DNA of 64,000 bases from a virus: positions 186,001 through 250,000 of the IMG/VR virus record IMGVR_UViG_3300048121_001678, one strand, 5' to 3'. Positions 1 to 64,000 of this stretch are shown one piece after another. Position 1 is the first letter of the stretch. Every line of letters begins with the position of its first letter. Made by a program: the position numbers and the translations under genes. The notes below the pieces were generated by a model. It was not told where the DNA came from. It searched no databases and worked only from the letters and a program-made list of their open reading frames with translations.

Positions 1-2
1 TT

Positions 3-215
3 TTTCCACGTAATGACTATTCACCTGTTTCAGACAAGTATTCAGCAGAGCACCCTGACGCACTTGCGGATGGTGATGATGAAGGTAGAGGTACCGGAGT
101 ATTCTTAGACATCCATAACTTAGGTGGTGGAACAAGTACTGATATCAACGAAAGAAACGATGATATAAAAATTAATAAGTATAACTACAAAAACGGTTAT
201 AAAGTAGAAGAATAA
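3..215 (+). CDS. C-terminal end of an unknown protein (partial)
   Basis: Only the last 70 codons lie in the window, read from base 3 to the TAA at 213-215. The fragment is hydrophilic and rich in Asp, Gly and Asn (for example VFLDIHNLGGGTSTDINE), with no motif I recognise. Its stop codon shares one base with the next start (TAATG), so it belongs to the same transcript as the following gene. A structural role is possible from context but not shown. Confidence 0.6.
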   Translation, partial: FPRNDYSPVSDKYSAEHPDALADGDDEGRGTGVFLDIHNLGGGTSTDINERNDDIKINKYNYKNGYKVEE

Positions 216-610
216 TGAATTTACAAGATACTCTAAGGTCAGTTCTTTTAGAAGTTGCATCAATGGACGATGTTCAAAATGCAATTAGAAAAAAACAGGT
301 TGTCACTATTTTTTACGATGGTGATGAACCAGGTGGTCGTGGTTTAAGAACCATAGAACCCGTTTGTTTAGGGACCTCAAAATCGGGAAATAGAGTATTA
401 AGAGCGTGGGACATGGAAGGTGCTTCCCACACTGCCAAAATAGGTGAACAACCCTTACCAGGATGGAGACTTTTTAGACTAGATAAGGTTATGACAATTA
501 AACCTACAAATGATTACTTTACATCTCCTAGACCTGGCTATAACTTTAATGGTGATAAGAGTATGACTAACGTCATCATTAACGCACAATTTAATAATAA
601 CGATGAATAA
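215..610 (+). CDS. WYL-like domain protein
   Basis: A 131-residue protein. Residues 25-95 resemble the beta-rich WYL fold: a strand VVTIFYDGD, then RTIEPVCLG, a SKSGNRVLRAW segment and a closing WRLFRLDKV. WYL domains are SH3-like ligand or nucleic acid binding modules, usually regulatory in bacteria; in phages the stand-alone form has no defined role that I know. The N-terminus has a short helix ending SVLLE. The start overlaps the previous stop (TAATG), and the 3' end overlaps the next gene by 8 bases, so it is translationally coupled. The fold assignment is by eye and moderate. Confidence 0.6.
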   Translation: MNLQDTLRSVLLEVASMDDVQNAIRKKQVVTIFYDGDEPGGRGLRTIEPVCLGTSKSGNRVLRAWDMEGASHTAKIGEQPLPGWRLFRLDKVMTIKPTNDYFTSPRPGYNFNGDKSMTNVIINAQFNNNDE

Positions 611-1181
611 CGACTTAATGCAAAAATTGGCAATGTCTAAAAAAATTATGGACGCCTCTGACAATATTAAACCAGGACAATCAGGTGCCGGATTACCTAT
701 GACTGAAAATGTAAATGCGACATATAACATACCGCCAAATATGATTCAACAATCATCACCACAACAAATGTCTCAACCACAACCAGTGACTGAAGATAGA
801 ATTCAAAACTCTAAATTACCTGATGAAATCAAACAATTAATGATGGAACACCCAATCCAACAACCAGGTTTTGGTGCAGGTGGACCAGTACTTTCTAATG
901 ATATTATTGAAGGTGCTCAGAGATTAATGGGTAATAACCAAAAAAGTTCAGTTAACGAAACAAAAACAACAAATAGTGTTGCTACACCAAACTACGATTC
1001 GGACCTCAAACAAATGATTAGGGATGTTGTACGTGACACAGTAAGAGATGTTGTTAGAGAAGAACTACAAAACTCAGGAATGTTAACTGAGAGTGGTGTG
1101 AAAACAAATGAATCATTACAACTTAAAGTGGGTAAACACGTTTTTGAGGGAAAAGTTACTAAAATTAAAAAAGTAAAATAG
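603..1181 (+). CDS. Unknown protein, Gln/Pro-rich with C-terminal helix
   Basis: A 192-residue protein with no recognised domain. Residues about 40-75 are rich in Gln, Pro and Ser and probably disordered. Residues about 135-165 form a charged heptad-like helix (MIRDVVRDTVRDVVREEL), which could mediate oligomerisation. The end is basic (KVTKIKKVK). It overlaps the upstream gene by 8 bases. The 55 bases after it hold no clear terminator. Its place between an unknown gene and a glycosyltransferase gives no functional hint. Confidence 0.6.
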   Translation: MNNDLMQKLAMSKKIMDASDNIKPGQSGAGLPMTENVNATYNIPPNMIQQSSPQQMSQPQPVTEDRIQNSKLPDEIKQLMMEHPIQQPGFGAGGPVLSNDIIEGAQRLMGNNQKSSVNETKTTNSVATPNYDSDLKQMIRDVVRDTVRDVVREELQNSGMLTESGVKTNESLQLKVGKHVFEGKVTKIKKVK

Positions 1182-1236
1182 TCACCCCCTTTTCTTATTA
1201 CTATTTTTATCTTATACTTTTTAATAAATTAAAAGT

Positions 1237-2454
1237 ATGTCAAAGATAAAAGTATTAGTTTTACCATCTGACCGTACAGGTGTTGGTAAATTCCGTTCAG
1301 TAGAACCCCATATATTCCTACAACAATCATATCCTGAAGATTTTCATGTCGATATTGACTATGAACCAAAACTCAACGATTTAGAGTATTGGAAGAACTA
1401 TGATATGGTGGTTTATCATCGCTCTATTGGTCGTAATCCGAGCCAATCGATAGAGATTATTAAGATGTTAAATAGTATGGGTATTGTTACCGTAATGGAT
1501 TTAGATGATTATTGGTTACCAACAAAAGACCACCCCGCACATAATATTGTAAAGCAAAATAAGATACATCTTTCGATTATTGAGAATTTAAAAGTTGCAC
1601 AACACGTCACAACAACAACTACAATTTTTGCAAATGAAATTAAAAAATACAATAAAAGTGTTTTTGTACTACCAAATGCAATTAACCCTAAAGAACCTCA
1701 ATTCATGGAGGAAACAAAACCATCAGACAAATTAAGATTTGGATGGTTAGGTGGGTCATCTCACTTGGAGGACCTAAAACTACTTAAAGGCTCATTCAAT
1801 AGATTAAAATCGGACAAAGATAAATTTAGGTTATTTTTATGTGGGTTTGACATTCGTGGAACTGTAACTGAAATTAACCAACAAACGGGAGAACAAAAAC
1901 AAAGACCTATCAAACCACATGAAACTGTGTGGTCTGAGTACGAAAATATATTCACAGAAAGAGGTTCATTAATCACACCTGAACATAAGGAGTTCTTATC
2001 TAAGTATATCCCTAACGAAATATATACAGGAGAGGAAGAGCCGTTTTATACTCGTATATGGACTGAACCTGTTACTTCATACGCAAAAAACTACTCAAAT
2101 TTTGATGTGTCATTGGCACCACTAAAAAATCATATTTTCAACAGAGTTAAATCACAATTAAAAGTAATTGAGGCAGGTTTTTATAAGAAAGCATTAATTG
2201 CGTCTGATTTAGGCCCATACACAATAGATTTGACACATTCACTTAAAAATGGTAACTTTGTTGATGGTAACGCACTTTTGGTAAAAGAAAGTCGTAACCA
2301 CTCAGACTGGTCAAAATGGATGAAAAAATTAATCAATAACCCATCGTGGGCAGAAGATTTAGGTGAAAGACTATATGAGACAGTATCTAAAAGATATGAC
2401 TTAAATATTGTAACAGAAACAAGAGCACAAATTTACAAAGAATTAGCAAAATGA
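1237..2454 (+). CDS. Glycosyltransferase, GT-B (GT4-like)
   Basis: A 405-residue protein with the two-domain outline of GT-B glycosyltransferases. It has an N-terminal Rossmann-like part (KVLVLPSDRTGVGKFR; DMVVYHRSIG; VMDLDDYW), a linker about residue 145, then a second domain starting LRFGWLGGSSHLEDL. The donor-site region lies near SQLKVIEAGFYKKALIASDLGPY, where the Glu matches the position of the EX7E-type Glu of GT4 enzymes. It would transfer a sugar from an activated nucleotide; the acceptor is unknown. It opens a long sugar-modification run reaching to about 10.6 kb. The next start overlaps its stop (ATGA). Confidence 0.8.
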   Translation: MSKIKVLVLPSDRTGVGKFRSVEPHIFLQQSYPEDFHVDIDYEPKLNDLEYWKNYDMVVYHRSIGRNPSQSIEIIKMLNSMGIVTVMDLDDYWLPTKDHPAHNIVKQNKIHLSIIENLKVAQHVTTTTTIFANEIKKYNKSVFVLPNAINPKEPQFMEETKPSDKLRFGWLGGSSHLEDLKLLKGSFNRLKSDKDKFRLFLCGFDIRGTVTEINQQTGEQKQRPIKPHETVWSEYENIFTERGSLITPEHKEFLSKYIPNEIYTGEEEPFYTRIWTEPVTSYAKNYSNFDVSLAPLKNHIFNRVKSQLKVIEAGFYKKALIASDLGPYTIDLTHSLKNGNFVDGNALLVKESRNHSDWSKWMKKLINNPSWAEDLGERLYETVSKRYDLNIVTETRAQIYKELAK

Positions 2455-3152
2455 TAAACGTACCAAAAACAAAACTACTATTTTTTGATATTGAAACAGT
2501 AGGTATTGAAGAAGATTTTAAAACACTAAAAAAGAACCGACCAGAACTGGCAAAACTTTTTGAGACCTATAAAGGGTGGATTGTTAAACGTTTTCCCGAA
2601 GAGGAGAATAGTACAATTGACGAGATGTTTTATAATAAATCCGCATTAATACCTGAGTTTGCGAAGATAATCGTAGCATCTTTTTCTTTTTATACACCTA
2701 AAGGTGAAATACACACACAAACATTCTCATCAGATGAGGAGGTTGACGTATTAACAGAAATAAAGGGACTACTAAACAAAGTAAGTAAATTAGACTTTTA
2801 CCTATGTGGTCACAATATTAAAAATTTTGACATCCCAATGATTGGGAAGAGAATGTTAATCAATGGAATTAAACCACCATCATTATTACCTCAGTATGAC
2901 ACAAAACCATGGGATATTAAGGCAGTTGATACTATGGAGTTATGGAAATTTGGTAATAACTACTCTATGGCATCCTTAGAACTTATGTGTGTATCTATGG
3001 GTGTTTCATCACCAAAAGAAGGTGAGGTAACAGGAAACATCGTACATCAAACATATTGGGAAACAGGTGGTTTAGACCCGATTGCAAAATATTGTGATGA
3101 AGATGTAGATGTTCTTGCAAAATTAATAGACAAAATATATAACTTAGTATAA
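2451..3152 (+). CDS. DEDD-family 3'-5' exonuclease, PolB-related
   Basis: A 233-residue RNase H-like nuclease. Motif I is LLFFDIETVG (residues 9-18) with the two acidic metal ligands. Motif II is HNIKNFDIPMIGKR with the conserved Asn, Phe and Asp. Motif III is KYCDEDVDVLAKL, where the Tyr-x3-Asp spacing gives the DEDDy type. This arrangement matches the predicted PolB-like exonuclease family in Bacteroidetes and phages. It probably trims DNA 3' ends in replication or repair. It lies in the operon directly before dUTPase, which fits a nucleic acid metabolism pair. Start chosen from the 4-base overlap with the gene before. Confidence 0.8.
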   Translation: MINVPKTKLLFFDIETVGIEEDFKTLKKNRPELAKLFETYKGWIVKRFPEEENSTIDEMFYNKSALIPEFAKIIVASFSFYTPKGEIHTQTFSSDEEVDVLTEIKGLLNKVSKLDFYLCGHNIKNFDIPMIGKRMLINGIKPPSLLPQYDTKPWDIKAVDTMELWKFGNNYSMASLELMCVSMGVSSPKEGEVTGNIVHQTYWETGGLDPIAKYCDEDVDVLAKLIDKIYNLV

Positions 3153-3748
3153 TGGGAAAAATTAAAGATATGACAGAAGGTCTTAGAATGTTAAAAGACC
3201 TAAAAAAAGGATTAGGGGACATTGATATGAATGACCCTCAAAAAATGTTAGATTCAATGGGATTAAACATGGATGAACTTAATAAATCATTTATTGATGC
3301 GTCGTCACCAAAAACAAAATTAAGATACTCATATAAATCAATTAACAAAGAGCCTGAATATGCTTATGATACCGATTCGGGGTTTGATTTAAGGTCAAAC
3401 ATTAAAGTGACTTTAGGTCCATTAGAGAGAACTATGATACCCACAGGTCTTTATTTTGACATACCTGAAGGATATGAAATACAAGTCAGACCTAAGAGTG
3501 GATTAGCAATTAAAAAAGGACTCTCAATGGTTAATACTCCAGGTACTATCGACCAAGGTTACACTGGTGAGGTTAATGTTATCTTAGTAAATTTAAGTAA
3601 TGAAACACACACTATTGAAGTTGGTGATAAAGTAGGTCAGGCGGTTCTTTGTCCTGTGATGGCCGGTAAGTTTGTTGACTTACAAAGGGTTTTAAATGTG
3701 GAAGAAAAAGATAGAGGTAATAACGGATTCGGTTCAACAGGTAATTAA
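3152..3748 (+). CDS. dut: dUTP diphosphatase (trimeric type) with N-terminal extension
   Basis: A 198-residue protein hydrolysing dUTP to dUMP and pyrophosphate, keeping uracil out of phage DNA. All five trimeric dUTPase motifs are present in order: DSGFDLR; RPKSGLAIKKG; NTPGTIDQGYTGEV with the catalytic Asp; GQAVLCP; and RGNNGFGSTG at the C-terminus, the P-loop-like arm that closes over the neighbouring active site. About 55 extra residues precede the catalytic domain (MGKIKDMTEGLRMLKDLKKG, predicted helical), longer than typical bacterial enzymes of about 145-150 residues. The role of that extension is unknown. One-base overlap with the exonuclease stop (TAATG). Confidence 0.93.
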   Translation: MGKIKDMTEGLRMLKDLKKGLGDIDMNDPQKMLDSMGLNMDELNKSFIDASSPKTKLRYSYKSINKEPEYAYDTDSGFDLRSNIKVTLGPLERTMIPTGLYFDIPEGYEIQVRPKSGLAIKKGLSMVNTPGTIDQGYTGEVNVILVNLSNETHTIEVGDKVGQAVLCPVMAGKFVDLQRVLNVEEKDRGNNGFGSTGN

Positions 3749-3749
3749 T

Positions 3750-4136
3750 ATGAATACAGTAAGCCCAACATTACCTGAAGGAATCAAAAATTATCTAATT
3801 GATATCGATGGAACTATAACCGATGATGTACCCAATGAGGAACCTGAAAGAATGATTACTTGTTTACCCTACGAAGGTTCAATAGAAATGATTAATGAGT
3901 GGTATAAAGATGGTCATATAATTACTTTCTTTACTTCTCGTTCTGAAGAACACAGAAAAGTAACTGAAAAGTGGTTTGAAGAACATGGTTATAACTATCA
4001 TAATTTATTGATGAATAAACCACGTGGAGGAAACTATCACTGGATAGATAACCATATCGTTAGAGCGACTCGTTATAATGGTAAATGGACACAATTAAAA
4101 GATAAAGAAACAACAATACAAGTATTTGACGACTAA
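3750..4136 (+). CDS. HAD-superfamily phosphatase
   Basis: A 128-residue protein. HAD motif I is LIDIDGTITDD, with nucleophile and general acid Asp. Motif II is FFTSRSEEH. The conserved Lys lies in MNKPRGGNYHWIDN, just before the acidic motif. Small HAD proteins of this kind dephosphorylate nucleotides, sugars or polynucleotide ends; the substrate is not evident. An upstream ATG at 3696 lies inside dut, but the ATG at 3750, directly after the dut stop, gives a normal HAD N-terminus and is preferred. Confidence 0.75.
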   Translation: MNTVSPTLPEGIKNYLIDIDGTITDDVPNEEPERMITCLPYEGSIEMINEWYKDGHIITFFTSRSEEHRKVTEKWFEEHGYNYHNLLMNKPRGGNYHWIDNHIVRATRYNGKWTQLKDKETTIQVFDD

Positions 4137-6610
4137 TGATAACAATTGGATATAGTACAAAAAAAATAAACCCTGAGTTTAGAGATTACATCGAAAAATC
4201 ATGTGGTGTAAGAGGTGTTGAAGTAATACCTTTTGAAAATCCAGGCTCCCATTCACTTACCGAAGCATATAATATCATTCTTGAGAAATCAAGTAATGAT
4301 ATTGTTGTTTTATGTCATGATGACATCTACTTCGAGAAAAAGAACTGGGGTAACAAAGTGTTGAAACATTTCAAAAGAAATCCTGATTACGGGATTTTAG
4401 GTGTTGCTGGCTCAACTAAATTACCCACATCCGCCAAATGGTGGGAAGAACCTCGAAGAATGAGAGGTATTGTAAATCATGAGCATGAGGGTAAAAAATG
4501 GACATCTAAATATTCAACAAATTTAGGGAATAGAATTGAAGATGTGGTTTTAGTTGATGGGTTGTTTATGGTTCTTAATAAAAATAACATTAAAAAACCA
4601 TTCAACGAAGAGGTTAAGGGGTTCCATATGTATGACGTGGATTTTTGTTTTAGAAACTATATTGAAGAAGTTAAAATTGGTGTCGTTTACGACATTCGAA
4701 TCACTCATCTATCTATTGGTCAAACTAACGAACAATGGGAAAAAAATAGAGAAGAGTTTGCTGAGAGAAATATTAGGTTATTGCCGGTAAGAATAAAAAA
4801 ACATATGGATATTAATTCACCGATAAAAGTTTTAATATCGTCATTATTTTTTAAAACATTTACAGGTTCTGAAATGTATGTCTATGAATTGGCGAAGGAA
4901 CTTATCAAGTTAAATTGTGACGTAACAGTACTTTCAGATATTGATGGTCCACTATCAAAAATTGCGAATAAATATAAAATTAAAACTTTACCACACCACC
5001 AACCACCTGGTTATATTATGGGGGATGGTGTTATTGGTTTTAACACACCACAAGGATTTCATAAAACAGAAAAGGGAAAATTATATCGAAATGGTAATTA
5101 TGATTTTGATATAATTCATGCACAACACAAACCAATAACTGAAAGATTATTACAACTTTACCCTGACCGCCCTAAAGTATCTACGATACATTCTGAGGTT
5201 ATCTCATTAGAAGACCCGGTGATAGATAACACTATAGTTAAGTATATCACAATTAGACCTGAAATAAGTGATAAAATTATAAACCAAAATGGGGTTGAAC
5301 CTAATAAAGTTGAATTAATCTATAACCCATTAGATAATAATAGATTTAACACAAAAAACACTATAGATAAAAATTATATACTTTTTGTCGGTACAATTGA
5401 TTATTTACGAGAAAATACTATCAAAGATATTTCAGAATACGCAAAATCTCAAAGTAAAGAATTGTGGATTGTAGGTGAAAATAAATCTAATTACCTTTCA
5501 GAGTTAACAAAAGAAAACCACGTTAAACATTTTCCCCCGACACACAAAATAGAAAATTTTGTAAAGGAATGTTCTGAAACTGCGGGTATTTTATTAGGAA
5601 GAACTACAATTGAAAGTTGGATGTGTGGTAAACCTTCTTGGATTTATCAAGTGGACGATAAAGGTAGTATACTATCTAAGGAAAGAACTTTACCCCCATC
5701 AGACATCAATAAGTTTTATTCCTCTGAAGTGGCAAAAAAAATTAAGTCTATATATATCGATTCGTTAAATGAATGGGAAAACCTCTTAGACGAAAAAGAT
5801 AAGTTAAATAATGAAAAAATGATTTTTAATGGTAGAAAAATTAAATCTAACAATGTGACTAATTGGGGAGATTTGGTACCATATAAGATTATTAATTCTT
5901 TGTTTGACCACGACATATCAGAAGAAGATGTATTCAATGTCAGACAACCAAATAAAAACTATTCAGTGTACTCAACTGGTAGTGTGATGCATTTCACAAA
6001 AAAAGACAGCGTAGTATGGGGTACCGGATGTATTAAAGAAAATGCAGTTGGAGAAAAACCAAAAAAAGTTTATGCAGTAAGAGGTCCTTTAACCAGACAG
6101 GAACTCCTTAAAAAAGGAATAGAATGTCCTGAAATATACGGTGACCCAGCACTATTGTACCCAATGATTTATAACCCAACTATCGAAAAGAAATATAAAT
6201 GGGGTATCATACCTCATTACATTGAATTTGAATCAGACGAAGACTTAAAGGTCCTAAAAAACTTGGAAAAACAAGGTTTTAAAATTATTGATATCTGCTC
6301 GGGAGAGAAAGAGTTTATCGACCAATTATTAGAAGTTGAAAATGTAATATCTTCAAGTTTACACGGACTAATAGTTGCGGATACATACGGCATACCGAAT
6401 GCGAGAGTCAATATTTCAAATAAATTAATCGGTGGTAATTTTAAGTTTAAGGACTATTGTTTATCTGTTAGTAGAAAAATTGATTTAGGTTATCAATTAA
6501 ATTGTGAAACCACATTAGACGAAATATCGCAGATACATTTTAACACTTCAATAGTATTTGATAAAGATAAATTAATAAAATCAAATCCTTGGAATGTTAG
6601 AAATATCTAA
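4136..6610 (+). CDS. Three-domain fusion: GT2 glycosyltransferase, GT4 glycosyltransferase, polysaccharide pyruvyl transferase
   Basis: An 824-residue protein that reads as three enzymes. Residues 1-220 are GT-A/GT2-like: NDIVVLCHDDIYFEKKNW has the DxD-type motif, and GFHMYDVDFCFR matches the conserved acceptor-side motif. Residues about 232-560 are GT-B/GT4-like (VLISSLFFKTFTGSEMYVYE; ILFVGTIDYLREN; GILLGRTTIESWMCGKPSW). Residues about 610-800 match polysaccharide pyruvyl transferases: YAVRGPLTRQELLKKGI, YGDPALLYP, and NVISSSLHGLIVADTYGIP. Such enzymes add sugars and a ketal-linked pyruvate to surface polysaccharide. No stop or frame break separates the parts. The target (virion protein or host glycan) is unknown. 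Confidence 0.85.
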   Translation: MITIGYSTKKINPEFRDYIEKSCGVRGVEVIPFENPGSHSLTEAYNIILEKSSNDIVVLCHDDIYFEKKNWGNKVLKHFKRNPDYGILGVAGSTKLPTSAKWWEEPRRMRGIVNHEHEGKKWTSKYSTNLGNRIEDVVLVDGLFMVLNKNNIKKPFNEEVKGFHMYDVDFCFRNYIEEVKIGVVYDIRITHLSIGQTNEQWEKNREEFAERNIRLLPVRIKKHMDINSPIKVLISSLFFKTFTGSEMYVYELAKELIKLNCDVTVLSDIDGPLSKIANKYKIKTLPHHQPPGYIMGDGVIGFNTPQGFHKTEKGKLYRNGNYDFDIIHAQHKPITERLLQLYPDRPKVSTIHSEVISLEDPVIDNTIVKYITIRPEISDKIINQNGVEPNKVELIYNPLDNNRFNTKNTIDKNYILFVGTIDYLRENTIKDISEYAKSQSKELWIVGENKSNYLSELTKENHVKHFPPTHKIENFVKECSETAGILLGRTTIESWMCGKPSWIYQVDDKGSILSKERTLPPSDINKFYSSEVAKKIKSIYIDSLNEWENLLDEKDKLNNEKMIFNGRKIKSNNVTNWGDLVPYKIINSLFDHDISEEDVFNVRQPNKNYSVYSTGSVMHFTKKDSVVWGTGCIKENAVGEKPKKVYAVRGPLTRQELLKKGIECPEIYGDPALLYPMIYNPTIEKKYKWGIIPHYIEFESDEDLKVLKNLEKQGFKIIDICSGEKEFIDQLLEVENVISSSLHGLIVADTYGIPNARVNISNKLIGGNFKFKDYCLSVSRKIDLGYQLNCETTLDEISQIHFNTSIVFDKDKLIKSNPWNVRNI

Positions 6611-7235
6611 AGTACCCATAGTTTTACATAGTATGGATTCTTATAGCAAGTTTTGGAATAATTGGTTTTTACTATTTAAAAAATTTTGTATTAACCACGG
6701 TCCGATATTTTTCTTATCTGAAGAAAAAGAACCTGACTTTGTTAGTGATGTGACACATATAAAAACAGGTAAAGGTGAATGGGGAGAGAGACTCATATAT
6801 GGGTTATCTAAAATAGATAGCGATTTAGTTATATATATGCAAGAGGACTTTTGGTGTGTCAATGAATTGATTTTAAATGATACTTACATAAAATTATTTA
6901 AAGATTTAAATATGTCTCAGTTACACATAAAGGGTCTACCAGTCGAAGTTAAACGCCACTTATCCCTTACAAATATTGAGGGTAACTTATATAAATTTAA
7001 CCAAGATTCGAATTACACACAAAACCACCAATTTGGTTTATGGAAAAAAAATAAGTTACTTGATAATATTTTACCATACGAGAATCCTTGGGATAATGAA
7101 ATAAATGGCACAAAAAGACTTAACAAAAACCCTCACAATATCTATATTATTAACCATGAGTGGTACACAACAGTATCAAGGAAAGGTCAATTAATGAAGA
7201 GAGGAAAAGAAATAATAAAAAAATATAATTTATGA
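6594..7235 (+). CDS. Probable glycosyltransferase, GT-A-like
   Basis: A 213-residue protein. VPIVLHSMDSYSKFWNNWF starts like proteins of glycan-biosynthesis islands, and DLVIYMQEDFWCV carries a D/E-rich metal-site-like motif equivalent to the DxD of GT-A enzymes. The C-terminal part is rich in Asn, Trp and His (QFGLWKKN, NHEWYT). It overlaps the fusion gene before by 17 bases and the methyltransferase after by 4, so it is part of one transcript. The enzyme class is inferred from the motif and neighbours, not from a full family match. Confidence 0.6.
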   Translation: MLEISKVPIVLHSMDSYSKFWNNWFLLFKKFCINHGPIFFLSEEKEPDFVSDVTHIKTGKGEWGERLIYGLSKIDSDLVIYMQEDFWCVNELILNDTYIKLFKDLNMSQLHIKGLPVEVKRHLSLTNIEGNLYKFNQDSNYTQNHQFGLWKKNKLLDNILPYENPWDNEINGTKRLNKNPHNIYIINHEWYTTVSRKGQLMKRGKEIIKKYNL

Positions 7236-7798
7236 AACATTTTTATGAGAATTTACATGGCTGGTTTAATAATGGTTATCCAGGTGCGTATGAAAAAATA
7301 TTTACACATTTTAAAACTGAACCAACACATATAGTTGAGTTAGGTGTATGGCAAGGTAAGAGTTCAGCATATTTAGGCGTTGAGTTATTTAATCACGGGT
7401 GGGTTAATGTTAAAGTTGACTTAATAGACCATTTTAATGGTTCTGAAGAACATCAAAACAGTTCGATATGGGATAACTCAAATATATATGATAAAACAGT
7501 TAATAACCTACAACCACTAAAAGGTAAAATTAATTATGAGATAATTAATTTAGATTCTAAAAACGCATCATTAAAATATGAAGATGAAAGCTTAGACTTT
7601 ATTTTTATTGATGCTTCTCATGATTATAAATCTGTTAAAGAGGATATTGAACTATGGTACCCTAAAATTAAAAAAGGTGGTATTATTAGTGGTGACGACT
7701 ACTGCTCCGATTGGAAATCTGTAATACAAGCAGTTGACGAGGCTTTCGGAAAAAGAGTAGTTTTTTTAGAGAATAAACACTGGTGGGTTGAAAAATAA
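7232..7798 (+). CDS. Class I SAM-dependent methyltransferase
   Basis: A 188-residue protein. Motif I is HIVELGVWQGKSSAYLG, the glycine-rich SAM loop. KVDLIDHF gives the acidic residue that binds the ribose. LDFIFIDASHDYKSVKEDI and KKGGIISGDDYC match the later motifs of the Methyltransf_24 type, which is common in sugar and antibiotic clusters. It probably O-methylates a sugar made by its neighbours. It overlaps the preceding gene by 4 bases; the short His-rich N-terminus is usual for this group. Confidence 0.85.
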   Translation: MKHFYENLHGWFNNGYPGAYEKIFTHFKTEPTHIVELGVWQGKSSAYLGVELFNHGWVNVKVDLIDHFNGSEEHQNSSIWDNSNIYDKTVNNLQPLKGKINYEIINLDSKNASLKYEDESLDFIFIDASHDYKSVKEDIELWYPKIKKGGIISGDDYCSDWKSVIQAVDEAFGKRVVFLENKHWWVEK

Positions 7799-7806
7799 AA
7801 ACACTT

Positions 7807-8451
7807 ATGTCTAAAGGAGTTTATAGAAATACCGAAGAGTTTGAGGAAAGATTGTCTCACTATACCGGTGCAAAATATGTTGTAACCGTGGATAATATGA
7901 GTAACGGTTTATTTCTATCACTATATTATGAACATTATGTTAATAAGACGATAAAAACCGATACAATAATAATACCCAATAGAACTTATCCATCAGTCCC
8001 ATGCGAAATAATTCATGCAGGTTTAAAGGTTGGTTGGGACATAGTTGATGGTGAAACGATAACGGGGTCATACCAACTAAAAGGTTCGAATATATGGGAC
8101 TCTGCGTTATCTTTCACGTCTGATATGTATAAACCTAACACACATATGTGTATTTCTTTTACAGGTCCATATAAACACTTTAAATTATCGAAAGGTGGTG
8201 CAATATTAACCGACGATTTAAAGGCATATCATTGGTTTAAAAGGGCCAGATATTCTGGTAGACGAGAATGTTCCTATCATGATGATAATTTAGATATGTT
8301 AGGATGGAACTTTTATATGATGCCTGAGTTATCGGCTAGAGGATTATTACTAATGAATCAATTTTATAATATGGACGGGACTAAAAAACAACAAAAAGAT
8401 TTGACGTTACCTTACCCTGATTTATCAAAATTTAAAATATACCAACAATGA
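7807..8451 (+). CDS. Short DegT/DnrJ-type PLP sugar aminotransferase
   Basis: A 214-residue relative of sugar aminotransferases. The start (NTEEFEERLSHYTGAKYVVT) matches the usual FEEEFAEYLG opening. SFTGPYKHFKLSKGGAILTDD corresponds to the PLP-lysine region. Family members usually have about 370 residues, so the C-terminal small domain is missing and several loops are shortened. No continuation is readable downstream: the stop overlaps the next ATG by 4 bases. It may therefore be a minimised enzyme. With the NeuD-like gene that follows, it suggests synthesis of an N-acylated amino sugar. Confidence 0.7.
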   Translation: MSKGVYRNTEEFEERLSHYTGAKYVVTVDNMSNGLFLSLYYEHYVNKTIKTDTIIIPNRTYPSVPCEIIHAGLKVGWDIVDGETITGSYQLKGSNIWDSALSFTSDMYKPNTHMCISFTGPYKHFKLSKGGAILTDDLKAYHWFKRARYSGRRECSYHDDNLDMLGWNFYMMPELSARGLLLMNQFYNMDGTKKQQKDLTLPYPDLSKFKIYQQ

Positions 8452-9035
8452 AAAAGGCATTAATTGGATATGGTGGTCACGCACGTGAGGTTATGGCTCA
8501 AATGGGTACTAAACTAACGTGTTTTGTGGATGATGAATATGTGACAGAATATACTAAACCTATCTCCGAATTTAATCCTTTAGAATATACCCTAATGGTT
8601 GCAATTGCAGATTCTACCGATAGATTTAATATGATACAAAGACTACCTAAAGAAACTAAATTTTTTACATTTATTCATAAAACTTCACAAATTATAGGTG
8701 ATGATGTAATAATTGGTGAAGGTAGTTTTATTGGTGCTAATTCAATACTAACAACTAATATTAAACTAGGGAAACATACGATACTAAATAGAGGTAATCA
8801 CGTAGGTCACGATACTATTATTGGTGATTATTTTAGTGCGATGCCAGGGGCAATAATATCAGGAAATGTAAACATAGGTAATTGTGTTTATATAGGTACA
8901 AACTCATCTGTTAGGGAAAAAATAAATATAACAAGTAATACTATATTAGGTCTTAATTCTGGTGTAGTAAAAGATATAAGTATTGAAGGAACTTATGGGG
9001 GGTGTCCAGTTAAATTATTAAATTATGGAGAGTAA
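8448..9035 (+). CDS. NeuD/PglD-like sugar O- or N-acyltransferase
   Basis: A 195-residue protein. It has the two parts of this family: an N-terminal Rossmann-like domain (KKALIGYGGHAREVMAQM) and a left-handed beta-helix of hexapeptide repeats (IIGDDVIIGEGSFIGANSIL; GDYFSAMPGAIISGNVNIG). The His in NRGNHVGHDTIIG fits the catalytic position of PglD-type enzymes. It would acylate an amino sugar, fitting the aminotransferase before it, whose stop overlaps its start. Confidence 0.85.
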   Translation: MKKALIGYGGHAREVMAQMGTKLTCFVDDEYVTEYTKPISEFNPLEYTLMVAIADSTDRFNMIQRLPKETKFFTFIHKTSQIIGDDVIIGEGSFIGANSILTTNIKLGKHTILNRGNHVGHDTIIGDYFSAMPGAIISGNVNIGNCVYIGTNSSVREKINITSNTILGLNSGVVKDISIEGTYGGCPVKLLNYGE

Positions 9036-9804
9036 CTACCTTAATCCGTCTTTGACTGATTTAGAAACCGTTAAATTAATTAAAGAAAAAATCGAAAGTA
9101 ATACCCCGTTCGCACTAACAAGATTTGGTGATGGTGAAATATATATATTAAATAGAAATGCTAGTGAACATTTTTTGAAAAAAAACCTAAATGAATGGGG
9201 GTATAATTATCCATCTCAGATTAATGAATTTTATGATGATGCTAATACCATATTAAAAAGGTCAATAGTACTATCGGATGTTATTGGGTTAATGAACCCT
9301 AATTGTGTAATTGCAAAACATATTAATTACAAGAGTAGTGTGTGGTCTTTGAAAAAGGAGGATATTGTATCTTTCGGGGCCGATATATCAAAATTGAAGA
9401 TATGTAATCACATGATTAGTAGAAGTGAAATTATGGGTTCCCTACAAGGATTTAAAAACATAATACAAGGTAAAAGTTTTCATATTATTTCTCGTAATAC
9501 TAATGAAATGAAAAATAGAAAATTAGAAGACCTATTTAATGTGAAAATTACTTATACTCATCACCCTAACAATATTAATTTTAACAATAGAGAGGACTTC
9601 ATTAGTGGATTTAAAGACATAAAAGAGGATATCGTAATTATGGGTGTGGGACTACAAAAAGATTATGGTATAATTTTAAGAGATAATTATGGTAAGATTG
9701 CTTTAGATATGGGAGCCACTATGGATGCGTGGTCAGGTATAATTAGTCGACCGTGGTTTAATAATGGAAACTTACAAGATTACTTAATTCTAAAAAATAA
9801 TTAA
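9025..9804 (+). CDS. GT-D-type glycosyltransferase
   Basis: A 259-residue protein. FALTRFGDGEIYIL near the N-terminus and ALDMGATMDAWSGI near the C-terminus match the conserved motifs of GT-D (DUF1792-like) glycosyltransferases, in which the Asp-Gly-Glu motif binds metal and sugar nucleotide. DIVIMGVGLQKDYG is the intervening Rossmann strand. It overlaps the acyltransferase by 11 bases. The acceptor is unknown. Confidence 0.75.
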   Translation: MESNYLNPSLTDLETVKLIKEKIESNTPFALTRFGDGEIYILNRNASEHFLKKNLNEWGYNYPSQINEFYDDANTILKRSIVLSDVIGLMNPNCVIAKHINYKSSVWSLKKEDIVSFGADISKLKICNHMISRSEIMGSLQGFKNIIQGKSFHIISRNTNEMKNRKLEDLFNVKITYTHHPNNINFNNREDFISGFKDIKEDIVIMGVGLQKDYGIILRDNYGKIALDMGATMDAWSGIISRPWFNNGNLQDYLILKNN

Positions 9805-9807
9805 ATA

Positions 9808-10626
9808 ATGAAAAATGTAGTAGGAATTATTGGAAATGGTTTTGTAGGGGAATCACAGGCGTTTGCCTTTTCACCAACAAACGAGATAAGAATATATGAT
9901 ATTGACTCATTGAGGTCTACACATACGTTAGAGGAGACTCACGAGTCAGACTTTGTATTTGTTTGTGTACCAACACCAATGACTATTGAGGGTAAACAAG
10001 ATTTGACGTTTATAGAAAATGTATTTAAGGATTCTAAGAAAGGTCCAATCTATATTATTAAATCAACTGTTTTGCCTGGTACCACAGAAAAACTGCAAAA
10101 AAAATACCCAAATTTAAACATAATTTTCTCACCTGAGTTCCTAACAGAAAGAACCGCAAAATTGGATATGTTAACTCAGTCGAGAGTAATTTTTGGTGGT
10201 GAAAAACACTTAACTGATAAGGTTGAAGAACTTTTTAGTGGTAGATTCATGAATAGACATTTTATACATACAGACTCTAAAACCGCAGAATTTATAAAGT
10301 ATATGAATAATACATATTTTGCAACTAAGGTATCAATTATGAATGAATACTACAGGTTGGCCGAATTAGTGGGGGTTAATTGGGAAGATGCACTATATGG
10401 TTTTGCATCGGACGGTAGAGTTGGTGATTCACACTTACACGTGCCGGGTCCTGATGGTAAAGTTGGATTTGGCGGTACTTGTTTTCCAAAAGACATCAAT
10501 GCACTTATGAATATGGCAAAAGACGTAGGAGTTAACATGAATGTTTTAGAAGCGGCATGGAAAACAAATTTAGAAGTTAGACCTGAGCAAGACTGGACTA
10601 AGTTAAAAGGTCGTGCGATTTCATAA
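9808..10626 (+). CDS. Short UDP-glucose/GDP-mannose 6-dehydrogenase family protein
   Basis: A 272-residue protein. The N-terminal NAD-binding domain starts GIIGNGFVGESQ. FVCVPTPM and IKSTVLPGTT are typical of the family. The linker helix contains AEFIKYMNNTYFATKVSIMNE. The catalytic cysteine sits in GFGGTCFPKDINAL. Family enzymes are about 390-450 residues; here the C-terminal UDP-binding domain is absent and the protein ends soon after the Cys motif. No frameshifted remnant is visible in the 90 bases after the stop, so the short form seems genuine. It would oxidise a nucleotide sugar to the uronic acid, if active without that domain. It closes the sugar island. Confidence 0.8.
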   Translation: MKNVVGIIGNGFVGESQAFAFSPTNEIRIYDIDSLRSTHTLEETHESDFVFVCVPTPMTIEGKQDLTFIENVFKDSKKGPIYIIKSTVLPGTTEKLQKKYPNLNIIFSPEFLTERTAKLDMLTQSRVIFGGEKHLTDKVEELFSGRFMNRHFIHTDSKTAEFIKYMNNTYFATKVSIMNEYYRLAELVGVNWEDALYGFASDGRVGDSHLHVPGPDGKVGFGGTCFPKDINALMNMAKDVGVNMNVLEAAWKTNLEVRPEQDWTKLKGRAIS

Positions 10627-10717
10627 TAGTATAAGGGGTTACTTTCATTAGTTTATTACTAATTTAGGTATTAGTTTAGTGTATTAAACACGACCTAAAA
10701 TTATTTTAAATAAGTTA

Positions 10718-11428
10718 ATGGCAACAAAAGGAAAAAAAGTAGATATCACTACTAAAAAATCACGTAAAGAGATAATTCGTGAAATTATTGGAAGAACACC
10801 AAGAAAAAAATTCTTATCTGAAAATCAAAAAGTTTACTACAATCATCTAACAGACAACGAAATAACGATATGTACAGGACCTGCGGGTGTTGGTAAATCA
10901 TATGTTGCTATGAGTGCTGCAGTACAATTACTTCTTGATGAAAACAATTCTTATGAAAAAATAATTATCGTAAGACCAGCTGTCGAAGCAGAAGAAAAAT
11001 TAGGTGCACTGCCTGGTAACTTAGAAGAAAAGTTAGACCCATATATATTTCCATCATATTATTTACTAAATAAAATAGTTGGTAAGAGTGTTAGGGAAAA
11101 ATTAAAAGAATACGATATAATTGAGGTGTTTGCCTTGGCATACATGAGAGGTATGAATATTGATAACTCAATATTAATTTTTGAGGAGGCACAAAATTCA
11201 ACACCATCACAGATGAAGTTATTATTGACAAGAATAGGATTTAATAGTAAATTCTTTATATCGGGTGATATTGAACAAACTGACCGTTATAAAGATAAAA
11301 CACAATCAGGTCTTTATGACGCAATGAATAAGTTTTCAGATTTACCTGAAGTGGGTACTTTTAATTTTGAAAATGAAGATATAATTAGAAACCCAATAAT
11401 TGGTAAAATATTAAAAAAATACGAATGA
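10718..11428 (+). CDS. phoH: PhoH-like ATPase
   Basis: A 236-residue P-loop ATPase. Walker A is CTGPAGVGKSYVAM and Walker B is SILIFEEAQN. IIVRPAVEAEEKLGALPG and FISGDIEQTDR are hallmark PhoH segments. PhoH proteins are linked to RNA processing and occur in many phages. The first 30 residues are basic (ATKGKKVDITTKKSRKEI). A 91-base gap separates it from the sugar island, and no clear promoter was found there. It overlaps the next gene by 4 bases. Confidence 0.9.
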   Translation: MATKGKKVDITTKKSRKEIIREIIGRTPRKKFLSENQKVYYNHLTDNEITICTGPAGVGKSYVAMSAAVQLLLDENNSYEKIIIVRPAVEAEEKLGALPGNLEEKLDPYIFPSYYLLNKIVGKSVREKLKEYDIIEVFALAYMRGMNIDNSILIFEEAQNSTPSQMKLLLTRIGFNSKFFISGDIEQTDRYKDKTQSGLYDAMNKFSDLPEVGTFNFENEDIIRNPIIGKILKKYE

Positions 11429-12024
11429 AAATTGCATTTGAAATAAATGGTGTTTTAAGGAATACTTTTGGTAAGGCTGAGGAAGTTTATCAAAAATTCT
11501 TTATTGATGATTACATAAAAGGTGAGGATGAAGAAGAGTTTGAATTTAGATTAAATCTCCCAATAACCTCAACGACTCTAAGTCAACATTTTGTTTTCCC
11601 CGATGAGGAGAGACTTATGGAGTTTTTCTATGTGGATTTCCCTATGAATATTTTTGGTCATTCACAGTCAACTGAAACTTCAACATTTCATGACTTAAAT
11701 GACATATACAAAGATTTAAGGGAAAATCATGAGTTAGTAATTATTTCTAATGAAATTGAGAAATCAAAACCAGCAACATTATTTTTTCTATCTAAGTTTG
11801 GATGTATGTTTGAAAAAATATTATTTTATAATCAATATACTGAGAAAGATATATTATCAGATGTTGATATTATAGTATCCACTCAACCACAAATTTTAGA
11901 TTCCGAATACGGTTTTAAAACCATAAAATATAAAACTACATATAATGAAAATACGTCCTCTGATTTTGAGATTGAAACCTTAAAAGGATTTAAAGACTTA
12001 TATGAAAAACTAAATTTAAAATGA
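11425..12024 (+). CDS. Degenerate HAD-like protein
   Basis: A 199-residue protein whose N-terminus, KIAFEINGVLRNTFGK, aligns by eye with HAD motif I (DxDGVLR), but the nucleophile and general acid Asp pair is Glu and Asn. LVIISNEIEKSKPATLFFL occupies the place of motif II and its helix, and ILSDVDIIVSTQPQIL that of the later acidic motif. It therefore looks like a HAD fold that lost phosphatase chemistry and may have a binding or structural role. It sits between PhoH and an unknown small gene, with 4-base overlaps on both sides. Confidence 0.5.
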   Translation: MKIAFEINGVLRNTFGKAEEVYQKFFIDDYIKGEDEEEFEFRLNLPITSTTLSQHFVFPDEERLMEFFYVDFPMNIFGHSQSTETSTFHDLNDIYKDLRENHELVIISNEIEKSKPATLFFLSKFGCMFEKILFYNQYTEKDILSDVDIIVSTQPQILDSEYGFKTIKYKTTYNENTSSDFEIETLKGFKDLYEKLNLK

Positions 12025-12320
12025 TTGAAATTTTAGGACACCTTTATTACATTGATTTATCAGAATTAGAGAATTTTGTAGAATTAGACACACCAAAATC
12101 AGTAGGAAAAGAAGAGGGAAGTAGTGATGAATTAAAGGACTACCAACACTTCTCTATTATTAAGTATGAGGTTATCAAAACAATGATTGAAGTAATACTA
12201 ACAGAAAGAGAAGAACTTGATGATAATTTAGGTATTCACACATCAAGAAATACAAGTATTCCCTTTCGTGTAGCTTTTAATACATTATTAAGACATAATA
12301 TAATTAAATTTATCGACTAA
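12021..12320 (+). CDS. Unknown small protein
   Basis: A 99-residue protein, acidic in the middle and with a predicted helix at EVIKTMIEVILTEREEL. No family recognised. It is coupled to both neighbours by overlaps (ATGA at the start, TAATG at the end), so it is expressed with the HAD-like and glycosyltransferase genes. Confidence 0.6.
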   Translation: MIEILGHLYYIDLSELENFVELDTPKSVGKEEGSSDELKDYQHFSIIKYEVIKTMIEVILTEREELDDNLGIHTSRNTSIPFRVAFNTLLRHNIIKFID

Positions 12321-13384
12321 TGGACCAAGAAACAATTAAAAAAGTTGAAGTCTCTATAGAAAAATTAAGAGACAAAACATCGAGAATTTACCTTATGGTA
12401 CAAGATACTAAGGGTAACGCAAAAGCCAGTATCAGATACACGTATCAAATGGCTTTAACACTAAAAAATAATGGATTTAACCCCATTATATTACATGAAT
12501 CTAACGACTATACGGGCGTTGGGGCGTGGATGGGAGATGAGTATATGGAAATCACTCATCAATCAATTGAAGGTCAAAACCTTCAAATAACACCTGAAGA
12601 CTTTGTAATTATCCCTGAACTATATGGTCACGTTATGGACCAAATCAAAGATTTACCATGTGGTAAAATTGTTTTGTGTCAAGCGTATGATTACATGTTG
12701 GAAACAGTTCAACCAGGTATGAATTGGTCAAATTATGGTTTTTTAAAGTGTATTACCACTAATGAGACACAAAAAGAATTTATCAGTGGAATTATGAAGA
12801 ATACATCCCTTGATGTCGTTACACCTTTAATACCTGAAATTTTCACTAAGAAGTCAATTCCGGCAAAACCGATTATCTCAATTCACACACGTGACCAAAG
12901 AGACACAATGAAAATCATAAAGTCATTCTACTTAAAATACCCTCAATTTAGATGGATTACTTTCCGTGATATGAGAGGTTTGAATCAGGAAGAATTTGTT
13001 ACTAACCTACAAGAATCATTCGTATCTGTATGGGTGGATGATATTAGTGGTTTAGGGACTTATCCACTTGAAAGTATGGCTTGTGGTACACCAGTAATTG
13101 GTAAAGTACCTAATATGAAACCTGAGTGGATGTTAGACACAAATGGAGTATGGACTTATGAGGTAAATAATATGGTGGATATCATCGCAGAATATACACA
13201 GAATTGGTTAGAAGATAACATATCTGAGAGTCTTTACGAGTCTGGATATGAGACTTCATCAAAATACCAACAAACAGAAGAGTTTGAAACTAACATAGTA
13301 TCTCTGTTTACATCATACTTGAAATCGAGAATGGAGTCATTTCAATCTCAAATTGATAAATTAACAGTAAAAGAAGAAGAATAA
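12320..13384 (+). CDS. Glycosyltransferase, GT-B-like
   Basis: A 354-residue protein. The second half has SVWVDDISGLGTYPLESMACGTPVIG, the donor-binding motif of GT4-type enzymes with its conserved Glu and Gly. The first half is Rossmann-like (IYLMVQDTKGNAKASIRYTY; GFNPIILHE). The last 40 residues form a charged helix. It is followed after two bases by a GT2 gene, forming a second small sugar-transfer pair separated from the main island by PhoH and two unknown genes. Conserved relatives in T4-like phages of this type often lie close to tail genes, which may point to modification of the virion; this is inference. Confidence 0.75.
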   Translation: MDQETIKKVEVSIEKLRDKTSRIYLMVQDTKGNAKASIRYTYQMALTLKNNGFNPIILHESNDYTGVGAWMGDEYMEITHQSIEGQNLQITPEDFVIIPELYGHVMDQIKDLPCGKIVLCQAYDYMLETVQPGMNWSNYGFLKCITTNETQKEFISGIMKNTSLDVVTPLIPEIFTKKSIPAKPIISIHTRDQRDTMKIIKSFYLKYPQFRWITFRDMRGLNQEEFVTNLQESFVSVWVDDISGLGTYPLESMACGTPVIGKVPNMKPEWMLDTNGVWTYEVNNMVDIIAEYTQNWLEDNISESLYESGYETSSKYQQTEEFETNIVSLFTSYLKSRMESFQSQIDKLTVKEEE

Positions 13385-13386
13385 TT

Positions 13387-14184
13387 ATGAAAGATATATC
13401 AGTAGTTCTCCCTATTGAGAGCTCAAAACACAAAAATTTTGTAGAGTTGTTTACAAACGCAATTAAATCAATTCAAAATCAATCAGTACCACCAAAAGAG
13501 CTAGTGTTAGTTCATTCTAATGAAGAGTCTTTAGTCGAGTTTTTAACTAACTTCGAATTTAGTGGTTTAACTGTTAATATGGTTGAAAATAAAGGTAACA
13601 CTGATTTTGCATCGCAAATGAATTTAGGTGTAGAAAAATCAGAGTCTGAATGGGTTTCATTTTTAGAATTTGACGATGAGTATGCAACTATATGGTTTAA
13701 AAATGTTCAAACATTTATAGAAGCACATCCAAATGTCGGAGGATTCTTATCGTTAGTTGTTGATGTTGACCACAAAGGTCAATTTGCTGGTTTCACAAAT
13801 GAGGCTACTTTCGCAGCGTCAATGAACACAGAAATTGGTTATTTAACCAATGAAGTCTTACTCGATTATCAAAACTTCCAATCTGCAGGTATGGTAATTA
13901 ATAAAAAAACATATCAGGATATGGGTGGTTTTAAACCGTCTTTTAAACTCACATTCGTATATGAATTCTTATTAAGATTAACATATAACTCGGTTAAAAT
14001 TATGACAATACCTAAAATTGGGTATAAGCACCTTAACATGAGAGAAGGTTCTATATTTTGGAACTATAAAAATGGAGATAATAAAGTTACTGAAGACGAG
14101 ATTAGATTTTGGTTAGACTCGGCAAAAAAAGAGCATTTCTTTACTGAAGATAGAAACATAAAATATGAATCTGAAACTGTTTAA
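13387..14184 (+). CDS. GT2-family glycosyltransferase
   Basis: A 265-residue GT-A protein. DISVVLPIESSKHKNF opens like GT2 enzymes, NKGNTDFASQMNLGVEKS matches the helix that holds the nucleotide, and WVSFLEFDDEY holds the DDx metal motif. QNFQSAGMVINKKTYQDMGGF fits the acceptor-side conserved region. The stop shares one base with the next ATG (TAATG), coupling it to the sigma-like gene. Confidence 0.8.
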   Translation: MKDISVVLPIESSKHKNFVELFTNAIKSIQNQSVPPKELVLVHSNEESLVEFLTNFEFSGLTVNMVENKGNTDFASQMNLGVEKSESEWVSFLEFDDEYATIWFKNVQTFIEAHPNVGGFLSLVVDVDHKGQFAGFTNEATFAASMNTEIGYLTNEVLLDYQNFQSAGMVINKKTYQDMGGFKPSFKLTFVYEFLLRLTYNSVKIMTIPKIGYKHLNMREGSIFWNYKNGDNKVTEDEIRFWLDSAKKEHFFTEDRNIKYESETV

Positions 14185-14939
14185 TGTTTTTATCAGGAGA
14201 CACAAACGGTCCGTTACCTACACCAACTAAAAAAAGAGGTAGGAAACCAAAACCGGGTAGTAATTATTTTGATGTGAGAGAAGAGAATGCCGTTAGGATG
14301 TTTCTCACCGCCTCCACAACAACAGAAAAGAATGAGATTTATAATGAATTTTTAAAAGCACCATTAGATAAAATGATTGAGTCTATTATCAGAAGATATA
14401 AACTTTATCGTAAAGGAATGGATTTTAGAGATATACATGTAGATACACATTCTTTTCTAATTACTAAAGTAGATAAATTTAAACCAGCAAAAGGTAAGAA
14501 AGCATATTCTTATTTTGGTACTATTTGTAAAAACTATTTGATGGGTCAAATCATCAAAGACCAAAAAGACCAAAATAGAAAGATATCTTACGAAGACATA
14601 TCATCATCATTAGAAAGTAGACCTGACTTAATATATCATTTAGAACATGATGTTGTTGAACCAAGTCAGGTTATTAAACATTTTTTAAAGGAAATGGAAG
14701 AGTTTATGGATAAAACTAATTTAAATAAAAATGAAGTTAAATTGGGTTATGCGTTAATGGAGTTGTTTGAAAATTATGAAACTATTTTTATTGGTACTGA
14801 TAATAATAAATTTAATAAAAATATCATATTACTCTCATTAAGAGAAATGACGAATTTATCCACTAAAGAAATCAGAACCTCAATGAAGAAATATAAAACA
14901 CTGTATTATAATTTGGTTAAAAAAATCAATAATATATAA
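14184..14939 (+). CDS. Late-transcription sigma factor, T4 gp55-like
   Basis: A 251-residue protein. Residues about 50-130 resemble sigma region 2: a helix PLDKMIESIIRRYKLYRK, then DTHSFLITKVDKFKPAKG and KAYSYFGTICKNYLMGQI, the core-binding and -10 recognition helices. The N-terminus carries KKRGRKPKPG, a basic AT-hook-like stretch. No typical region 4 is seen, as in T4 gp55, which recognises only a TATAAATA -10 element. A matching motif occurs in front of many late genes in this window, which supports the call. It lies directly upstream of baseplate genes. Confidence 0.65.
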   Translation: MFLSGDTNGPLPTPTKKRGRKPKPGSNYFDVREENAVRMFLTASTTTEKNEIYNEFLKAPLDKMIESIIRRYKLYRKGMDFRDIHVDTHSFLITKVDKFKPAKGKKAYSYFGTICKNYLMGQIIKDQKDQNRKISYEDISSSLESRPDLIYHLEHDVVEPSQVIKHFLKEMEEFMDKTNLNKNEVKLGYALMELFENYETIFIGTDNNKFNKNIILLSLREMTNLSTKEIRTSMKKYKTLYYNLVKKINNI

Positions 14940-14954
14940 AATTTAGACCAAAGA

Positions 14955-14962
14955 TATTTATA
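14955..14962 (+). promoter_or_regulatory. Late-type promoter motif (TATTTATA)
   Basis: TATTTATA followed by AATA lies only 4 bases before the ATG at 14967. The motif fits the late consensus of the window, but the spacing is shorter than the usual 12-19 bases, so the start may lie elsewhere or the transcript may be nearly leaderless. Confidence 0.4.
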
Positions 14963-14966
14963 AATA

Positions 14967-15344
14967 ATGGGAAGACCAAAGAAAAAAGAGATTGTACTAA
15001 ATAAAGACTCGGTTTTAAGTCTTATGCAAGAAATCTACAATGAACTTGTGGAACAAAGAAGTACTGCGGTTAGAATACAAAACAAAATGCTTGGAATGTT
15101 AAAAGAACCAAAAGACATGACAGTAATTGGTCCCGTTATAAAAGAACAACAAAAGATTATTAATGACACCATAGAGAAAAAACTATCGTTGTCAAAATTA
15201 CAGTCATCTATTTGGGAAAAATCTCAAAACACATCAGAGGAGTCATTTAATATATCCGATATGGATGACGATGTTCTCTCAGCACTTATTGAAAAGGATT
15301 CTGACACCAGTAAGGGTAATACTGAAGGGTATAAACTAGATTAA
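14967..15344 (+). CDS. Unknown protein, probably tail or baseplate related
   Basis: A 125-residue mostly helical protein. It starts MGRPKKKEIVL, a basic cluster, and continues with a long helix (SLMQEIYNELVEQRSTAVRIQNK). The C-terminal third is acidic. No family recognised. It is the first gene after the sigma-like factor and precedes a large structural gene, so a role in tail assembly is likely by position only. Confidence 0.6.
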   Translation: MGRPKKKEIVLNKDSVLSLMQEIYNELVEQRSTAVRIQNKMLGMLKEPKDMTVIGPVIKEQQKIINDTIEKKLSLSKLQSSIWEKSQNTSEESFNISDMDDDVLSALIEKDSDTSKGNTEGYKLD

Positions 15345-15354
15345 ATTATTCATT

Positions 15355-17298
15355 ATGGGTTTAGATACAGAAAATGATTATAAAAATGCAAAGTCTAAAA
15401 TTAAGTCGTTTCAGACAACTGTTGAAACCAGAAAAAATGAGGCAGAATCTAAAAAAAGTACCAGTTTAGATAATTTTGAAAAATCTAAAGATAAGATGTT
15501 TAGTAACCTCAACGAATGGGGTGACACCGTAGATGGTATAACTGCCGAGAAAAAAAAACAACTACAGTCAAAAGTTAAAACACAATTAGACCAATTAACT
15601 GAGGTTTTTATGATTGCATCATCTAAAGGTGGTGACAGTAAAAGTGTAAATCAACTTTTTGATATATACAGTCAAACAATACTGAATACCAAACTAAGGA
15701 TTCAAGAATTATTCATAAAAGAAACAATAAAGGCTGCCGGTTGTTCCGAAGAACAACAATTTACAGAGGACCCATTATATATTAGAGTACAATCAATTGA
15801 CCTTTATAAAAAGTTATTTGAAGACCCTAATAGTGATGATGGTTCGATACTTTATGAAAAATTCATAACACCCAACGGAACATCACCATACTCGATGAAT
15901 CGCGAGTTATATAATAGATTACAACAAGTAGGTGTGTCATTCTCCAATCAAAATAGTGGTTCGAGTTATATTGGAGCATCAAACAATCAGATTTTTGACA
16001 TTGTATATGTTAATACGGATAATAATGGTAATAATGGTGATTTTTATAAAGTTACCCTTAAAGGTGACACTAGTGGGGTTGGTAGCATTACTCGATTTTT
16101 ACAAGATTACTACAATTCCATCAATATTTTAGATATTGATGAATTAATAACTATATTAATAAATAGGTTAACAAACGCAGTGTCAGTAAATTTAAATGTG
16201 GATTTAGACACAGATAGAGAACAATTAAAAATTGAGAAATTATTACAACGTATATTAGGTCTTTGTTTTGATAACACAAAAGAGATTGACGTATCAGGTA
16301 TCGCCAAATTATCGGTTTCCGATAATATTGATGAAAGTTTTTTTGAGTTAAACAGTACTGATTTACGTAATATTGAAAATCAGTTAGATAATATACAAAA
16401 AGGTGTTACTGAATTTACAGATTGTGACGATGTAAAATTACCAATAAACACCGAAGCAATTATTAACGGTATTAAGAACGTTAGAAATGAAACTACTGAA
16501 ACTAAAAAATTAGAGGCGTTTAAAAGTTTAATAGATGACTTATCAAATGACGAAGAATGGAAGTTATTGGTACCTAATATAAATATAAATGCGTCTGTTA
16601 AGTTTGATTTATTAGGTATAATACCAAAAGGAATACTGGAGTTAATTTTATCACCTAAGAGTTTGTTAGGTGTAATGATAGTATTTAAATCAGTACAAAA
16701 TCAAATTGCCGATAAAATAGACACTTTAGAAGATTTCTTTATTTATTTTAAAAACTTTGTAGTTGAGTTGATGAGTAAAATCGGGGCGATTTTTGTTGAA
16801 GAACTTTTCAATGAAATTAAAAAGAATTTATCTGAATTAGTACAAACTATTCTTATGGAGATTGCAACCGAATCTAAAAATGCACAAGCAAGAATGATAT
16901 TCTCAATAATAAATGCAGTTTTAATAATTCGTGATTTAGTTACAGATTGGAGACAATGTAAAAGTGTTGTTGACGAATTATTACAATTACTAAGTTTGGC
17001 CGGTAGCCAACTTAACTTAGGTTTACCAGCATTTACATTATCTTTATCTAAGTTTTTACCTGGTATGTCGGAGACTAGGTCGTTAGCTAACATAATTGAG
17101 GAGTTACAAAAATCAGGTATACCTACAGGTGATTTACCTGGTGGTGTACCTAATGTAATGAATCAATTTATGAGTTCACAAATTAATGGTCAACATAAAG
17201 AAATGCAAGAAAATGGTAAAACAGAAATCACAATACCCCCATTAGCGGTGGTCGGTGGGACTACATTACCTGTTAAAGCTAGTGGTAAATCTTATTAA
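15355..17298 (+). CDS. Large tail/baseplate structural protein
   Basis: A 647-residue protein with no enzymatic motif. Residues 1-90 are a charged coiled-coil-like helix (NDYKNAKSKIKSFQTT). Residues 430-510 hold hydrophobic stretches (FDLLGIIPKGILELILSPKS; FFIYFKNFVVELMSKIGAIF) that suggest buried helices or membrane-interacting segments. The C-terminus is rich in Pro, Gly and Thr. Position before the gp5-like hub gene makes it a candidate baseplate hub or tape-measure-chaperone-like component, but no T4 counterpart was recognised. Confidence 0.55.
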   Translation: MGLDTENDYKNAKSKIKSFQTTVETRKNEAESKKSTSLDNFEKSKDKMFSNLNEWGDTVDGITAEKKKQLQSKVKTQLDQLTEVFMIASSKGGDSKSVNQLFDIYSQTILNTKLRIQELFIKETIKAAGCSEEQQFTEDPLYIRVQSIDLYKKLFEDPNSDDGSILYEKFITPNGTSPYSMNRELYNRLQQVGVSFSNQNSGSSYIGASNNQIFDIVYVNTDNNGNNGDFYKVTLKGDTSGVGSITRFLQDYYNSINILDIDELITILINRLTNAVSVNLNVDLDTDREQLKIEKLLQRILGLCFDNTKEIDVSGIAKLSVSDNIDESFFELNSTDLRNIENQLDNIQKGVTEFTDCDDVKLPINTEAIINGIKNVRNETTETKKLEAFKSLIDDLSNDEEWKLLVPNININASVKFDLLGIIPKGILELILSPKSLLGVMIVFKSVQNQIADKIDTLEDFFIYFKNFVVELMSKIGAIFVEELFNEIKKNLSELVQTILMEIATESKNAQARMIFSIINAVLIIRDLVTDWRQCKSVVDELLQLLSLAGSQLNLGLPAFTLSLSKFLPGMSETRSLANIIEELQKSGIPTGDLPGGVPNVMNQFMSSQINGQHKEMQENGKTEITIPPLAVVGGTTLPVKASGKSY

Positions 17299-17299
17299 G

Positions 17300-17497
17300 A
17301 TGGAAGAGGAAAGAATAAAAAATATAATATCTAATTTTAAGAGTAAGAGTAATAACGAGTTAAAAGAAGTTTTAACCGAGTTATCAAAAGATTTTGAAGA
17401 GACTAAAGGTTTGTTGATTAAGTTATCCCACCATTTAGATTCTACAGAAAATTTATATAATAGTATTTTAAAAGAGTATAAAAAAAGAGGTAATTAA
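17300..17497 (+). CDS. Small helical protein in the tail operon
   Basis: A 65-residue protein, almost entirely charged helix (IKNIISNFKSKSNNELKEVL; DSTENLYNSILKEYKKR), suggesting a coiled coil. An in-frame ATG at 17255 lies inside the gene before, but the ATG at 17300 follows that gene's stop by one base and gives a normal start. Candidate small chaperone or baseplate accessory protein by position only. Confidence 0.6.
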   Translation: MEEERIKNIISNFKSKSNNELKEVLTELSKDFEETKGLLIKLSHHLDSTENLYNSILKEYKKRGN

Positions 17498-17500
17498 GAG

Positions 17501-19060
17501 ATGGCAATACCAGGTAACATAAGTAATGGTTCAAATAACTATTCACCAAAGAATTTTAGACAAATAGTCTATCATGGTACAGTACAAGATACTGACGACC
17601 CCTTTATGTTGGGTAGAATAAGGGTTTATCCTGAAGACCAAAACATTACCGATAAGTTAAATTCTGTTCCTGGTTTTGATGAATCAAAAGATAAATGGAA
17701 AAGAAATGACCCCTTTGTTTTCTTACCTTTAATACCATACTTTATTTATCAAGTACCAAAAAAAGACGAGTATGTTCATGTCATTTACACAAACCCAAAT
17801 GATAAAGATTTAAAAGGACAATTTTACATTCAAGGACCATTTTCATCACCAACAACGATTGAATTTGAAGACTCCAATTCTTCAGAAACTTTTTTAAGTT
17901 CAGGTACAAGAAATAAGAATCTTCCACCAATTAACGATACTAATAATAGTGGTAATACTATTAGTTCTTCAGGTATATATCCAAGACCTATTGATATTGC
18001 AATTTTAAGTAGAAGTAATTCTGACATCATATTAAAAGGCTCTGATGATATCCAAGGGGTGGATGGTGAAATTTTAATAAGAGCGGGTAAACATAATACC
18101 TTTAATAGTAAACAAAAACCCACACCTAAATCTGACAGAGCATTTTTACAGTTAAGTAATTACAAGACATTAGAACGATTTGCAGGAGTAGATACTCGAT
18201 ATTCTATAGTTAATGAAAATACTCAAACTAAAAAGTTAATCGAATACGAGGTATTTAATCCTGAAAATTTATTCAATGCGTTTACAGGTCAAATCATACT
18301 TTATAATCTATTACCAGATGAAATATCGGGTACAACAAGTGCGGATTCTATAAGAAACAACACTGATTTAGATTCTTTTAAACAAATCCAACATATTGAA
18401 CAATTTACAAAGTTAACAAAAAAAGAAGTAGCCGAAAAAGTTAATAAATTCATTAAAAACGTAATGAACGGTAGAATGGAAAATGGACTTTTGATTAATA
18501 ATCAATTTCCATTGTACTATCGTGCCAACATAGAAAATCGAAACGAATCTAGTGTTATATCTCTTAGTCGCTTGAAAAGTATATATATGTTAGTAAAACC
18601 AACAGAGTTTACAGTAAACACTAATGGCTTCGGCTTAGTTTATGATAAAACAGGTAAAACTAATGTTCCCGTTAAAATAAAAAAGAATGATTTTAGACCC
18701 AAAGATATTATAAATCAGGATAATACTGTTAGTGTTATGGGTGCAAACCAACTATATTTCTTATCTCACAATACTACTAACCCATCCAAAAGTAAAATTA
18801 ATTTAAATAATACATTATATGGTATAGACCAAACAAAGTTAGTTGAAGAGATACAGCCTAAGACGTCTTCAGTGGTTAGAGGTGAGGAACTTATGGTACT
18901 TATTGAATTAATTGTTAGATATCTCGCGACTCATGTTCATCCATTCCCTGGTTTACCACCGGTACCTGTTAGTTCTGACGGTACCAATGTTAGTGACTTA
19001 CTAAAAGAACTGTTAGATGCCAGTACAAAAATATTAAATAAGAATATTCGTATAAACTAA
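17501..19060 (+). CDS. Baseplate hub protein with gp5-like OB fold
   Basis: A 519-residue protein. Residues about 25-115 match the OB-fold domain of gp5/VgrG-type hub proteins: GTVQDTDDPFMLGRIRVYP, then PYFIYQVPKKDEYVHVIY and KGQFYIQGPF. No lysozyme motif is evident, so unlike T4 gp5 the cell-wall activity must come from another protein. The region DGEILIRAGKH about residue 190 resembles the beta-rich segment after the OB fold. The C-terminal part includes TFATHVHPFPGLP-like residues (ATHVHPFPGLPPVPVS), typical of baseplate spike proteins. It would sit at the tail tip. Confidence 0.7.
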   Translation: MAIPGNISNGSNNYSPKNFRQIVYHGTVQDTDDPFMLGRIRVYPEDQNITDKLNSVPGFDESKDKWKRNDPFVFLPLIPYFIYQVPKKDEYVHVIYTNPNDKDLKGQFYIQGPFSSPTTIEFEDSNSSETFLSSGTRNKNLPPINDTNNSGNTISSSGIYPRPIDIAILSRSNSDIILKGSDDIQGVDGEILIRAGKHNTFNSKQKPTPKSDRAFLQLSNYKTLERFAGVDTRYSIVNENTQTKKLIEYEVFNPENLFNAFTGQIILYNLLPDEISGTTSADSIRNNTDLDSFKQIQHIEQFTKLTKKEVAEKVNKFIKNVMNGRMENGLLINNQFPLYYRANIENRNESSVISLSRLKSIYMLVKPTEFTVNTNGFGLVYDKTGKTNVPVKIKKNDFRPKDIINQDNTVSVMGANQLYFLSHNTTNPSKSKINLNNTLYGIDQTKLVEEIQPKTSSVVRGEELMVLIELIVRYLATHVHPFPGLPPVPVSSDGTNVSDLLKELLDASTKILNKNIRIN

Positions 19061-19061
19061 G

Positions 19062-19069
19062 TATTTATA
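19062..19069 (+). promoter_or_regulatory. Late-type promoter motif (TATTTATA)
   Basis: GTATTTATAGTAAAA ends shortly before the ATG at 19083, with 13 bases between motif and start. The same 15 bases recur before the minus-strand genes starting at 45127 and 46598. Confidence 0.6.
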
Positions 19070-19082
19070 GTAAAAACGAATA

Positions 19083-20552
19083 ATGTCAATTTACAAGTCA
19101 TATTTTAAACGTAACGATACGTTAATTTTTAACTCATATACAAACACAGGTCAAAATCCTGTTGTTGAATTATTTTTTGGTCGAGTAGATAATTTAAATA
19201 CACCAAAAGGTTACTCACGTTTTATATTTGATATAGACTTAGAAGAATTACAAACTAAACTTTCTAACGGTACAATTTCTACAGGATGTACTCCGTCCAT
19301 GACACATACCTTAAGAATGACTAACACGTCTTCTTTTGATAAAGAATTATTAAATTCAACTTGGTCTAATGGTCGAAGAAGAGCAACATCATTCGACTTA
19401 ATATTATTTAGAATACCTAAAGTTTCAGGTTCCACTGGTGATTCCCAAACATGGGATGAGGGTGTAGGTCAAGATTATTACAACACAAAAGACGCACTTG
19501 AAGGCAATAAATCGTTTTCAGATAGACCAGTAAATTGGTACCAAAGAAATACTGTTAAAAATTGGTCAGTAAATGGATTATATGATAATTCAAATACACA
19601 AACAGGTTCAACTATTGGTTTAAATTATTCTGCACTAACTATTGTTGATAGACAACACTTTGAATTTGGTGATGAGGATATTGAGTTTGATATGACTAAT
19701 GAGATTAATGACGTTTTATCCGGTGCAACTACAGGAGTTACAGGGTGGGGAGTTGCATTTGTTCCTGAAGTAGAAAACATAACAGGTATGACTGAGAATT
19801 ATTCTGTTGGGTTTTTCTCTCGTCACACTCAGACCTTTTATGACCCATTCTTAGAGACAAACTATGATGACTTAATACAGGATGATAGATATACATTTTA
19901 TGAAGGTAAAAGTAATAAACTTTATCTTTACGCCTATGCAAATGGTAACCCAATTATTTTAGACAATAATCCTGAAGTGGATATTCTTGATGAAAGTGAT
20001 AATATAATTCAAACATTGACCGCTTGTAGTAGGTCTAATGGTGTTTATGAGGTAACAGTATCTGCAATAACGTCCTCAAATACCCCATGTATGTATTATG
20101 ATAATTGGAGAGAATTGGCATATAATGGTGATACTATTACACCGATAGAGAATGAATTCGTGTTACTTAAAAATGTGGATTATTTTACAATAGGTACTAG
20201 AACTGAAGAACCATCAATTTATGGTTTTGATTTTAATGGTATTCTACAAAATGAAAAAATTCTTAATACAGATATTAGAAAAGTTAATGTGACACTTAAA
20301 AAGGCGTACACCTCTAAGGAAGTTCTAAAACATGTTGACTGTTACTATAGAATATATGTCAAAGAAGGTAACACCGAAGTTCAGGTTCAAGATTGGACAC
20401 AAATTAATAGGACGGCTGACGGGTTTTACTTCGTATTCGACACAACTGATAAGATACCAAATGAATATTTTATAGATATCAAAGTGAACACTGACAGAGA
20501 AGTTAATACTTATAAAAGAGAACTACAATTCCAAATCGTAAACAAAAAATGA
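19083..20552 (+). CDS. Virion structural protein, tail or fibre
   Basis: A 489-residue protein rich in Asn, Thr and Asp with alternating beta-like segments (NPVVELFFGRVDN; RFIFDIDLEEL; KNVDYFTIGTRTEEP). No catalytic motif or signal peptide. Composition and position after the baseplate hub gene are typical of phage tail proteins. It has its own late-type promoter motif, and its stop overlaps the next ATG by 4 bases. No specific T4 homologue recognised. Confidence 0.6.
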   Translation: MSIYKSYFKRNDTLIFNSYTNTGQNPVVELFFGRVDNLNTPKGYSRFIFDIDLEELQTKLSNGTISTGCTPSMTHTLRMTNTSSFDKELLNSTWSNGRRRATSFDLILFRIPKVSGSTGDSQTWDEGVGQDYYNTKDALEGNKSFSDRPVNWYQRNTVKNWSVNGLYDNSNTQTGSTIGLNYSALTIVDRQHFEFGDEDIEFDMTNEINDVLSGATTGVTGWGVAFVPEVENITGMTENYSVGFFSRHTQTFYDPFLETNYDDLIQDDRYTFYEGKSNKLYLYAYANGNPIILDNNPEVDILDESDNIIQTLTACSRSNGVYEVTVSAITSSNTPCMYYDNWRELAYNGDTITPIENEFVLLKNVDYFTIGTRTEEPSIYGFDFNGILQNEKILNTDIRKVNVTLKKAYTSKEVLKHVDCYYRIYVKEGNTEVQVQDWTQINRTADGFYFVFDTTDKIPNEYFIDIKVNTDREVNTYKRELQFQIVNKK

Positions 20553-20800
20553 GAAAGATAAGGATAACTGAGGAACAACTTGAACAAATTGTTAAACGAG
20601 TAATAGACGAAAAGAAGAAGTCTAAAAAGAAAAAGAAAAAGAAGAAAGACACTACCCTATGTTCACGTGGTAAAAACGCGGCAAAGGCGAAATATGATGT
20701 TTATCCTTCAGCATATGCTAATGGATATGCCGTTCAAGTATGTAAAGGTAAGATGCCAGGATTGGACGGTAAAAAAAGATGTTCAGGAAAGTATTGTTAA
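20549..20800 (+). CDS. Small lysine-rich protein with capsid-targeting-like N-terminus
   Basis: An 83-residue protein. It opens MRKIRITEEQLEQIVKRVID-E, the shared helix seen in many late proteins here, ending in I-D-E, a T4 prohead-protease-type site. Directly after comes a run of 11 Lys among 13 residues (KKKSKKKKKKKKD), then a Cys-containing domain (SRGKNAAKAKYDVYPSAYAN; CKGKMPG; CSGKYC) resembling a small module of large DNA viruses whose function I do not know. The mature form would be a strongly basic DNA-binding protein inside the head. Confidence 0.7.
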   Translation: MRKIRITEEQLEQIVKRVIDEKKKSKKKKKKKKDTTLCSRGKNAAKAKYDVYPSAYANGYAVQVCKGKMPGLDGKKRCSGKYC

Positions 20801-20824
20801 CTTAAAAAATAAATACTATATTTG
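20794..20824 (+). promoter_or_regulatory. Bacteroidetes-type promoter
   Basis: TTG at 20794-20796, a 20-base spacer, then TATATTTG at 20817-20824. It points to the GTG-start gene at 20845 and overlaps the end of the preceding gene. Confidence 0.65.
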
Positions 20825-20844
20825 TACTATAAAATTTTAAAATA

Positions 20845-21021
20845 GTGTCATACTCAACAACAACATATCAATTAAAGAAAGGTGATGAAGTCTTAATGGA
20901 GGTAAATGCCAGCTCAGTAGAACGAGCTATGGATTACATTTATTACGAAATGCCTGAGACATATAGTAAAGAATATGTTGTAACACCAAAACCATTAAGT
21001 GTTACCCCATCCTTAAAGTAG
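20845..21021 (+). CDS. Small unknown protein with GTG start
   Basis: A 58-residue open frame from GTG (20845) to TAG (21019-21021), beginning (f)MSYSTTTYQLKKGDEV and including SSVERAMDYIYYEMP. It stands 21 bases behind a good host-type promoter and fills a gap that would otherwise be empty. Its end overlaps the convergent minus-strand gene by 9 bases. No family recognised. An internal ATG exists at codon 18, but would remove a third of the frame. Confidence 0.6.
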   Translation: MSYSTTTYQLKKGDEVLMEVNASSVERAMDYIYYEMPETYSKEYVVTPKPLSVTPSLK

Positions 21022-21549
21022 AGAATGGATTACCCATTCGTAACCCTTTATACCCCCATAAGATAGATAAGTCATATTTTCTTTTTCATCTTTAGGGTTC
21101 CGACTCTCTGTAATATAAGACTTATCACAAAAAGATTTAATTTTTTCTAATATTTCTCTTGACACATACTGATTCTCCAAAAGTGTCGTGGCGATTCTCA
21201 TATCCACACCTGACTTTTTAATTCTATATAAGTTCTTCTTAACTGATTCTCTGACCACTTTTGGTACCCTAAATTTATTAAAACCCTCATCAACAGTAAT
21301 TTTAAGGTCACCAGTACCTTTAATTACTCTGTGATATACCATCTTAGGGATAATGTATGTTTGTCCCTCTTGCAAGACCTGAGGTAACTCCTCGTCCATC
21401 TGCAACATCCAACCGTCAGATGATTCCACAAATACCTTACGGTCACTTGTGTCTCTATGCCATATTAATTCTTCAGAATCCACATTTTCTGTAAATACTC
21501 TTCTAAATTTATGATTACTAATATTTTTCTGTTTGTATATCATTACCAA
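21013..21549 (-). CDS. Cupin-like protein
   Basis: A 178-residue protein. Residues 25-85 have the spacing of a small cupin barrel: ELIWHRDTSDRKVFVE, GWMLQMDEELPQVLQEG, and YIIPKMVYHRVIKGTGDL. The His residues could bind metal. Similar cupins recur in T4-like phages of this kind, with unknown role. The remainder is basic and helical. The start is ATG at 21549 or 21543; the latter overlaps the stop of the upstream gene, so the two are coupled. Confidence 0.6.
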   Translation of the reverse strand: MVMIYKQKNISNHKFRRVFTENVDSEELIWHRDTSDRKVFVESSDGWMLQMDEELPQVLQEGQTYIIPKMVYHRVIKGTGDLKITVDEGFNKFRVPKVVRESVKKNLYRIKKSGVDMRIATTLLENQYVSREILEKIKSFCDKSYITESRNPKDEKENMTYLSYGGIKGYEWVIHSLL

Positions 21550-23183
21550 AATCTTCCAGGTACATTTTTACCAAAATCTTTATGTGCTCTACACGCCCAA
21601 TAACCAGCTTTAGTTTTGTCTTTTTTCTTTGCACATTGGTGTCTGGCGGCAAATGACTTACGAGCACCTGGGTCATTCCATTTAGCGGTCATAACAGGAG
21701 AACCATAACTAACCTTTTTAACTTTACCCGTCTTAGGGTTTTTAACGTATACATACCACTTCTTAGAACCACCACTCTTAGGTTTACCTAATTCTACTTT
21801 CTTACCCTTATATTCTGCCTCATTAATCATTGGGAAATCCAAAGGTAGTCTCTCACCTTCGTATATAAAGAACTTACCCAAATCGCTATCCAACAACTCG
21901 TTATCTAATTCATTCTTATAAAGTCCTTTTTCTCTCAACTTTCTTGCTTCATTAATAACATCAAAGTATTTTGGTGAACCGGTCCTGAAAATATTATCAC
22001 TCAAAGGTATGTTATTATCAATATGGTATTTAACATCTTCAGACATTGTTTCAACAGCATTAGTATATGAACGTAATAAAGTCTCAATTAACTTTACCTC
22101 ATCATCTGTCTTTTCAGATGGAATAACAACATCATCAAAATTTTGAAGTTCTTTTGGTGCCAATGGTGGGTCTAATAAGAACCTTTTATTCACCCAATCC
22201 CTTAACTCATTTTCAACAAAAAATTCAGGTACTGGTTCATCATCAGGTCTATCAGATGCTATGTCAGAAATATGGTAAGCAAATTTTAACTTGTTACTCT
22301 CATCCATTAACTTCATTAACCCATCACTAATAAAGAAAATTTTACTAAGTGGGTCAACACCTCCCAAATCACCTTCAGCGATATTAAAAATACTCATTAT
22401 GGTCTTTGACCACCATGATTTATATGTTGGAGTTTCTTTTAATGTTGGTTTTAAAATTTTATTAAATGCTCTCATTCCCGAACCAACCATACCTGCAATT
22501 ACTATTTGAGGTATAAACCACGGTAATAAACGTATAAACGCTTTAAACCCACCTTCACCAATATGTTTGGCTAATCTTTTATTTCTGGCGGCAGACACAA
22601 TACTCTTTAATTGTCCAAAAGTAATTGGACCTTGAGCACTACAGAATTTTTTGGAATCACAAATACTTTTAATTACTTTACTAGAAGGGTTAACCTCTTT
22701 AGTGTCATCTTCAGTGATTTTAGGTGTATTATCATTACCACACTTGTGACACATATATAAATCATCACCACCATCTTCTATCTTCCAATTCCAACCACAA
22801 TTATCACATAAAACACTATCATTCACTATCGATTCTAATATCATATATGTTAATTTATCAATAGATTCTTTTTTATAGTTTTTAACTTTGATTCTAGTTG
22901 GTTTTTGTCCTTTACCCGATTGAGTATCTTTTTTTTCTTTTTCTCTTTTTCTACGACATGCAGAATCTTTTTCTTTTTGTGACATCTTTCCTGCCACACC
23001 GGCACCTCTACATACTGGGTATCCACCCTTATCCGAGTCTTTTCTTCCACAAGGAGGGTGACCTCCACCTTTCTTTTTCTTACAAATATTAACCCACGGA
23101 CCTTTAGGTTGTGATGAACCTTTCTTTTTCTTTTTCTTTCCGAACCAAACCGCTAAATCTTCACTTAGAATATATTTACTCAT
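21543..23183 (-). CDS. Multidomain virion protein, possible internal head protein
   Basis: A 546-residue protein. It starts MSKYILSEDLAVWFGKKKKKK, with L-S-E fitting a prohead protease site and a Lys run after it. Residues 28-95 hold a Cys/Lys-rich module (GPWVNICKKKKGGGHPPCGR). Residues about 120-145 form a zinc ribbon (CDNCGWNW ... CHKCG). Residues about 205-240 are hydrophobic (LLPWFIPQIVIAGMVGSG) and may cross a membrane. The C-terminal 90 residues are basic (GARKSFAARHQCAKKKDKTK) and resemble a domain common in large viruses. A packaged DNA-binding or injected protein fits this, but that is inference. Confidence 0.65.
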   Translation of the reverse strand: MSKYILSEDLAVWFGKKKKKKGSSQPKGPWVNICKKKKGGGHPPCGRKDSDKGGYPVCRGAGVAGKMSQKEKDSACRRKREKEKKDTQSGKGQKPTRIKVKNYKKESIDKLTYMILESIVNDSVLCDNCGWNWKIEDGGDDLYMCHKCGNDNTPKITEDDTKEVNPSSKVIKSICDSKKFCSAQGPITFGQLKSIVSAARNKRLAKHIGEGGFKAFIRLLPWFIPQIVIAGMVGSGMRAFNKILKPTLKETPTYKSWWSKTIMSIFNIAEGDLGGVDPLSKIFFISDGLMKLMDESNKLKFAYHISDIASDRPDDEPVPEFFVENELRDWVNKRFLLDPPLAPKELQNFDDVVIPSEKTDDEVKLIETLLRSYTNAVETMSEDVKYHIDNNIPLSDNIFRTGSPKYFDVINEARKLREKGLYKNELDNELLDSDLGKFFIYEGERLPLDFPMINEAEYKGKKVELGKPKSGGSKKWYVYVKNPKTGKVKKVSYGSPVMTAKWNDPGARKSFAARHQCAKKKDKTKAGYWACRAHKDFGKNVPGRFW

Positions 23184-23260
23184 AACTTGACTATTGTATA
23201 TTTTCTATTATACATTATATAAATATTACGAAATAGATAAACAAAACAATATTTCTCAAA

Positions 23261-23617
23261 ATGGCAAAAAGTAAAAAAACAACATCACCTACTAATACTG
23301 TAGTAGAAAAACAAACAACAAGTGAACAATTAACTCAAGACACCGACGAAAACGTACAAGAGGGACCTAAACCAATTGGTCAATTGTTTAACACAATTAA
23401 CTACAACAATATGGACGACCTTAACTCGTTTATTGAAAATCTAACACCTGACCAAGGTTTATACATCTTAGTTCAGGCAGCAAGAGCATCACACACTCGA
23501 GGAGCGTTTAATATTGAAGAATCTGAAACGGTCTCTAAGGCTATCAGAACACTGACTTCACCAGCCAGTGAACATCAGGAACCAACAGGTGAACCTGAAG
23601 TCAAAACTGAAGGATGA
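23261..23617 (+). CDS. Unknown small protein on the opposite strand of the head block
   Basis: A 118-residue protein with a low-complexity N-terminus (SKKTTSPTNTVVEKQTTSEQ) and a conserved-looking core (LYILVQAARASHTRGAFNIE; SETVSKAIRTL). The core resembles short phage proteins of unknown role from similar viruses. It is followed by a strong hairpin terminator at 23633-23659. No clear promoter was seen in the 77 bases before it. Confidence 0.65.
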   Translation: MAKSKKTTSPTNTVVEKQTTSEQLTQDTDENVQEGPKPIGQLFNTINYNNMDDLNSFIENLTPDQGLYILVQAARASHTRGAFNIEESETVSKAIRTLTSPASEHQEPTGEPEVKTEG

Positions 23618-23632
23618 TATTAGTTTAGTTGG

Positions 23633-23659
23633 AAAAAAGGGGGTTTAACTCCCTTTTTT
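23633..23659 (+). terminator. Rho-independent terminator
   Basis: Stem AAAAAAGGGGG / CTCCCTTTTTT with a 5-base loop and trailing T, 16 bases after the stop at 23617. Confidence 0.8.
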
Positions 23660-23697
23660 TATGCAATAAATTTAAAAATATAGTAATTAATTTATTA

Positions 23698-23883
23698 ATG
23701 GATAGAAATCATATGATTAGTAAAGTTGTCAGTAACGAAATGCTAATTAGAAAGGCAATAACTAAAGGTCATAGACCAAGTGATGGGGATGAGTTTCAAC
23801 CACTTAGAGTTGAAAATGAGATTTTAAGGTGTATGTACTACGGAGAAGACTCTCCACACTGTAGAAGAAAGTATACTAAATAA
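23698..23883 (+). CDS. Unknown small basic protein
   Basis: A 61-residue protein starting MDRNHMISKVVSNEMLIRKA and ending with two Cys in RCMYYGEDSPHCRRKYTK. An ATG at 23629 in the same frame precedes the terminator hairpin and would place that hairpin inside the gene, so the ATG at 23698 is preferred. Followed by a bidirectional terminator. No family recognised. Confidence 0.6.
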   Translation: MDRNHMISKVVSNEMLIRKAITKGHRPSDGDEFQPLRVENEILRCMYYGEDSPHCRRKYTK

Positions 23884-23885
23884 AA

Positions 23886-23910
23886 AAAGGGGACCTTTTG
23901 GGTCCCCTTT
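23886..23910. terminator. Bidirectional terminator between small gene and major capsid gene
   Basis: Perfect 10-base stem AAAGGGGACC / GGTCCCCTTT with loop TTTTG. It lies between convergent genes ending at 23883 (+) and 23931 (-), so it can stop both transcripts. Confidence 0.9.
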
Positions 23911-23930
23911 ATTATTGGTATTAAGATATA

Positions 23931-25661
23931 TTATCTTAAAGAGTTCATATCGAACGTTCTAACACCATCAACTGTAATAACACCATAGAAACGGTTATTA
24001 ACCATTTTCTTAGCGTATCTAGTCATGATACCCTTGATTGGTGTAAAGTTGAATGGGTTATACATAGTTGGTGTCAACTGTAATGGTACATATGGTGCGT
24101 AAACGTACCCTGTATCCAATAAAGAAGAACCTTTATGTCCCATCAATACAGTGTTAGGTGGGAAGTAAGGGTCACGGTAAACTTGATATCTACCTGATAA
24201 CGTACCTACTCTCTCAATACCCATGTTGTATTGGTCTTGGTCTGGTGCCGCATTTGATACGTGGAAGTATTCCAAGTCATCAAAGATTGCTGAAATTTCA
24301 GAAGAAACTACAATCCAGTTAGCACCACCTCTAAGAGTTGATTTGTGAATTTGAGCCGAGATTTGGTTAATTGCAGTAATCAACGTTTGGTTCCAGTCTT
24401 TTTGGTTATAGTTAACTGAACCATTAGATACTCTCTTCCATCCGTTGTAATCCCAACGTAATGACCAAGCTGCACCTTTTCTCAAGTCTCTTAAGATTTC
24501 ACGGTCAATCTCCGCTGCCACTTGCTCAGATAATAAAGCTGTTAATTCAGCTTCAGCATCGATGTTGTGGAACGCAGAAACGTCTTGTGCTAGTTCTGGA
24601 GACCATTGTGCTCTTAATTTTCTTTCTGTTACAGAAACAGTAACTGCTTCAAGGTCGAAAGAAACTTCACCAATTGCATCTTCAAATTCTAACGTTTTGT
24701 AGATTCTGTATGATGCGTCGAATTCAGGTGACGCTGCGTAAGTTGTACCTGAATAACCATCTAAAGAAGATGTACCAATACCAGCTACTACTGATGTATC
24801 TACAGATAAGTAGATAATACCTTCAGCATCACAGATATTGTCATATTTTCCACCAGGGAAGTTAGTTGATGCTTCAGCACCGTACTGAACAATACCTTTA
24901 CCATACTTCTGTGTTACCACATTGAAGTTGAAGTAATTAGCACCTGAATAAACTTCTAATGAAGCCAAGAATTCTTCAGTGTCCATTGCATTACCATCAG
25001 GACCGATTAGTTTACCTGCTCCGTCTCCTGAGAAACCTGACAACGCAACAATTACTGCTCTTGTTTCACCTGTGTAATCAGTTGATGTAGCCTCTACTAA
25101 AGTACTACCATCCCACTTATAGTTTACTAATGCTTTAGTAATTCCACTATACTGTCCTTTTGAATAATCAAATAGTCCAGCTGGGTCAGAATTTGGTGTT
25201 TCTCCTTCATAGAATTGGTCGTACAAGTTCTTTTGACCTGCAGTGTAACCTGTGTCTGTTGAAGAAGGACCTCCTGGTGCTCCGTAAGGTTTATAGTGTT
25301 CGCCATTGATTTGGTTAGCGTTCGCTTCTTGAATTTTAGGTACGAAGTAGAACAATTTACCGATTGGTAAGTTCATTGCTTGTACTGATACAATATCGTT
25401 AGCTAGTAATTTCGAGAATACTCTTCTAACGATAGGAAAGACTACAGTTTCAAATGAACCTGAGTCAGAAGCGTTTGCTGCTTCGTTAATTAAGTGAGAC
25501 GCTTGGTTTTCGTATAATTGTGCTACGTTTTCTCTCAAGTGACCTTTCAAGCCATCTAAGAAACCTAACTTGTCCCATTTGTTGATTGTGTCTTCTTTGA
25601 TAACTTTTAGGTGTTTTAACCCAATGTTACCTACAAGACCTGATTCTAATAATGCTCCCAT
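23931..25661 (-). CDS. 23: Major capsid protein, T4 gp23-like
   Basis: A 576-residue protein. Residues 28-110 match gp23 closely by eye: WDKLGFLDGLKGHLRENVAQ, ASHLINEAANASDSGSFETV, VFPIVRRVFSKLLANDIVSV and PIGKLFYFVPKIQ. Residues 58-61, I-N-E-A, fit the prohead protease rule, so maturation would remove the first 60 residues, close to the 65 removed in T4. It is the last gene of the head operon in transcription order and is followed by a strong terminator. No late promoter motif lies in the 30 bases upstream, so it may rely on transcripts from the scaffold gene. Confidence 0.95.
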   Translation of the reverse strand: MGALLESGLVGNIGLKHLKVIKEDTINKWDKLGFLDGLKGHLRENVAQLYENQASHLINEAANASDSGSFETVVFPIVRRVFSKLLANDIVSVQAMNLPIGKLFYFVPKIQEANANQINGEHYKPYGAPGGPSSTDTGYTAGQKNLYDQFYEGETPNSDPAGLFDYSKGQYSGITKALVNYKWDGSTLVEATSTDYTGETRAVIVALSGFSGDGAGKLIGPDGNAMDTEEFLASLEVYSGANYFNFNVVTQKYGKGIVQYGAEASTNFPGGKYDNICDAEGIIYLSVDTSVVAGIGTSSLDGYSGTTYAASPEFDASYRIYKTLEFEDAIGEVSFDLEAVTVSVTERKLRAQWSPELAQDVSAFHNIDAEAELTALLSEQVAAEIDREILRDLRKGAAWSLRWDYNGWKRVSNGSVNYNQKDWNQTLITAINQISAQIHKSTLRGGANWIVVSSEISAIFDDLEYFHVSNAAPDQDQYNMGIERVGTLSGRYQVYRDPYFPPNTVLMGHKGSSLLDTGYVYAPYVPLQLTPTMYNPFNFTPIKGIMTRYAKKMVNNRFYGVITVDGVRTFDMNSLR

Positions 25662-25690
25662 TTTAGTAATTTTTAATTTTAAGTTTTATT

Positions 25691-27067
25691 TTATTTAATT
25701 ATTTTTGACATCAAATCCTTCATTCTCATGAACTGTGGATTCTCATATGTCTTAGACTCTATAAGATTTGAAGATGAACCTTTAACAGGTGTCTTAGATA
25801 CTTTTTCAGACATAGATTCTGAAATTGTATTTGCTGACTTGCCATCGAATTCTTCTTTCAAAGTTTTATATAGTCCTTTTGATTCTTTCAATGTTTCTAC
25901 CGAATCGAATCTTCTGAGGATATTGATTTTTTCTTGCTTAGTGGTAGTGTTTTCTGTAAACAAACGTGTAGCGTAAGCCAAGTTAGAATTGAATACTGCA
26001 ACCTCATTCAACTTCTCTTTAAAGATGTTAAGTGCCTTACGGTACTCTTCATTCTTTTCTCTAAGTTGTTGAATCTCTTTCTTTGTAGACTCGTTATAAC
26101 GAGCTCTATTAGGGATTGAGTGTGGTTTTGGTAAACCTTTAGATTTGTCAGAAGATGCTTTCTGTCCAGCAGCGTGACTTCTCACCATACCTTCAGTAGC
26201 TTCACCTTCTTCCATGTCATCTTCTTCTCTAACTTCAAAATCAGCATCGTCTCTTCTTGCTTTCATAGAATCTAAATCCTTGTCAGCCATTTTACCATGC
26301 TTCATTGCCAATCTTTCGTCTTCACGGTCATCATAACCCTGACCTTCAGCCATTTCCTCTTCTTTATACCCTTCTTCCATATCGTCTTCTTCAGATACTT
26401 CGAGTTCGTAAACAACTTCGTCCATTTCTTCTTCCATGTCACTTTCGTACATTTCTTCTTCCATATCACCTTCAGTCATTTCTTCCTCTTTCTCTTCTGA
26501 TTCCATTTGGATTTTATATTCAACGTCAGCCTCATCATCTTTAAGTGTAACTTCATCACCATCCTGAGAAACGATAATTCCATCTTCTTCACCCATAGCT
26601 TTGAAAACCCTTAAGATTTCGTCGTCTGATGCTCCTGTTAAATCAAGAGGTAAAAGAATTTCCTCTTCACCATCCACTTCCATTTCATCACCAGGTAAGT
26701 CCATATCTAACATATCTTCTACGTCATCCATGTCCATCTCCTCGTCATCCATTTCCATGTCTAATTCAGAATCTTCATCAGAATCCATGTCCATTTCTAT
26801 GTCCATTTCATCTTCTACTTCGTCTTCAATGTCGAGTTCCATTTCTTGTTCAGCCATTTCTGACTCTTTTTCCATTTCTGAACCTTCTTCCATTTCGACT
26901 GCTTCAACCTTCTCTTCCTCAGAGAGTGATTCTTTTACTAATTCACTGATTTCTTCCTTCATAGTAGAAGCAAGTATTCCTTTTGCGTTTTCTGTTACGG
27001 CTTCCTCCAAATTTTTCATTTGTAGTAGTGCCTCTTCAACTAATGATTTTTTAGTTTCGTTTGCCAT
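25691..27067 (-). CDS. 22: Prohead core scaffold, T4 gp22-like, with acidic insert
   Basis: A 458-residue protein placed between protease and major capsid genes, as T4 gene 22. The ends are helical and typical (VEEALLQMKNLEEAVTENAK at the N-terminus; STKKEIQQLREKNEEYRKAL and the end DLMSKIIK). Residues about 60-270 are a long Glu/Asp/Met-rich low-complexity region (many EEM, DMD and EVDG repeats), much larger than in T4. ATG at 27067 (MANETKK) is chosen; a longer frame to 27127 adds an unlikely basic leader. Several (L/I)xE sites are present, consistent with destruction by the protease. Confidence 0.85.
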   Translation of the reverse strand: MANETKKSLVEEALLQMKNLEEAVTENAKGILASTMKEEISELVKESLSEEEKVEAVEMEEGSEMEKESEMAEQEMELDIEDEVEDEMDIEMDMDSDEDSELDMEMDDEEMDMDDVEDMLDMDLPGDEMEVDGEEEILLPLDLTGASDDEILRVFKAMGEEDGIIVSQDGDEVTLKDDEADVEYKIQMESEEKEEEMTEGDMEEEMYESDMEEEMDEVVYELEVSEEDDMEEGYKEEEMAEGQGYDDREDERLAMKHGKMADKDLDSMKARRDDADFEVREEDDMEEGEATEGMVRSHAAGQKASSDKSKGLPKPHSIPNRARYNESTKKEIQQLREKNEEYRKALNIFKEKLNEVAVFNSNLAYATRLFTENTTTKQEKINILRRFDSVETLKESKGLYKTLKEEFDGKSANTISESMSEKVSKTPVKGSSSNLIESKTYENPQFMRMKDLMSKIIK

Positions 27068-27105
27068 TTTTTGTTTTTTGCGCAATTGTTTATTGATTAT
27101 TATCA

Positions 27106-27113
27106 TATAAATA
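27106..27113 (-). promoter_or_regulatory. Late-type promoter motif (TATTTATA)
   Basis: TATTTATA on the minus strand, 38 bases before the scaffold start at 27067; the spacing is longer than for most late genes. Confidence 0.45.
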
Positions 27114-27161
27114 TTACCAAAACACAAAAAATATCATTTTTGGAATATATAAGCATAAAAA

Positions 27162-27183
27162 AATCGGAAGTCACCCTCCGATT
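27162..27183 (-). terminator. Terminator between DUF4494-like gene and scaffold gene
   Basis: Stem AATCGGA / TCCGATT with flanking A-run on the plus strand, which becomes a U-run in minus-strand RNA. It suggests that scaffold and capsid mRNAs are made from a separate promoter. Confidence 0.7.
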
Positions 27184-27208
27184 CTTTAGTTTTTTGGTTT
27201 GATTTTTG

Positions 27209-27418
27209 TTATTCGTAAACCTCGTCGATTTTACTTTCAGAACATGCAGTGATTCTCCAATCATGTGGAAAACCCTCAAACTTTTTAGTTACTTTAGATT
27301 CCACTTCGGTTACGTTATAACCTTTTACTAGTTTCTCTTCTCTAATTTTTTTAATCTTCCCAGTGTTGTCATCAGGTAGGTCATACTGAATTTTTGCTAC
27401 GAAATATTTTTCATCCAT
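27209..27418 (-). CDS. DUF4494-like small protein
   Basis: A 69-residue protein. YFVAKIQYDLPDDNTGKIKK followed by YNVTEVESKVTKKFEG and a C-terminal KIDEVYE resembles DUF4494, a Bacteroidetes family of unknown function, in its order of strand, helix and end motif. It lies between protease and scaffold genes, so it may be part of the prohead, or a cellular gene inserted there. Confidence 0.65.
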   Translation of the reverse strand: MDEKYFVAKIQYDLPDDNTGKIKKIREEKLVKGYNVTEVESKVTKKFEGFPHDWRITACSESKIDEVYE

Positions 27419-27432
27419 GTTTTTATATTTTT

Positions 27433-28152
27433 TTAATTATCTAAATAATGAGATAATCTTTTCATTAAGTCAATAGATGCACCCATTCCCCCGTCTAATC
27501 TCGCTTCAGGTTCAGGTCTTTTTTCTTCTTCTAAGTTTTCTTCGTACTTACCTTTATCGTCTTTATTAAGGAATAAGTAAGCACCAGGTGTAGATGGTGA
27601 CGACACCAAATCAAAACATATAAGTTCAAAGTCCTCTTGAACTTCATTTCTTTCACCTTTCTTAGCTAATGAACCGACACCACGTGAAGATACCCCCATA
27701 GTGACACCCTGTCTCATTAAGTTAGCTGCTTGGTCACCAGGACACGACACAACACCTGTTTGATGAAACCCTGGGGATGTGAGTAATTTAATCTTACCCA
27801 TTAATGTATTACCTTCCCACCACATTTCTGTAATTAGGTGTGATACACGGTCCAAATCTATTAATGAAGACTCGGGGTGATTAAGTTCAGATATTGATAA
27901 CCCTTTTTTAATTGCTTCATTATATCTTTCAGCTTCTCTACGTAAAATCTTTTCTGGATAAACACGACCGTTTCTATTTGGTGTGTCGAATTTTTGTAAT
28001 ACCGCATAAAACTCAAATGGTTTAGAGTGGTCTAACTGACCATACGATTCTTTGATTACATCGGCATTACGACTATCATTGGGATTCACATACCCTGCGT
28101 CCCATTCAATCAATATTCCTTTACCTATATCTTGTGGTCCTAAAACTCTCAT
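27433..28152 (-). CDS. 21: Prohead core protease, T4 gp21-like
   Basis: A 239-residue serine protease of the gp21 type. The catalytic His lies in SISELNHPESS and the Ser in MGVSSRGVGSL; FDLVSSPSTPGAYLF matches the conserved region after it. FDTPNRNGRVYPEKIL is a family signature near the N-terminus. It digests scaffold and trims capsid and internal proteins after (I/L)xE sites. The C-terminal tail (EEEKRPEPEARLDGG) is disordered and may be removed. Upstream lies a late promoter motif. Confidence 0.92.
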   Translation of the reverse strand: MRVLGPQDIGKGILIEWDAGYVNPNDSRNADVIKESYGQLDHSKPFEFYAVLQKFDTPNRNGRVYPEKILRREAERYNEAIKKGLSISELNHPESSLIDLDRVSHLITEMWWEGNTLMGKIKLLTSPGFHQTGVVSCPGDQAANLMRQGVTMGVSSRGVGSLAKKGERNEVQEDFELICFDLVSSPSTPGAYLFLNKDDKGKYEENLEEEKRPEPEARLDGGMGASIDLMKRLSHYLDN

Positions 28153-28168
28153 ATCATTTAATCTTTAT

Positions 28169-28176
28169 TATAAATA
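28169..28176 (-). promoter_or_regulatory. Late-type promoter motif (TATTTATA)
   Basis: AGTATTTATAATAAA on the minus strand, 16 bases before the protease start at 28152. Confidence 0.6.
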
Positions 28177-28190
28177 CTTAAAAATGGGGA

Positions 28191-28589
28191 TTATTCTATA
28201 ATGACATCATATTCACTTATCACTACTCCAATATATTTGGAATATTTGGTATTCATTACTTCAGCAACTCTGTTATTAATAACAAGTCCTAATGATAAAT
28301 CATCCCCCGAATAAACGTCTTTGATTGCCCAAGTCGATGCGAAACCAGTCACGTCTTGTTCACCATCGTAAGTATATAAAATCTTATCAATCATCACTCT
28401 GGCAGATATATCATTATCCTCCATATCACCTTCTAACATTACATGACTAAAAGTCACTACAGTAAAATCCTCGTTTACCGTGAAATCAGACGGGTCAATA
28501 ATATTGTTAAGGTCATCAATGGCGGTATTACCCTCACTGATGACCTTTCTTAATTTTTGTAGTTGTGATTCTGTAATTTTAATTTTCAC
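28191..28589 (-). CDS. Small protein with capsid-targeting-like N-terminus
   Basis: A 132-residue protein that starts (GTG at 28589) MKIKITESQLQKLRKVISE-GN, the shared late N-terminal helix ending I-S-E. The rest is beta-rich and acidic (FTVVTFSHVMLEGD; ASTWAIKDVYSGDDLSLG). No family recognised. Its place in the head operon next to the protease supports packaging into the prohead. A late-type motif (ATATTTATC) lies just upstream. Confidence 0.65.
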   Translation of the reverse strand: MKIKITESQLQKLRKVISEGNTAIDDLNNIIDPSDFTVNEDFTVVTFSHVMLEGDMEDNDISARVMIDKILYTYDGEQDVTGFASTWAIKDVYSGDDLSLGLVINNRVAEVMNTKYSKYIGVVISEYDVIIE

Positions 28590-28601
28590 GAAAAAAGGTC
28601 T

Positions 28602-29051
28602 TTATGATAAATATTCCTTATTTTTCGTTTTGGTCTTAGATAGTGTAAAATAGTTTGAATTATGTAACTCATCTTTATATATTGACGTAGTTATTTTTTT
28701 AACTCTATCTCGTAAAATAGGTGATTTAAAATCAACATGCTCCTTTAAAAATAAAGTAATTTCTAAGTTCATAAAAGATTTTTTACCAATCTGAATCCCA
28801 CTACTTCGTAAATCTAAATCAACAATGTTGTGTGATTCAAATATTAATGGGTCGACGGTCTCTAATAAGTTATGTTTAATATTTCTATTTAAGTTACCAT
28901 TTATCCTATTCCAATTATCTGATTCTATTTTTGGTTGAATCCACGACTGTATAGTTATGTAGATTGATTTAAGATTATGTGCATCTACAGTACCATAATT
29001 ACATTTAGCATTTTCAAAGATATCTAACTTTGAACTTTTTCCTTTTTTCAT
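28602..29051 (-). CDS. Unknown head-operon protein
   Basis: A 149-residue protein. It starts with a basic stretch (MKKGKSSKLDIFENAK) and has a conserved-looking core (HNIVDLDLRSSGIQIGKKSF; LEITLFLKEHVDFKSPIL). Nothing enzymatic is visible. Related genes in T4-like phages of this kind sit between portal and protease genes, so a role in head assembly or head completion is inferred from position. Confidence 0.55.
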   Translation of the reverse strand: MKKGKSSKLDIFENAKCNYGTVDAHNLKSIYITIQSWIQPKIESDNWNRINGNLNRNIKHNLLETVDPLIFESHNIVDLDLRSSGIQIGKKSFMNLEITLFLKEHVDFKSPILRDRVKKITTSIYKDELHNSNYFTLSKTKTKNKEYLS

Positions 29052-29134
29052 ATATTTCCATATGTCTTATTTGTTTATTGTTAGTAAAATAATAATAAAG
29101 TTTACTCCATTAGTCAAAATTGACATTAAAAAAC

Positions 29135-29142
29135 TATTTATC
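29135..29142 (+). promoter_or_regulatory. Late-type promoter motif before rpsU (TATTTATC)
   Basis: ACTATTTATCTATAA on the plus strand, 14 bases before the ATG at 29157. The position matches the late consensus and suggests late expression of bS21. Confidence 0.5.
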
Positions 29143-29156
29143 TATAATAGGAACAT

Positions 29157-29348
29157 ATGTTAGTAGTAAAAGTAAATAAAAAAGGTGGTATAGAACGTGC
29201 ACTTAAAGAGTACAAAAGAAAGTTCATTAAGACTAAACAACTTAATAAACTTAGAGATGATAGGTATTATGAAAAACCAAGCTCTAAAAAAAGAAAGAAA
29301 TTTCAAAAGGCCAAGTATGTACAAAAAATAAAGGATTCAGAAATCTGA
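29157..29348 (+). CDS. rpsU: Ribosomal protein bS21 (phage-encoded)
   Basis: A 63-residue protein matching bS21 along its length: start MLVVKVNKKGGIERALKEYK, then RKFIKTKQLNKLRD and a basic tail (KPSSKKRKKFQKAKY). bS21 binds the 30S subunit beside the anti-Shine-Dalgarno region. Phage copies have been reported in large phages and are thought to replace the host protein and change initiation preference; in Bacteroidetes, bS21 helps hide the anti-SD. An AGGA (29149-29152) lies 4 bases before the ATG, unusual among genes here. It lies on the plus strand, against the head operon, with its own late-type motif and terminator. Confidence 0.93.
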   Translation: MLVVKVNKKGGIERALKEYKRKFIKTKQLNKLRDDRYYEKPSSKKRKKFQKAKYVQKIKDSEI

Positions 29349-29355
29349 ACCCTTT
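29330..29355. terminator. Bidirectional terminator at the end of rpsU
   Basis: Stem AAAGGATTCAG / CTGAACCCTTT with one mismatch and loop AAAT. It overlaps the rpsU stop codon and lies before the end of the convergent gene at 29362. Confidence 0.7.
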
Positions 29356-29361
29356 ATTAAT

Positions 29362-30102
29362 CTATAACCCTTCGTGTAATTGTTTGAGTTTGTATAGTGA
29401 AACTAAATCGTTTTCACTTTCATTAATCTTAGAAATAGTATTATTAACTTTTTCACTTAATTCGTTATCACTATTTTCGTTTAATGTTGATTGAAGCTTA
29501 CCGATAACCGATTCTTTTAATTCAGTCATTTCTTTAGTAATTTCTTCTTTAGTCATTGAAAGTAATCCTTTTAATTCTTCCTTTTCAGTTTCATTAATAT
29601 TATCGTATTCTTTATTGAAGGTATTCGACGCAATTTTCAACATTGTGGATAATGGTAAGTTTACCGATTCTTTGATTACATCTTCAATCTTTGTTTCTGT
29701 AAGTGTGGTTTGAATCTTTAATTTTGATTCGACAACCTGCTCTAACTTAGTTAAAGATTTTTCGTATATAATATTATCGATATCTTTATAACTGTTTTCA
29801 ACAGACTCATCTAATATAGAATTAACCCATTTAGATAACTCTTCGATTTTTTCTTTATTATTTGTAATAATGTCATTTAATTTTTCAAAAGACTCATTTA
29901 AGTATATTATTGCAACTTCTTTAGATAACCCCTTTTGTGTGTTTAATTCATCATAAAGGTAATACGCTTCTGCTAAGTTTTTATCCCCTAATATTTTAGA
30001 TTTAAACCCTGACATATTAGTTTTAAAAGATGACTTTCCGTATGTTGAAATTAATACTCTTTCAATCTTAGATTTTATTTGACCAAATTTATTCATAATC
30101 AT
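29362..30102 (-). CDS. Prohead core protein, gp68-like by position
   Basis: A 246-residue, almost fully helical protein with many Glu and Lys residues (EKLNDIITNNKEKIEELSKW; KEEITKEMTELKESVIGKL). T4 has small core genes 67 and 68 between portal and protease; this gene holds that place. It has several I/L-x-E sites, fitting degradation during maturation. ATG at 30102 or 30096 are both possible; the second is 13 bases from the late motif, the usual spacing. Confidence 0.65.
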   Translation of the reverse strand: MIMNKFGQIKSKIERVLISTYGKSSFKTNMSGFKSKILGDKNLAEAYYLYDELNTQKGLSKEVAIIYLNESFEKLNDIITNNKEKIEELSKWVNSILDESVENSYKDIDNIIYEKSLTKLEQVVESKLKIQTTLTETKIEDVIKESVNLPLSTMLKIASNTFNKEYDNINETEKEELKGLLSMTKEEITKEMTELKESVIGKLQSTLNENSDNELSEKVNNTISKINESENDLVSLYKLKQLHEGL

Positions 30103-30109
30103 TTTTATT

Positions 30110-30117
30110 TATAAATA
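30110..30117 (-). promoter_or_regulatory. Late-type promoter motif (TATTTATA)
   Basis: TATATTTATAAATA on the minus strand before the core protein gene; 13 bases from the ATG at 30096 (7 from 30102). Confidence 0.55.
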
Positions 30118-30121
30118 TACT

Positions 30122-31996
30122 TTATTTAAGTAAGTTGTTTAATTTTTCTTCCATCTCACCTAATGAATCTCTACCTTTTGATAGGTCAATAGTCTCATCT
30201 TGACCGAACAATGTCGAATCTTCTAAGATTAAATCTAAGTCTTTATTTTTAACAAATGTCTCAGGTGCTAATTCGGGTTCACTACCAGTACCTACTTCAC
30301 CAGCGGGTTCACCACCTAAATCGCCACCTAAATCGCCACCTAAATCGCCACCGAAGTCACTACCCCCACCGAAGTCACCTCCACCACCAAAGTCGTCTCC
30401 TCCTTCAGTATCAGATTCACCTTCAGGTTTAGCATCTTTCTGTCCATATAGTTTGTCAAGGTTATCAAAGATACCTGTATTGACAATAACTTCTTGAGTT
30501 TTTTCTAACTCACCTGCGACCGCCCTTTCGATACGTTGTTGTTGTAGGTCAAGTTTGATTTCCTCATCAGAGAACCCAAGAATATGTTTCTTAGCCCATG
30601 ATGATGAAACAGGAAGGATACCATTACCTGGGTCAGTAGTTGCATCTCTATATAACTGAATCTTCTGTTGCCATTGTTCCACCTTCAACAAGTCCGCTTG
30701 TGACGATGGATTAGTTAAACCTAATGTGAAGTTTTGTAATTCATCTTCAAATCCTAAAATATATAAATGAATTATTGCTATCTTATTTAACTCTTGTACC
30801 ATAGACCTTTGTACTCTATTAATAGTTCGAGCGAAACGAATATCTTGTAGAGCCAAGTTCTTACCTTCACCTGTGACCTCCTCAAAACCTAAGAATGCCT
30901 TTGGTACTCTTAATGCTGTGAGTAATTTCTTTTGAATATACTCTATATCCGCAATTTCTGATAGGTTTGTAGCACCTGGTAAGGTATCTATCGGATTTGG
31001 AGAGTTAGGGTCTCTAACAGGTATAAAATAGTCTTGGTCTACGGCCATTTGGTTCATACGTAGGTCGACATTACCTGTTTGAGGGTCAGCAACTTGGTCA
31101 CGTTTGAACTTATTGGCAACTCTTTGTACATACGGTTCGACATCTTTGTCATCCATATTACCAACAAATACTTTAAACACCCTTCTTTCAGGTGCCCTAG
31201 ATGTTCTATATATTAACATAGCATCTTCAGAGAGAATAAGTTGTTTCCATATTCTTCTGGCTTTTTCCAACATAGAAGTCCCATAAGGAAGTTTACGGTC
31301 ATCACCCAATAATCTAAAGTGGGCAATTTCCCACGTATTGAATTCCATATCCTTAGCCTTCCATTTGAATTTTAACGCATCTTCGTCAGCATCTCCTGTT
31401 GGTTGTTGAATACCATATTGACCAGGTGAGGATTTCATTCCTCTTTCCAATCTTTCGATTTCAATGTTAGGTAATTGTTGTCCACCCACAATACCTTTTT
31501 CAGGGTCCAATTTCAAGTATACAAAGTTATCACCGTACTTAGCGGTGTTTCTTGTCCACATCGGTAAGTTAGTGTCTATATCTAATCTATTATTAAATAA
31601 ATCTGTTAGTACCGATTTAATTCTTTTACTCTCGGAAAAAACTTGTAATATGTAACCGTCTTCGTTAGCTGTTGTTGATTCCTCAGCGTATATATCAAGA
31701 GCCGCAGAAATTTCAGGTGTGAACTCCATACTCTCATAATCGTAAAACGCTGCCAGTCTTGTTGGTTCATAATATACCGCCTGAGTATATAAGTTATTTT
31801 CAACTTTTTGCCATTGTTGACCTAAGTATAGTGTTTGTTGTGCTTCAAGTTTTTCTCTATCATACTCCTCCTTATCACGTGTTTTTAATAATTCTTTCTT
31901 ATCAAAATTGTAAACAGGTGGCTGTTGGTCCAATGTTGAATCGGGACCAAATACTTTGGTTAATCTCTGCCAAACAGTAAAGTTATTTTCTGCCAT
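30122..31996 (-). CDS. 20: Portal protein, T4 gp20-like
   Basis: A 624-residue protein. Typical gp20 segments are MEFTPEISAALDIYAEEST, FLGFEEVTGEGKNLALQDIR and FARTINRVQRSMVQELNKIA. It forms the dodecameric ring through which DNA enters the head and to which the terminase docks. The C-terminal 110 residues contain a Gly/Asp-rich repeat (FGGGSDFGGDLGGDLGGD, in DNA about 30300-30410), absent from T4 and probably disordered. It starts 49 bases after the terminase stop and has its own late motif. Confidence 0.93.
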   Translation of the reverse strand: MAENNFTVWQRLTKVFGPDSTLDQQPPVYNFDKKELLKTRDKEEYDREKLEAQQTLYLGQQWQKVENNLYTQAVYYEPTRLAAFYDYESMEFTPEISAALDIYAEESTTANEDGYILQVFSESKRIKSVLTDLFNNRLDIDTNLPMWTRNTAKYGDNFVYLKLDPEKGIVGGQQLPNIEIERLERGMKSSPGQYGIQQPTGDADEDALKFKWKAKDMEFNTWEIAHFRLLGDDRKLPYGTSMLEKARRIWKQLILSEDAMLIYRTSRAPERRVFKVFVGNMDDKDVEPYVQRVANKFKRDQVADPQTGNVDLRMNQMAVDQDYFIPVRDPNSPNPIDTLPGATNLSEIADIEYIQKKLLTALRVPKAFLGFEEVTGEGKNLALQDIRFARTINRVQRSMVQELNKIAIIHLYILGFEDELQNFTLGLTNPSSQADLLKVEQWQQKIQLYRDATTDPGNGILPVSSSWAKKHILGFSDEEIKLDLQQQRIERAVAGELEKTQEVIVNTGIFDNLDKLYGQKDAKPEGESDTEGGDDFGGGGDFGGGSDFGGDLGGDLGGDLGGEPAGEVGTGSEPELAPETFVKNKDLDLILEDSTLFGQDETIDLSKGRDSLGEMEEKLNNLLK

Positions 31997-32008
31997 TTTG
32001 TTTTTTTA

Positions 32009-32016
32009 TATAAATA
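32009..32016 (-). promoter_or_regulatory. Late-type promoter motif (TATTTATA)
   Basis: ACTATTTATATAAAA on the minus strand, 12 bases before the portal start at 31996. Confidence 0.6.
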
Positions 32017-32045
32017 GTAGTAATATTCTACAATAATTCAATCTT

Positions 32046-33821
32046 TTATCTTCTACTTCCGAATAACCATAAATAGTTTTCATAATCACTTTTCGTTGCG
32101 TTACCTGTACGACCATTTCTATAGGGGTCATTTGGTAATGCCGACAGAGAAGGATTATAATTATCTACAGGGTTAGTTACCGGTGTTTCTTGCACATACC
32201 AACTATCAACCATTGCTTTAGTTTGTTCAGTCACTTTCTCTAAAGAAGTAAATGAATTTTCACCTACATATATCGCCATGGCCATTGCCATAATCAAATC
32301 ATCATGTTGTCCTTTTATGTGGTCAGGTCTACCGTTAACATAAACAAACGTATTTAATTCATTTAAAAGTCTTGTTGAACGAACCTTATAATCATGTCTT
32401 AAAGATTCCTCAAAGGAGGCAACAATTTGTACACGTTTACTATTGAAATTTAAACCAGGTATCTTTTCCATAGCCTTAGGGTTGTATTTCCATTTGTCCG
32501 CAGCATTCACACCTTCTACATATAAGTTTTGATACCCCATCTCTTGGAGTTTTCGGGACGTTGATACTCCCATACCTCCCGTAATATCAATAACCACAAA
32601 CGCATTATACATAGTTGCCCATTTAAATGCGATTTCAGCTGCAACATCAGGTGGTATTTTCCCTAAATACTCTAAAACTTGCTCCCTTTCATCAAAATCA
32701 ATAATACAAAACGTTGTGAAATCCTCACTGTCACCACGAGAAACGTCTATACCCATTATGTACTTATGATTAGCAATAGGTTCTTTCCATTGCCATAGTG
32801 AACCACCCATAAACTTATTCTCTGGCGGCATAATATGGTTTTCTTTTAACTTTTCAATAGTTTCATTAGGAATTACATTGTCACCTGAACCTAAAAAGTT
32901 ACACTCAAGCTCCTGAGAAATTTTTCTACGGTCAAACTTAAGTTTTTTAGCCATAGACTCAAACCAGCTGGAGTATGGTTTATATCCCTTATCAAAATGA
33001 TTTTTAATTTCTTCAAAATCTCTTTGTCTAGGGTCTATATGTGTATAATCAATAATAATTTCACTATCGTTATAGTCATCACGATTTAACATATAGTGTA
33101 TAATGTCCTTACACTTTATTAATTGTAAGTTTTTGGCGTATCTAGGGTCTTTATACCAATACATGTCGGTAATCTTAAAGTCATTCATCCCCCTTAATGC
33201 TTGGTCATAAATCGCATAATATATACGGTCAAAACCGTTAGGTGTTGATATTACGATTACTTTACCACCAGTAGATAGTGAAGCCATACATGCAGACCAA
33301 AAGTCATCATCGGCCTCAATAAACGCAGCTTCATCAAAAATAAGAATAGTAGGGGTATACCCACGCAGAGCATCTTTAGAAGTTGCAACCGCTTTAACCT
33401 CACATCCATTATTTAACTTAAAGTGTCTTTGTGAATTTTTTTCATTTGAAAATTTAACCCCTAACCAATCAGGCCATTGGTCAACAAAAGAACGTATCTT
33501 ATTTGCAAATTCCATAGACGTATCTAATTTATTTGCAATGATTAGTATCTTTTCTGGTTTACTCTTTTTAGCAGTAACTAATTTTTTAGACGACCAAGCT
33601 GCGGTAACTGTTGATACACCTGCTTGACGATATTTGATTGCGATATTTTCTTCAAAATTATCATAATCAAAAATTAACTTGTCTTGGTCAGGAAAAAGTT
33701 CGAGTGGTACGTAACGAGATTGTGTGTTGTCGTATGTTTGTAAGTATGTCTTTAATGCATATGACGTATCCTTAACTATTTTCGCGTATTCTACTAATGC
33801 TTTTTCTCTCGTTAAACCCAT
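32046..33821 (-). CDS. 17: Terminase large subunit, T4 gp17-like
   Basis: A 591-residue DNA-packaging motor. The ATPase domain has a Walker A-like loop AIKYRQAGVSTVTAA and Walker B TILIFDEAAFIE, with the coupling motif VIVISTPNG. The nuclease domain has acidic ligands in YIMGIDVSRGDSEDF, FVVIDITGGMGVSTS and GQHDDLIMAMAMA. It cuts concatemeric DNA and pumps it through the portal. No separate late motif was seen upstream; it is probably cotranscribed with the gene starting at 35124. Confidence 0.95.
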   Translation of the reverse strand: MGLTREKALVEYAKIVKDTSYALKTYLQTYDNTQSRYVPLELFPDQDKLIFDYDNFEENIAIKYRQAGVSTVTAAWSSKKLVTAKKSKPEKILIIANKLDTSMEFANKIRSFVDQWPDWLGVKFSNEKNSQRHFKLNNGCEVKAVATSKDALRGYTPTILIFDEAAFIEADDDFWSACMASLSTGGKVIVISTPNGFDRIYYAIYDQALRGMNDFKITDMYWYKDPRYAKNLQLIKCKDIIHYMLNRDDYNDSEIIIDYTHIDPRQRDFEEIKNHFDKGYKPYSSWFESMAKKLKFDRRKISQELECNFLGSGDNVIPNETIEKLKENHIMPPENKFMGGSLWQWKEPIANHKYIMGIDVSRGDSEDFTTFCIIDFDEREQVLEYLGKIPPDVAAEIAFKWATMYNAFVVIDITGGMGVSTSRKLQEMGYQNLYVEGVNAADKWKYNPKAMEKIPGLNFNSKRVQIVASFEESLRHDYKVRSTRLLNELNTFVYVNGRPDHIKGQHDDLIMAMAMAIYVGENSFTSLEKVTEQTKAMVDSWYVQETPVTNPVDNYNPSLSALPNDPYRNGRTGNATKSDYENYLWLFGSRR

Positions 33822-33840
33822 AATACATGATTTAGATTTT

Positions 33841-35124
33841 TTATGTTAAATCGATTCCAAGACCACCTAAAAAATCTCTAAACTCATCATCGTCTTCCTC
33901 ATCGTTTTCAATATCACCTAATGCATCTTCTAAATCATATTGACGTAATTCTTCAGTGATTTCATCAACCATTCTCTTAACTATCTTTTCACCTTTTTCT
34001 GAATTTGTCAAAATTTCTCTTGCAACTTCAAAGAACTCTTCAGTCGATAGTGCAGAAAAACGAGAAAATAAGTAATTCTGTATTTCTCTCATATCATCAG
34101 CAAATAAGTCTTCAGGGTAAGATTCGACAAATCTTTCCCAAATAACTGGACCTAACCTTAAATCCCAAATTTCGTATGGTAATGTGTCTTGAGAACCCAT
34201 AACCATTTCAGCAGCTTTAGGGTCATCAGGTAATCCCTGAGTACCTAATACTTCATAAACCCCTTTAATTAACTCATGTATTAATACAGGAAAGAAAAGT
34301 CCCTTGGCTTTGATTGTTGGTGGGTCAGTAGTTTCATCAACTTCTTCAGAACCTTGAACACCCTCACCTGAACCAGCCATCATTTGTGCCATTTGGTCAG
34401 GTACTATCCAATACATTAAATCAGCAATAGACATTAGTACACCATAAAGATTCAAAAGTTGTGGGTCTAAACGGTCCAATTCTTCACGAACTAAACTAAA
34501 CATATAATGACCCTTCTTTGATGCCCCCTGAATAAGAGAATTAATAAAACGTCTTTTTGCCTTTTCCATGTCAAACTTATCCATAGCATCCATGAATGCT
34601 TCAATATCGTCTTCCATGTCGTCAGAGTTTTCATCACCGAACATCTTCATAATATCTTCCTCATCAGGTTCTTCTGATGAAGGTCTCATCTTAGAAGTAT
34701 CAATCTGACCCATACCTGATAATAGCTCTACGTCGAATTGGAATGCATCGTCAGGAAGTGCCATTTCTTTCTTGACTAAGTCAATCGCTAAGTTTTCAAG
34801 ATACTCCTCGTTATCATTCTCAATAGATTTTACTTGTTGTACTGCTCGTTGCAACATCATTTGTAATTCCATAAGGGAGTTTTGATTAGAGATGTCAGTA
34901 ATACCAGTATAACGTTTAACTTTATCAACGACATCTTTAAACCTTTTTGATGCTAATAATTCTTCAAATGTAGAAACAACACCATCACCATCAATATCAA
35001 TATCTAAAGCAGGATTATCTGAAAGAGGTGTTTCACGACCCTGTATCTTCGCTTCAATATCTTGAGCCATTCTTTCTGGCCTGTTACCATAATCAATCGG
35101 TGCCTCTTTAATCTTCTTTTTCAT
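33841..35124 (-). CDS. Virion-associated protein with EF-hand-like loop
   Basis: A 427-residue, acidic, helical protein. Residues about 43-54 read DIDGDGVVSTFE, a perfect EF-hand calcium loop (Asp at 1, 3 and 5, Gly at 6, Glu at 12), though only one loop is seen. The N-terminus KKKIKEAPID has an I-K-E-A site for the prohead protease. Proteins of similar length lie beside terminase in related phages; their function is unknown to me. The start overlaps the end of the preceding gene by 17 bases. Confidence 0.6.
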   Translation of the reverse strand: MKKKIKEAPIDYGNRPERMAQDIEAKIQGRETPLSDNPALDIDIDGDGVVSTFEELLASKRFKDVVDKVKRYTGITDISNQNSLMELQMMLQRAVQQVKSIENDNEEYLENLAIDLVKKEMALPDDAFQFDVELLSGMGQIDTSKMRPSSEEPDEEDIMKMFGDENSDDMEDDIEAFMDAMDKFDMEKAKRRFINSLIQGASKKGHYMFSLVREELDRLDPQLLNLYGVLMSIADLMYWIVPDQMAQMMAGSGEGVQGSEEVDETTDPPTIKAKGLFFPVLIHELIKGVYEVLGTQGLPDDPKAAEMVMGSQDTLPYEIWDLRLGPVIWERFVESYPEDLFADDMREIQNYLFSRFSALSTEEFFEVAREILTNSEKGEKIVKRMVDEITEELRQYDLEDALGDIENDEEDDDEFRDFLGGLGIDLT

Positions 35125-36385
35125 CTCTAAATTTTATATTTAATGTGTTAAACTTTAAAAAGCTAGGTAATTCTTTTTTTCCTGCTTTAGGTGCTGGTTT
35201 GTGTTTTGGTTTGTAAGGTGTTTTTCTGTCTGGTTTTTCTTTAGTACCAGGTTTAACCCTTGTAGGTGCAGTCTTTGTGTCACCTGCTTTAGGGGCTGGT
35301 TTGTGTTTTGGTTTGTAAGGTGTCTTTCTTTCAGGTTTAGTTCTTGTAGGTGTCTTCACAGGAGCCTCCTTAGTACCAGGTGACTGTTCAGTTAAATTTA
35401 ATAAATCTTTTTTACTCATTCTCTTTGGTACGTATTTCTTAACCAAAGATACAATAGATTCTTCAATTTGTCTAATCTGTTCTTCCTTACTTTCTTTTTT
35501 AACACAATTAGGTACTTTCTTACCGAACATTGTTTTCATACCTTTCTTTTCGTAACCTTTCCAACACTTAGTCCCTTCATTGGTTTCTACTTTTTCAGGT
35601 AGCTTACTGAAATCTTTAGTGTCATCGGCAAACTCATCGGCCCTCTTACACCATTCAGATTTAGGACCCTCTTCCTCACACTTCACAAAGAAGTATTTTT
35701 GTTGTGATTTTGATTTAAATTCTTCATCAACTTCCTCACCCATCTCTGAACGATTATTATCGGAGTCATCATCCATACCATCAGGAGCCATATCATCTTC
35801 ATCATGTGGAGTTTCTTGACCTGTTAATTTTTTCATTGCTAAATCACCTAAAGCATTAGACGATGTTATGTTTTCATCTATTTCCCCATCATCAGATGCG
35901 GGTTCAAACATTTTCACTAACATGTTAAAATCATCTCTAAAGTAACTTCTTAAATAAGCTCTTTTACCATGTACTAATAGACTATCTCTATCTGTTTGGT
36001 ACTCTTCCCAATCATCCCAATAAAAATCAACCGCATCTTCAACGGCACTTTCAAGTTCAGGACTAAAAGGGCTTGGCATTTTTTCAGGCTCACCTAATTG
36101 TTTGTGAATTGATTGATTAAAAAAATGTTGGTCAGAACTACCCCACTCATTTAATTCCTCTTCAGAATCTTCTTCACCTACTAAGTCTATAGTCTTTTTA
36201 ATATCCTTCTGTAATTCGGCATTAACTTGTCTTAATTTTTGTACGCCAGCGACTTTATCAGTTAAACTTTCTTGTTCCCCAATTACTGCGTTATATAATG
36301 TATTGATTTGAGTTTCATTTAACATTTTTAATGACTCAAACTTAATACCTTTATTTAATAAACTTGAAATTTTTTTATTGTTCAT
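35108..36385 (-). CDS. Virion-associated protein with basic Pro/Lys repeats
   Basis: A 425-residue protein. The N-terminus (SLKMLNETQINTLYNAVIGE) contains L-N-E. The centre has a Cys/Trp cluster (FFVKCEEEGPKSEWCKRADE; GTKCWKGYEKKGMKTMFGKK). The C-terminal 110 residues carry two near-identical copies of RKTPYKPKHKPAPKAG about 35 residues apart, in DNA at about 35185-35215 and 35290-35325. This tail is strongly basic and may bind DNA. No family known. Confidence 0.6.
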   Translation of the reverse strand: MNNKKISSLLNKGIKFESLKMLNETQINTLYNAVIGEQESLTDKVAGVQKLRQVNAELQKDIKKTIDLVGEEDSEEELNEWGSSDQHFFNQSIHKQLGEPEKMPSPFSPELESAVEDAVDFYWDDWEEYQTDRDSLLVHGKRAYLRSYFRDDFNMLVKMFEPASDDGEIDENITSSNALGDLAMKKLTGQETPHDEDDMAPDGMDDDSDNNRSEMGEEVDEEFKSKSQQKYFFVKCEEEGPKSEWCKRADEFADDTKDFSKLPEKVETNEGTKCWKGYEKKGMKTMFGKKVPNCVKKESKEEQIRQIEESIVSLVKKYVPKRMSKKDLLNLTEQSPGTKEAPVKTPTRTKPERKTPYKPKHKPAPKAGDTKTAPTRVKPGTKEKPDRKTPYKPKHKPAPKAGKKELPSFLKFNTLNIKFRDEKED

Positions 36386-36785
36386 GATTTATAATATTTT
36401 TTTCATATGTTAATATGATATCTCTTTCATATATCTTATCTTCCACTTCTTTAACAGTATCACCATATCTAAATACTAAACGAGTGAATTTATCTTCTGT
36501 TATGGCTGTAGTTTCACTATCTTCCCACGCTAAGGATATTACACCTTCCACCGCATCATAAACAGAGAAAAAATCTGAATTTTGGATTAAGTTTAACTCA
36601 ATACCTGAATTTCTTAATACTCCAACCTTCTTTATAAAATGAATAAGGGGTGGAGTTGGGTCACCACTAGCAGGTTCTTTATCCCAATCTTCACCCCATA
36701 CATCGTCAACGTCACTAAAAATAAACTCGTAAATATTATCCCCTTTAAAGTTGGGACCAAGTTCGTTAACGTATACTAAATTCAT
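36375..36785 (-). CDS. Conserved phage protein of unknown function
   Basis: A 136-residue protein, beginning MNLVYVNELGPNFKGDNIYE and continuing FIFSDVDDVWGEDWDKEPAS, a pattern I associate with a conserved unknown protein of T4-like phages near structural genes. No catalytic motif. It overlaps both neighbours (11 and 4 bases), so it is part of the same late operon. Confidence 0.6.
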   Translation of the reverse strand: MNLVYVNELGPNFKGDNIYEFIFSDVDDVWGEDWDKEPASGDPTPPLIHFIKKVGVLRNSGIELNLIQNSDFFSVYDAVEGVISLAWEDSETTAITEDKFTRLVFRYGDTVKEVEDKIYERDIILTYEKNIINHEQ

Positions 36786-37984
36786 AATAACTCACCCTTT
36801 TGAGAGACTTTAATCTGTTGACCGTCGTTCTCAAATACTAAGTTACCTTTGTTTGTCTTTCCTAAAAACTTAATTGTTTTGTTTTCTTTTAACAAAAAGT
36901 TTGCCGTCAATTCTTGCTCTACTGTTTCACACATTGACTTCATTTCTTTTCTTACCGTTACTTTTTGAATTTTTTCAGTAATAAAATTTTTGATATTTTT
37001 TGATTCAGTCAATGTTTTCTCTTCGTCACTAATTACGAAGTACTTTGATAATACTTTGTCGATTTTAGATTCTGCAAAGATTTCATCCATTACTTTCTCA
37101 CCTACTTCAGCCGATTCTTCCATTGGTTCTTCCATGTCCATATCTAAGTCCATGTCTAAGTCTAGTTCGTCACCCGCATCCACATCTAAGTCAGCCTCAT
37201 CGTCTACACCGTAGTCAATTTCGTCATCCTCAAAATTTTCTAAAATATCTTCTTTATCTTCTTCAGTTAACTTTTCTAAATCAACCGCTGAGATAATTGA
37301 GTTCAACACATATTTAATATCTTCAGAACTTAAACCATCTTGTTGGTCTATAGTTCTTAATTTTTGACCTAACTTACCTGTTAGTTTTTGAATTTCTTTG
37401 ATTGAGATTTCCTCTTCATCTGCAGGTGATTCAGCGTCTAAGTCTAAATCCATATCTAACTCTTCTTCACCACCTTCATCGTCCGTACCTAAGTCCATGT
37501 CTAAATCCATGTCTAAATCCATTTCTTCTTCACCACCTTCAGAACCCATGTCTAAATCTAAATCCATTTCTGGTTCCATTACAGGTTCTTCAACTTCAGG
37601 TTTAGGTGTTTTTAGTACAAACTTTTTTTCTTGTTCACCAAATAAATTTAAACCTTCATCATTTTCATGAAGTATATTCATTTCCTTAATAATCAAATTT
37701 AGTTTCTTCAGTGCCTTAGAATATGAAGAATGGTATCTTCTATTTTCTGCCGGCTCGTCATAAGTCATTTCAGATTCATTTAAACCTGATTTAATAATAT
37801 ACCCATTTTTTTCATGAATAATACTATAATATTTACCATCTGCTAATTGTCTAGTATAATCAACAGTTTCATTAACATTCATATCAGAACGCTCAGTATC
37901 GTTATAACGTGCAATTTCCATGATGCGTCTTAACTTTTCATCACCTTGTAATTTTTCACTTCCGATAGGTTTTAAATCTCCCAT
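36782..37984 (-). CDS. Acidic virion-associated protein with MDLD repeats
   Basis: A 400-residue protein. Residues about 140-205 and 265-290 are repeats of Met-Asp-Leu-Asp and Gly-Glu-Glu (for example MDLDMDLDMDLGTDDEGG). The N-terminal 100 residues are globular (GKYYSIIHEKNGYIIKSGLN), and the end is a small beta segment (NLVFENDGQQIKVSQKGELL). The acidic low-complexity part resembles that of the scaffold gene and may belong to the same assembly core. Function unknown. Confidence 0.6.
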   Translation of the reverse strand: MGDLKPIGSEKLQGDEKLRRIMEIARYNDTERSDMNVNETVDYTRQLADGKYYSIIHEKNGYIIKSGLNESEMTYDEPAENRRYHSSYSKALKKLNLIIKEMNILHENDEGLNLFGEQEKKFVLKTPKPEVEEPVMEPEMDLDLDMGSEGGEEEMDLDMDLDMDLGTDDEGGEEELDMDLDLDAESPADEEEISIKEIQKLTGKLGQKLRTIDQQDGLSSEDIKYVLNSIISAVDLEKLTEEDKEDILENFEDDEIDYGVDDEADLDVDAGDELDLDMDLDMDMEEPMEESAEVGEKVMDEIFAESKIDKVLSKYFVISDEEKTLTESKNIKNFITEKIQKVTVRKEMKSMCETVEQELTANFLLKENKTIKFLGKTNKGNLVFENDGQQIKVSQKGELL

Positions 37985-38009
37985 TTTATATTATTTTTCT
38001 TTTTTTAGT

Positions 38010-38156
38010 TTAATTATTAACTCCGTTTCCACCAAGTTTAACGGTACTACATTGTACTACCTCTGTTCCATCGGCTTTACTATAAACCGCATGAACGGTT
38101 TCAGTCGAACCTGAGAAAGCTTTATATTCCGTTGCCGGGTTACATCCTTGTCCCAT
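38010..38156 (-). CDS. Very small late protein
   Basis: A 48-residue frame, ATG 38154-38156 to TAA 38010-38012. It starts MGQGCNPATEYKAFSGSTET and ends STVKLGGNGVNN. It fills an otherwise empty 240-base gap and has a late promoter motif 13 bases before its ATG, good evidence that it is a real gene. Small virion decoration or assembly protein is a guess. Confidence 0.65.
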   Translation of the reverse strand: MGQGCNPATEYKAFSGSTETVHAVYSKADGTEVVQCSTVKLGGNGVNN

Positions 38157-38169
38157 AATAGTTTTTATA

Positions 38170-38177
38170 TATAAATA
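38170..38177 (-). promoter_or_regulatory. Late-type promoter motif (TATTTATA)
   Basis: GGTATATTTATATATAA on the minus strand, 13 bases before the small gene starting at 38156. Confidence 0.55.
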
Positions 38178-38222
38178 TACCGTAATAAAGGATTTGACAT
38201 TATTTCCTATATTTAGGTAGTT

Positions 38223-38972
38223 TTATAACTCGTTTTCTTGTTCCAACGATAGATTTTTGTCTACTAATTCATTGGTGAAGTCGAATAATTTTTGAATATA
38301 ACCATTACGTCTTAAAAATTTAAATACTAAGTTTTCGTAAGAGTATTCACCTTCTTTTTCCAAACCACAACTTCTATATTTTTTTAACCTTTCTTTTACT
38401 TTATCTATTATTTCTAACGCAGTATTTAAATCCTCATCTTTGGCATTACTAATAACTGTATCAATAATTTCCATCCATTGATTTGCCTTTTCAGTTAATT
38501 TTTTCTCATCGATAGACACACTTTCCTTAGTTGGTTCATTAATCCACTCATCATATAATACGGAGTATACTCCTGTTGAGAAATGTGGTTCTGATGAGTC
38601 CTGAACGTATAATTCCGCTTCATAACCTTTGACGAGAATATCGTGGGTGGAGTTAAATAACGTCTTTTTTAATTTAAATAATTCTTTATATAAATTTTTT
38701 TGTTCACCAGACTCGGTAAAGTCATATAGTATGTGTAAATCAATATCTGAGAATTCAGACCAATTATAATTGGACAGTGAACCTGTCATTGTAATATCAG
38801 AGACAAATATATCCAAACCTAAAAATTCTATGAATTCATTTGATATTTTTAGTAAGGTATCTCTAATTTCAGGTTTCATGGCGTATGAACCGCTACCGTC
38901 ATCATCCCATATTTTAGGATTTAATTCGTCCTGTATATAAAAACTTGAAATTATTTTATCTACCATCTCCAT
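38223..38972 (-). CDS. Nucleotidyltransferase-fold protein
   Basis: A 249-residue protein. MTGSLSNYNWSEFSDIDLHI has the Gly-Ser and Asp-x-Asp of the polymerase-beta nucleotidyltransferase fold; a third acidic residue could be in KGYEAELYVQD. The C-terminal half is helical. Such proteins add nucleotides to RNA, protein or small molecules; no partner gene of a toxin pair is visible. ATGs at 38972 and 38966 are both possible; the second is 10 bases from the late motif rather than 4. Confidence 0.7.
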   Translation of the reverse strand: MEMVDKIISSFYIQDELNPKIWDDDGSGSYAMKPEIRDTLLKISNEFIEFLGLDIFVSDITMTGSLSNYNWSEFSDIDLHILYDFTESGEQKNLYKELFKLKKTLFNSTHDILVKGYEAELYVQDSSEPHFSTGVYSVLYDEWINEPTKESVSIDEKKLTEKANQWMEIIDTVISNAKDEDLNTALEIIDKVKERLKKYRSCGLEKEGEYSYENLVFKFLRRNGYIQKLFDFTNELVDKNLSLEQENEL

Positions 38973-38976
38973 AAGT

Positions 38977-38984
38977 TATAAATA
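38977..38984 (-). promoter_or_regulatory. Late-type promoter motif (TATTTATA)
   Basis: CTATTTATAAC on the minus strand directly upstream of the nucleotidyltransferase gene. Confidence 0.5.
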
Positions 38985-38994
38985 GAGTGAAGTT

Positions 38995-39243
38995 TTACTT
39001 TGTAAGTTTTTCGTATTTAAACTTCTTAGATATCTCAGTATTAAAATATCTACCCTGTGATTCTGATAGTCTAAATTTAGTGTAAACTTTGTGTGGTACG
39101 TCTTCGTACTTATACTCTGTACCGTTTTTAAAGGTAACGGTTAAGGTCTTTTCTTCTAAATGATAAACGGTTTTACTAAGATTGGAAGAATTAATCTCAT
39201 TGATGATTTGTTTACCTACGATTTTTTCACTTTTGATTGCCAT
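38995..39243 (-). CDS. KTSC-domain protein
   Basis: An 82-residue protein. VYHLEEKTLTVTFKNGTEYK, then YEDVPHKVYTKFRLSESQGR and YFNTEISKKFKYEKL fit the KTSC domain, a short module found in phages and bacteria with proposed nucleic acid or ribosome links but no firm function. It is coupled to the gene at 39245-39541, whose stop is one base away. Confidence 0.75.
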   Translation of the reverse strand: MAIKSEKIVGKQIINEINSSNLSKTVYHLEEKTLTVTFKNGTEYKYEDVPHKVYTKFRLSESQGRYFNTEISKKFKYEKLTK

Positions 39244-39244
39244 A

Positions 39245-39541
39245 TTATAAAGGATATTTTTCTTCTAATTTAGACAATTTTCTTGAAATGTAACTATCGA
39301 AGTTATCTTCCATTTCATCACTCCACATTCCGTATTTCTTTAGTTCGTTCCTTGAGTTTTGTATTTTATTGATAAGTTTGTCTCTTAACATAAAAACCTC
39401 AACGGGTGCTTTTGAAATACTGGTTAAATCCTCCTCTTTAAATCCTGCGTCACTAAGAGAACATCTCAACTGAGCAAATGTGGATTCTATAGATTCCATA
39501 TCACCAAACTTTGTTATATATTCTAACCACGGTTCTCTCAT
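39245..39541 (-). CDS. Unknown small helical protein
   Basis: A 98-residue protein starting MREPWLEYITKFGDMESIES and ending SRKLSKLEEKYPL. An upstream ATG at 39586 would run through the terminator of the next gene, so the ATG at 39541 is preferred. An AATAAATA-containing late-like motif lies just before it. No family recognised. Confidence 0.55.
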   Translation of the reverse strand: MREPWLEYITKFGDMESIESTFAQLRCSLSDAGFKEEDLTSISKAPVEVFMLRDKLINKIQNSRNELKKYGMWSDEMEDNFDSYISRKLSKLEEKYPL

Positions 39542-39553
39542 ACCAATAAATAT

Positions 39554-39581
39554 AAAAAAACCCCGATTTCTCAGGGTTTTT
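39554..39581 (-). terminator. Terminator of the UVR-protein gene
   Basis: Inverted repeat AAAAACCC / GGGTTTTT around CGATTTCTCA; on the minus strand it follows the stop at 39587 and ends in a T-run. Confidence 0.65.
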
Positions 39582-39586
39582 AACAT

Positions 39587-39940
39587 TTACGACTCTAATT
39601 TTTTAATTTCGTCTCTTATTTTAATTGAACTTTCAAAGTCTTCCTTATCAATTGACTCTTGAAGTTTTAATTTCAACTCCCTGATTTTTTCTCCGTTCTT
39701 CTCGATAGATTTAATTTTATCTCGAAACTCAACAGCCGATTCAAAATCTTGTTTTTCAACCGCATCCTGAAGTTTATTGTTAAGAATTGTTAGTTCATCA
39801 TTTGTTTGATTATCACCATTAAGGGAATATGTGAAATAAACCTGATTAGGACCTACTTTATAATAAGTTGGTTTTTGATTGTCAAATAAAGATTCGAACT
39901 CTCTTAAAAATTGGTCAAACATACTTTTTTTGTTAAACAT
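39587..39940 (-). CDS. Double UVR-motif protein, possible Clp adaptor
   Basis: A 117-residue protein (from ATG 39940; a longer frame reaches 40003). The C-terminal half holds two UVR motifs: LQDAVEKQDFESAVEFRDKI and LQESIDKEDFESSIKIRDEI. UVR motifs occur in UvrB/UvrC, in the middle domain of ClpC and in its partner McsA, where they mediate protein contacts. The gene is divergent from the ClpC-like gene at 40131, which itself has a UVR-like middle domain. An adaptor or regulator of that unfoldase is a reasonable inference. The N-terminal 55 residues are unknown. Confidence 0.7.
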   Translation of the reverse strand: MFNKKSMFDQFLREFESLFDNQKPTYYKVGPNQVYFTYSLNGDNQTNDELTILNNKLQDAVEKQDFESAVEFRDKIKSIEKNGEKIRELKLKLQESIDKEDFESSIKIRDEIKKLES

Positions 39941-40093
39941 AGTGTTAAATTTAAAAATTTTATTATCTTTGTGTTTAAATAAGTAAAAAACGTACCATTT
40001 CAAAAAAACTGATTATACAATGACATAATGTCAGTTAAATTAAATAAAACCTGACAATTTTAGTATTCATGTTTTTTGTAAGGTAAAATGTCT

Positions 40094-40101
40094 TATATTT
40101 G
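40094..40101 (+). promoter_or_regulatory. Bacteroidetes-type -7 element before clpC-like gene
   Basis: TATATTTG ends 29 bases before the ATG at 40131. The nearest TTTG (40075-40078) is only 15 bases upstream, shorter than the usual 19-20, so only the -7 element is well supported. Confidence 0.55.
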
Positions 40102-40130
40102 TAGTAACATAAAAAAACAAAAAATAGATT

Positions 40131-42146
40131 ATGATAGAATCAGTTGACCCGAACGATAGTTCAAAAGGAAAGAAAGATAGATTACCTAAGTCTGGTACAC
40201 CAGTATTAGACAACTTTTCACGTGATTTAATTAAACATGCAGAACAAGGTAAGTTAGACCCTGTTGTTGGTCGTGACCGTGAAATTGAGCGTATTGCACA
40301 AATCCTCTCTCGTAGAAAGAAAAATAACCCTATTATCATTGGTGAACCAGGTTGTGGTAAGACAGCAATCATTGAGGGATTGGCCATGAAAATATATGAA
40401 GGTGATTGTCCTCGTAATTTATCAGATAAACGTATCGTGTCCTTAGATATGACATCAATCGTTGCAGGTACAAAGTATCGTGGACAATTTGAGGAACGTC
40501 TAAAGGTAATCTTAGATGAGTTATACGATAATCCAGATATCATTGTATTCATTGATGAAATACATACTATCATCGGAGCCGGTAACTCATCAGGTTCCTT
40601 AGATGCCTCAAATATCTTTAAACCGGCACTTGCACGTGGTGAACTACAATGTGTTGGTGCAACTACACTCGATGAGTATCGTGAAAATATTGAAAAAGAT
40701 GGAGCGTTAGAACGTCGTTTTCAGAAGGTTATGGTTGATGGGGCATCACCTGAAGAAACAATGATTATCTTACAGAATCTTAAATCACGTTACGAATCAC
40801 ATCATAAGGTATCTTACTCAGATGACTCTTTAGAAGCGTGTGTGTACTTAGCTGACCGTTACATTACTGACAGAGCATTTCCAGATAAAGCAATCGATAT
40901 TTTAGATGAGGTTGGTGCTCGTAGTCAAATCTCCGTGAAATTACCTGAAGAAATTGAAAAACTTAAAGACGAGGCAAATGTCATTAAATTGGAGAAAATC
41001 GATGTAGTTAAAGCACAGGACTATGAGAAAGCAGCACACCTTAGAGATAAGGAAAAGAAAATCCTTAAAGAATTGGATAAAGTTAAAATTGAGTTTGAAA
41101 ATAAGCAAGATGAGGAACGTAAACCAATTACTGAAGATATGGTATATGAAGTTGTCGCAAATATGACTAAAATACCTGTATCTAAACTTAATCAAAACGA
41201 AATGGAAGGATTGTTAGATTTAGAAAACAACCTTAATCAAACGGTAATTGGTCAAGAACCTGCAGTTAAGAAGATTTCTAAAGCAATACGTAGAAACCGT
41301 GTCGGTATTAAAGACCCAAGTCGCCCAATCGGTTCATTCATCTTCTTAGGTTCCACAGGTGTAGGTAAAACACACTTAGCTAAAAAATTGGCAAAAGAAA
41401 TTTTTGGAGATGAAGAGGCACTGATTAGAGTAGATATGTCTGAATACCAAGAAAAGTATACGATGTCACGTCTTATTGGTTCCCCTCCAGGTTATGTAGG
41501 TCATCAAGAAGGTGGACAACTAACTGAGAAAGTTAAAAATAAACCATATTCAGTAGTACTGTTTGATGAGATTGAAAAGGCAAATAAAGACATCTTCTCA
41601 CTTCTATTACAAGTTTTAGATGACGGTCACCTAACCGATAGTTTCGGTCGTAAAATCAACTTCAAAAACTGTTTAATTATTATGACATCAAACTTAGGTG
41701 TTAAGAAACTACAGGATTTCGGTGCAGGTGTTGGGTTTGACACAACTGCAAGAATTAGTGGTGACGAGGACCTTAAAAAGGCTCTTTTACAAAAAGAACT
41801 TAAGAATCACTTCACACCTGAATTCTTAAATCGATTAGATGAAGTAATTGTGTTCAACCCACTAAAAGAAAACGAAGTACGTCAGATTGTAGATATTGAG
41901 TTATCAAAACTAAATCAACGTTTAGAGAGGCTTGGGTATCACATTAACTTTACTGATGAAATTAAAACCATGTTAGGTGAAGTAGGTTATGATGAGAAAT
42001 ATGGGGCAAGACCAATCAAAAGAGCTATCCAAGAAAAGATTGAGGATTACATCTCTGAGGAAGTACTACGTCAAAATATCAAAATCGGACGTAACTACGA
42101 ACTTAAGTTTGTAGATGAAGAAGTGAAAATTGAGGAGGGGGGTTAA
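40131..42146 (+). CDS. clpC: ClpC-like AAA+ protein unfoldase lacking the Clp N domain
   Basis: A 671-residue protein with two AAA+ modules. D1: Walker A IIIGEPGCGKTAI, Walker B VFIDEIHTIIGAG, arginine-finger segment GALERRFQ. Middle domain: AQDYEKAAHLRDKEKKIL, a UVR-type motif as in ClpC. D2: FLGSTGVGKTHLAKKLA, pore-loop region GSPPGYVGHQEGG, VVLFDEIEKA, ending FLNRLDEVIVF. Cellular ClpC has about 820-850 residues; here the N-terminal double-repeat domain is missing, about 15 residues preceding D1 LDNFSRDL. No ClpP loop (I/L-G-F/L) was securely identified, so coupling to a protease is open. Confidence 0.92.
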   Translation: MIESVDPNDSSKGKKDRLPKSGTPVLDNFSRDLIKHAEQGKLDPVVGRDREIERIAQILSRRKKNNPIIIGEPGCGKTAIIEGLAMKIYEGDCPRNLSDKRIVSLDMTSIVAGTKYRGQFEERLKVILDELYDNPDIIVFIDEIHTIIGAGNSSGSLDASNIFKPALARGELQCVGATTLDEYRENIEKDGALERRFQKVMVDGASPEETMIILQNLKSRYESHHKVSYSDDSLEACVYLADRYITDRAFPDKAIDILDEVGARSQISVKLPEEIEKLKDEANVIKLEKIDVVKAQDYEKAAHLRDKEKKILKELDKVKIEFENKQDEERKPITEDMVYEVVANMTKIPVSKLNQNEMEGLLDLENNLNQTVIGQEPAVKKISKAIRRNRVGIKDPSRPIGSFIFLGSTGVGKTHLAKKLAKEIFGDEEALIRVDMSEYQEKYTMSRLIGSPPGYVGHQEGGQLTEKVKNKPYSVVLFDEIEKANKDIFSLLLQVLDDGHLTDSFGRKINFKNCLIIMTSNLGVKKLQDFGAGVGFDTTARISGDEDLKKALLQKELKNHFTPEFLNRLDEVIVFNPLKENEVRQIVDIELSKLNQRLERLGYHINFTDEIKTMLGEVGYDEKYGARPIKRAIQEKIEDYISEEVLRQNIKIGRNYELKFVDEEVKIEEGG

Positions 42147-42160
42147 ATAAAACCCCTTCC
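42133..42160 (+). terminator. Terminator of clpC-like gene
   Basis: Stem GGAGGGG / CCCCTTCC overlapping the stop codon, followed by TATTT. The T-run is weak. Confidence 0.6.
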
Positions 42161-42162
42161 TA

Positions 42163-42194
42163 TTTGGAAAAACAAAATATAGTTATTATATTTG
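42163..42194 (+). promoter_or_regulatory. Bacteroidetes-type promoter before M20 peptidase
   Basis: TTTG (42163-42166), 20-base spacer, TATATTTG (42187-42194); the ATG follows at 42212. Confidence 0.75.
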
Positions 42195-42211
42195 TATCAA
42201 ATAATTAAGAA

Positions 42212-43291
42212 ATGGAAAATAAAACAGTAGAAAGATTTAAAGAACTCTTATCCGTACCTTCAAAAACATACGAAGAGGACCAAATGGTAGAATACATATC
42301 ATCGGTACTAGATAGTATTGAGGGAGTCGAGTACTACACTGATGAGATGAATAACATCTACGCAACAAAACGACAAAGTGGATTTCGTGGTAAATTTCCA
42401 ATGTTTGTTGCTCATACTGACACTGTCCATAACTTAGTACCCGAAATCATTGTTGAGGAAAAAACACTTCCCAAACCACCAACATTTGGACGAACTTTTG
42501 ATGAAACTCAATACGACGTTCTAAAGGCCTATACCCCTGATGGTAACCCAACAGGTATTGGCGGTGACGATAAGTGTGGTATCTTCATTTGTTTGGAACT
42601 ACTACGAACACTATCAAATGTAAAAGTAGGACTATTCGTTTCTGAAGAAACGGGGTGTCACGGTTCAAGTAAATGTGATGTAAAATTCCTCAACGATGTA
42701 GGGTATATTGTACAATACGACGCACCCGGTAACCATCTTATTACTGAGTTATGTTCGGGTATCCGCCTATTTGAGGAAAAAGGGGATTTTATTAACCGAG
42801 CACTACCTGTAATTGAGAGAACCATGGAAACAAATATGGAATTACAATCTCACCCATACACTGACGTTTCACAACTGAAGAAAAAGAGTGATGTATCCTG
42901 TATTAATATTTCTTGTGGGTATTACGAGATGCACAGCTCAAATGAGTTTATCGTATTGGATGATGTAGATAAATCCATCAGAACAGGGATTAACTTAGTC
43001 AACGAGTTCGGATACGAAAAGCAAGAATACGCCTACGAACCACCAGTATACTCTTATGGGGGTTTGTTTAATCTTGATGATGTAGAAAATGACTTAGATG
43101 ATTGGGACGAATCCCTGTTAGATGGATTAAGTGACACTTTCGATTTAGAAGATAATGTGGTTGAGTTCGAATTTGGTGGAATAACTATTCAGAGCAAACA
43201 TACAGATGACACCATTTATATGGATGAATCTGACTCGGTAAAACTCTATGAACTTATCAGAGAAAATCTACTACTCAAAGGGGTCGAATAA
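42212..43291 (+). CDS. M20-family metallopeptidase (PepT-like)
   Basis: A 359-residue protein. Zinc-ligand and catalytic motifs of M20 enzymes are in order: MFVAHTDTVH, GIGGDDKCGIFICLEL, VSEETGCHGSSKCD, YDAPGN and, near the end, CGYYEMHSSNEFIV. It would cleave short peptides in the cytoplasm, possibly recycling products of Clp-type degradation made by the gene before. It has a clear host-type promoter. The last 80 residues are acidic. The 3' end overlaps the convergent gene by 21 bases. Confidence 0.85.
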   Translation: MENKTVERFKELLSVPSKTYEEDQMVEYISSVLDSIEGVEYYTDEMNNIYATKRQSGFRGKFPMFVAHTDTVHNLVPEIIVEEKTLPKPPTFGRTFDETQYDVLKAYTPDGNPTGIGGDDKCGIFICLELLRTLSNVKVGLFVSEETGCHGSSKCDVKFLNDVGYIVQYDAPGNHLITELCSGIRLFEEKGDFINRALPVIERTMETNMELQSHPYTDVSQLKKKSDVSCINISCGYYEMHSSNEFIVLDDVDKSIRTGINLVNEFGYEKQEYAYEPPVYSYGGLFNLDDVENDLDDWDESLLDGLSDTFDLEDNVVEFEFGGITIQSKHTDDTIYMDESDSVKLYELIRENLLLKGVE

Positions 43292-50444: not shown

Positions 50445-51209
50445 TTATAACCCCTTATCTCTTTTAATGTCATCATCGGTTGGTTCGGTTAATGAGTTAC
50501 CCAAATCCTGAAATCTAGACTGACCTGTATAATCAATTTTAGTTGCAATTGCAGAAATATTAGAAATAAACATCTCTCTTATATCTGAACGGGGGTGAGA
50601 GGAAATTACTGATGATAAAAATTCATCACTAACAATTACATTCTTTTTAAGTTTTGGTAAGTGCTGTTCAACTAATTTTTCAATACCGGCTCTTTTAATA
50701 ATGTAAGTATGTGTGTTATAAAATGCAGATGGTCTAATAAAGTGTTTCTTACCAATCCTTTTACTATCAATTAGTTTTTTAAAAATTCTGTGTAATGAAT
50801 TGTGTGACATTAAGCAAAGGTCCCATTCGTAGTCATCCATTTCGTCGAATATTGACCAATCTATTGGTATACGAGGGATAAAATCATCTTCTAAAATCAT
50901 AATAGTATTGTAACCATTCTTATGAGCGTCCTCCCAACACCGAGTATGTGAAATCATTCCACCCGCTTCACCATATGTTGTCGGTCTATTCCAAAAATCA
51001 TACTTAATTTTACTCTCAGGTAGTTCCCATCCTTTATACAGGGTATATTCATCACCTTCCTCTTTAATTAACCTTTTTCCCACATAACCCTCAAACACTT
51101 CAACATCACAACCAAATGGTAATGGTAACATCTCAGCTCTCTGAAGTAACTCCTCAATATATTCTTTTCTGTGGTCAATAGAAATAATGTAGACTTTATC
51201 GATATACAT
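50445..51209 (-). CDS. GT25-family glycosyltransferase
   Basis: A 254-residue protein. DKVYIISIDHRKEYIEELLQ at the start, GGMISHTRCWEDAHKNGYNT and IMILEDDFIP are the order of motifs seen in GT25 enzymes of lipooligosaccharide synthesis, with the DDF as metal site. It is separate from the main sugar island and on the late strand. It may modify a virion protein or host surface. Confidence 0.8.
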   Translation of the reverse strand: MYIDKVYIISIDHRKEYIEELLQRAEMLPLPFGCDVEVFEGYVGKRLIKEEGDEYTLYKGWELPESKIKYDFWNRPTTYGEAGGMISHTRCWEDAHKNGYNTIMILEDDFIPRIPIDWSIFDEMDDYEWDLCLMSHNSLHRIFKKLIDSKRIGKKHFIRPSAFYNTHTYIIKRAGIEKLVEQHLPKLKKNVIVSDEFLSSVISSHPRSDIREMFISNISAIATKIDYTGQSRFQDLGNSLTEPTDDDIKRDKGL

Positions 51210-51253
51210 AAATTACTTTTTTAATTAAAAATAGTATTTGTTATAAAATAATA

Positions 51254-51274
51254 AACCCACCTAAGAGGTGGGTT
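51254..51274 (-). terminator. Terminator of the endolysin gene
   Basis: Stem AACCCACCT / AGGTGGGTT with a 3-base loop; on the minus strand it lies 24 bases after the endolysin stop and is followed by TATTATTTT. Confidence 0.75.
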
Positions 51275-51297
51275 CACTATGTGTCGTATTTAGTGTC

Positions 51298-52179
51298 TTA
51301 TAAGGACATTAACATGTCCAATAACTCTTGTTGTGGGAACATATCCACTTTATCTTTACGGGTGTTTGTGTGTGTCCACAAACCTTTAACCTTACCGTAG
51401 TATGCGTCCTCATTCCATTCGAATGCATCTGCACCTTTATCTTTAATCAATGATGGTAATCCTGCTCTAATATCAATACCGTCTCTATCACCAATCCATA
51501 ATATCCACTTTCTTAACGCTTCAATTTGTTCGTCAGAATAACGATGCCACGTTTTGTGACCTCTAAATTCTTTATCAAGTGTAACTATTTGTGACTCAGC
51601 AACAGATGTTCCAGCATATGTTTTACCATTCTTAATCCATCCAAAGTTACAAACCTCAATGGCAACTGAGTTAACGTGCATCTTTTGTGAACCATTTTTA
51701 CCTAAGTGCCAACCGTAATTACCTTCAGGGAAAGCTTGTACCATTACACCGTCATATGTGTCATCATTACCCTTTACTGATTGACCACCCAGTACAAATT
51801 CCGTGGCAACTGCACCTCTACTGTCTCTACCCCACGAATCAATACATTTATAAGGATTATTCCAACCTGCAGTGTGGTGTAAAAATAACCATTCAGGTTT
51901 AATTGGACCTTCTTTATATTCACCCTTAGGTAAAAAATGTTGGTTTATCATCAAACCATTATCAGTGGTATAAGACTGTTCAGAATTATCTGTAGTTGCT
52001 AGACCCATTGCGTCCCAAGTTTTTGGACCTACTATCCCGTCAGAAACCAAACCATTATCCATTTGCCATTTTTTAACAGTTAACTCTGTACCTTTACCAA
52101 AAATACCATCGGTAGTTATATTGAAGAATTCTTGTAGAGTTTTCACTTCTTTACCTCTTGAACCTATTTTTAAAATCAT
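51298..52179 (-). CDS. Endolysin: peptidoglycan-binding domain plus N-acetylmuramoyl-L-alanine amidase
   Basis: A 293-residue two-domain protein. Residues 1-62 are a PG-binding module (GSRGKEVKTLQEFFNITTDG; GIVGPKTWDAMG). Residues about 90-240 are an Amidase_2-type domain: WLFLHHTAGW with the zinc His, YGWHLGK, SVAIEVCNFG and GHKTWHRYSDEQ. It cuts the bond between muramic acid and the peptide stem for lysis. It has no signal peptide, so a holin or membrane disruptor is needed; none was recognised. A late-like motif (plus strand 52206-52213, CATAAATA) lies 26 bases upstream. Confidence 0.9.
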   Translation of the reverse strand: MILKIGSRGKEVKTLQEFFNITTDGIFGKGTELTVKKWQMDNGLVSDGIVGPKTWDAMGLATTDNSEQSYTTDNGLMINQHFLPKGEYKEGPIKPEWLFLHHTAGWNNPYKCIDSWGRDSRGAVATEFVLGGQSVKGNDDTYDGVMVQAFPEGNYGWHLGKNGSQKMHVNSVAIEVCNFGWIKNGKTYAGTSVAESQIVTLDKEFRGHKTWHRYSDEQIEALRKWILWIGDRDGIDIRAGLPSLIKDKGADAFEWNEDAYYGKVKGLWTHTNTRKDKVDMFPQQELLDMLMSL

Positions 52180-52271
52180 ATTATATTATTTAAAAGTTTA
52201 TTTACCATAAATATATCTTTGATTATGAAATTTATTATCTTTACCGTTATATGGTTATCAAATTAAATTAA

Positions 52272-52763
52272 ATGAATGTAGTATTAGTCCTAAACTCAGA
52301 CTTTACACCACACAACGTAACAACATTACGAAGAGGTTTTGTATTAGTGGAAAAAGGTAAAGCTGAGATATTGAAAAAAGGTGATGATATAATAACAACA
52401 TCAGGTAACTTTGTTAGACCCTTAGTTATTCGATTAGTTAATTATGTTAGATATCGAGCAAGGAACTTAGGTGTGAACCGTAAACGACTATTTAAAAGAG
52501 ATAGATACCAATGTGGTTATTGTGGTTCTAAAAATAATTTAACAATCGACCATATAATTCCTAAATCCAGAGGGGGGTTAAATACTTGGGATAATTTGGT
52601 GACATCATGTTTTAGATGTAATAGTATTAAGGATAATAAAACACCTTCAGAAGCGGGAATGAGATTAAGGATTAAACCTTATACACCCACATTATTCTCA
52701 CGTGTTATCGACGATACTGTTGAGTCAATATGGGAATCATTTAAAAAAGAAGTGTTTAAATAA
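52272..52763 (+). CDS. HNH endonuclease
   Basis: A 163-residue protein. YQCGYCGSKNNLTIDHIIPK, then GGLNTWDNLVTSCFRCNSIK is a complete HNH motif with two CxxC zinc pairs. The N-terminus (MNVVLVLNSDFTPHNVTTLR) matches a widespread bacterial HNH family rather than an intron homing enzyme, and no neighbouring gene is interrupted. It could be a nicking enzyme for DNA metabolism or a mobile gene. Confidence 0.85.
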   Translation: MNVVLVLNSDFTPHNVTTLRRGFVLVEKGKAEILKKGDDIITTSGNFVRPLVIRLVNYVRYRARNLGVNRKRLFKRDRYQCGYCGSKNNLTIDHIIPKSRGGLNTWDNLVTSCFRCNSIKDNKTPSEAGMRLRIKPYTPTLFSRVIDDTVESIWESFKKEVFK

Positions 52764-52790
52764 AAAAAGGTGTTCTCACGAACACCTTCC
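52762..52790. terminator. Probable terminator after the HNH gene
   Basis: Stem AAGGTGTTC / GAACACCTT with loop TCAC, preceded by seven A and followed by a weak T stretch. Confidence 0.6.
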
Positions 52791-52823
52791 TTAGATAAAC
52801 TCACCTCCTTTCCTTTGGTTTGT

Positions 52824-53411
52824 TTATGATACGATATTATCTCTAATATCCATCATCTTTCGTTCCATGTTTGAGTTTATATCTCCCATTAAAGGACTCA
52901 ACATGTCTACAAACATATCTTCTAATTCTTTTTCATTATTTGGGTCTTGAGCCAACTTAGCAACTTTACTTTTCATAAATTCAGGTAATGTTTCTAAATA
53001 ACCAAGTGAGAAATCTTCACTATAAACTTTAGCTAGTTTCGATGCTAAAAATCTTGGTTCAGTAAACAACTTAGTTACATCGTCAACATCAGTTTCACCA
53101 ATCGCCTTCTCAATTACCTTTTGTTCAAAATCACCAATATTTAATTTACTCATTAAAAACTCACTCAACTTACTCTTCACTGTTTCCATAAATTGTGGTC
53201 CGTCATCTTGAAACATTTGATTCAAAACTGAAATAAGATTTTCATTAATAAGTTTAGTGTCGAACTTCTGAGTTCTCATATATTTTATTTCAGACACCAA
53301 TTTAGGGAATGTCTTAGTATTACTTAATCTTCTATTAATAATTGAAGACTCGGTAATTCTCTTTTCTCTTTTTTCTTCTATTTCTAAAAGATGTTTTTTA
53401 AGGTTTTTCAT
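52824..53411 (-). CDS. Late helical protein
   Basis: A 195-residue protein. The N-terminus MKNLKKHLLEIEEKREKRIT-E-SSI contains L-L-E and I-T-E sites. The rest is helical with Leu/Lys/Glu patterns (FDTKLINENLISVLNQMFQD; DMLSPLMGDINSNMERKMMD). No family recognised. It follows 53413-54804 by one base and lies in a block of similar late genes. Confidence 0.6.
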   Translation of the reverse strand: MKNLKKHLLEIEEKREKRITESSIINRRLSNTKTFPKLVSEIKYMRTQKFDTKLINENLISVLNQMFQDDGPQFMETVKSKLSEFLMSKLNIGDFEQKVIEKAIGETDVDDVTKLFTEPRFLASKLAKVYSEDFSLGYLETLPEFMKSKVAKLAQDPNNEKELEDMFVDMLSPLMGDINSNMERKMMDIRDNIVS

Positions 53412-53412
53412 A

Positions 53413-54804
53413 TTATTTTTTTAACGATATTACGTCATTATCAGTACCAACGGTTTGATTATTATAGTTAATCATAAATAGTCCTGAATTAGGGTCTTGT
53501 GCCCATTTATTACTACCTATCTCATTTAACTTATCACCTATCTTTGAGAAATCTAATCTTCCTCCGAAATCGTGTTGTCTTCTACATCTATATACTTGTT
53601 TAGCAGCACTTCTTCTTTCTTCGTCAGACATATCGAAATCACCTATTTTACCGATTTCATAATATTGCTCAATCATTTCTTTACATTGTTTTTTAGTAAT
53701 TGATTGTAACTCAGATAGTTCTTTAATTGATTTAGTTCTATTACCAACACTAATACCGTCTCTCTTTAGTTTATACATTTTAAACTCTTTAAATGGTTCA
53801 AAATCTTCTGAATATTTTGACTTAACATCCATCTCCTGATACATATCAGGGTTAATAGGTCTTAATACCGCATAACCCTCATTGTTCAAACTTTTAATTA
53901 TTCTTTTTTGACGGGCAGTAAAATGCTTACTAACTAAATCAGTTACTGAGTCGATACCCTCGGATGATGCCTTTTTATAGATGTCATTTAATAATTTATT
54001 ATTTTCCACACCTAACTCTTCCTCAGGTCTCTTTTCATCTGTCTTAACAGCCGGTTTATCATCTGTCTTAATAGATGTCTTAATAGAGTCTTTATCAGGA
54101 CCACTTACGGGTTCACTGACATTTGGTAATCTATTATAACTAACTACCGCGTTATTCTTACCACCTGGACCACCAACTAGTTTAAAGCCCCCACTATTAT
54201 CATATTGTATATATACTTGTTCAGGTTTTGTTGAGTAACCCTGTTCTAATAGTACTTTTTCCAAACCTTTAGCCTCAACAATATCGTATGATAACTTATA
54301 AACGTTATCAGGGGTATATTCCACATAAAACGGATATATTCCCCTATCCCTAACCATATAATCAATTAAATAATTAATAAATGTATCATCTACCTTTGAC
54401 ATATCAAGGTCCTTTAATTCATCACCTAATTCTCTTTTTAAACGACCTAATGTTCTTGATTTTACAATTTCACGGTCAGTATCTTTAAGTTTATTTAAAA
54501 GATTATTTTTTTCCCTATCAAAAACACCAAAAATATCAAACATCTCAGACATTCTCTGTGAAAGCTTAACCTCTTTTGAGTCGTCAGGTGTAGGTGTTGG
54601 AGTTCTTGTTGGTGTAGGTGTTGATGGGTCAGGTGTTTGCTGAGGGTCAACTTCTTTTGCTTTATACATTTGGAATCCATTGACAGTGATAATATCGTGA
54701 GTGGTTGATGAATAATTATTAGGCCTCTCTAAAGACCATCCATCAGACTCTGCAGACGTAACGCTATTATACTGTTGTTCTAAAATTATACTTAATCCTT
54801 TCAT
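53413..54804 (-). CDS. Late protein with capsid-targeting-like N-terminus
   Basis: A 463-residue protein. MKGLSIILE-QQYNS gives an I-L-E-Q site at residues 7-10. Residues 58-76 are Pro/Thr-rich (TPDPSTPTPTRTPTPTPDDS), a likely linker. The remainder is basic and helical (KKQCKEMIEQYYEIGK; SAAKQVYRCRRQHDFGGRLD). Function unknown. The upstream neighbour ends 7 bases away. Confidence 0.6.
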   Translation of the reverse strand: MKGLSIILEQQYNSVTSAESDGWSLERPNNYSSTTHDIITVNGFQMYKAKEVDPQQTPDPSTPTPTRTPTPTPDDSKEVKLSQRMSEMFDIFGVFDREKNNLLNKLKDTDREIVKSRTLGRLKRELGDELKDLDMSKVDDTFINYLIDYMVRDRGIYPFYVEYTPDNVYKLSYDIVEAKGLEKVLLEQGYSTKPEQVYIQYDNSGGFKLVGGPGGKNNAVVSYNRLPNVSEPVSGPDKDSIKTSIKTDDKPAVKTDEKRPEEELGVENNKLLNDIYKKASSEGIDSVTDLVSKHFTARQKRIIKSLNNEGYAVLRPINPDMYQEMDVKSKYSEDFEPFKEFKMYKLKRDGISVGNRTKSIKELSELQSITKKQCKEMIEQYYEIGKIGDFDMSDEERRSAAKQVYRCRRQHDFGGRLDFSKIGDKLNEIGSNKWAQDPNSGLFMINYNNQTVGTDNDVISLKK

Positions 54805-54811
54805 ATTATAC

Positions 54812-55981
54812 CTATTGTTCTTTTGATGTTATTTTTCCTTTTTCCAAAGTTACACTATAATCCTGTGGTCCTCTAACTTGGGCATTTTTACCATCCTGAC
54901 TTATGTAAATTTTAAACTCATTATTAAATGTAGGTTCATCAATAGGATACATATTTATCAGATGTTCTCTCACATTTGATTGTGTCAATTCACCAATTTC
55001 TCCTGTTGCGTTTGAAAACATATCTTTAATCCATGCAATATCACCCCAATTATTGAACCTTGCCAATGTTGAATACCATAATAACGCACCCAGAGAAGGT
55101 CCAAGACTAAATCCACTAATAACGGTGAGTAGTTTTTTCCACATGGGTAGTTTTGACCACCATGATGGATTGATTTCATTAACTCTTTTAAGTTCGGTCA
55201 ATATATCTGGGTCAATTCTTCTAGAAGAAGAAATTGCGTCTGACATTAATTTATTATATTCAGTATCTGAAATATCTTTTAGGAATGAACCTTTTTTTCT
55301 CGCATTTTTGATGAATTCTTTGAACGCTTTTTCATTTCTTGCAACCATTTCTTTTGTTGTTTTAGAAACAGCATCAGTAGGTATATTATCAACAACACTT
55401 GCACTCTTCAATAGGTCATCGACCGCATTATCTAAATTAGAAATAACGTTTTTATTTATAAAGTCACTATATTTTGAATCAAATTCAGACTTGAAGTCCC
55501 TAACTAATTTTGACTTAATTTCATCAGCACCTTCTAAGTATGGTAATTCATCTAATTTATCTGAATAATATTTTATAATCTTATTACGTTGGTCCATAGT
55601 GATTTGACCCATGCTATCAACTTTTGCAAATATTTTTGAACCAATCTCATCGAAATTAGAACCAAAAAACTTACCTGATTTCATAAACTTAACTAAGTCA
55701 TCCACATTATCAATTGTTGATTTTGATAATATTTCTAATACATCGTCAGAAAGGTTATCAATTCCATCTGTATCAATTCTTCTGATGACATCATCTATTT
55801 GATTATCTGTTAAGTTGAATAACTTAGTTAATGGGTCCAACAAATCATCTGATGTTTTTAGTACTTTCTTTACTAAAGGTTTTGGTAACGGTATTGGTTG
55901 TTCAACTAATAATTTACTCGATAAACCCATAATTTCATGGATTCGATTAATATCTTCATTAATTATTTTTTTATTTTTCAT
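54812..55981 (-). CDS. Late protein with capsid-targeting-like N-terminus and one membrane segment
   Basis: A 389-residue protein starting MKNKKIINEDINRIHEIMGL and SSKLLVE-QPI, with an L-V-E-Q site at about residues 24-27. The middle is coiled-coil-like. Residues about 284-308 (KLLTVISGFSLGPSLGALLW) form a likely transmembrane helix. If packaged and injected, it could act in the host membrane during DNA entry. A late-like motif lies 21 bases upstream. Confidence 0.6.
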   Translation of the reverse strand: MKNKKIINEDINRIHEIMGLSSKLLVEQPIPLPKPLVKKVLKTSDDLLDPLTKLFNLTDNQIDDVIRRIDTDGIDNLSDDVLEILSKSTIDNVDDLVKFMKSGKFFGSNFDEIGSKIFAKVDSMGQITMDQRNKIIKYYSDKLDELPYLEGADEIKSKLVRDFKSEFDSKYSDFINKNVISNLDNAVDDLLKSASVVDNIPTDAVSKTTKEMVARNEKAFKEFIKNARKKGSFLKDISDTEYNKLMSDAISSSRRIDPDILTELKRVNEINPSWWSKLPMWKKLLTVISGFSLGPSLGALLWYSTLARFNNWGDIAWIKDMFSNATGEIGELTQSNVREHLINMYPIDEPTFNNEFKIYISQDGKNAQVRGPQDYSVTLEKGKITSKEQ

Positions 55982-56028
55982 ATAATTTCTTTAATTACTA
56001 ATAATAAATAGTTTTATTTATTATAAAT

Positions 56029-57270
56029 TTATAAGTTTGCTAGTTCACTATCCATATTACTTAATACTTTATTAATATATTCAACTTTTTCTTCGTCCGT
56101 GGTTTCAATCACCTTTCCAATCGAAATTTGTACACTTTCCTTAATTTCTGTTGATTCATTAACCATTTGAGATAATAAATCTTTTTGAAACTTTTCTTTT
56201 TCTTTTTCAGATAGTTTAACGTATTCTTCAGGTAACTCAACTCTTCTGTAATCCAATCCTTTAATTTCGACACCTAAAATTTTACCAATTTGCATAAAAG
56301 TGAGGAGTCCACCTCCTAACGCAGCTACTCTCCAAGTTGCTCTCCATGGGAGTAGACCAACTTTAGTAAAATATAATAACGCACCTATTAATTTCTTACC
56401 CGTATATTTTGACAAAGATTTTGAAATTAAACTACTTAGTTTCGAATATGCTTGGACATTTTTACCTATCCAATCAGCATTCTTTTCAAGTTCCATACTA
56501 AGCTTTCTTTCCATTGGTGATAAATCTAAACCCTTTGATACTTTATTTAAAAAGGTTTTAAGTGCACCAGATGTGAACTTTTTTACAAAAGGAATTTTAT
56601 TCAATAACATACCACCAGGTATAACTGCAAACGCAGCACCAATACCTGCCGATTCATAATCCTTCTCTTTAACATATAATGCGATATCCGCAGCTTCTAA
56701 AACACCGGCAATAGCAAGACCACCGATTCCACCTGTTGCCACAGTAACGATAAGTGCACCTATAGGTAATACCCAATGCCAAAAATCTTCAGGTAATGGA
56801 GGTGATGTTTGACGCTCTTCCCAATCTTCTAAATCTGATTTATAAACCTTCATTAATAGACCCTTACCTTTAATACCTTTACAAGATGTCCTATATTGGG
56901 AACAACTACATATTTTATTATCCTTACAAAGTCTTTTTAATCGTGGAGATGTGTACGTTACAAAGTAATCTAATTTATTCATCATCACCTTCTTGTCATA
57001 TGATGACATATTTGATGAGTATACAATGTCTTGGTGAGATGGAGGACTAGGTTTATTTTTACCTGTGTAGTTTAACATTAATCCAGGTGGTATTGACTTT
57101 CCATCAGGCATCAAACCTAAATACTGAGGGTCAACTCTAGTGTTATCTGACTGCATAGTCCTATCAGGAATATTAAACTGCTGTTCCTGAATATTCTCAT
57201 TAAGGGTTTTAGACGAATCGTAATTCATCTTTAATAATATATCTTTTAATATTTGTTCATTATCTACCAT
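56029..57270 (-). CDS. Late membrane-active protein with internal-head-like N-terminus
   Basis: A 413-residue protein. The N-terminal 33 residues contain L-N-E and I-Q-E-Q sites (SSKTLNENIQEQQFNIPD). Residues 125-145 have three Cys (CKDNKICSCSQYRTSCKGIK). Residues about 165-205 are hydrophobic (HWVLPIGALIVTVATGGIGG), followed by ADIALYVKEKDYESAGIGAA and FAVIPGGMLLNKIPFVKK, which recall the membrane-linked part of polymorphic toxins and predatory phage proteins. A second hydrophobic stretch lies near residue 320. No toxin domain follows. Confidence 0.6.
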   Translation of the reverse strand: MVDNEQILKDILLKMNYDSSKTLNENIQEQQFNIPDRTMQSDNTRVDPQYLGLMPDGKSIPPGLMLNYTGKNKPSPPSHQDIVYSSNMSSYDKKVMMNKLDYFVTYTSPRLKRLCKDNKICSCSQYRTSCKGIKGKGLLMKVYKSDLEDWEERQTSPPLPEDFWHWVLPIGALIVTVATGGIGGLAIAGVLEAADIALYVKEKDYESAGIGAAFAVIPGGMLLNKIPFVKKFTSGALKTFLNKVSKGLDLSPMERKLSMELEKNADWIGKNVQAYSKLSSLISKSLSKYTGKKLIGALLYFTKVGLLPWRATWRVAALGGGLLTFMQIGKILGVEIKGLDYRRVELPEEYVKLSEKEKEKFQKDLLSQMVNESTEIKESVQISIGKVIETTDEEKVEYINKVLSNMDSELANL

Positions 57271-57557
57271 AATGGGTTTCCTTTGCCTCTATTTATTCCT
57301 GAGTCCCATTTAGACGTACCGTCAATTGGATTGGCTTTACCTCTTGTTAATCCTGTTTCCCATGTTGTCATTGATGGTCCTGATGGTGCTGGTTCTCCAT
57401 CATCTTGCTCATCAATTTCACCTTCAGTTTCATCATCAGGATAACAATCACATCCATCGTCATAACCTTCAGGACCTTTATACATTGGACTATTAGGTTC
57501 TTCATCGATACCCATGACTTCCTTAATACGTGAAATATCTTCTTTTAATAACCCCAT
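57264..57557 (-). CDS. Small acidic late protein with duplicated C-terminal motif
   Basis: A 97-residue protein. MGLLKEDISRIKEVMGIDE-EPN has an I-D-E site and resembles the start of the protein 54812-55981 (EDINRIHEIMG). The C-terminus has two copies of a 15-residue motif: TTWETGLTRGKANPI and SKWDSGINRGKGNPL. It overlaps the next gene by 7 bases. A late promoter motif lies 15 bases upstream. Confidence 0.6.
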   Translation of the reverse strand: MGLLKEDISRIKEVMGIDEEPNSPMYKGPEGYDDGCDCYPDDETEGEIDEQDDGEPAPSGPSMTTWETGLTRGKANPIDGTSKWDSGINRGKGNPLW

Positions 57558-57572
57558 TAGGAAACATTTCTA

Positions 57573-57580
57573 TATAAATA
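57573..57580 (-). promoter_or_regulatory. Late-type promoter motif (TATTTATA)
   Basis: CTATTTATATAG on the minus strand, 15 bases before the ATG at 57557; it may drive the block down to 52824. Confidence 0.6.
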
Positions 57581-57617
57581 GTTAGTTTTATTAAAAAATA
57601 GTTTGTATATTCGTTTT

Positions 57618-57875
57618 ATGAAGAACAAATATAACATTAATGAATCGGTTTATGATTGCAAAACTAAAGAAGTGAAAACCATTAAGGATTTTGAATTTTT
57701 TGAATCTATGGTTTTATATTACTTTGATGGAGGTGGGGCATCTCCAGAGTCAAAATTATTATCACCAATTTTCATGGAGTTTATGAATGTCGTAAACACG
57801 TCAATGGAAGAAAAAGAAAAAGAAATTGATAACGTATTAAAAAATATAACTAACGAACTAAACGAATTAGTCTAA
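57618..57875 (+). CDS. Unknown small protein
   Basis: An 85-residue protein starting MKNKYNINESVYDCKTKEVK. A promoter-like TATATTCG lies at 57606-57613, so the transcript would start almost at this ATG; the in-frame ATG at 57603 lies inside the promoter and is rejected. The last 30 residues are a charged helix. It shares one base with the lipoprotein start (TAATG), so they are expressed together. Confidence 0.6.
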   Translation: MKNKYNINESVYDCKTKEVKTIKDFEFFESMVLYYFDGGGASPESKLLSPIFMEFMNVVNTSMEEKEKEIDNVLKNITNELNELV

Positions 57876-58381
57876 TGAAGAAATTACTATATCTATTACC
57901 CTTATTATTATTTGGTTGCGAAAAGTCGTACCCTACTTATCCAAACTTAGATGGGGAGTACGTAATTGACCACGTAATTGTATTAACTGAAGACCAAGTA
58001 TACGGATGGAGAGAGGACACTGTGTACCATTATGGTAGTTTTAATCTATTTGAACCTCAAACACCGTTGGATACATTCTTAGTAGGTGTAACACGTTTTA
58101 AGGTAACCGACAATAATAGAACGTTCTATTGGAATAAAGACACCACAGTATTTGGTAATCCGTGGTCGTCAAGGGCGGAATGTACGGTACGTCAAGATAT
58201 TTTATCAGGTCAATGGGATGTAATGTCAGTTCATTTCTTTAACACTAACACGGTAAGTAGGGTATATGAAATATCATATGTGGGCATTGATGAGTTTTCT
58301 GTGTGGCAAACACAATACCCCTACAAGGCGGAAGGACCACAACATAAAATAAGGTACCACTTCAAAGAAGTAGGACCATAA
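57875..58381 (+). CDS. Lipoprotein
   Basis: A 168-residue protein. MKKLLYLLPLLLFGC-EKSY is a signal peptide with lipobox L-F-G-C. The mature part is beta-rich with many aromatic residues (YGWREDTVYHYGSFNLF; FHFKEVGP-like end), resembling small Bacteroidetes lipoproteins. It is likely placed in the inner or outer membrane during infection. Role unknown. Confidence 0.75.
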   Translation: MKKLLYLLPLLLFGCEKSYPTYPNLDGEYVIDHVIVLTEDQVYGWREDTVYHYGSFNLFEPQTPLDTFLVGVTRFKVTDNNRTFYWNKDTTVFGNPWSSRAECTVRQDILSGQWDVMSVHFFNTNTVSRVYEISYVGIDEFSVWQTQYPYKAEGPQHKIRYHFKEVGP

Positions 58382-58382
58382 T

Positions 58383-58413
58383 AAAAGGAGGTGAAAACCT
58401 CCTTTTATTTTTT
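58383..58413. terminator. Bidirectional terminator
   Basis: Stem TAAAAGGAGGT / ACCTCCTTTTA, loop GAAA, followed by TTTTTTT; it overlaps the end of the convergent gene at 58405. Confidence 0.85.
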
Positions 58414-58872
58414 TAACATTTGTTGTATTGTTTCGATATTTTGAATGAACTTCTCAGGATTATCTTTAACCCATTGTTTTACACTTTCAGGTAGGTGAGA
58501 TTTCTCCACTTCCTCCATCATCACTATTTTCATCGTTTTTCCCTGACTCTCCGACTCCACCATAACGTCACCAAAAGCACCGTATAACTTTCTTCTTAAT
58601 GTTGGTACTCCACTTTCAAAGGTTATATTGTAACCATTTTTTTTAGCCCATTGGCTTAATTGTTTCGTATCAAGAATATTATTTTTTTTAAAGGGGAAGT
58701 TTTTAATTAACCTTTCAGGGTCACCTTTAACACCAAATATCTTTAAAGATGGACTAACAACTACGGTAATACTATTCTCATCAAAACCAAAAAATGTTGG
58801 TTTCGACAATTTAATTCTACCAAGTAGTTTAACCAATAAATCATTTATATTGTCCATACTAATAAATATCAT
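58405..58872 (-). CDS. Unknown protein
   Basis: A 155-residue protein. FFGFDENSITVVVSPSLKIF and TMKIVMMEEVEKSHLPESVK are notable; the C-terminus is helical. The start at 58872 overlaps the previous stop (TAATG), favouring it; ATG 58857 follows a late-like motif (AATAAATA on the plus strand, 58861-58868) by 3 bases and is the alternative. No family recognised. Confidence 0.55.
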   Translation of the reverse strand: MIFISMDNINDLLVKLLGRIKLSKPTFFGFDENSITVVVSPSLKIFGVKGDPERLIKNFPFKKNNILDTKQLSQWAKKNGYNITFESGVPTLRRKLYGAFGDVMVESESQGKTMKIVMMEEVEKSHLPESVKQWVKDNPEKFIQNIETIQQMLKK

Positions 58873-59177
58873 TAAAGATATTCTTCACCAGGTAAATTTC
58901 CTTCAACTAAATAATATTCGTTAATAAAAGACAATAATTCATCCTCATCTATATAAAACTCATCCTCATCGTAATCTACTCCCCATTCATCATCTTCAAA
59001 ATCATCTGAAAACTCACCAAAGTCTATAGAGTCATCATAACCATACTCTTTAAGTTTTTCATATTCTATTGTATCTGTTCTCATTTTATCATAATCATCT
59101 CCAAGACATTTGAACTCAACTCTAATGACGTTAGACTCTTTACTTATAAAATGTGATATTATTTCAACTATTTCCAT
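58872..59177 (-). CDS. Small strongly acidic protein
   Basis: A 101-residue protein. The first 35 residues look globular (EIVEIISHFISKESNVIRVE). Residues 50-85 are dominated by Asp and Glu (DSIDFGEFSDDFEDDEWGVD). It ends FINEYYLVEGNLPGEEYL, like the end of the divergent gene at 59226. It may mimic nucleic acid or simply be acidic; unknown. Confidence 0.6.
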   Translation of the reverse strand: MEIVEIISHFISKESNVIRVEFKCLGDDYDKMRTDTIEYEKLKEYGYDDSIDFGEFSDDFEDDEWGVDYDEDEFYIDEDELLSFINEYYLVEGNLPGEEYL

Positions 59178-59225
59178 TTCTATTTTCTAAAATTTGTTTT
59201 ATCCTTTATATAAAATATATCAAAA

Positions 59226-59543
59226 ATGAATAAAAACCAATTAATTATTGAAGACTATGATATTTTCGATACTGAATTATCTGTATATTTCTCAGTTAAT
59301 CAAGAGTTAGACGTTAGAGAAGGTATAATAGATATCGATGAATTAGATACATGGCTTGAAAGTATGGGACATTATGAGATGTCTGAAGATTGTTGGGATT
59401 ATGCTACTGAATCACATTACACCAAAGATTGGACTATAGATTTTTATGAATATAAATCAGAGTTTTTAAGTGTCGACGACATAGTTGAGTTTACACATGA
59501 TTATTATAAAGATAAAGCATTACCAAATTTTGTGGAAGAATGA
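59226..59543 (+). CDS. Small acidic protein, possible paralogue of its divergent neighbour
   Basis: A 105-residue acidic protein (IEDYDIFDTELSVYFSVNQE; IIDIDELDTWLESMGHYEMS). The end, VEFTHDYYKDKALPNFVEE, resembles the end of the gene at 58872-59177 in spacing. Its stop overlaps the next ATG by 4 bases. No family known. Confidence 0.6.
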   Translation: MNKNQLIIEDYDIFDTELSVYFSVNQELDVREGIIDIDELDTWLESMGHYEMSEDCWDYATESHYTKDWTIDFYEYKSEFLSVDDIVEFTHDYYKDKALPNFVEE

Positions 59544-60178
59544 AAATACTATCAACGTCATTAGATAACGTATATTTAATTGAAGAATCCGTACATAAAG
59601 ATAATCGAGGATATTTTATGGAGACTTGGAATGAAATGGGATACTCATCAAAGAATCTTATTAATGATTTATCCGTCGAATGGGCAGTAAAAGATGATGG
59701 GACAATGAATTCAACCTATTTTGTACAGGACAACCTATCCGTATCACATAAGGGTGTTTTTAGAGGACTTCATTACCAAACTGACATAAACGGACAAGCA
59801 AAACTAGTGAGGGTCCTGAAGGGGTCTGTAGTGGACTTTGTGGTGGATTTACGTGAGATGTCAGACACCTATGGTAAGTTCGAGTATTTCGAATTAAATG
59901 ATACGAATAATCTATCATTATTTGTACCACCGTACTATGCACATGGTTTCTTATCACTGAAAGACGATACTATATTCACATATAAATGTGGTAATTACTA
60001 TAATAAAAATTCAGAAGGTAGTATTGTTTATTCTGACCCAATCATTAGACACGTAAATGACTATAGTCAAACAATAAAAGACGTAATTGATTTCTATCAC
60101 CCTTGTGAAAGTGAAGATGATTTATTACTTTCGTATAAAGATAAACACGCACCTAAATTCTTAAAACGTAAATATTAA
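59540..60178 (+). CDS. rfbC: dTDP-4-dehydrorhamnose 3,5-epimerase-like (RmlC-type cupin)
   Basis: A 212-residue protein. The RmlC motifs are in order: EESVHKDNRGYFMETWNEMG, VQDNLSVSHKGVFRGLHYQT, AKLVRVLKGSVVDFVVDLRE, and LFVPPYYAHGFLSLKDDTIF with the active-site His. It would epimerise a dTDP-4-keto sugar. No RmlA, B or D gene is in the window, so host intermediates or genes elsewhere are required. It is cotranscribed with the small acidic gene before it. Confidence 0.85.
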   Translation: MKILSTSLDNVYLIEESVHKDNRGYFMETWNEMGYSSKNLINDLSVEWAVKDDGTMNSTYFVQDNLSVSHKGVFRGLHYQTDINGQAKLVRVLKGSVVDFVVDLREMSDTYGKFEYFELNDTNNLSLFVPPYYAHGFLSLKDDTIFTYKCGNYYNKNSEGSIVYSDPIIRHVNDYSQTIKDVIDFYHPCESEDDLLLSYKDKHAPKFLKRKY

Positions 60179-60179
60179 T

Positions 60180-60371
60180 ATGGAAATTATTAAAAACATG
60201 GAAGCCCTGAATAAGGCAAGGAACATTGTACATTCTTGTGACACGTACAAACAACTAGATGTTGCTCAAAGATTCTGTGAGTTATATTATGAAGTCTTTA
60301 ATGACCGAGTAAATTACGAACGACTACTTCGCGACATTACAATTCGTAGAACTGAATTGACTATGGAATAA
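60180..60371 (+). CDS. Unknown small protein
   Basis: A 63-residue helical protein (NMEALNKARNIVHSCDTYKQ; RLLRDITIRRTELTME) following the epimerase after one base and before a strong terminator. No family recognised. Confidence 0.6.
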   Translation: MEIIKNMEALNKARNIVHSCDTYKQLDVAQRFCELYYEVFNDRVNYERLLRDITIRRTELTME

Positions 60372-60374
60372 TAA

Positions 60375-60406
60375 AAAACCCCTCGATTGAGGGGTTTTCT
60401 TTTTTT
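60375..60406. terminator. Bidirectional terminator
   Basis: Stem AAAACCCCTC / GAGGGGTTTT, loop GATT, with T-runs on both strands, between convergent genes. Confidence 0.9.
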
Positions 60407-60942
60407 TAGTTAAATTTATTAAACCGATTAAAGTTCTCTAAGATTGTATCTCTTTCGGTTTTGAATGCTTCGTGGAGGTCCTCATCGATTTCCTCATACA
60501 TTCCACATTGTTCTGAACATTCACCTTCTCTCATTTCTGAACCACATTGTTCACACATTTCTTTTTCGTCTAACTTGTGGTCGTGACCTTCACACTCACA
60601 ATCTTCAACAGGACTATCACATGAAGGACAAGTTTCACCTTCACCCATAACCATCTCACCATCCTCAGGACCGTCAGATACAAAGTCATAAGCCGGTTCA
60701 ACATTAGAAACGTCCATATCAGGAGCATCAATAACTGCTTGTTCCTGTAGGTTGTTATCGTACACCTTAACTTCACCAGTATTAGTAATCTGAAGACCGT
60801 TTTTATCCTGTGCCAAATCCTCAACCGTCAACGGTGTTTGATTTGATGGAACATTCCCAGTGGCGTAACCATCATAGAAACTTCTATGTGTATTGAGGAT
60901 AGATGCTCTTTCCTCGTCTGATATCATTGAATAACCTCTCAT
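60406..60942 (-). CDS. Late acidic protein with Cys-rich zinc-ribbon-like motifs
   Basis: A 178-residue protein. Residues 105-150 have CPSCDSPVEDCECEGHDH and MCEQCGSEMREGECSEQCGM, a series of CxxC pairs likely to bind zinc. The N-terminus (MRGYSMISDEERASILNTHR) is helical and the end is basic-aromatic (LENFNRFNKFN). Resembles small virion-associated proteins of related phages. Late motif 14 bases upstream. Confidence 0.65.
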   Translation of the reverse strand: MRGYSMISDEERASILNTHRSFYDGYATGNVPSNQTPLTVEDLAQDKNGLQITNTGEVKVYDNNLQEQAVIDAPDMDVSNVEPAYDFVSDGPEDGEMVMGEGETCPSCDSPVEDCECEGHDHKLDEKEMCEQCGSEMREGECSEQCGMYEEIDEDLHEAFKTERDTILENFNRFNKFN

Positions 60943-60956
60943 AATTGTATTTTTAT

Positions 60957-60964
60957 TATAAATA
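60957..60964 (-). promoter_or_regulatory. Late-type promoter motif (TATTTATA)
   Basis: ACTATTTATAATAAAAAT on the minus strand, 14 bases before the ATG at 60942; back to back with the promoter at 60969-61000. Confidence 0.65.
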
Positions 60965-60968
60965 GTAT

Positions 60969-61000
60969 TTGAAAGTGAAATATCTTTTTATTATCTTTAC
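60969..61000 (+). promoter_or_regulatory. Bacteroidetes-type promoter (variant -7)
   Basis: TTTG (60969-60972), 20-base spacer, TATCTTTA (60993-61000), one mismatch from the -7 consensus; the ATG at 61014 follows. Confidence 0.6.
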
Positions 61001-61013
61001 AAAAAAGATTTAT

Positions 61014-61286
61014 ATGGAAATAGTAGATATTGATTTGGATAACATACATGAAATGGCTGAAGGGGCGATAATCTTAGATGGTTTAGATAATGCGATAATA
61101 GGGATAACTGAAGAGTTCGGTATGGAACCCAGAATCCTTTACTCGGTTAATAAGATTTTAGATATATTATCTAACGATGGTATGACTAATCGTGAAGAAG
61201 CGTTAGAGTATTATTATTACAATATAGTTGGGGGTTATTTTGGGGAGAGAAACCCAATCTTTTTGTCTGACCATTTGGTATATTAA
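61014..61286 (+). CDS. Unknown small protein
   Basis: A 90-residue acidic protein (MEIVDIDLDNIHEMAEGAII; EEFGMEPRILYSVNKILDIL) ending with an aromatic-rich stretch (YYYYNIVGGYFGERNP). The longer frame from 60969 begins inside the promoter, so ATG 61014 is chosen. The next gene's promoter overlaps its 3' end. No family recognised. Confidence 0.6.
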   Translation: MEIVDIDLDNIHEMAEGAIILDGLDNAIIGITEEFGMEPRILYSVNKILDILSNDGMTNREEALEYYYYNIVGGYFGERNPIFLSDHLVY

Positions 61287-61305
61287 AACATAACCGTTAT
61301 ATTTG
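61274..61305 (+). promoter_or_regulatory. Bacteroidetes-type promoter
   Basis: TTTG (61274-61277), 20-base spacer, TATATTTG (61298-61305), before the ATG at 61329. Confidence 0.75.
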
Positions 61306-61328
61306 TTTAACATTAAAAAATAAAATAT

Positions 61329-61715
61329 ATGCCATACATAAATCCATATGAGTTACCAACACAATACAAAGAACACAAAGAACTCGGACGATTGATTCGT
61401 AAACAAAGATTCAATGTGACTGAGTATGATAATGCTACTAATTTGGATTTTCGTATAACATATATCAAAATGTCTGATTACTACAGAGACATAGAAGTGA
61501 ATGTAAAGGTTTCAGGAACTCTATATCAATGGGGATACTGGGGACGACAGACAAATTCAGGAGGTAGACGCATTACTGGAATGGTAAATCCACGTAGTCG
61601 TAATAGCGACATCCGTTCTGCAATCCAAAAAGAAATTCGTGACTTTTTTAAGTTATTTGGGGTTGAGAAATATCGTGTTAATATAAAGAAAGTTACAGTA
61701 GCAGAGTCTATTTAA
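61329..61715 (+). CDS. Unknown basic protein
   Basis: A 128-residue protein with net positive charge (KELGRLIRKQRFNVTEYDNA; WGRQTNSGGRRITGMVNPRS) and a C-terminal basic helix (SAIQKEIRDFFKLFGVEKYR). Nucleic acid binding is possible from charge only. It has its own host-type promoter and ends one base before the convergent gene. Confidence 0.6.
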   Translation: MPYINPYELPTQYKEHKELGRLIRKQRFNVTEYDNATNLDFRITYIKMSDYYRDIEVNVKVSGTLYQWGYWGRQTNSGGRRITGMVNPRSRNSDIRSAIQKEIRDFFKLFGVEKYRVNIKKVTVAESI

Positions 61716-61716
61716 T

Positions 61717-62307
61717 CTACTTCATCATAATGAAGGCTCGAAGAGCTTGTTTGGCTAATAACTTAACCTCACGGTTCATGTTTTCCAAACTTGGCTCTTT
61801 ACCCTTTCGTTCTAAGGATTCGATAGATAGACGAATCATTGCATGTTTGGCGTCATCCGCAGCATCATATAACTCCACATACTTATCCTCATCATAATTT
61901 TCATATTGATTAAACTGAATATAACGTCTAAGATAATCTGAACCTGAATAAATAAAGTGGGTAGATTCCAACATATTCATTACACCTGACATTCTTAATT
62001 TCTCGAAGAAGTCATACAAGATTTTGTTCTCACGACCCAATACATCTGAAACCGCTTGCCATTCAGTCCAATGGTGATTACCACCTTCATTTAGTCTTTC
62101 ACCCTCATCTAACAACCATAAATCCTCAGCAGATACAATTGAAAGGTTGCGACCATTTTCCCAATCAACAGATATTAATAGGTCATCTTTTTCAAATGGG
62201 TCTTCCTGAACTCTGGTGACAACACCTTTAGTACCTGGTGTCATACCTTGTTCGTCTTTCATATAGACCAACACTATTTTATCACCTTCTTTAACTTTAG
62301 GATTCAT
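61717..62307 (-). CDS. DUF4314-like (SH3-type) protein with helical tail
   Basis: A 196-residue protein. Residues 5-65 have a KOW/SH3-like beta barrel (KEGDKIVLVYMKDEQGMTPG; TKGVVTRVQEDPFEKDDLLI) ending in SVDWENGRNLSIV, the pattern of DUF4314. The rest is helical. Unknown role; late motif 18 bases upstream. Confidence 0.65.
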   Translation of the reverse strand: MNPKVKEGDKIVLVYMKDEQGMTPGTKGVVTRVQEDPFEKDDLLISVDWENGRNLSIVSAEDLWLLDEGERLNEGGNHHWTEWQAVSDVLGRENKILYDFFEKLRMSGVMNMLESTHFIYSGSDYLRRYIQFNQYENYDEDKYVELYDAADDAKHAMIRLSIESLERKGKEPSLENMNREVKLLAKQALRAFIMMK

Positions 62308-62325
62308 AATAATTTATTGTTTTAG

Positions 62326-62333
62326 TATAAATA
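62326..62333. promoter_or_regulatory. Late-type promoter motif, readable in both directions
   Basis: AGTATTTATACTAAAA on the minus strand, 18 bases before ATG 62307. On the plus strand the same bases read TATAAATACTATT, which equals the T4 late consensus, 34 bases before the ATG at 62368. It may serve both genes. Confidence 0.55.
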
Positions 62334-62367
62334 CTATTAATTATATATTTATTCTAAAAGAGTTTAC

Positions 62368-63042
62368 ATGCAATACATAATAACAGAAGAACAACATCAA
62401 TTAATCCTTACAGAAGGTTTTAAAGATGCTGTAGAAAATCGTTTAAAAAATGCGTACAACTTTACTAAAGATATCATAGCTAAAACTAAAGAACAATTTG
62501 GTAATAGTTTTAGATTTGCACTTACATATGGTGCCGGTATCGGAGCATTGGCACCCGCAATTGATGAATACTTAAGAGGTTCATTTAGTGGATTAGACGA
62601 CTCCCAAATTGCAAGTCTTATAATGTCAGCAATCTCTATAGTGTTTTTCAATACTAAGGATTATTTGGACATATATAAAAAAATGAAAAAAGATGGTCTT
62701 ATAGATGAATTAGGGTCAGCAGTATCATTCACTGAAAAATTAAAGTCTCGCGTATCAAAAATTTTAGACGTTTTAGGTATCGCCACTTATCAAGCATTGG
62801 ATGTCGTTTCATTTTCGTTCTTATTACCTATTTTACCAGCAATTATTAAAATGTTAAGTGACACAGATTTAGATATGGTGGCACTTAAAGGTTTACTTAA
62901 TTCTTCGTTTATTACTGTAAGTGCAATAACCCTTCAAAAGATTATCGGGAAATTAAGCGAAAAAATTTCACCCAAAAACTCTTCTGATGATGTAAGTGAA
63001 CCTGAGGGTGAATTCCAATCTCCTGAGTCAGATATTGTTTAA
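62368..63042 (+). CDS. Late-type membrane protein with capsid-targeting-like N-terminus
   Basis: A 224-residue protein starting MQYIITEEQHQLILTE-GFK, with I-I-T-E-E-Q like other members and L-T-E-G as cleavage site. It has several hydrophobic stretches (RFALTYGAGIGALAPAIDEY; SLIMSAISIVFFNT; VSFSFLLPILPAIIKML), so it probably has three to four membrane helices. A small, injected membrane protein is possible. It is on the plus strand, unlike most of the group. Confidence 0.6.
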   Translation: MQYIITEEQHQLILTEGFKDAVENRLKNAYNFTKDIIAKTKEQFGNSFRFALTYGAGIGALAPAIDEYLRGSFSGLDDSQIASLIMSAISIVFFNTKDYLDIYKKMKKDGLIDELGSAVSFTEKLKSRVSKILDVLGIATYQALDVVSFSFLLPILPAIIKMLSDTDLDMVALKGLLNSSFITVSAITLQKIIGKLSEKISPKNSSDDVSEPEGEFQSPESDIV

Positions 63043-63238
63043 GAGATTCTTGAGCTTCCTCTAAAGTGTTGTTTTGTTGGTATTTATGTGGGATTTTACC
63101 TGTCTTATATTTCTTTCTTAAAACGTAAGATATATCCCTTTTCTTAATTAGGAAAAGTCTATTACCTTTACTATCCGATGATTCTTCAATTCTAAATTGT
63201 TTAAGGATAAATTCTGGAAATTCATTAAATGATACCAT
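62942..63238 (-). CDS. Unknown small protein, overlapping convergent gene
   Basis: A 98-residue protein. The first 70 residues look like a compact domain (FNEFPEFILKQFRIEESSDS; RKKYKTGKIPHKYQQNNTLE). The last 30 are read through the 3' end of the plus-strand gene (overlap 62942-63042), and their sequence (GIHPQVHLHHQKSF) has a shadow-like composition, so the true end of the functional domain may be earlier. Start taken at ATG 63238. Confidence 0.5.
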   Translation of the reverse strand: MVSFNEFPEFILKQFRIEESSDSKGNRLFLIKKRDISYVLRKKYKTGKIPHKYQQNNTLEEAQESLKQYLTQEIGIHPQVHLHHQKSFWVKFFRLISR

Positions 63239-63239
63239 A

Positions 63240-63563
63240 TTAAATAAATTCGAAATCTTTTCTTACTTCATAGTAATGTACACCCATTGAGTAATAAAGT
63301 AGTTTTACCTTACCTTTGTCTCTCTCCTTACCAACTTGTACCCTTTTATCGTGTTCATCTAACTTGAGTCCAATAATTTTATACCCATGACTAGCCAAAC
63401 TTGATGGGTGTGAGTGTACAACTATCACATCAGGTTTTGTATGGTCAACTATACTTTTAATAATTTGAGTTTTCGTACCACCATATTTTAACCCATATGA
63501 TTTTGCCAGTATTTTTAACTCCTGTAGTGACTTACCCTTTAAATCTTCCTTATTTACTTCCAT
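63240..63563 (-). CDS. SAP-like domain protein
   Basis: A 107-residue protein from ATG 63563. Residues 6-38 (LKGKSLQELKILAKSYGLKY; GGTKTQIIKSIV) fit the helix-turn-helix of SAP DNA-binding motifs. The second half is VIVVHSHPSSLASHGYKIIG and a basic beta segment. The longer frame to 63593 overlaps the next gene more; the shorter start is preferred. A DNA-binding role is inferred. Confidence 0.6.
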   Translation of the reverse strand: MEVNKEDLKGKSLQELKILAKSYGLKYGGTKTQIIKSIVDHTKPDVIVVHSHPSSLASHGYKIIGLKLDEHDKRVQVGKERDKGKVKLLYYSMGVHYYEVRKDFEFI

Positions 63564-63895
63564 AATAACTGAATTAATACGACACAAAGACATAATGATA
63601 GTGAAACAGCATTCTTCATAGTTAACGTCTCACCTAAAATAACATAACTTAAAAATAACATCACTAATATCCCTAAACTAAATTGTAGTAGTCTCGCACT
63701 CCAAGCAGTTCCCATTGATGAATATGCAAATCGTGCCCCATAAATAAATAAGTAAGATAAGGGTACACCTAAAAATACCGCATTAAACCAAACATTCTCT
63801 TTAAACCATGGATATTTAACCTGAGCAAATTGCTGAAACCACGCACCGACCTGTGCGATTAAAAGTAATGATATTGCAAGTAATGTCTCTTTCAT
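63554..63895 (-). CDS. Small four-helix membrane protein, EamA/EmrE-like size
   Basis: A 113-residue protein with four hydrophobic segments: ETLLAISLLLIAQVGAWF; AVFLGVPLSYLFIYGARF; LLQFSLGILVMLFLSYVIL; and NAVSLSLCLCVVLIQLLWK. The layout recalls small drug-metabolite exporters. The host-type promoter would start RNA almost at the ATG, so the message may be nearly leaderless. It could be a holin-like or transporter gene; no proof for either. Confidence 0.65.
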   Translation of the reverse strand: MKETLLAISLLLIAQVGAWFQQFAQVKYPWFKENVWFNAVFLGVPLSYLFIYGARFAYSSMGTAWSARLLQFSLGILVMLFLSYVILGETLTMKNAVSLSLCLCVVLIQLLWK

Positions 63896-63900
63896 TACTA

Positions 63901-63931
63901 CAAATATATAAAAATAAAAAGAAACATCAAA
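63901..63931 (-). promoter_or_regulatory. Bacteroidetes-type promoter on the minus strand
   Basis: On the minus strand TTTG (63928-63931), 19-base spacer, TATATTTG (63901-63908), just before the ATG at 63895. Confidence 0.65.
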
Positions 63932-63949
63932 ACTTTAGTCTGATGTTTC
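63921..63949 (-). terminator. Terminator overlapping the promoter region
   Basis: Stem GAAACATCA / TGATGTTTC, followed on the minus strand by TTTTTATTTTT. It includes the stop codon of the partial gene. Confidence 0.7.
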
Positions 63950-64000
63950 CCCATACATTAACTCTTGTAAGTCTTCTAAATACTCATTATCGTAGTCCCA
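63935..64000 (-). CDS. C-terminal end of an unknown protein (partial)
   Basis: The last 21 codons before TAA (63935-63937) on the minus strand: acidic, WDYDNEYLEDLQELMYGETS. The start lies beyond the window. No function can be assigned. Confidence 0.55.
   Translation of the reverse strand, partial: WDYDNEYLEDLQELMYGETSD

Follow-up and report, generated by a model that had tools for sequence, protein, structure and literature searches.

Among viral ribosomal proteins, bS21 is the most common. The closest described systems are the bS21-encoding jumbo phages of freshwater Bacteroidetes, in which bS21, flanked by two conserved hypothetical genes, is encoded on the strand opposite that of the protease, portal, TerL, and capsid genes (Chen et al. 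2022, PMC9723584). Metatranscriptomes showed bS21 of these phages to be co-expressed with capsid genes; Chen et al. proposed late expression and substitution of the phage protein into ribosomes, pointed out the aromatic residue 54, and noted that phage bS21 diverges from bacterial bS21 in its N-terminal half (PMC9723584). Since arrangement, late transcription, and ribosome substitution were all put forward there, the core idea is not new. The words "promoter" and "motif" are absent from that paper, and the Shine-Dalgarno sequence (SD) of the phage gene is not discussed in it.

On the host side, rpsU genes have SDs that pair at -14 to -21 kcal/mol over 9-13 bp, and autoregulation in Flavobacterium johnsoniae requires such extended pairing, below -13 kcal/mol; a Y54A substitution in F. 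johnsoniae bS21 releases SD-dependent initiation (McNutt et al. 2023, PMC9976891). McNutt et al. also offered the speculation that a protease encoded by phages of this kind could act on host bS21 (PMC9976891).

A Bacteroidota-type bS21 in the arrangement of known jumbo phages

The window analyzed here is a 64,000-nt stretch, positions 186001-250000 of a 297,164-bp virus record, and the open reading frame (ORF) at 29157-29348 (plus strand) is the sole bS21 gene in that record. It encodes a genuine Bacteroidota-type ribosomal protein bS21. The first-pass annotation had called it a phage bS21 gene, and both identity and coordinates were borne out: the 63-residue translation (MLVVKVNKKGGIERALKEYKRKFIKTKQLNKLRDDRYYEKPSSKKRKKFQKAKYVQKIKDSEI) matches PF01165 (Ribosomal_S21) with 39.7 bits (cut-off, 27; E = 4e-10; profile positions 2-54 of 55), where we counted as family members proteins that score above the Pfam gathering cut-off and cover the whole domain. 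The ORF also matches PHROG 21469.

When we searched the PDB with a profile of phage relatives, the bS21 chains of 9I5V and 7JIL scored far above all others; 7JIL is the F. johnsoniae ribosome (PMC9723584). The comparison with host bS21 that the first-pass annotation had proposed showed that the phage protein is 48% identical to the bS21 of 7JIL over 61 residues and retains the ASD-stacking Tyr54, the aromatic residue by which we recognize a Bacteroidota-type bS21 that hides the anti-SD (ASD). Tyr54 is invariant in 15 of 15 aligned phage bS21 proteins, in which other residues are conserved too. The protein has also stayed F. johnsoniae-like at R21 and F23, which belong to four positions for which Chen et al. 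described divergence.

The locus shows the arrangement described by Chen et al., with bS21 on the opposite strand between protease and portal/TerL genes and flanked by two conserved hypothetical genes. On the minus strand lie the genes for a Gp23-type major capsid protein (23931-25661; PF07068, E = 6e-73), the prohead protease (27433-28152; PF03420, E = 1.9e-24), a T4-like portal protein (30122-31996; PF07230, E = 7e-77), and the terminase (32046-33821). The immediate neighbors, both conserved, without a family match, and also on the minus strand, are divergent (28602-29051) and convergent (29362-30102) with respect to bS21; the product of the latter probably belongs to the family that Chen et al. 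named bS21_CN. Between the two convergent genes is a 14-bp hairpin (29327-29358), terminator-like on the minus strand, with fold z-scores of -5.1 and -5.4; a terminator scan found it as well. The order of bS21 and its flanking neighbors is the same in 18 of 25 representative loci. Genomes of 293-331 kb, 31-34% GC, Tyr54, and Clp protease genes are further features in common with the jumbo phages of Chen et al., of which the present record is one more member.

A phage-specific promoter class shared with virion genes

The motif TATTTATC (29135-29142, plus strand), 22 nt before the bS21 ATG, is the -10-like element of a phage-specific promoter class. For all per-gene counts, we used 320 genes called on the record by our own script. 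Across the whole record, TATTTAT occurs 77 times in noncoding upstream DNA (12.5 expected), and 71 genes have it within 35 nt of the start (10 in shuffles). Relative to the ATG, sites cluster at 10-15 nt (23 sites) and at 20-29 nt (45 sites), leaving the 16-19 nt interval empty; the reverse complement of the motif shows a flat distribution. In the 20-29 nt group, an A follows 12 nt past the first T of the motif in 91% of sites, compared with 73% for the best start-codon-aligned position. This geometry suggests a -10 element with its transcription start site. By the same 91% rule, the predicted bS21 mRNA would start at 29147 and have a leader of about 10 nt (29147-29156, plus strand); leaders predicted for the 20-29 nt class as a whole are about 8-17 nt, and the empty 16-19 nt gap separates this class from the closer one. 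At the 23 sites where TATTTAT is 10-15 nt before the ATG (for example, at window positions 14967, 38223, 39245, and 58405), the predicted start coincides with the start codon or lies no more than a few nucleotides from it, so these phage mRNAs may be leaderless. The bS21 genes of the related phage loci L020, L022, L033, and L037 also have TATTTAT at this shorter distance.

The first-pass annotation had described the bS21 motif as late-type. What stands is that it belongs to a real, enriched class common to virion and lysis genes: TATTTAT precedes the protease (at -24) and portal (at -20) genes, the gene leading the capsid unit, and the endolysin and tail fiber genes, and the convergent neighbor of bS21 has its own copy (at -15). 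It also precedes the primase and UvsX genes, so the class is phage-specific but not strictly late; and because the annotated motif genes were partly picked by the motif, we limit the claim to a class that is phage-specific and serves virion genes. Of 33 distinct phage bS21 leaders, 22 have exact TATTTAT no more than 60 nt from the start. The clade of L005 and L010 has a TATCTTTG-type box before bS21 in place of exact TATTTAT, so the timing of bS21 expression may differ among clades.

Phage T4 late promoters consist of TATAAATA, without a -35 element, and are read with the σ factor gp55. The class described here resembles them in being a lone -10-like octamer near the start codon of virion genes and in the presence of a weak gp55-like candidate gene. 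It differs in its motif (TATTTATA), in its use at the primase and UvsX genes, in that a search for a gp45-type clamp found no PF02916 match, and in the weakness of the σ assignment. The gp55-like candidate (14184-14939, plus strand) matches PHROG 234 (late σ; E = 0.008) and Sigma70_r2 (E = 0.001) weakly, and the closest folds to its structural model are σ factors, at low confidence (pLDDT 66); its product could perhaps read the TATTTAT class.

Host-type promoters

Aligned related leaders share a conserved GTCAAAA upstream of bS21, which we considered as a bS21-specific element and rejected. On the other strand it reads TTTGAC, followed after 20 nt by TA..TTT, and it makes better sense as the -33 box in a candidate leftward promoter of host type (TTTG, 20 nt, TA..TTT; 29087-29118, minus strand) that reads towards 28602-29051. 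The 20-nt spacing was checked in the bS21 intergenic regions inspected; in L004, the nearest relative, the site was read by eye, the automatic hit being a different TTTG. The same architecture, TTTG-N19/20-TATATTTG, recurs across the record. The region upstream of bS21 therefore seems to hold two promoters, a leftward one of host type and a rightward one of phage type. A perfect E. coli-type TTGACA-17-TATAAT at 29120-29148 (plus strand) overlaps the TATTTAT motif and has no second perfect copy in the record; as a bS21 promoter it would belong to a class that is not enriched (1/177), and L004 has TTGACA/TATAAT with a 16-nt spacer.

The host-type promoter, or at least its -7 box, is also found at the genes for an RpoD-like σ factor, a methyltransferase, a ClpA-like ATPase, and a ClpP-like protease. 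The RpoD-like σ factor (G000:67714-68538, minus strand) has regions 1.2, 2, and 4 and a host-type -7 box upstream. The ClpA-like ATPase (window 40131-42146, plus strand) and ClpP-like protease (G000:275727-276386, plus strand) genes both have host-type TATATTTG boxes. A complete tmRNA gene (window 48463-48852, plus strand; RF00023, 82.5 bits; tag GETFAKLQAVGLLRTEEVAVA) likewise has a host-type promoter, TTTG-N19-TATATTTG, upstream.

The bS21 leader lacks a host-like SD

An AGGA at 29149-29152 (plus strand) ends 4 nt before the bS21 ATG, and the first-pass annotation took it for an element of self-control like that of host rpsU genes in Bacteroidetes. The AGGA is present and rare, as had been claimed, but it is not above chance: 5 of 320 genes have one within -16 to -3, where a composition shuffle predicts 8.5, and we judge it a chance match. 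Pairing of the bS21 leader with the ASD amounts to -4.2 kcal/mol (a perfect ASD complement gives -19.2 kcal/mol), which ranks 37th of 320 and is equalled by 12% of genes and 9% of composition shuffles; when the bS21 leader is taken alone, 1.35% of its own composition shuffles pair as strongly, which speaks for a working SD. Against it, the pairing covers only 4 bp and sits 4 nt from the ATG, inside the predicted 10-nt leader, and AGGA is missing from each of the other 32 distinct phage bS21 leaders, including that of L004, whose protein is 87% identical. We found no SD in the 33 distinct phage leaders: the best value was -4.2 kcal/mol with the canonical ASD and -3.8 kcal/mol with a Chryseobacterium-type alternative ASD, and with the canonical ASD the other 32 reached -3.8 kcal/mol at best. 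As a bacterial control, the rpsU locus L218 (IMG/VR), which adjoins genes read as xerC and hpf, formed 10 uninterrupted pairs with the alternative ASD (-11.8 kcal/mol); it is the only bacterial rpsU leader that we examined directly, and a genome scan of GTDB for host rpsU returned one Calditrichia locus. Flavobacteriales rpsU and the phage gene encode homologous proteins with Tyr54, but the extended SD of the former, at -14 to -21 kcal/mol and beyond the -13 kcal/mol that autoregulation in F. johnsoniae demands, has no counterpart in the phage gene, so the defining cis-element of autoregulation is missing (McNutt et al. 2023, PMC9976891). It is thus highly improbable that the AGGA works as an SD and subjects the phage gene to autoregulation of the host rpsU kind.

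The first-pass annotation had also suggested a survey of SD strength across the phage genome. Carried out on the 320 genes, it gave a chance-level result, with a mean pairing of -1.34 kcal/mol compared with -1.09 kcal/mol in shuffles, and of -0.49 kcal/mol for genes of the TATTTAT class. We discarded active avoidance of SDs, which appeared in comparison with a mock region (p = 3e-9) and vanished (p = 0.46) among genes having at least 50 nt of noncoding DNA upstream; the latter value argues that the genome is SD-less at chance level rather than SD-avoiding. Outside the group, the 735-kb phage L241 (LR756501) has a bS21 gene with a strong SD (AAAGGAGGATAA, -12.1 kcal/mol); a second gene in the L241 stretch has an SD too (-9.8 kcal/mol), so that of its bS21 may reflect ordinary SD use. 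Judging from promoter type, SD-less starts, the affinities of bS21, and the phages of Chen et al., this giant phage probably infects Bacteroidota.

A proposed exchange of host bS21 for the phage form

The identity of bS21, its retained Tyr54, the virion-type promoter motif, and a leader free of an SD both here and in all relatives examined are the observations on which we base the following proposal, to which we give about even chances: phage bS21 replaces host bS21 while escaping the SD-dependent feedback, and is made when the phage promoter class is active. The phage protein would be expressed, from an mRNA with a putatively short leader, when the TATTTAT class common to virion genes is active; it would enter ribosomes by taking the place of host bS21 on the 30S platform and, since Tyr54 is kept, should hide the ASD in the manner of the host protein. 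Retention of Tyr54 together with absence of the SD suggests a protein that maintains ASD hiding but stands outside the host feedback, because the SD-free phage gene would evade the control that limits host rpsU. The strong rpsU SD works best on ribosomes without bS21, and the host feedback raises host bS21 only when ribosomes lack it; ribosomes filled with phage bS21 would thus hold translation of host rpsU low, and the phage form would supplant host bS21 with no need for an extra repressor.

The first-pass annotation had supposed that a phage copy, sitting beside the hidden ASD, could change initiation choice in favor of late phage mRNAs. This idea is weakened by the retention of Tyr54 and by the chance-level SDs of phage genes: exposing the ASD would not favor mRNAs that have no SD to profit from it, which disfavors re-aiming of ribosomes by this route, and some other cause would be needed for any bias towards phage mRNAs. 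The published hypothesis that a changed N-terminal half of bS21 makes specialized ribosomes that prefer phage mRNAs draws on N-terminal divergence and late co-expression (Chen et al., PMC9723584), and the very short leaders that late-class phage mRNAs may have would be a feature to select on; nevertheless, R21 and F23 have not diverged, and phage leaders share neither an SD nor any other evident recognition element. We consider this explanation somewhat unlikely, and we know of no measurement of the selectivity of ribosomes with phage bS21. Alternatively, the phage might only top up a loosely bound ribosomal protein to keep ribosomes complete once host rpsU mRNA is gone, leaving mRNA choice unchanged. 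The host-like Tyr54 and overall sequence agree with simple supply, and complete ribosomes would translate an SD-free gene, but the consistent divergence of phage from bacterial bS21 (Chen et al., PMC9723584) would go unexplained, and we regard this explanation as unlikely.

Several observations speak against the proposed exchange, namely, the strong SD in L241, a phage outside the group, the lack of exact TATTTAT in L005 and L010, and the presence of TATTTAT at the primase and UvsX genes. We suggest only tentatively, as a rather doubtful extension, that Bacteroidota jumbo phages exploit the host bS21 loop in this way, and that the chief beneficiaries would be phage mRNAs with very short leaders or none.

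The locus bears on whether phage ribosomal proteins merely serve to supply ribosomes or re-aim them. Exchange of host bS21, which we infer from the features of the locus and do not offer as a result, adds to the published substitution hypothesis a reason for the exchange and a direct test. The missing autoregulatory SD of phage copies makes that general hypothesis cleanly testable in F. johnsoniae, for which the autoregulation assay exists.
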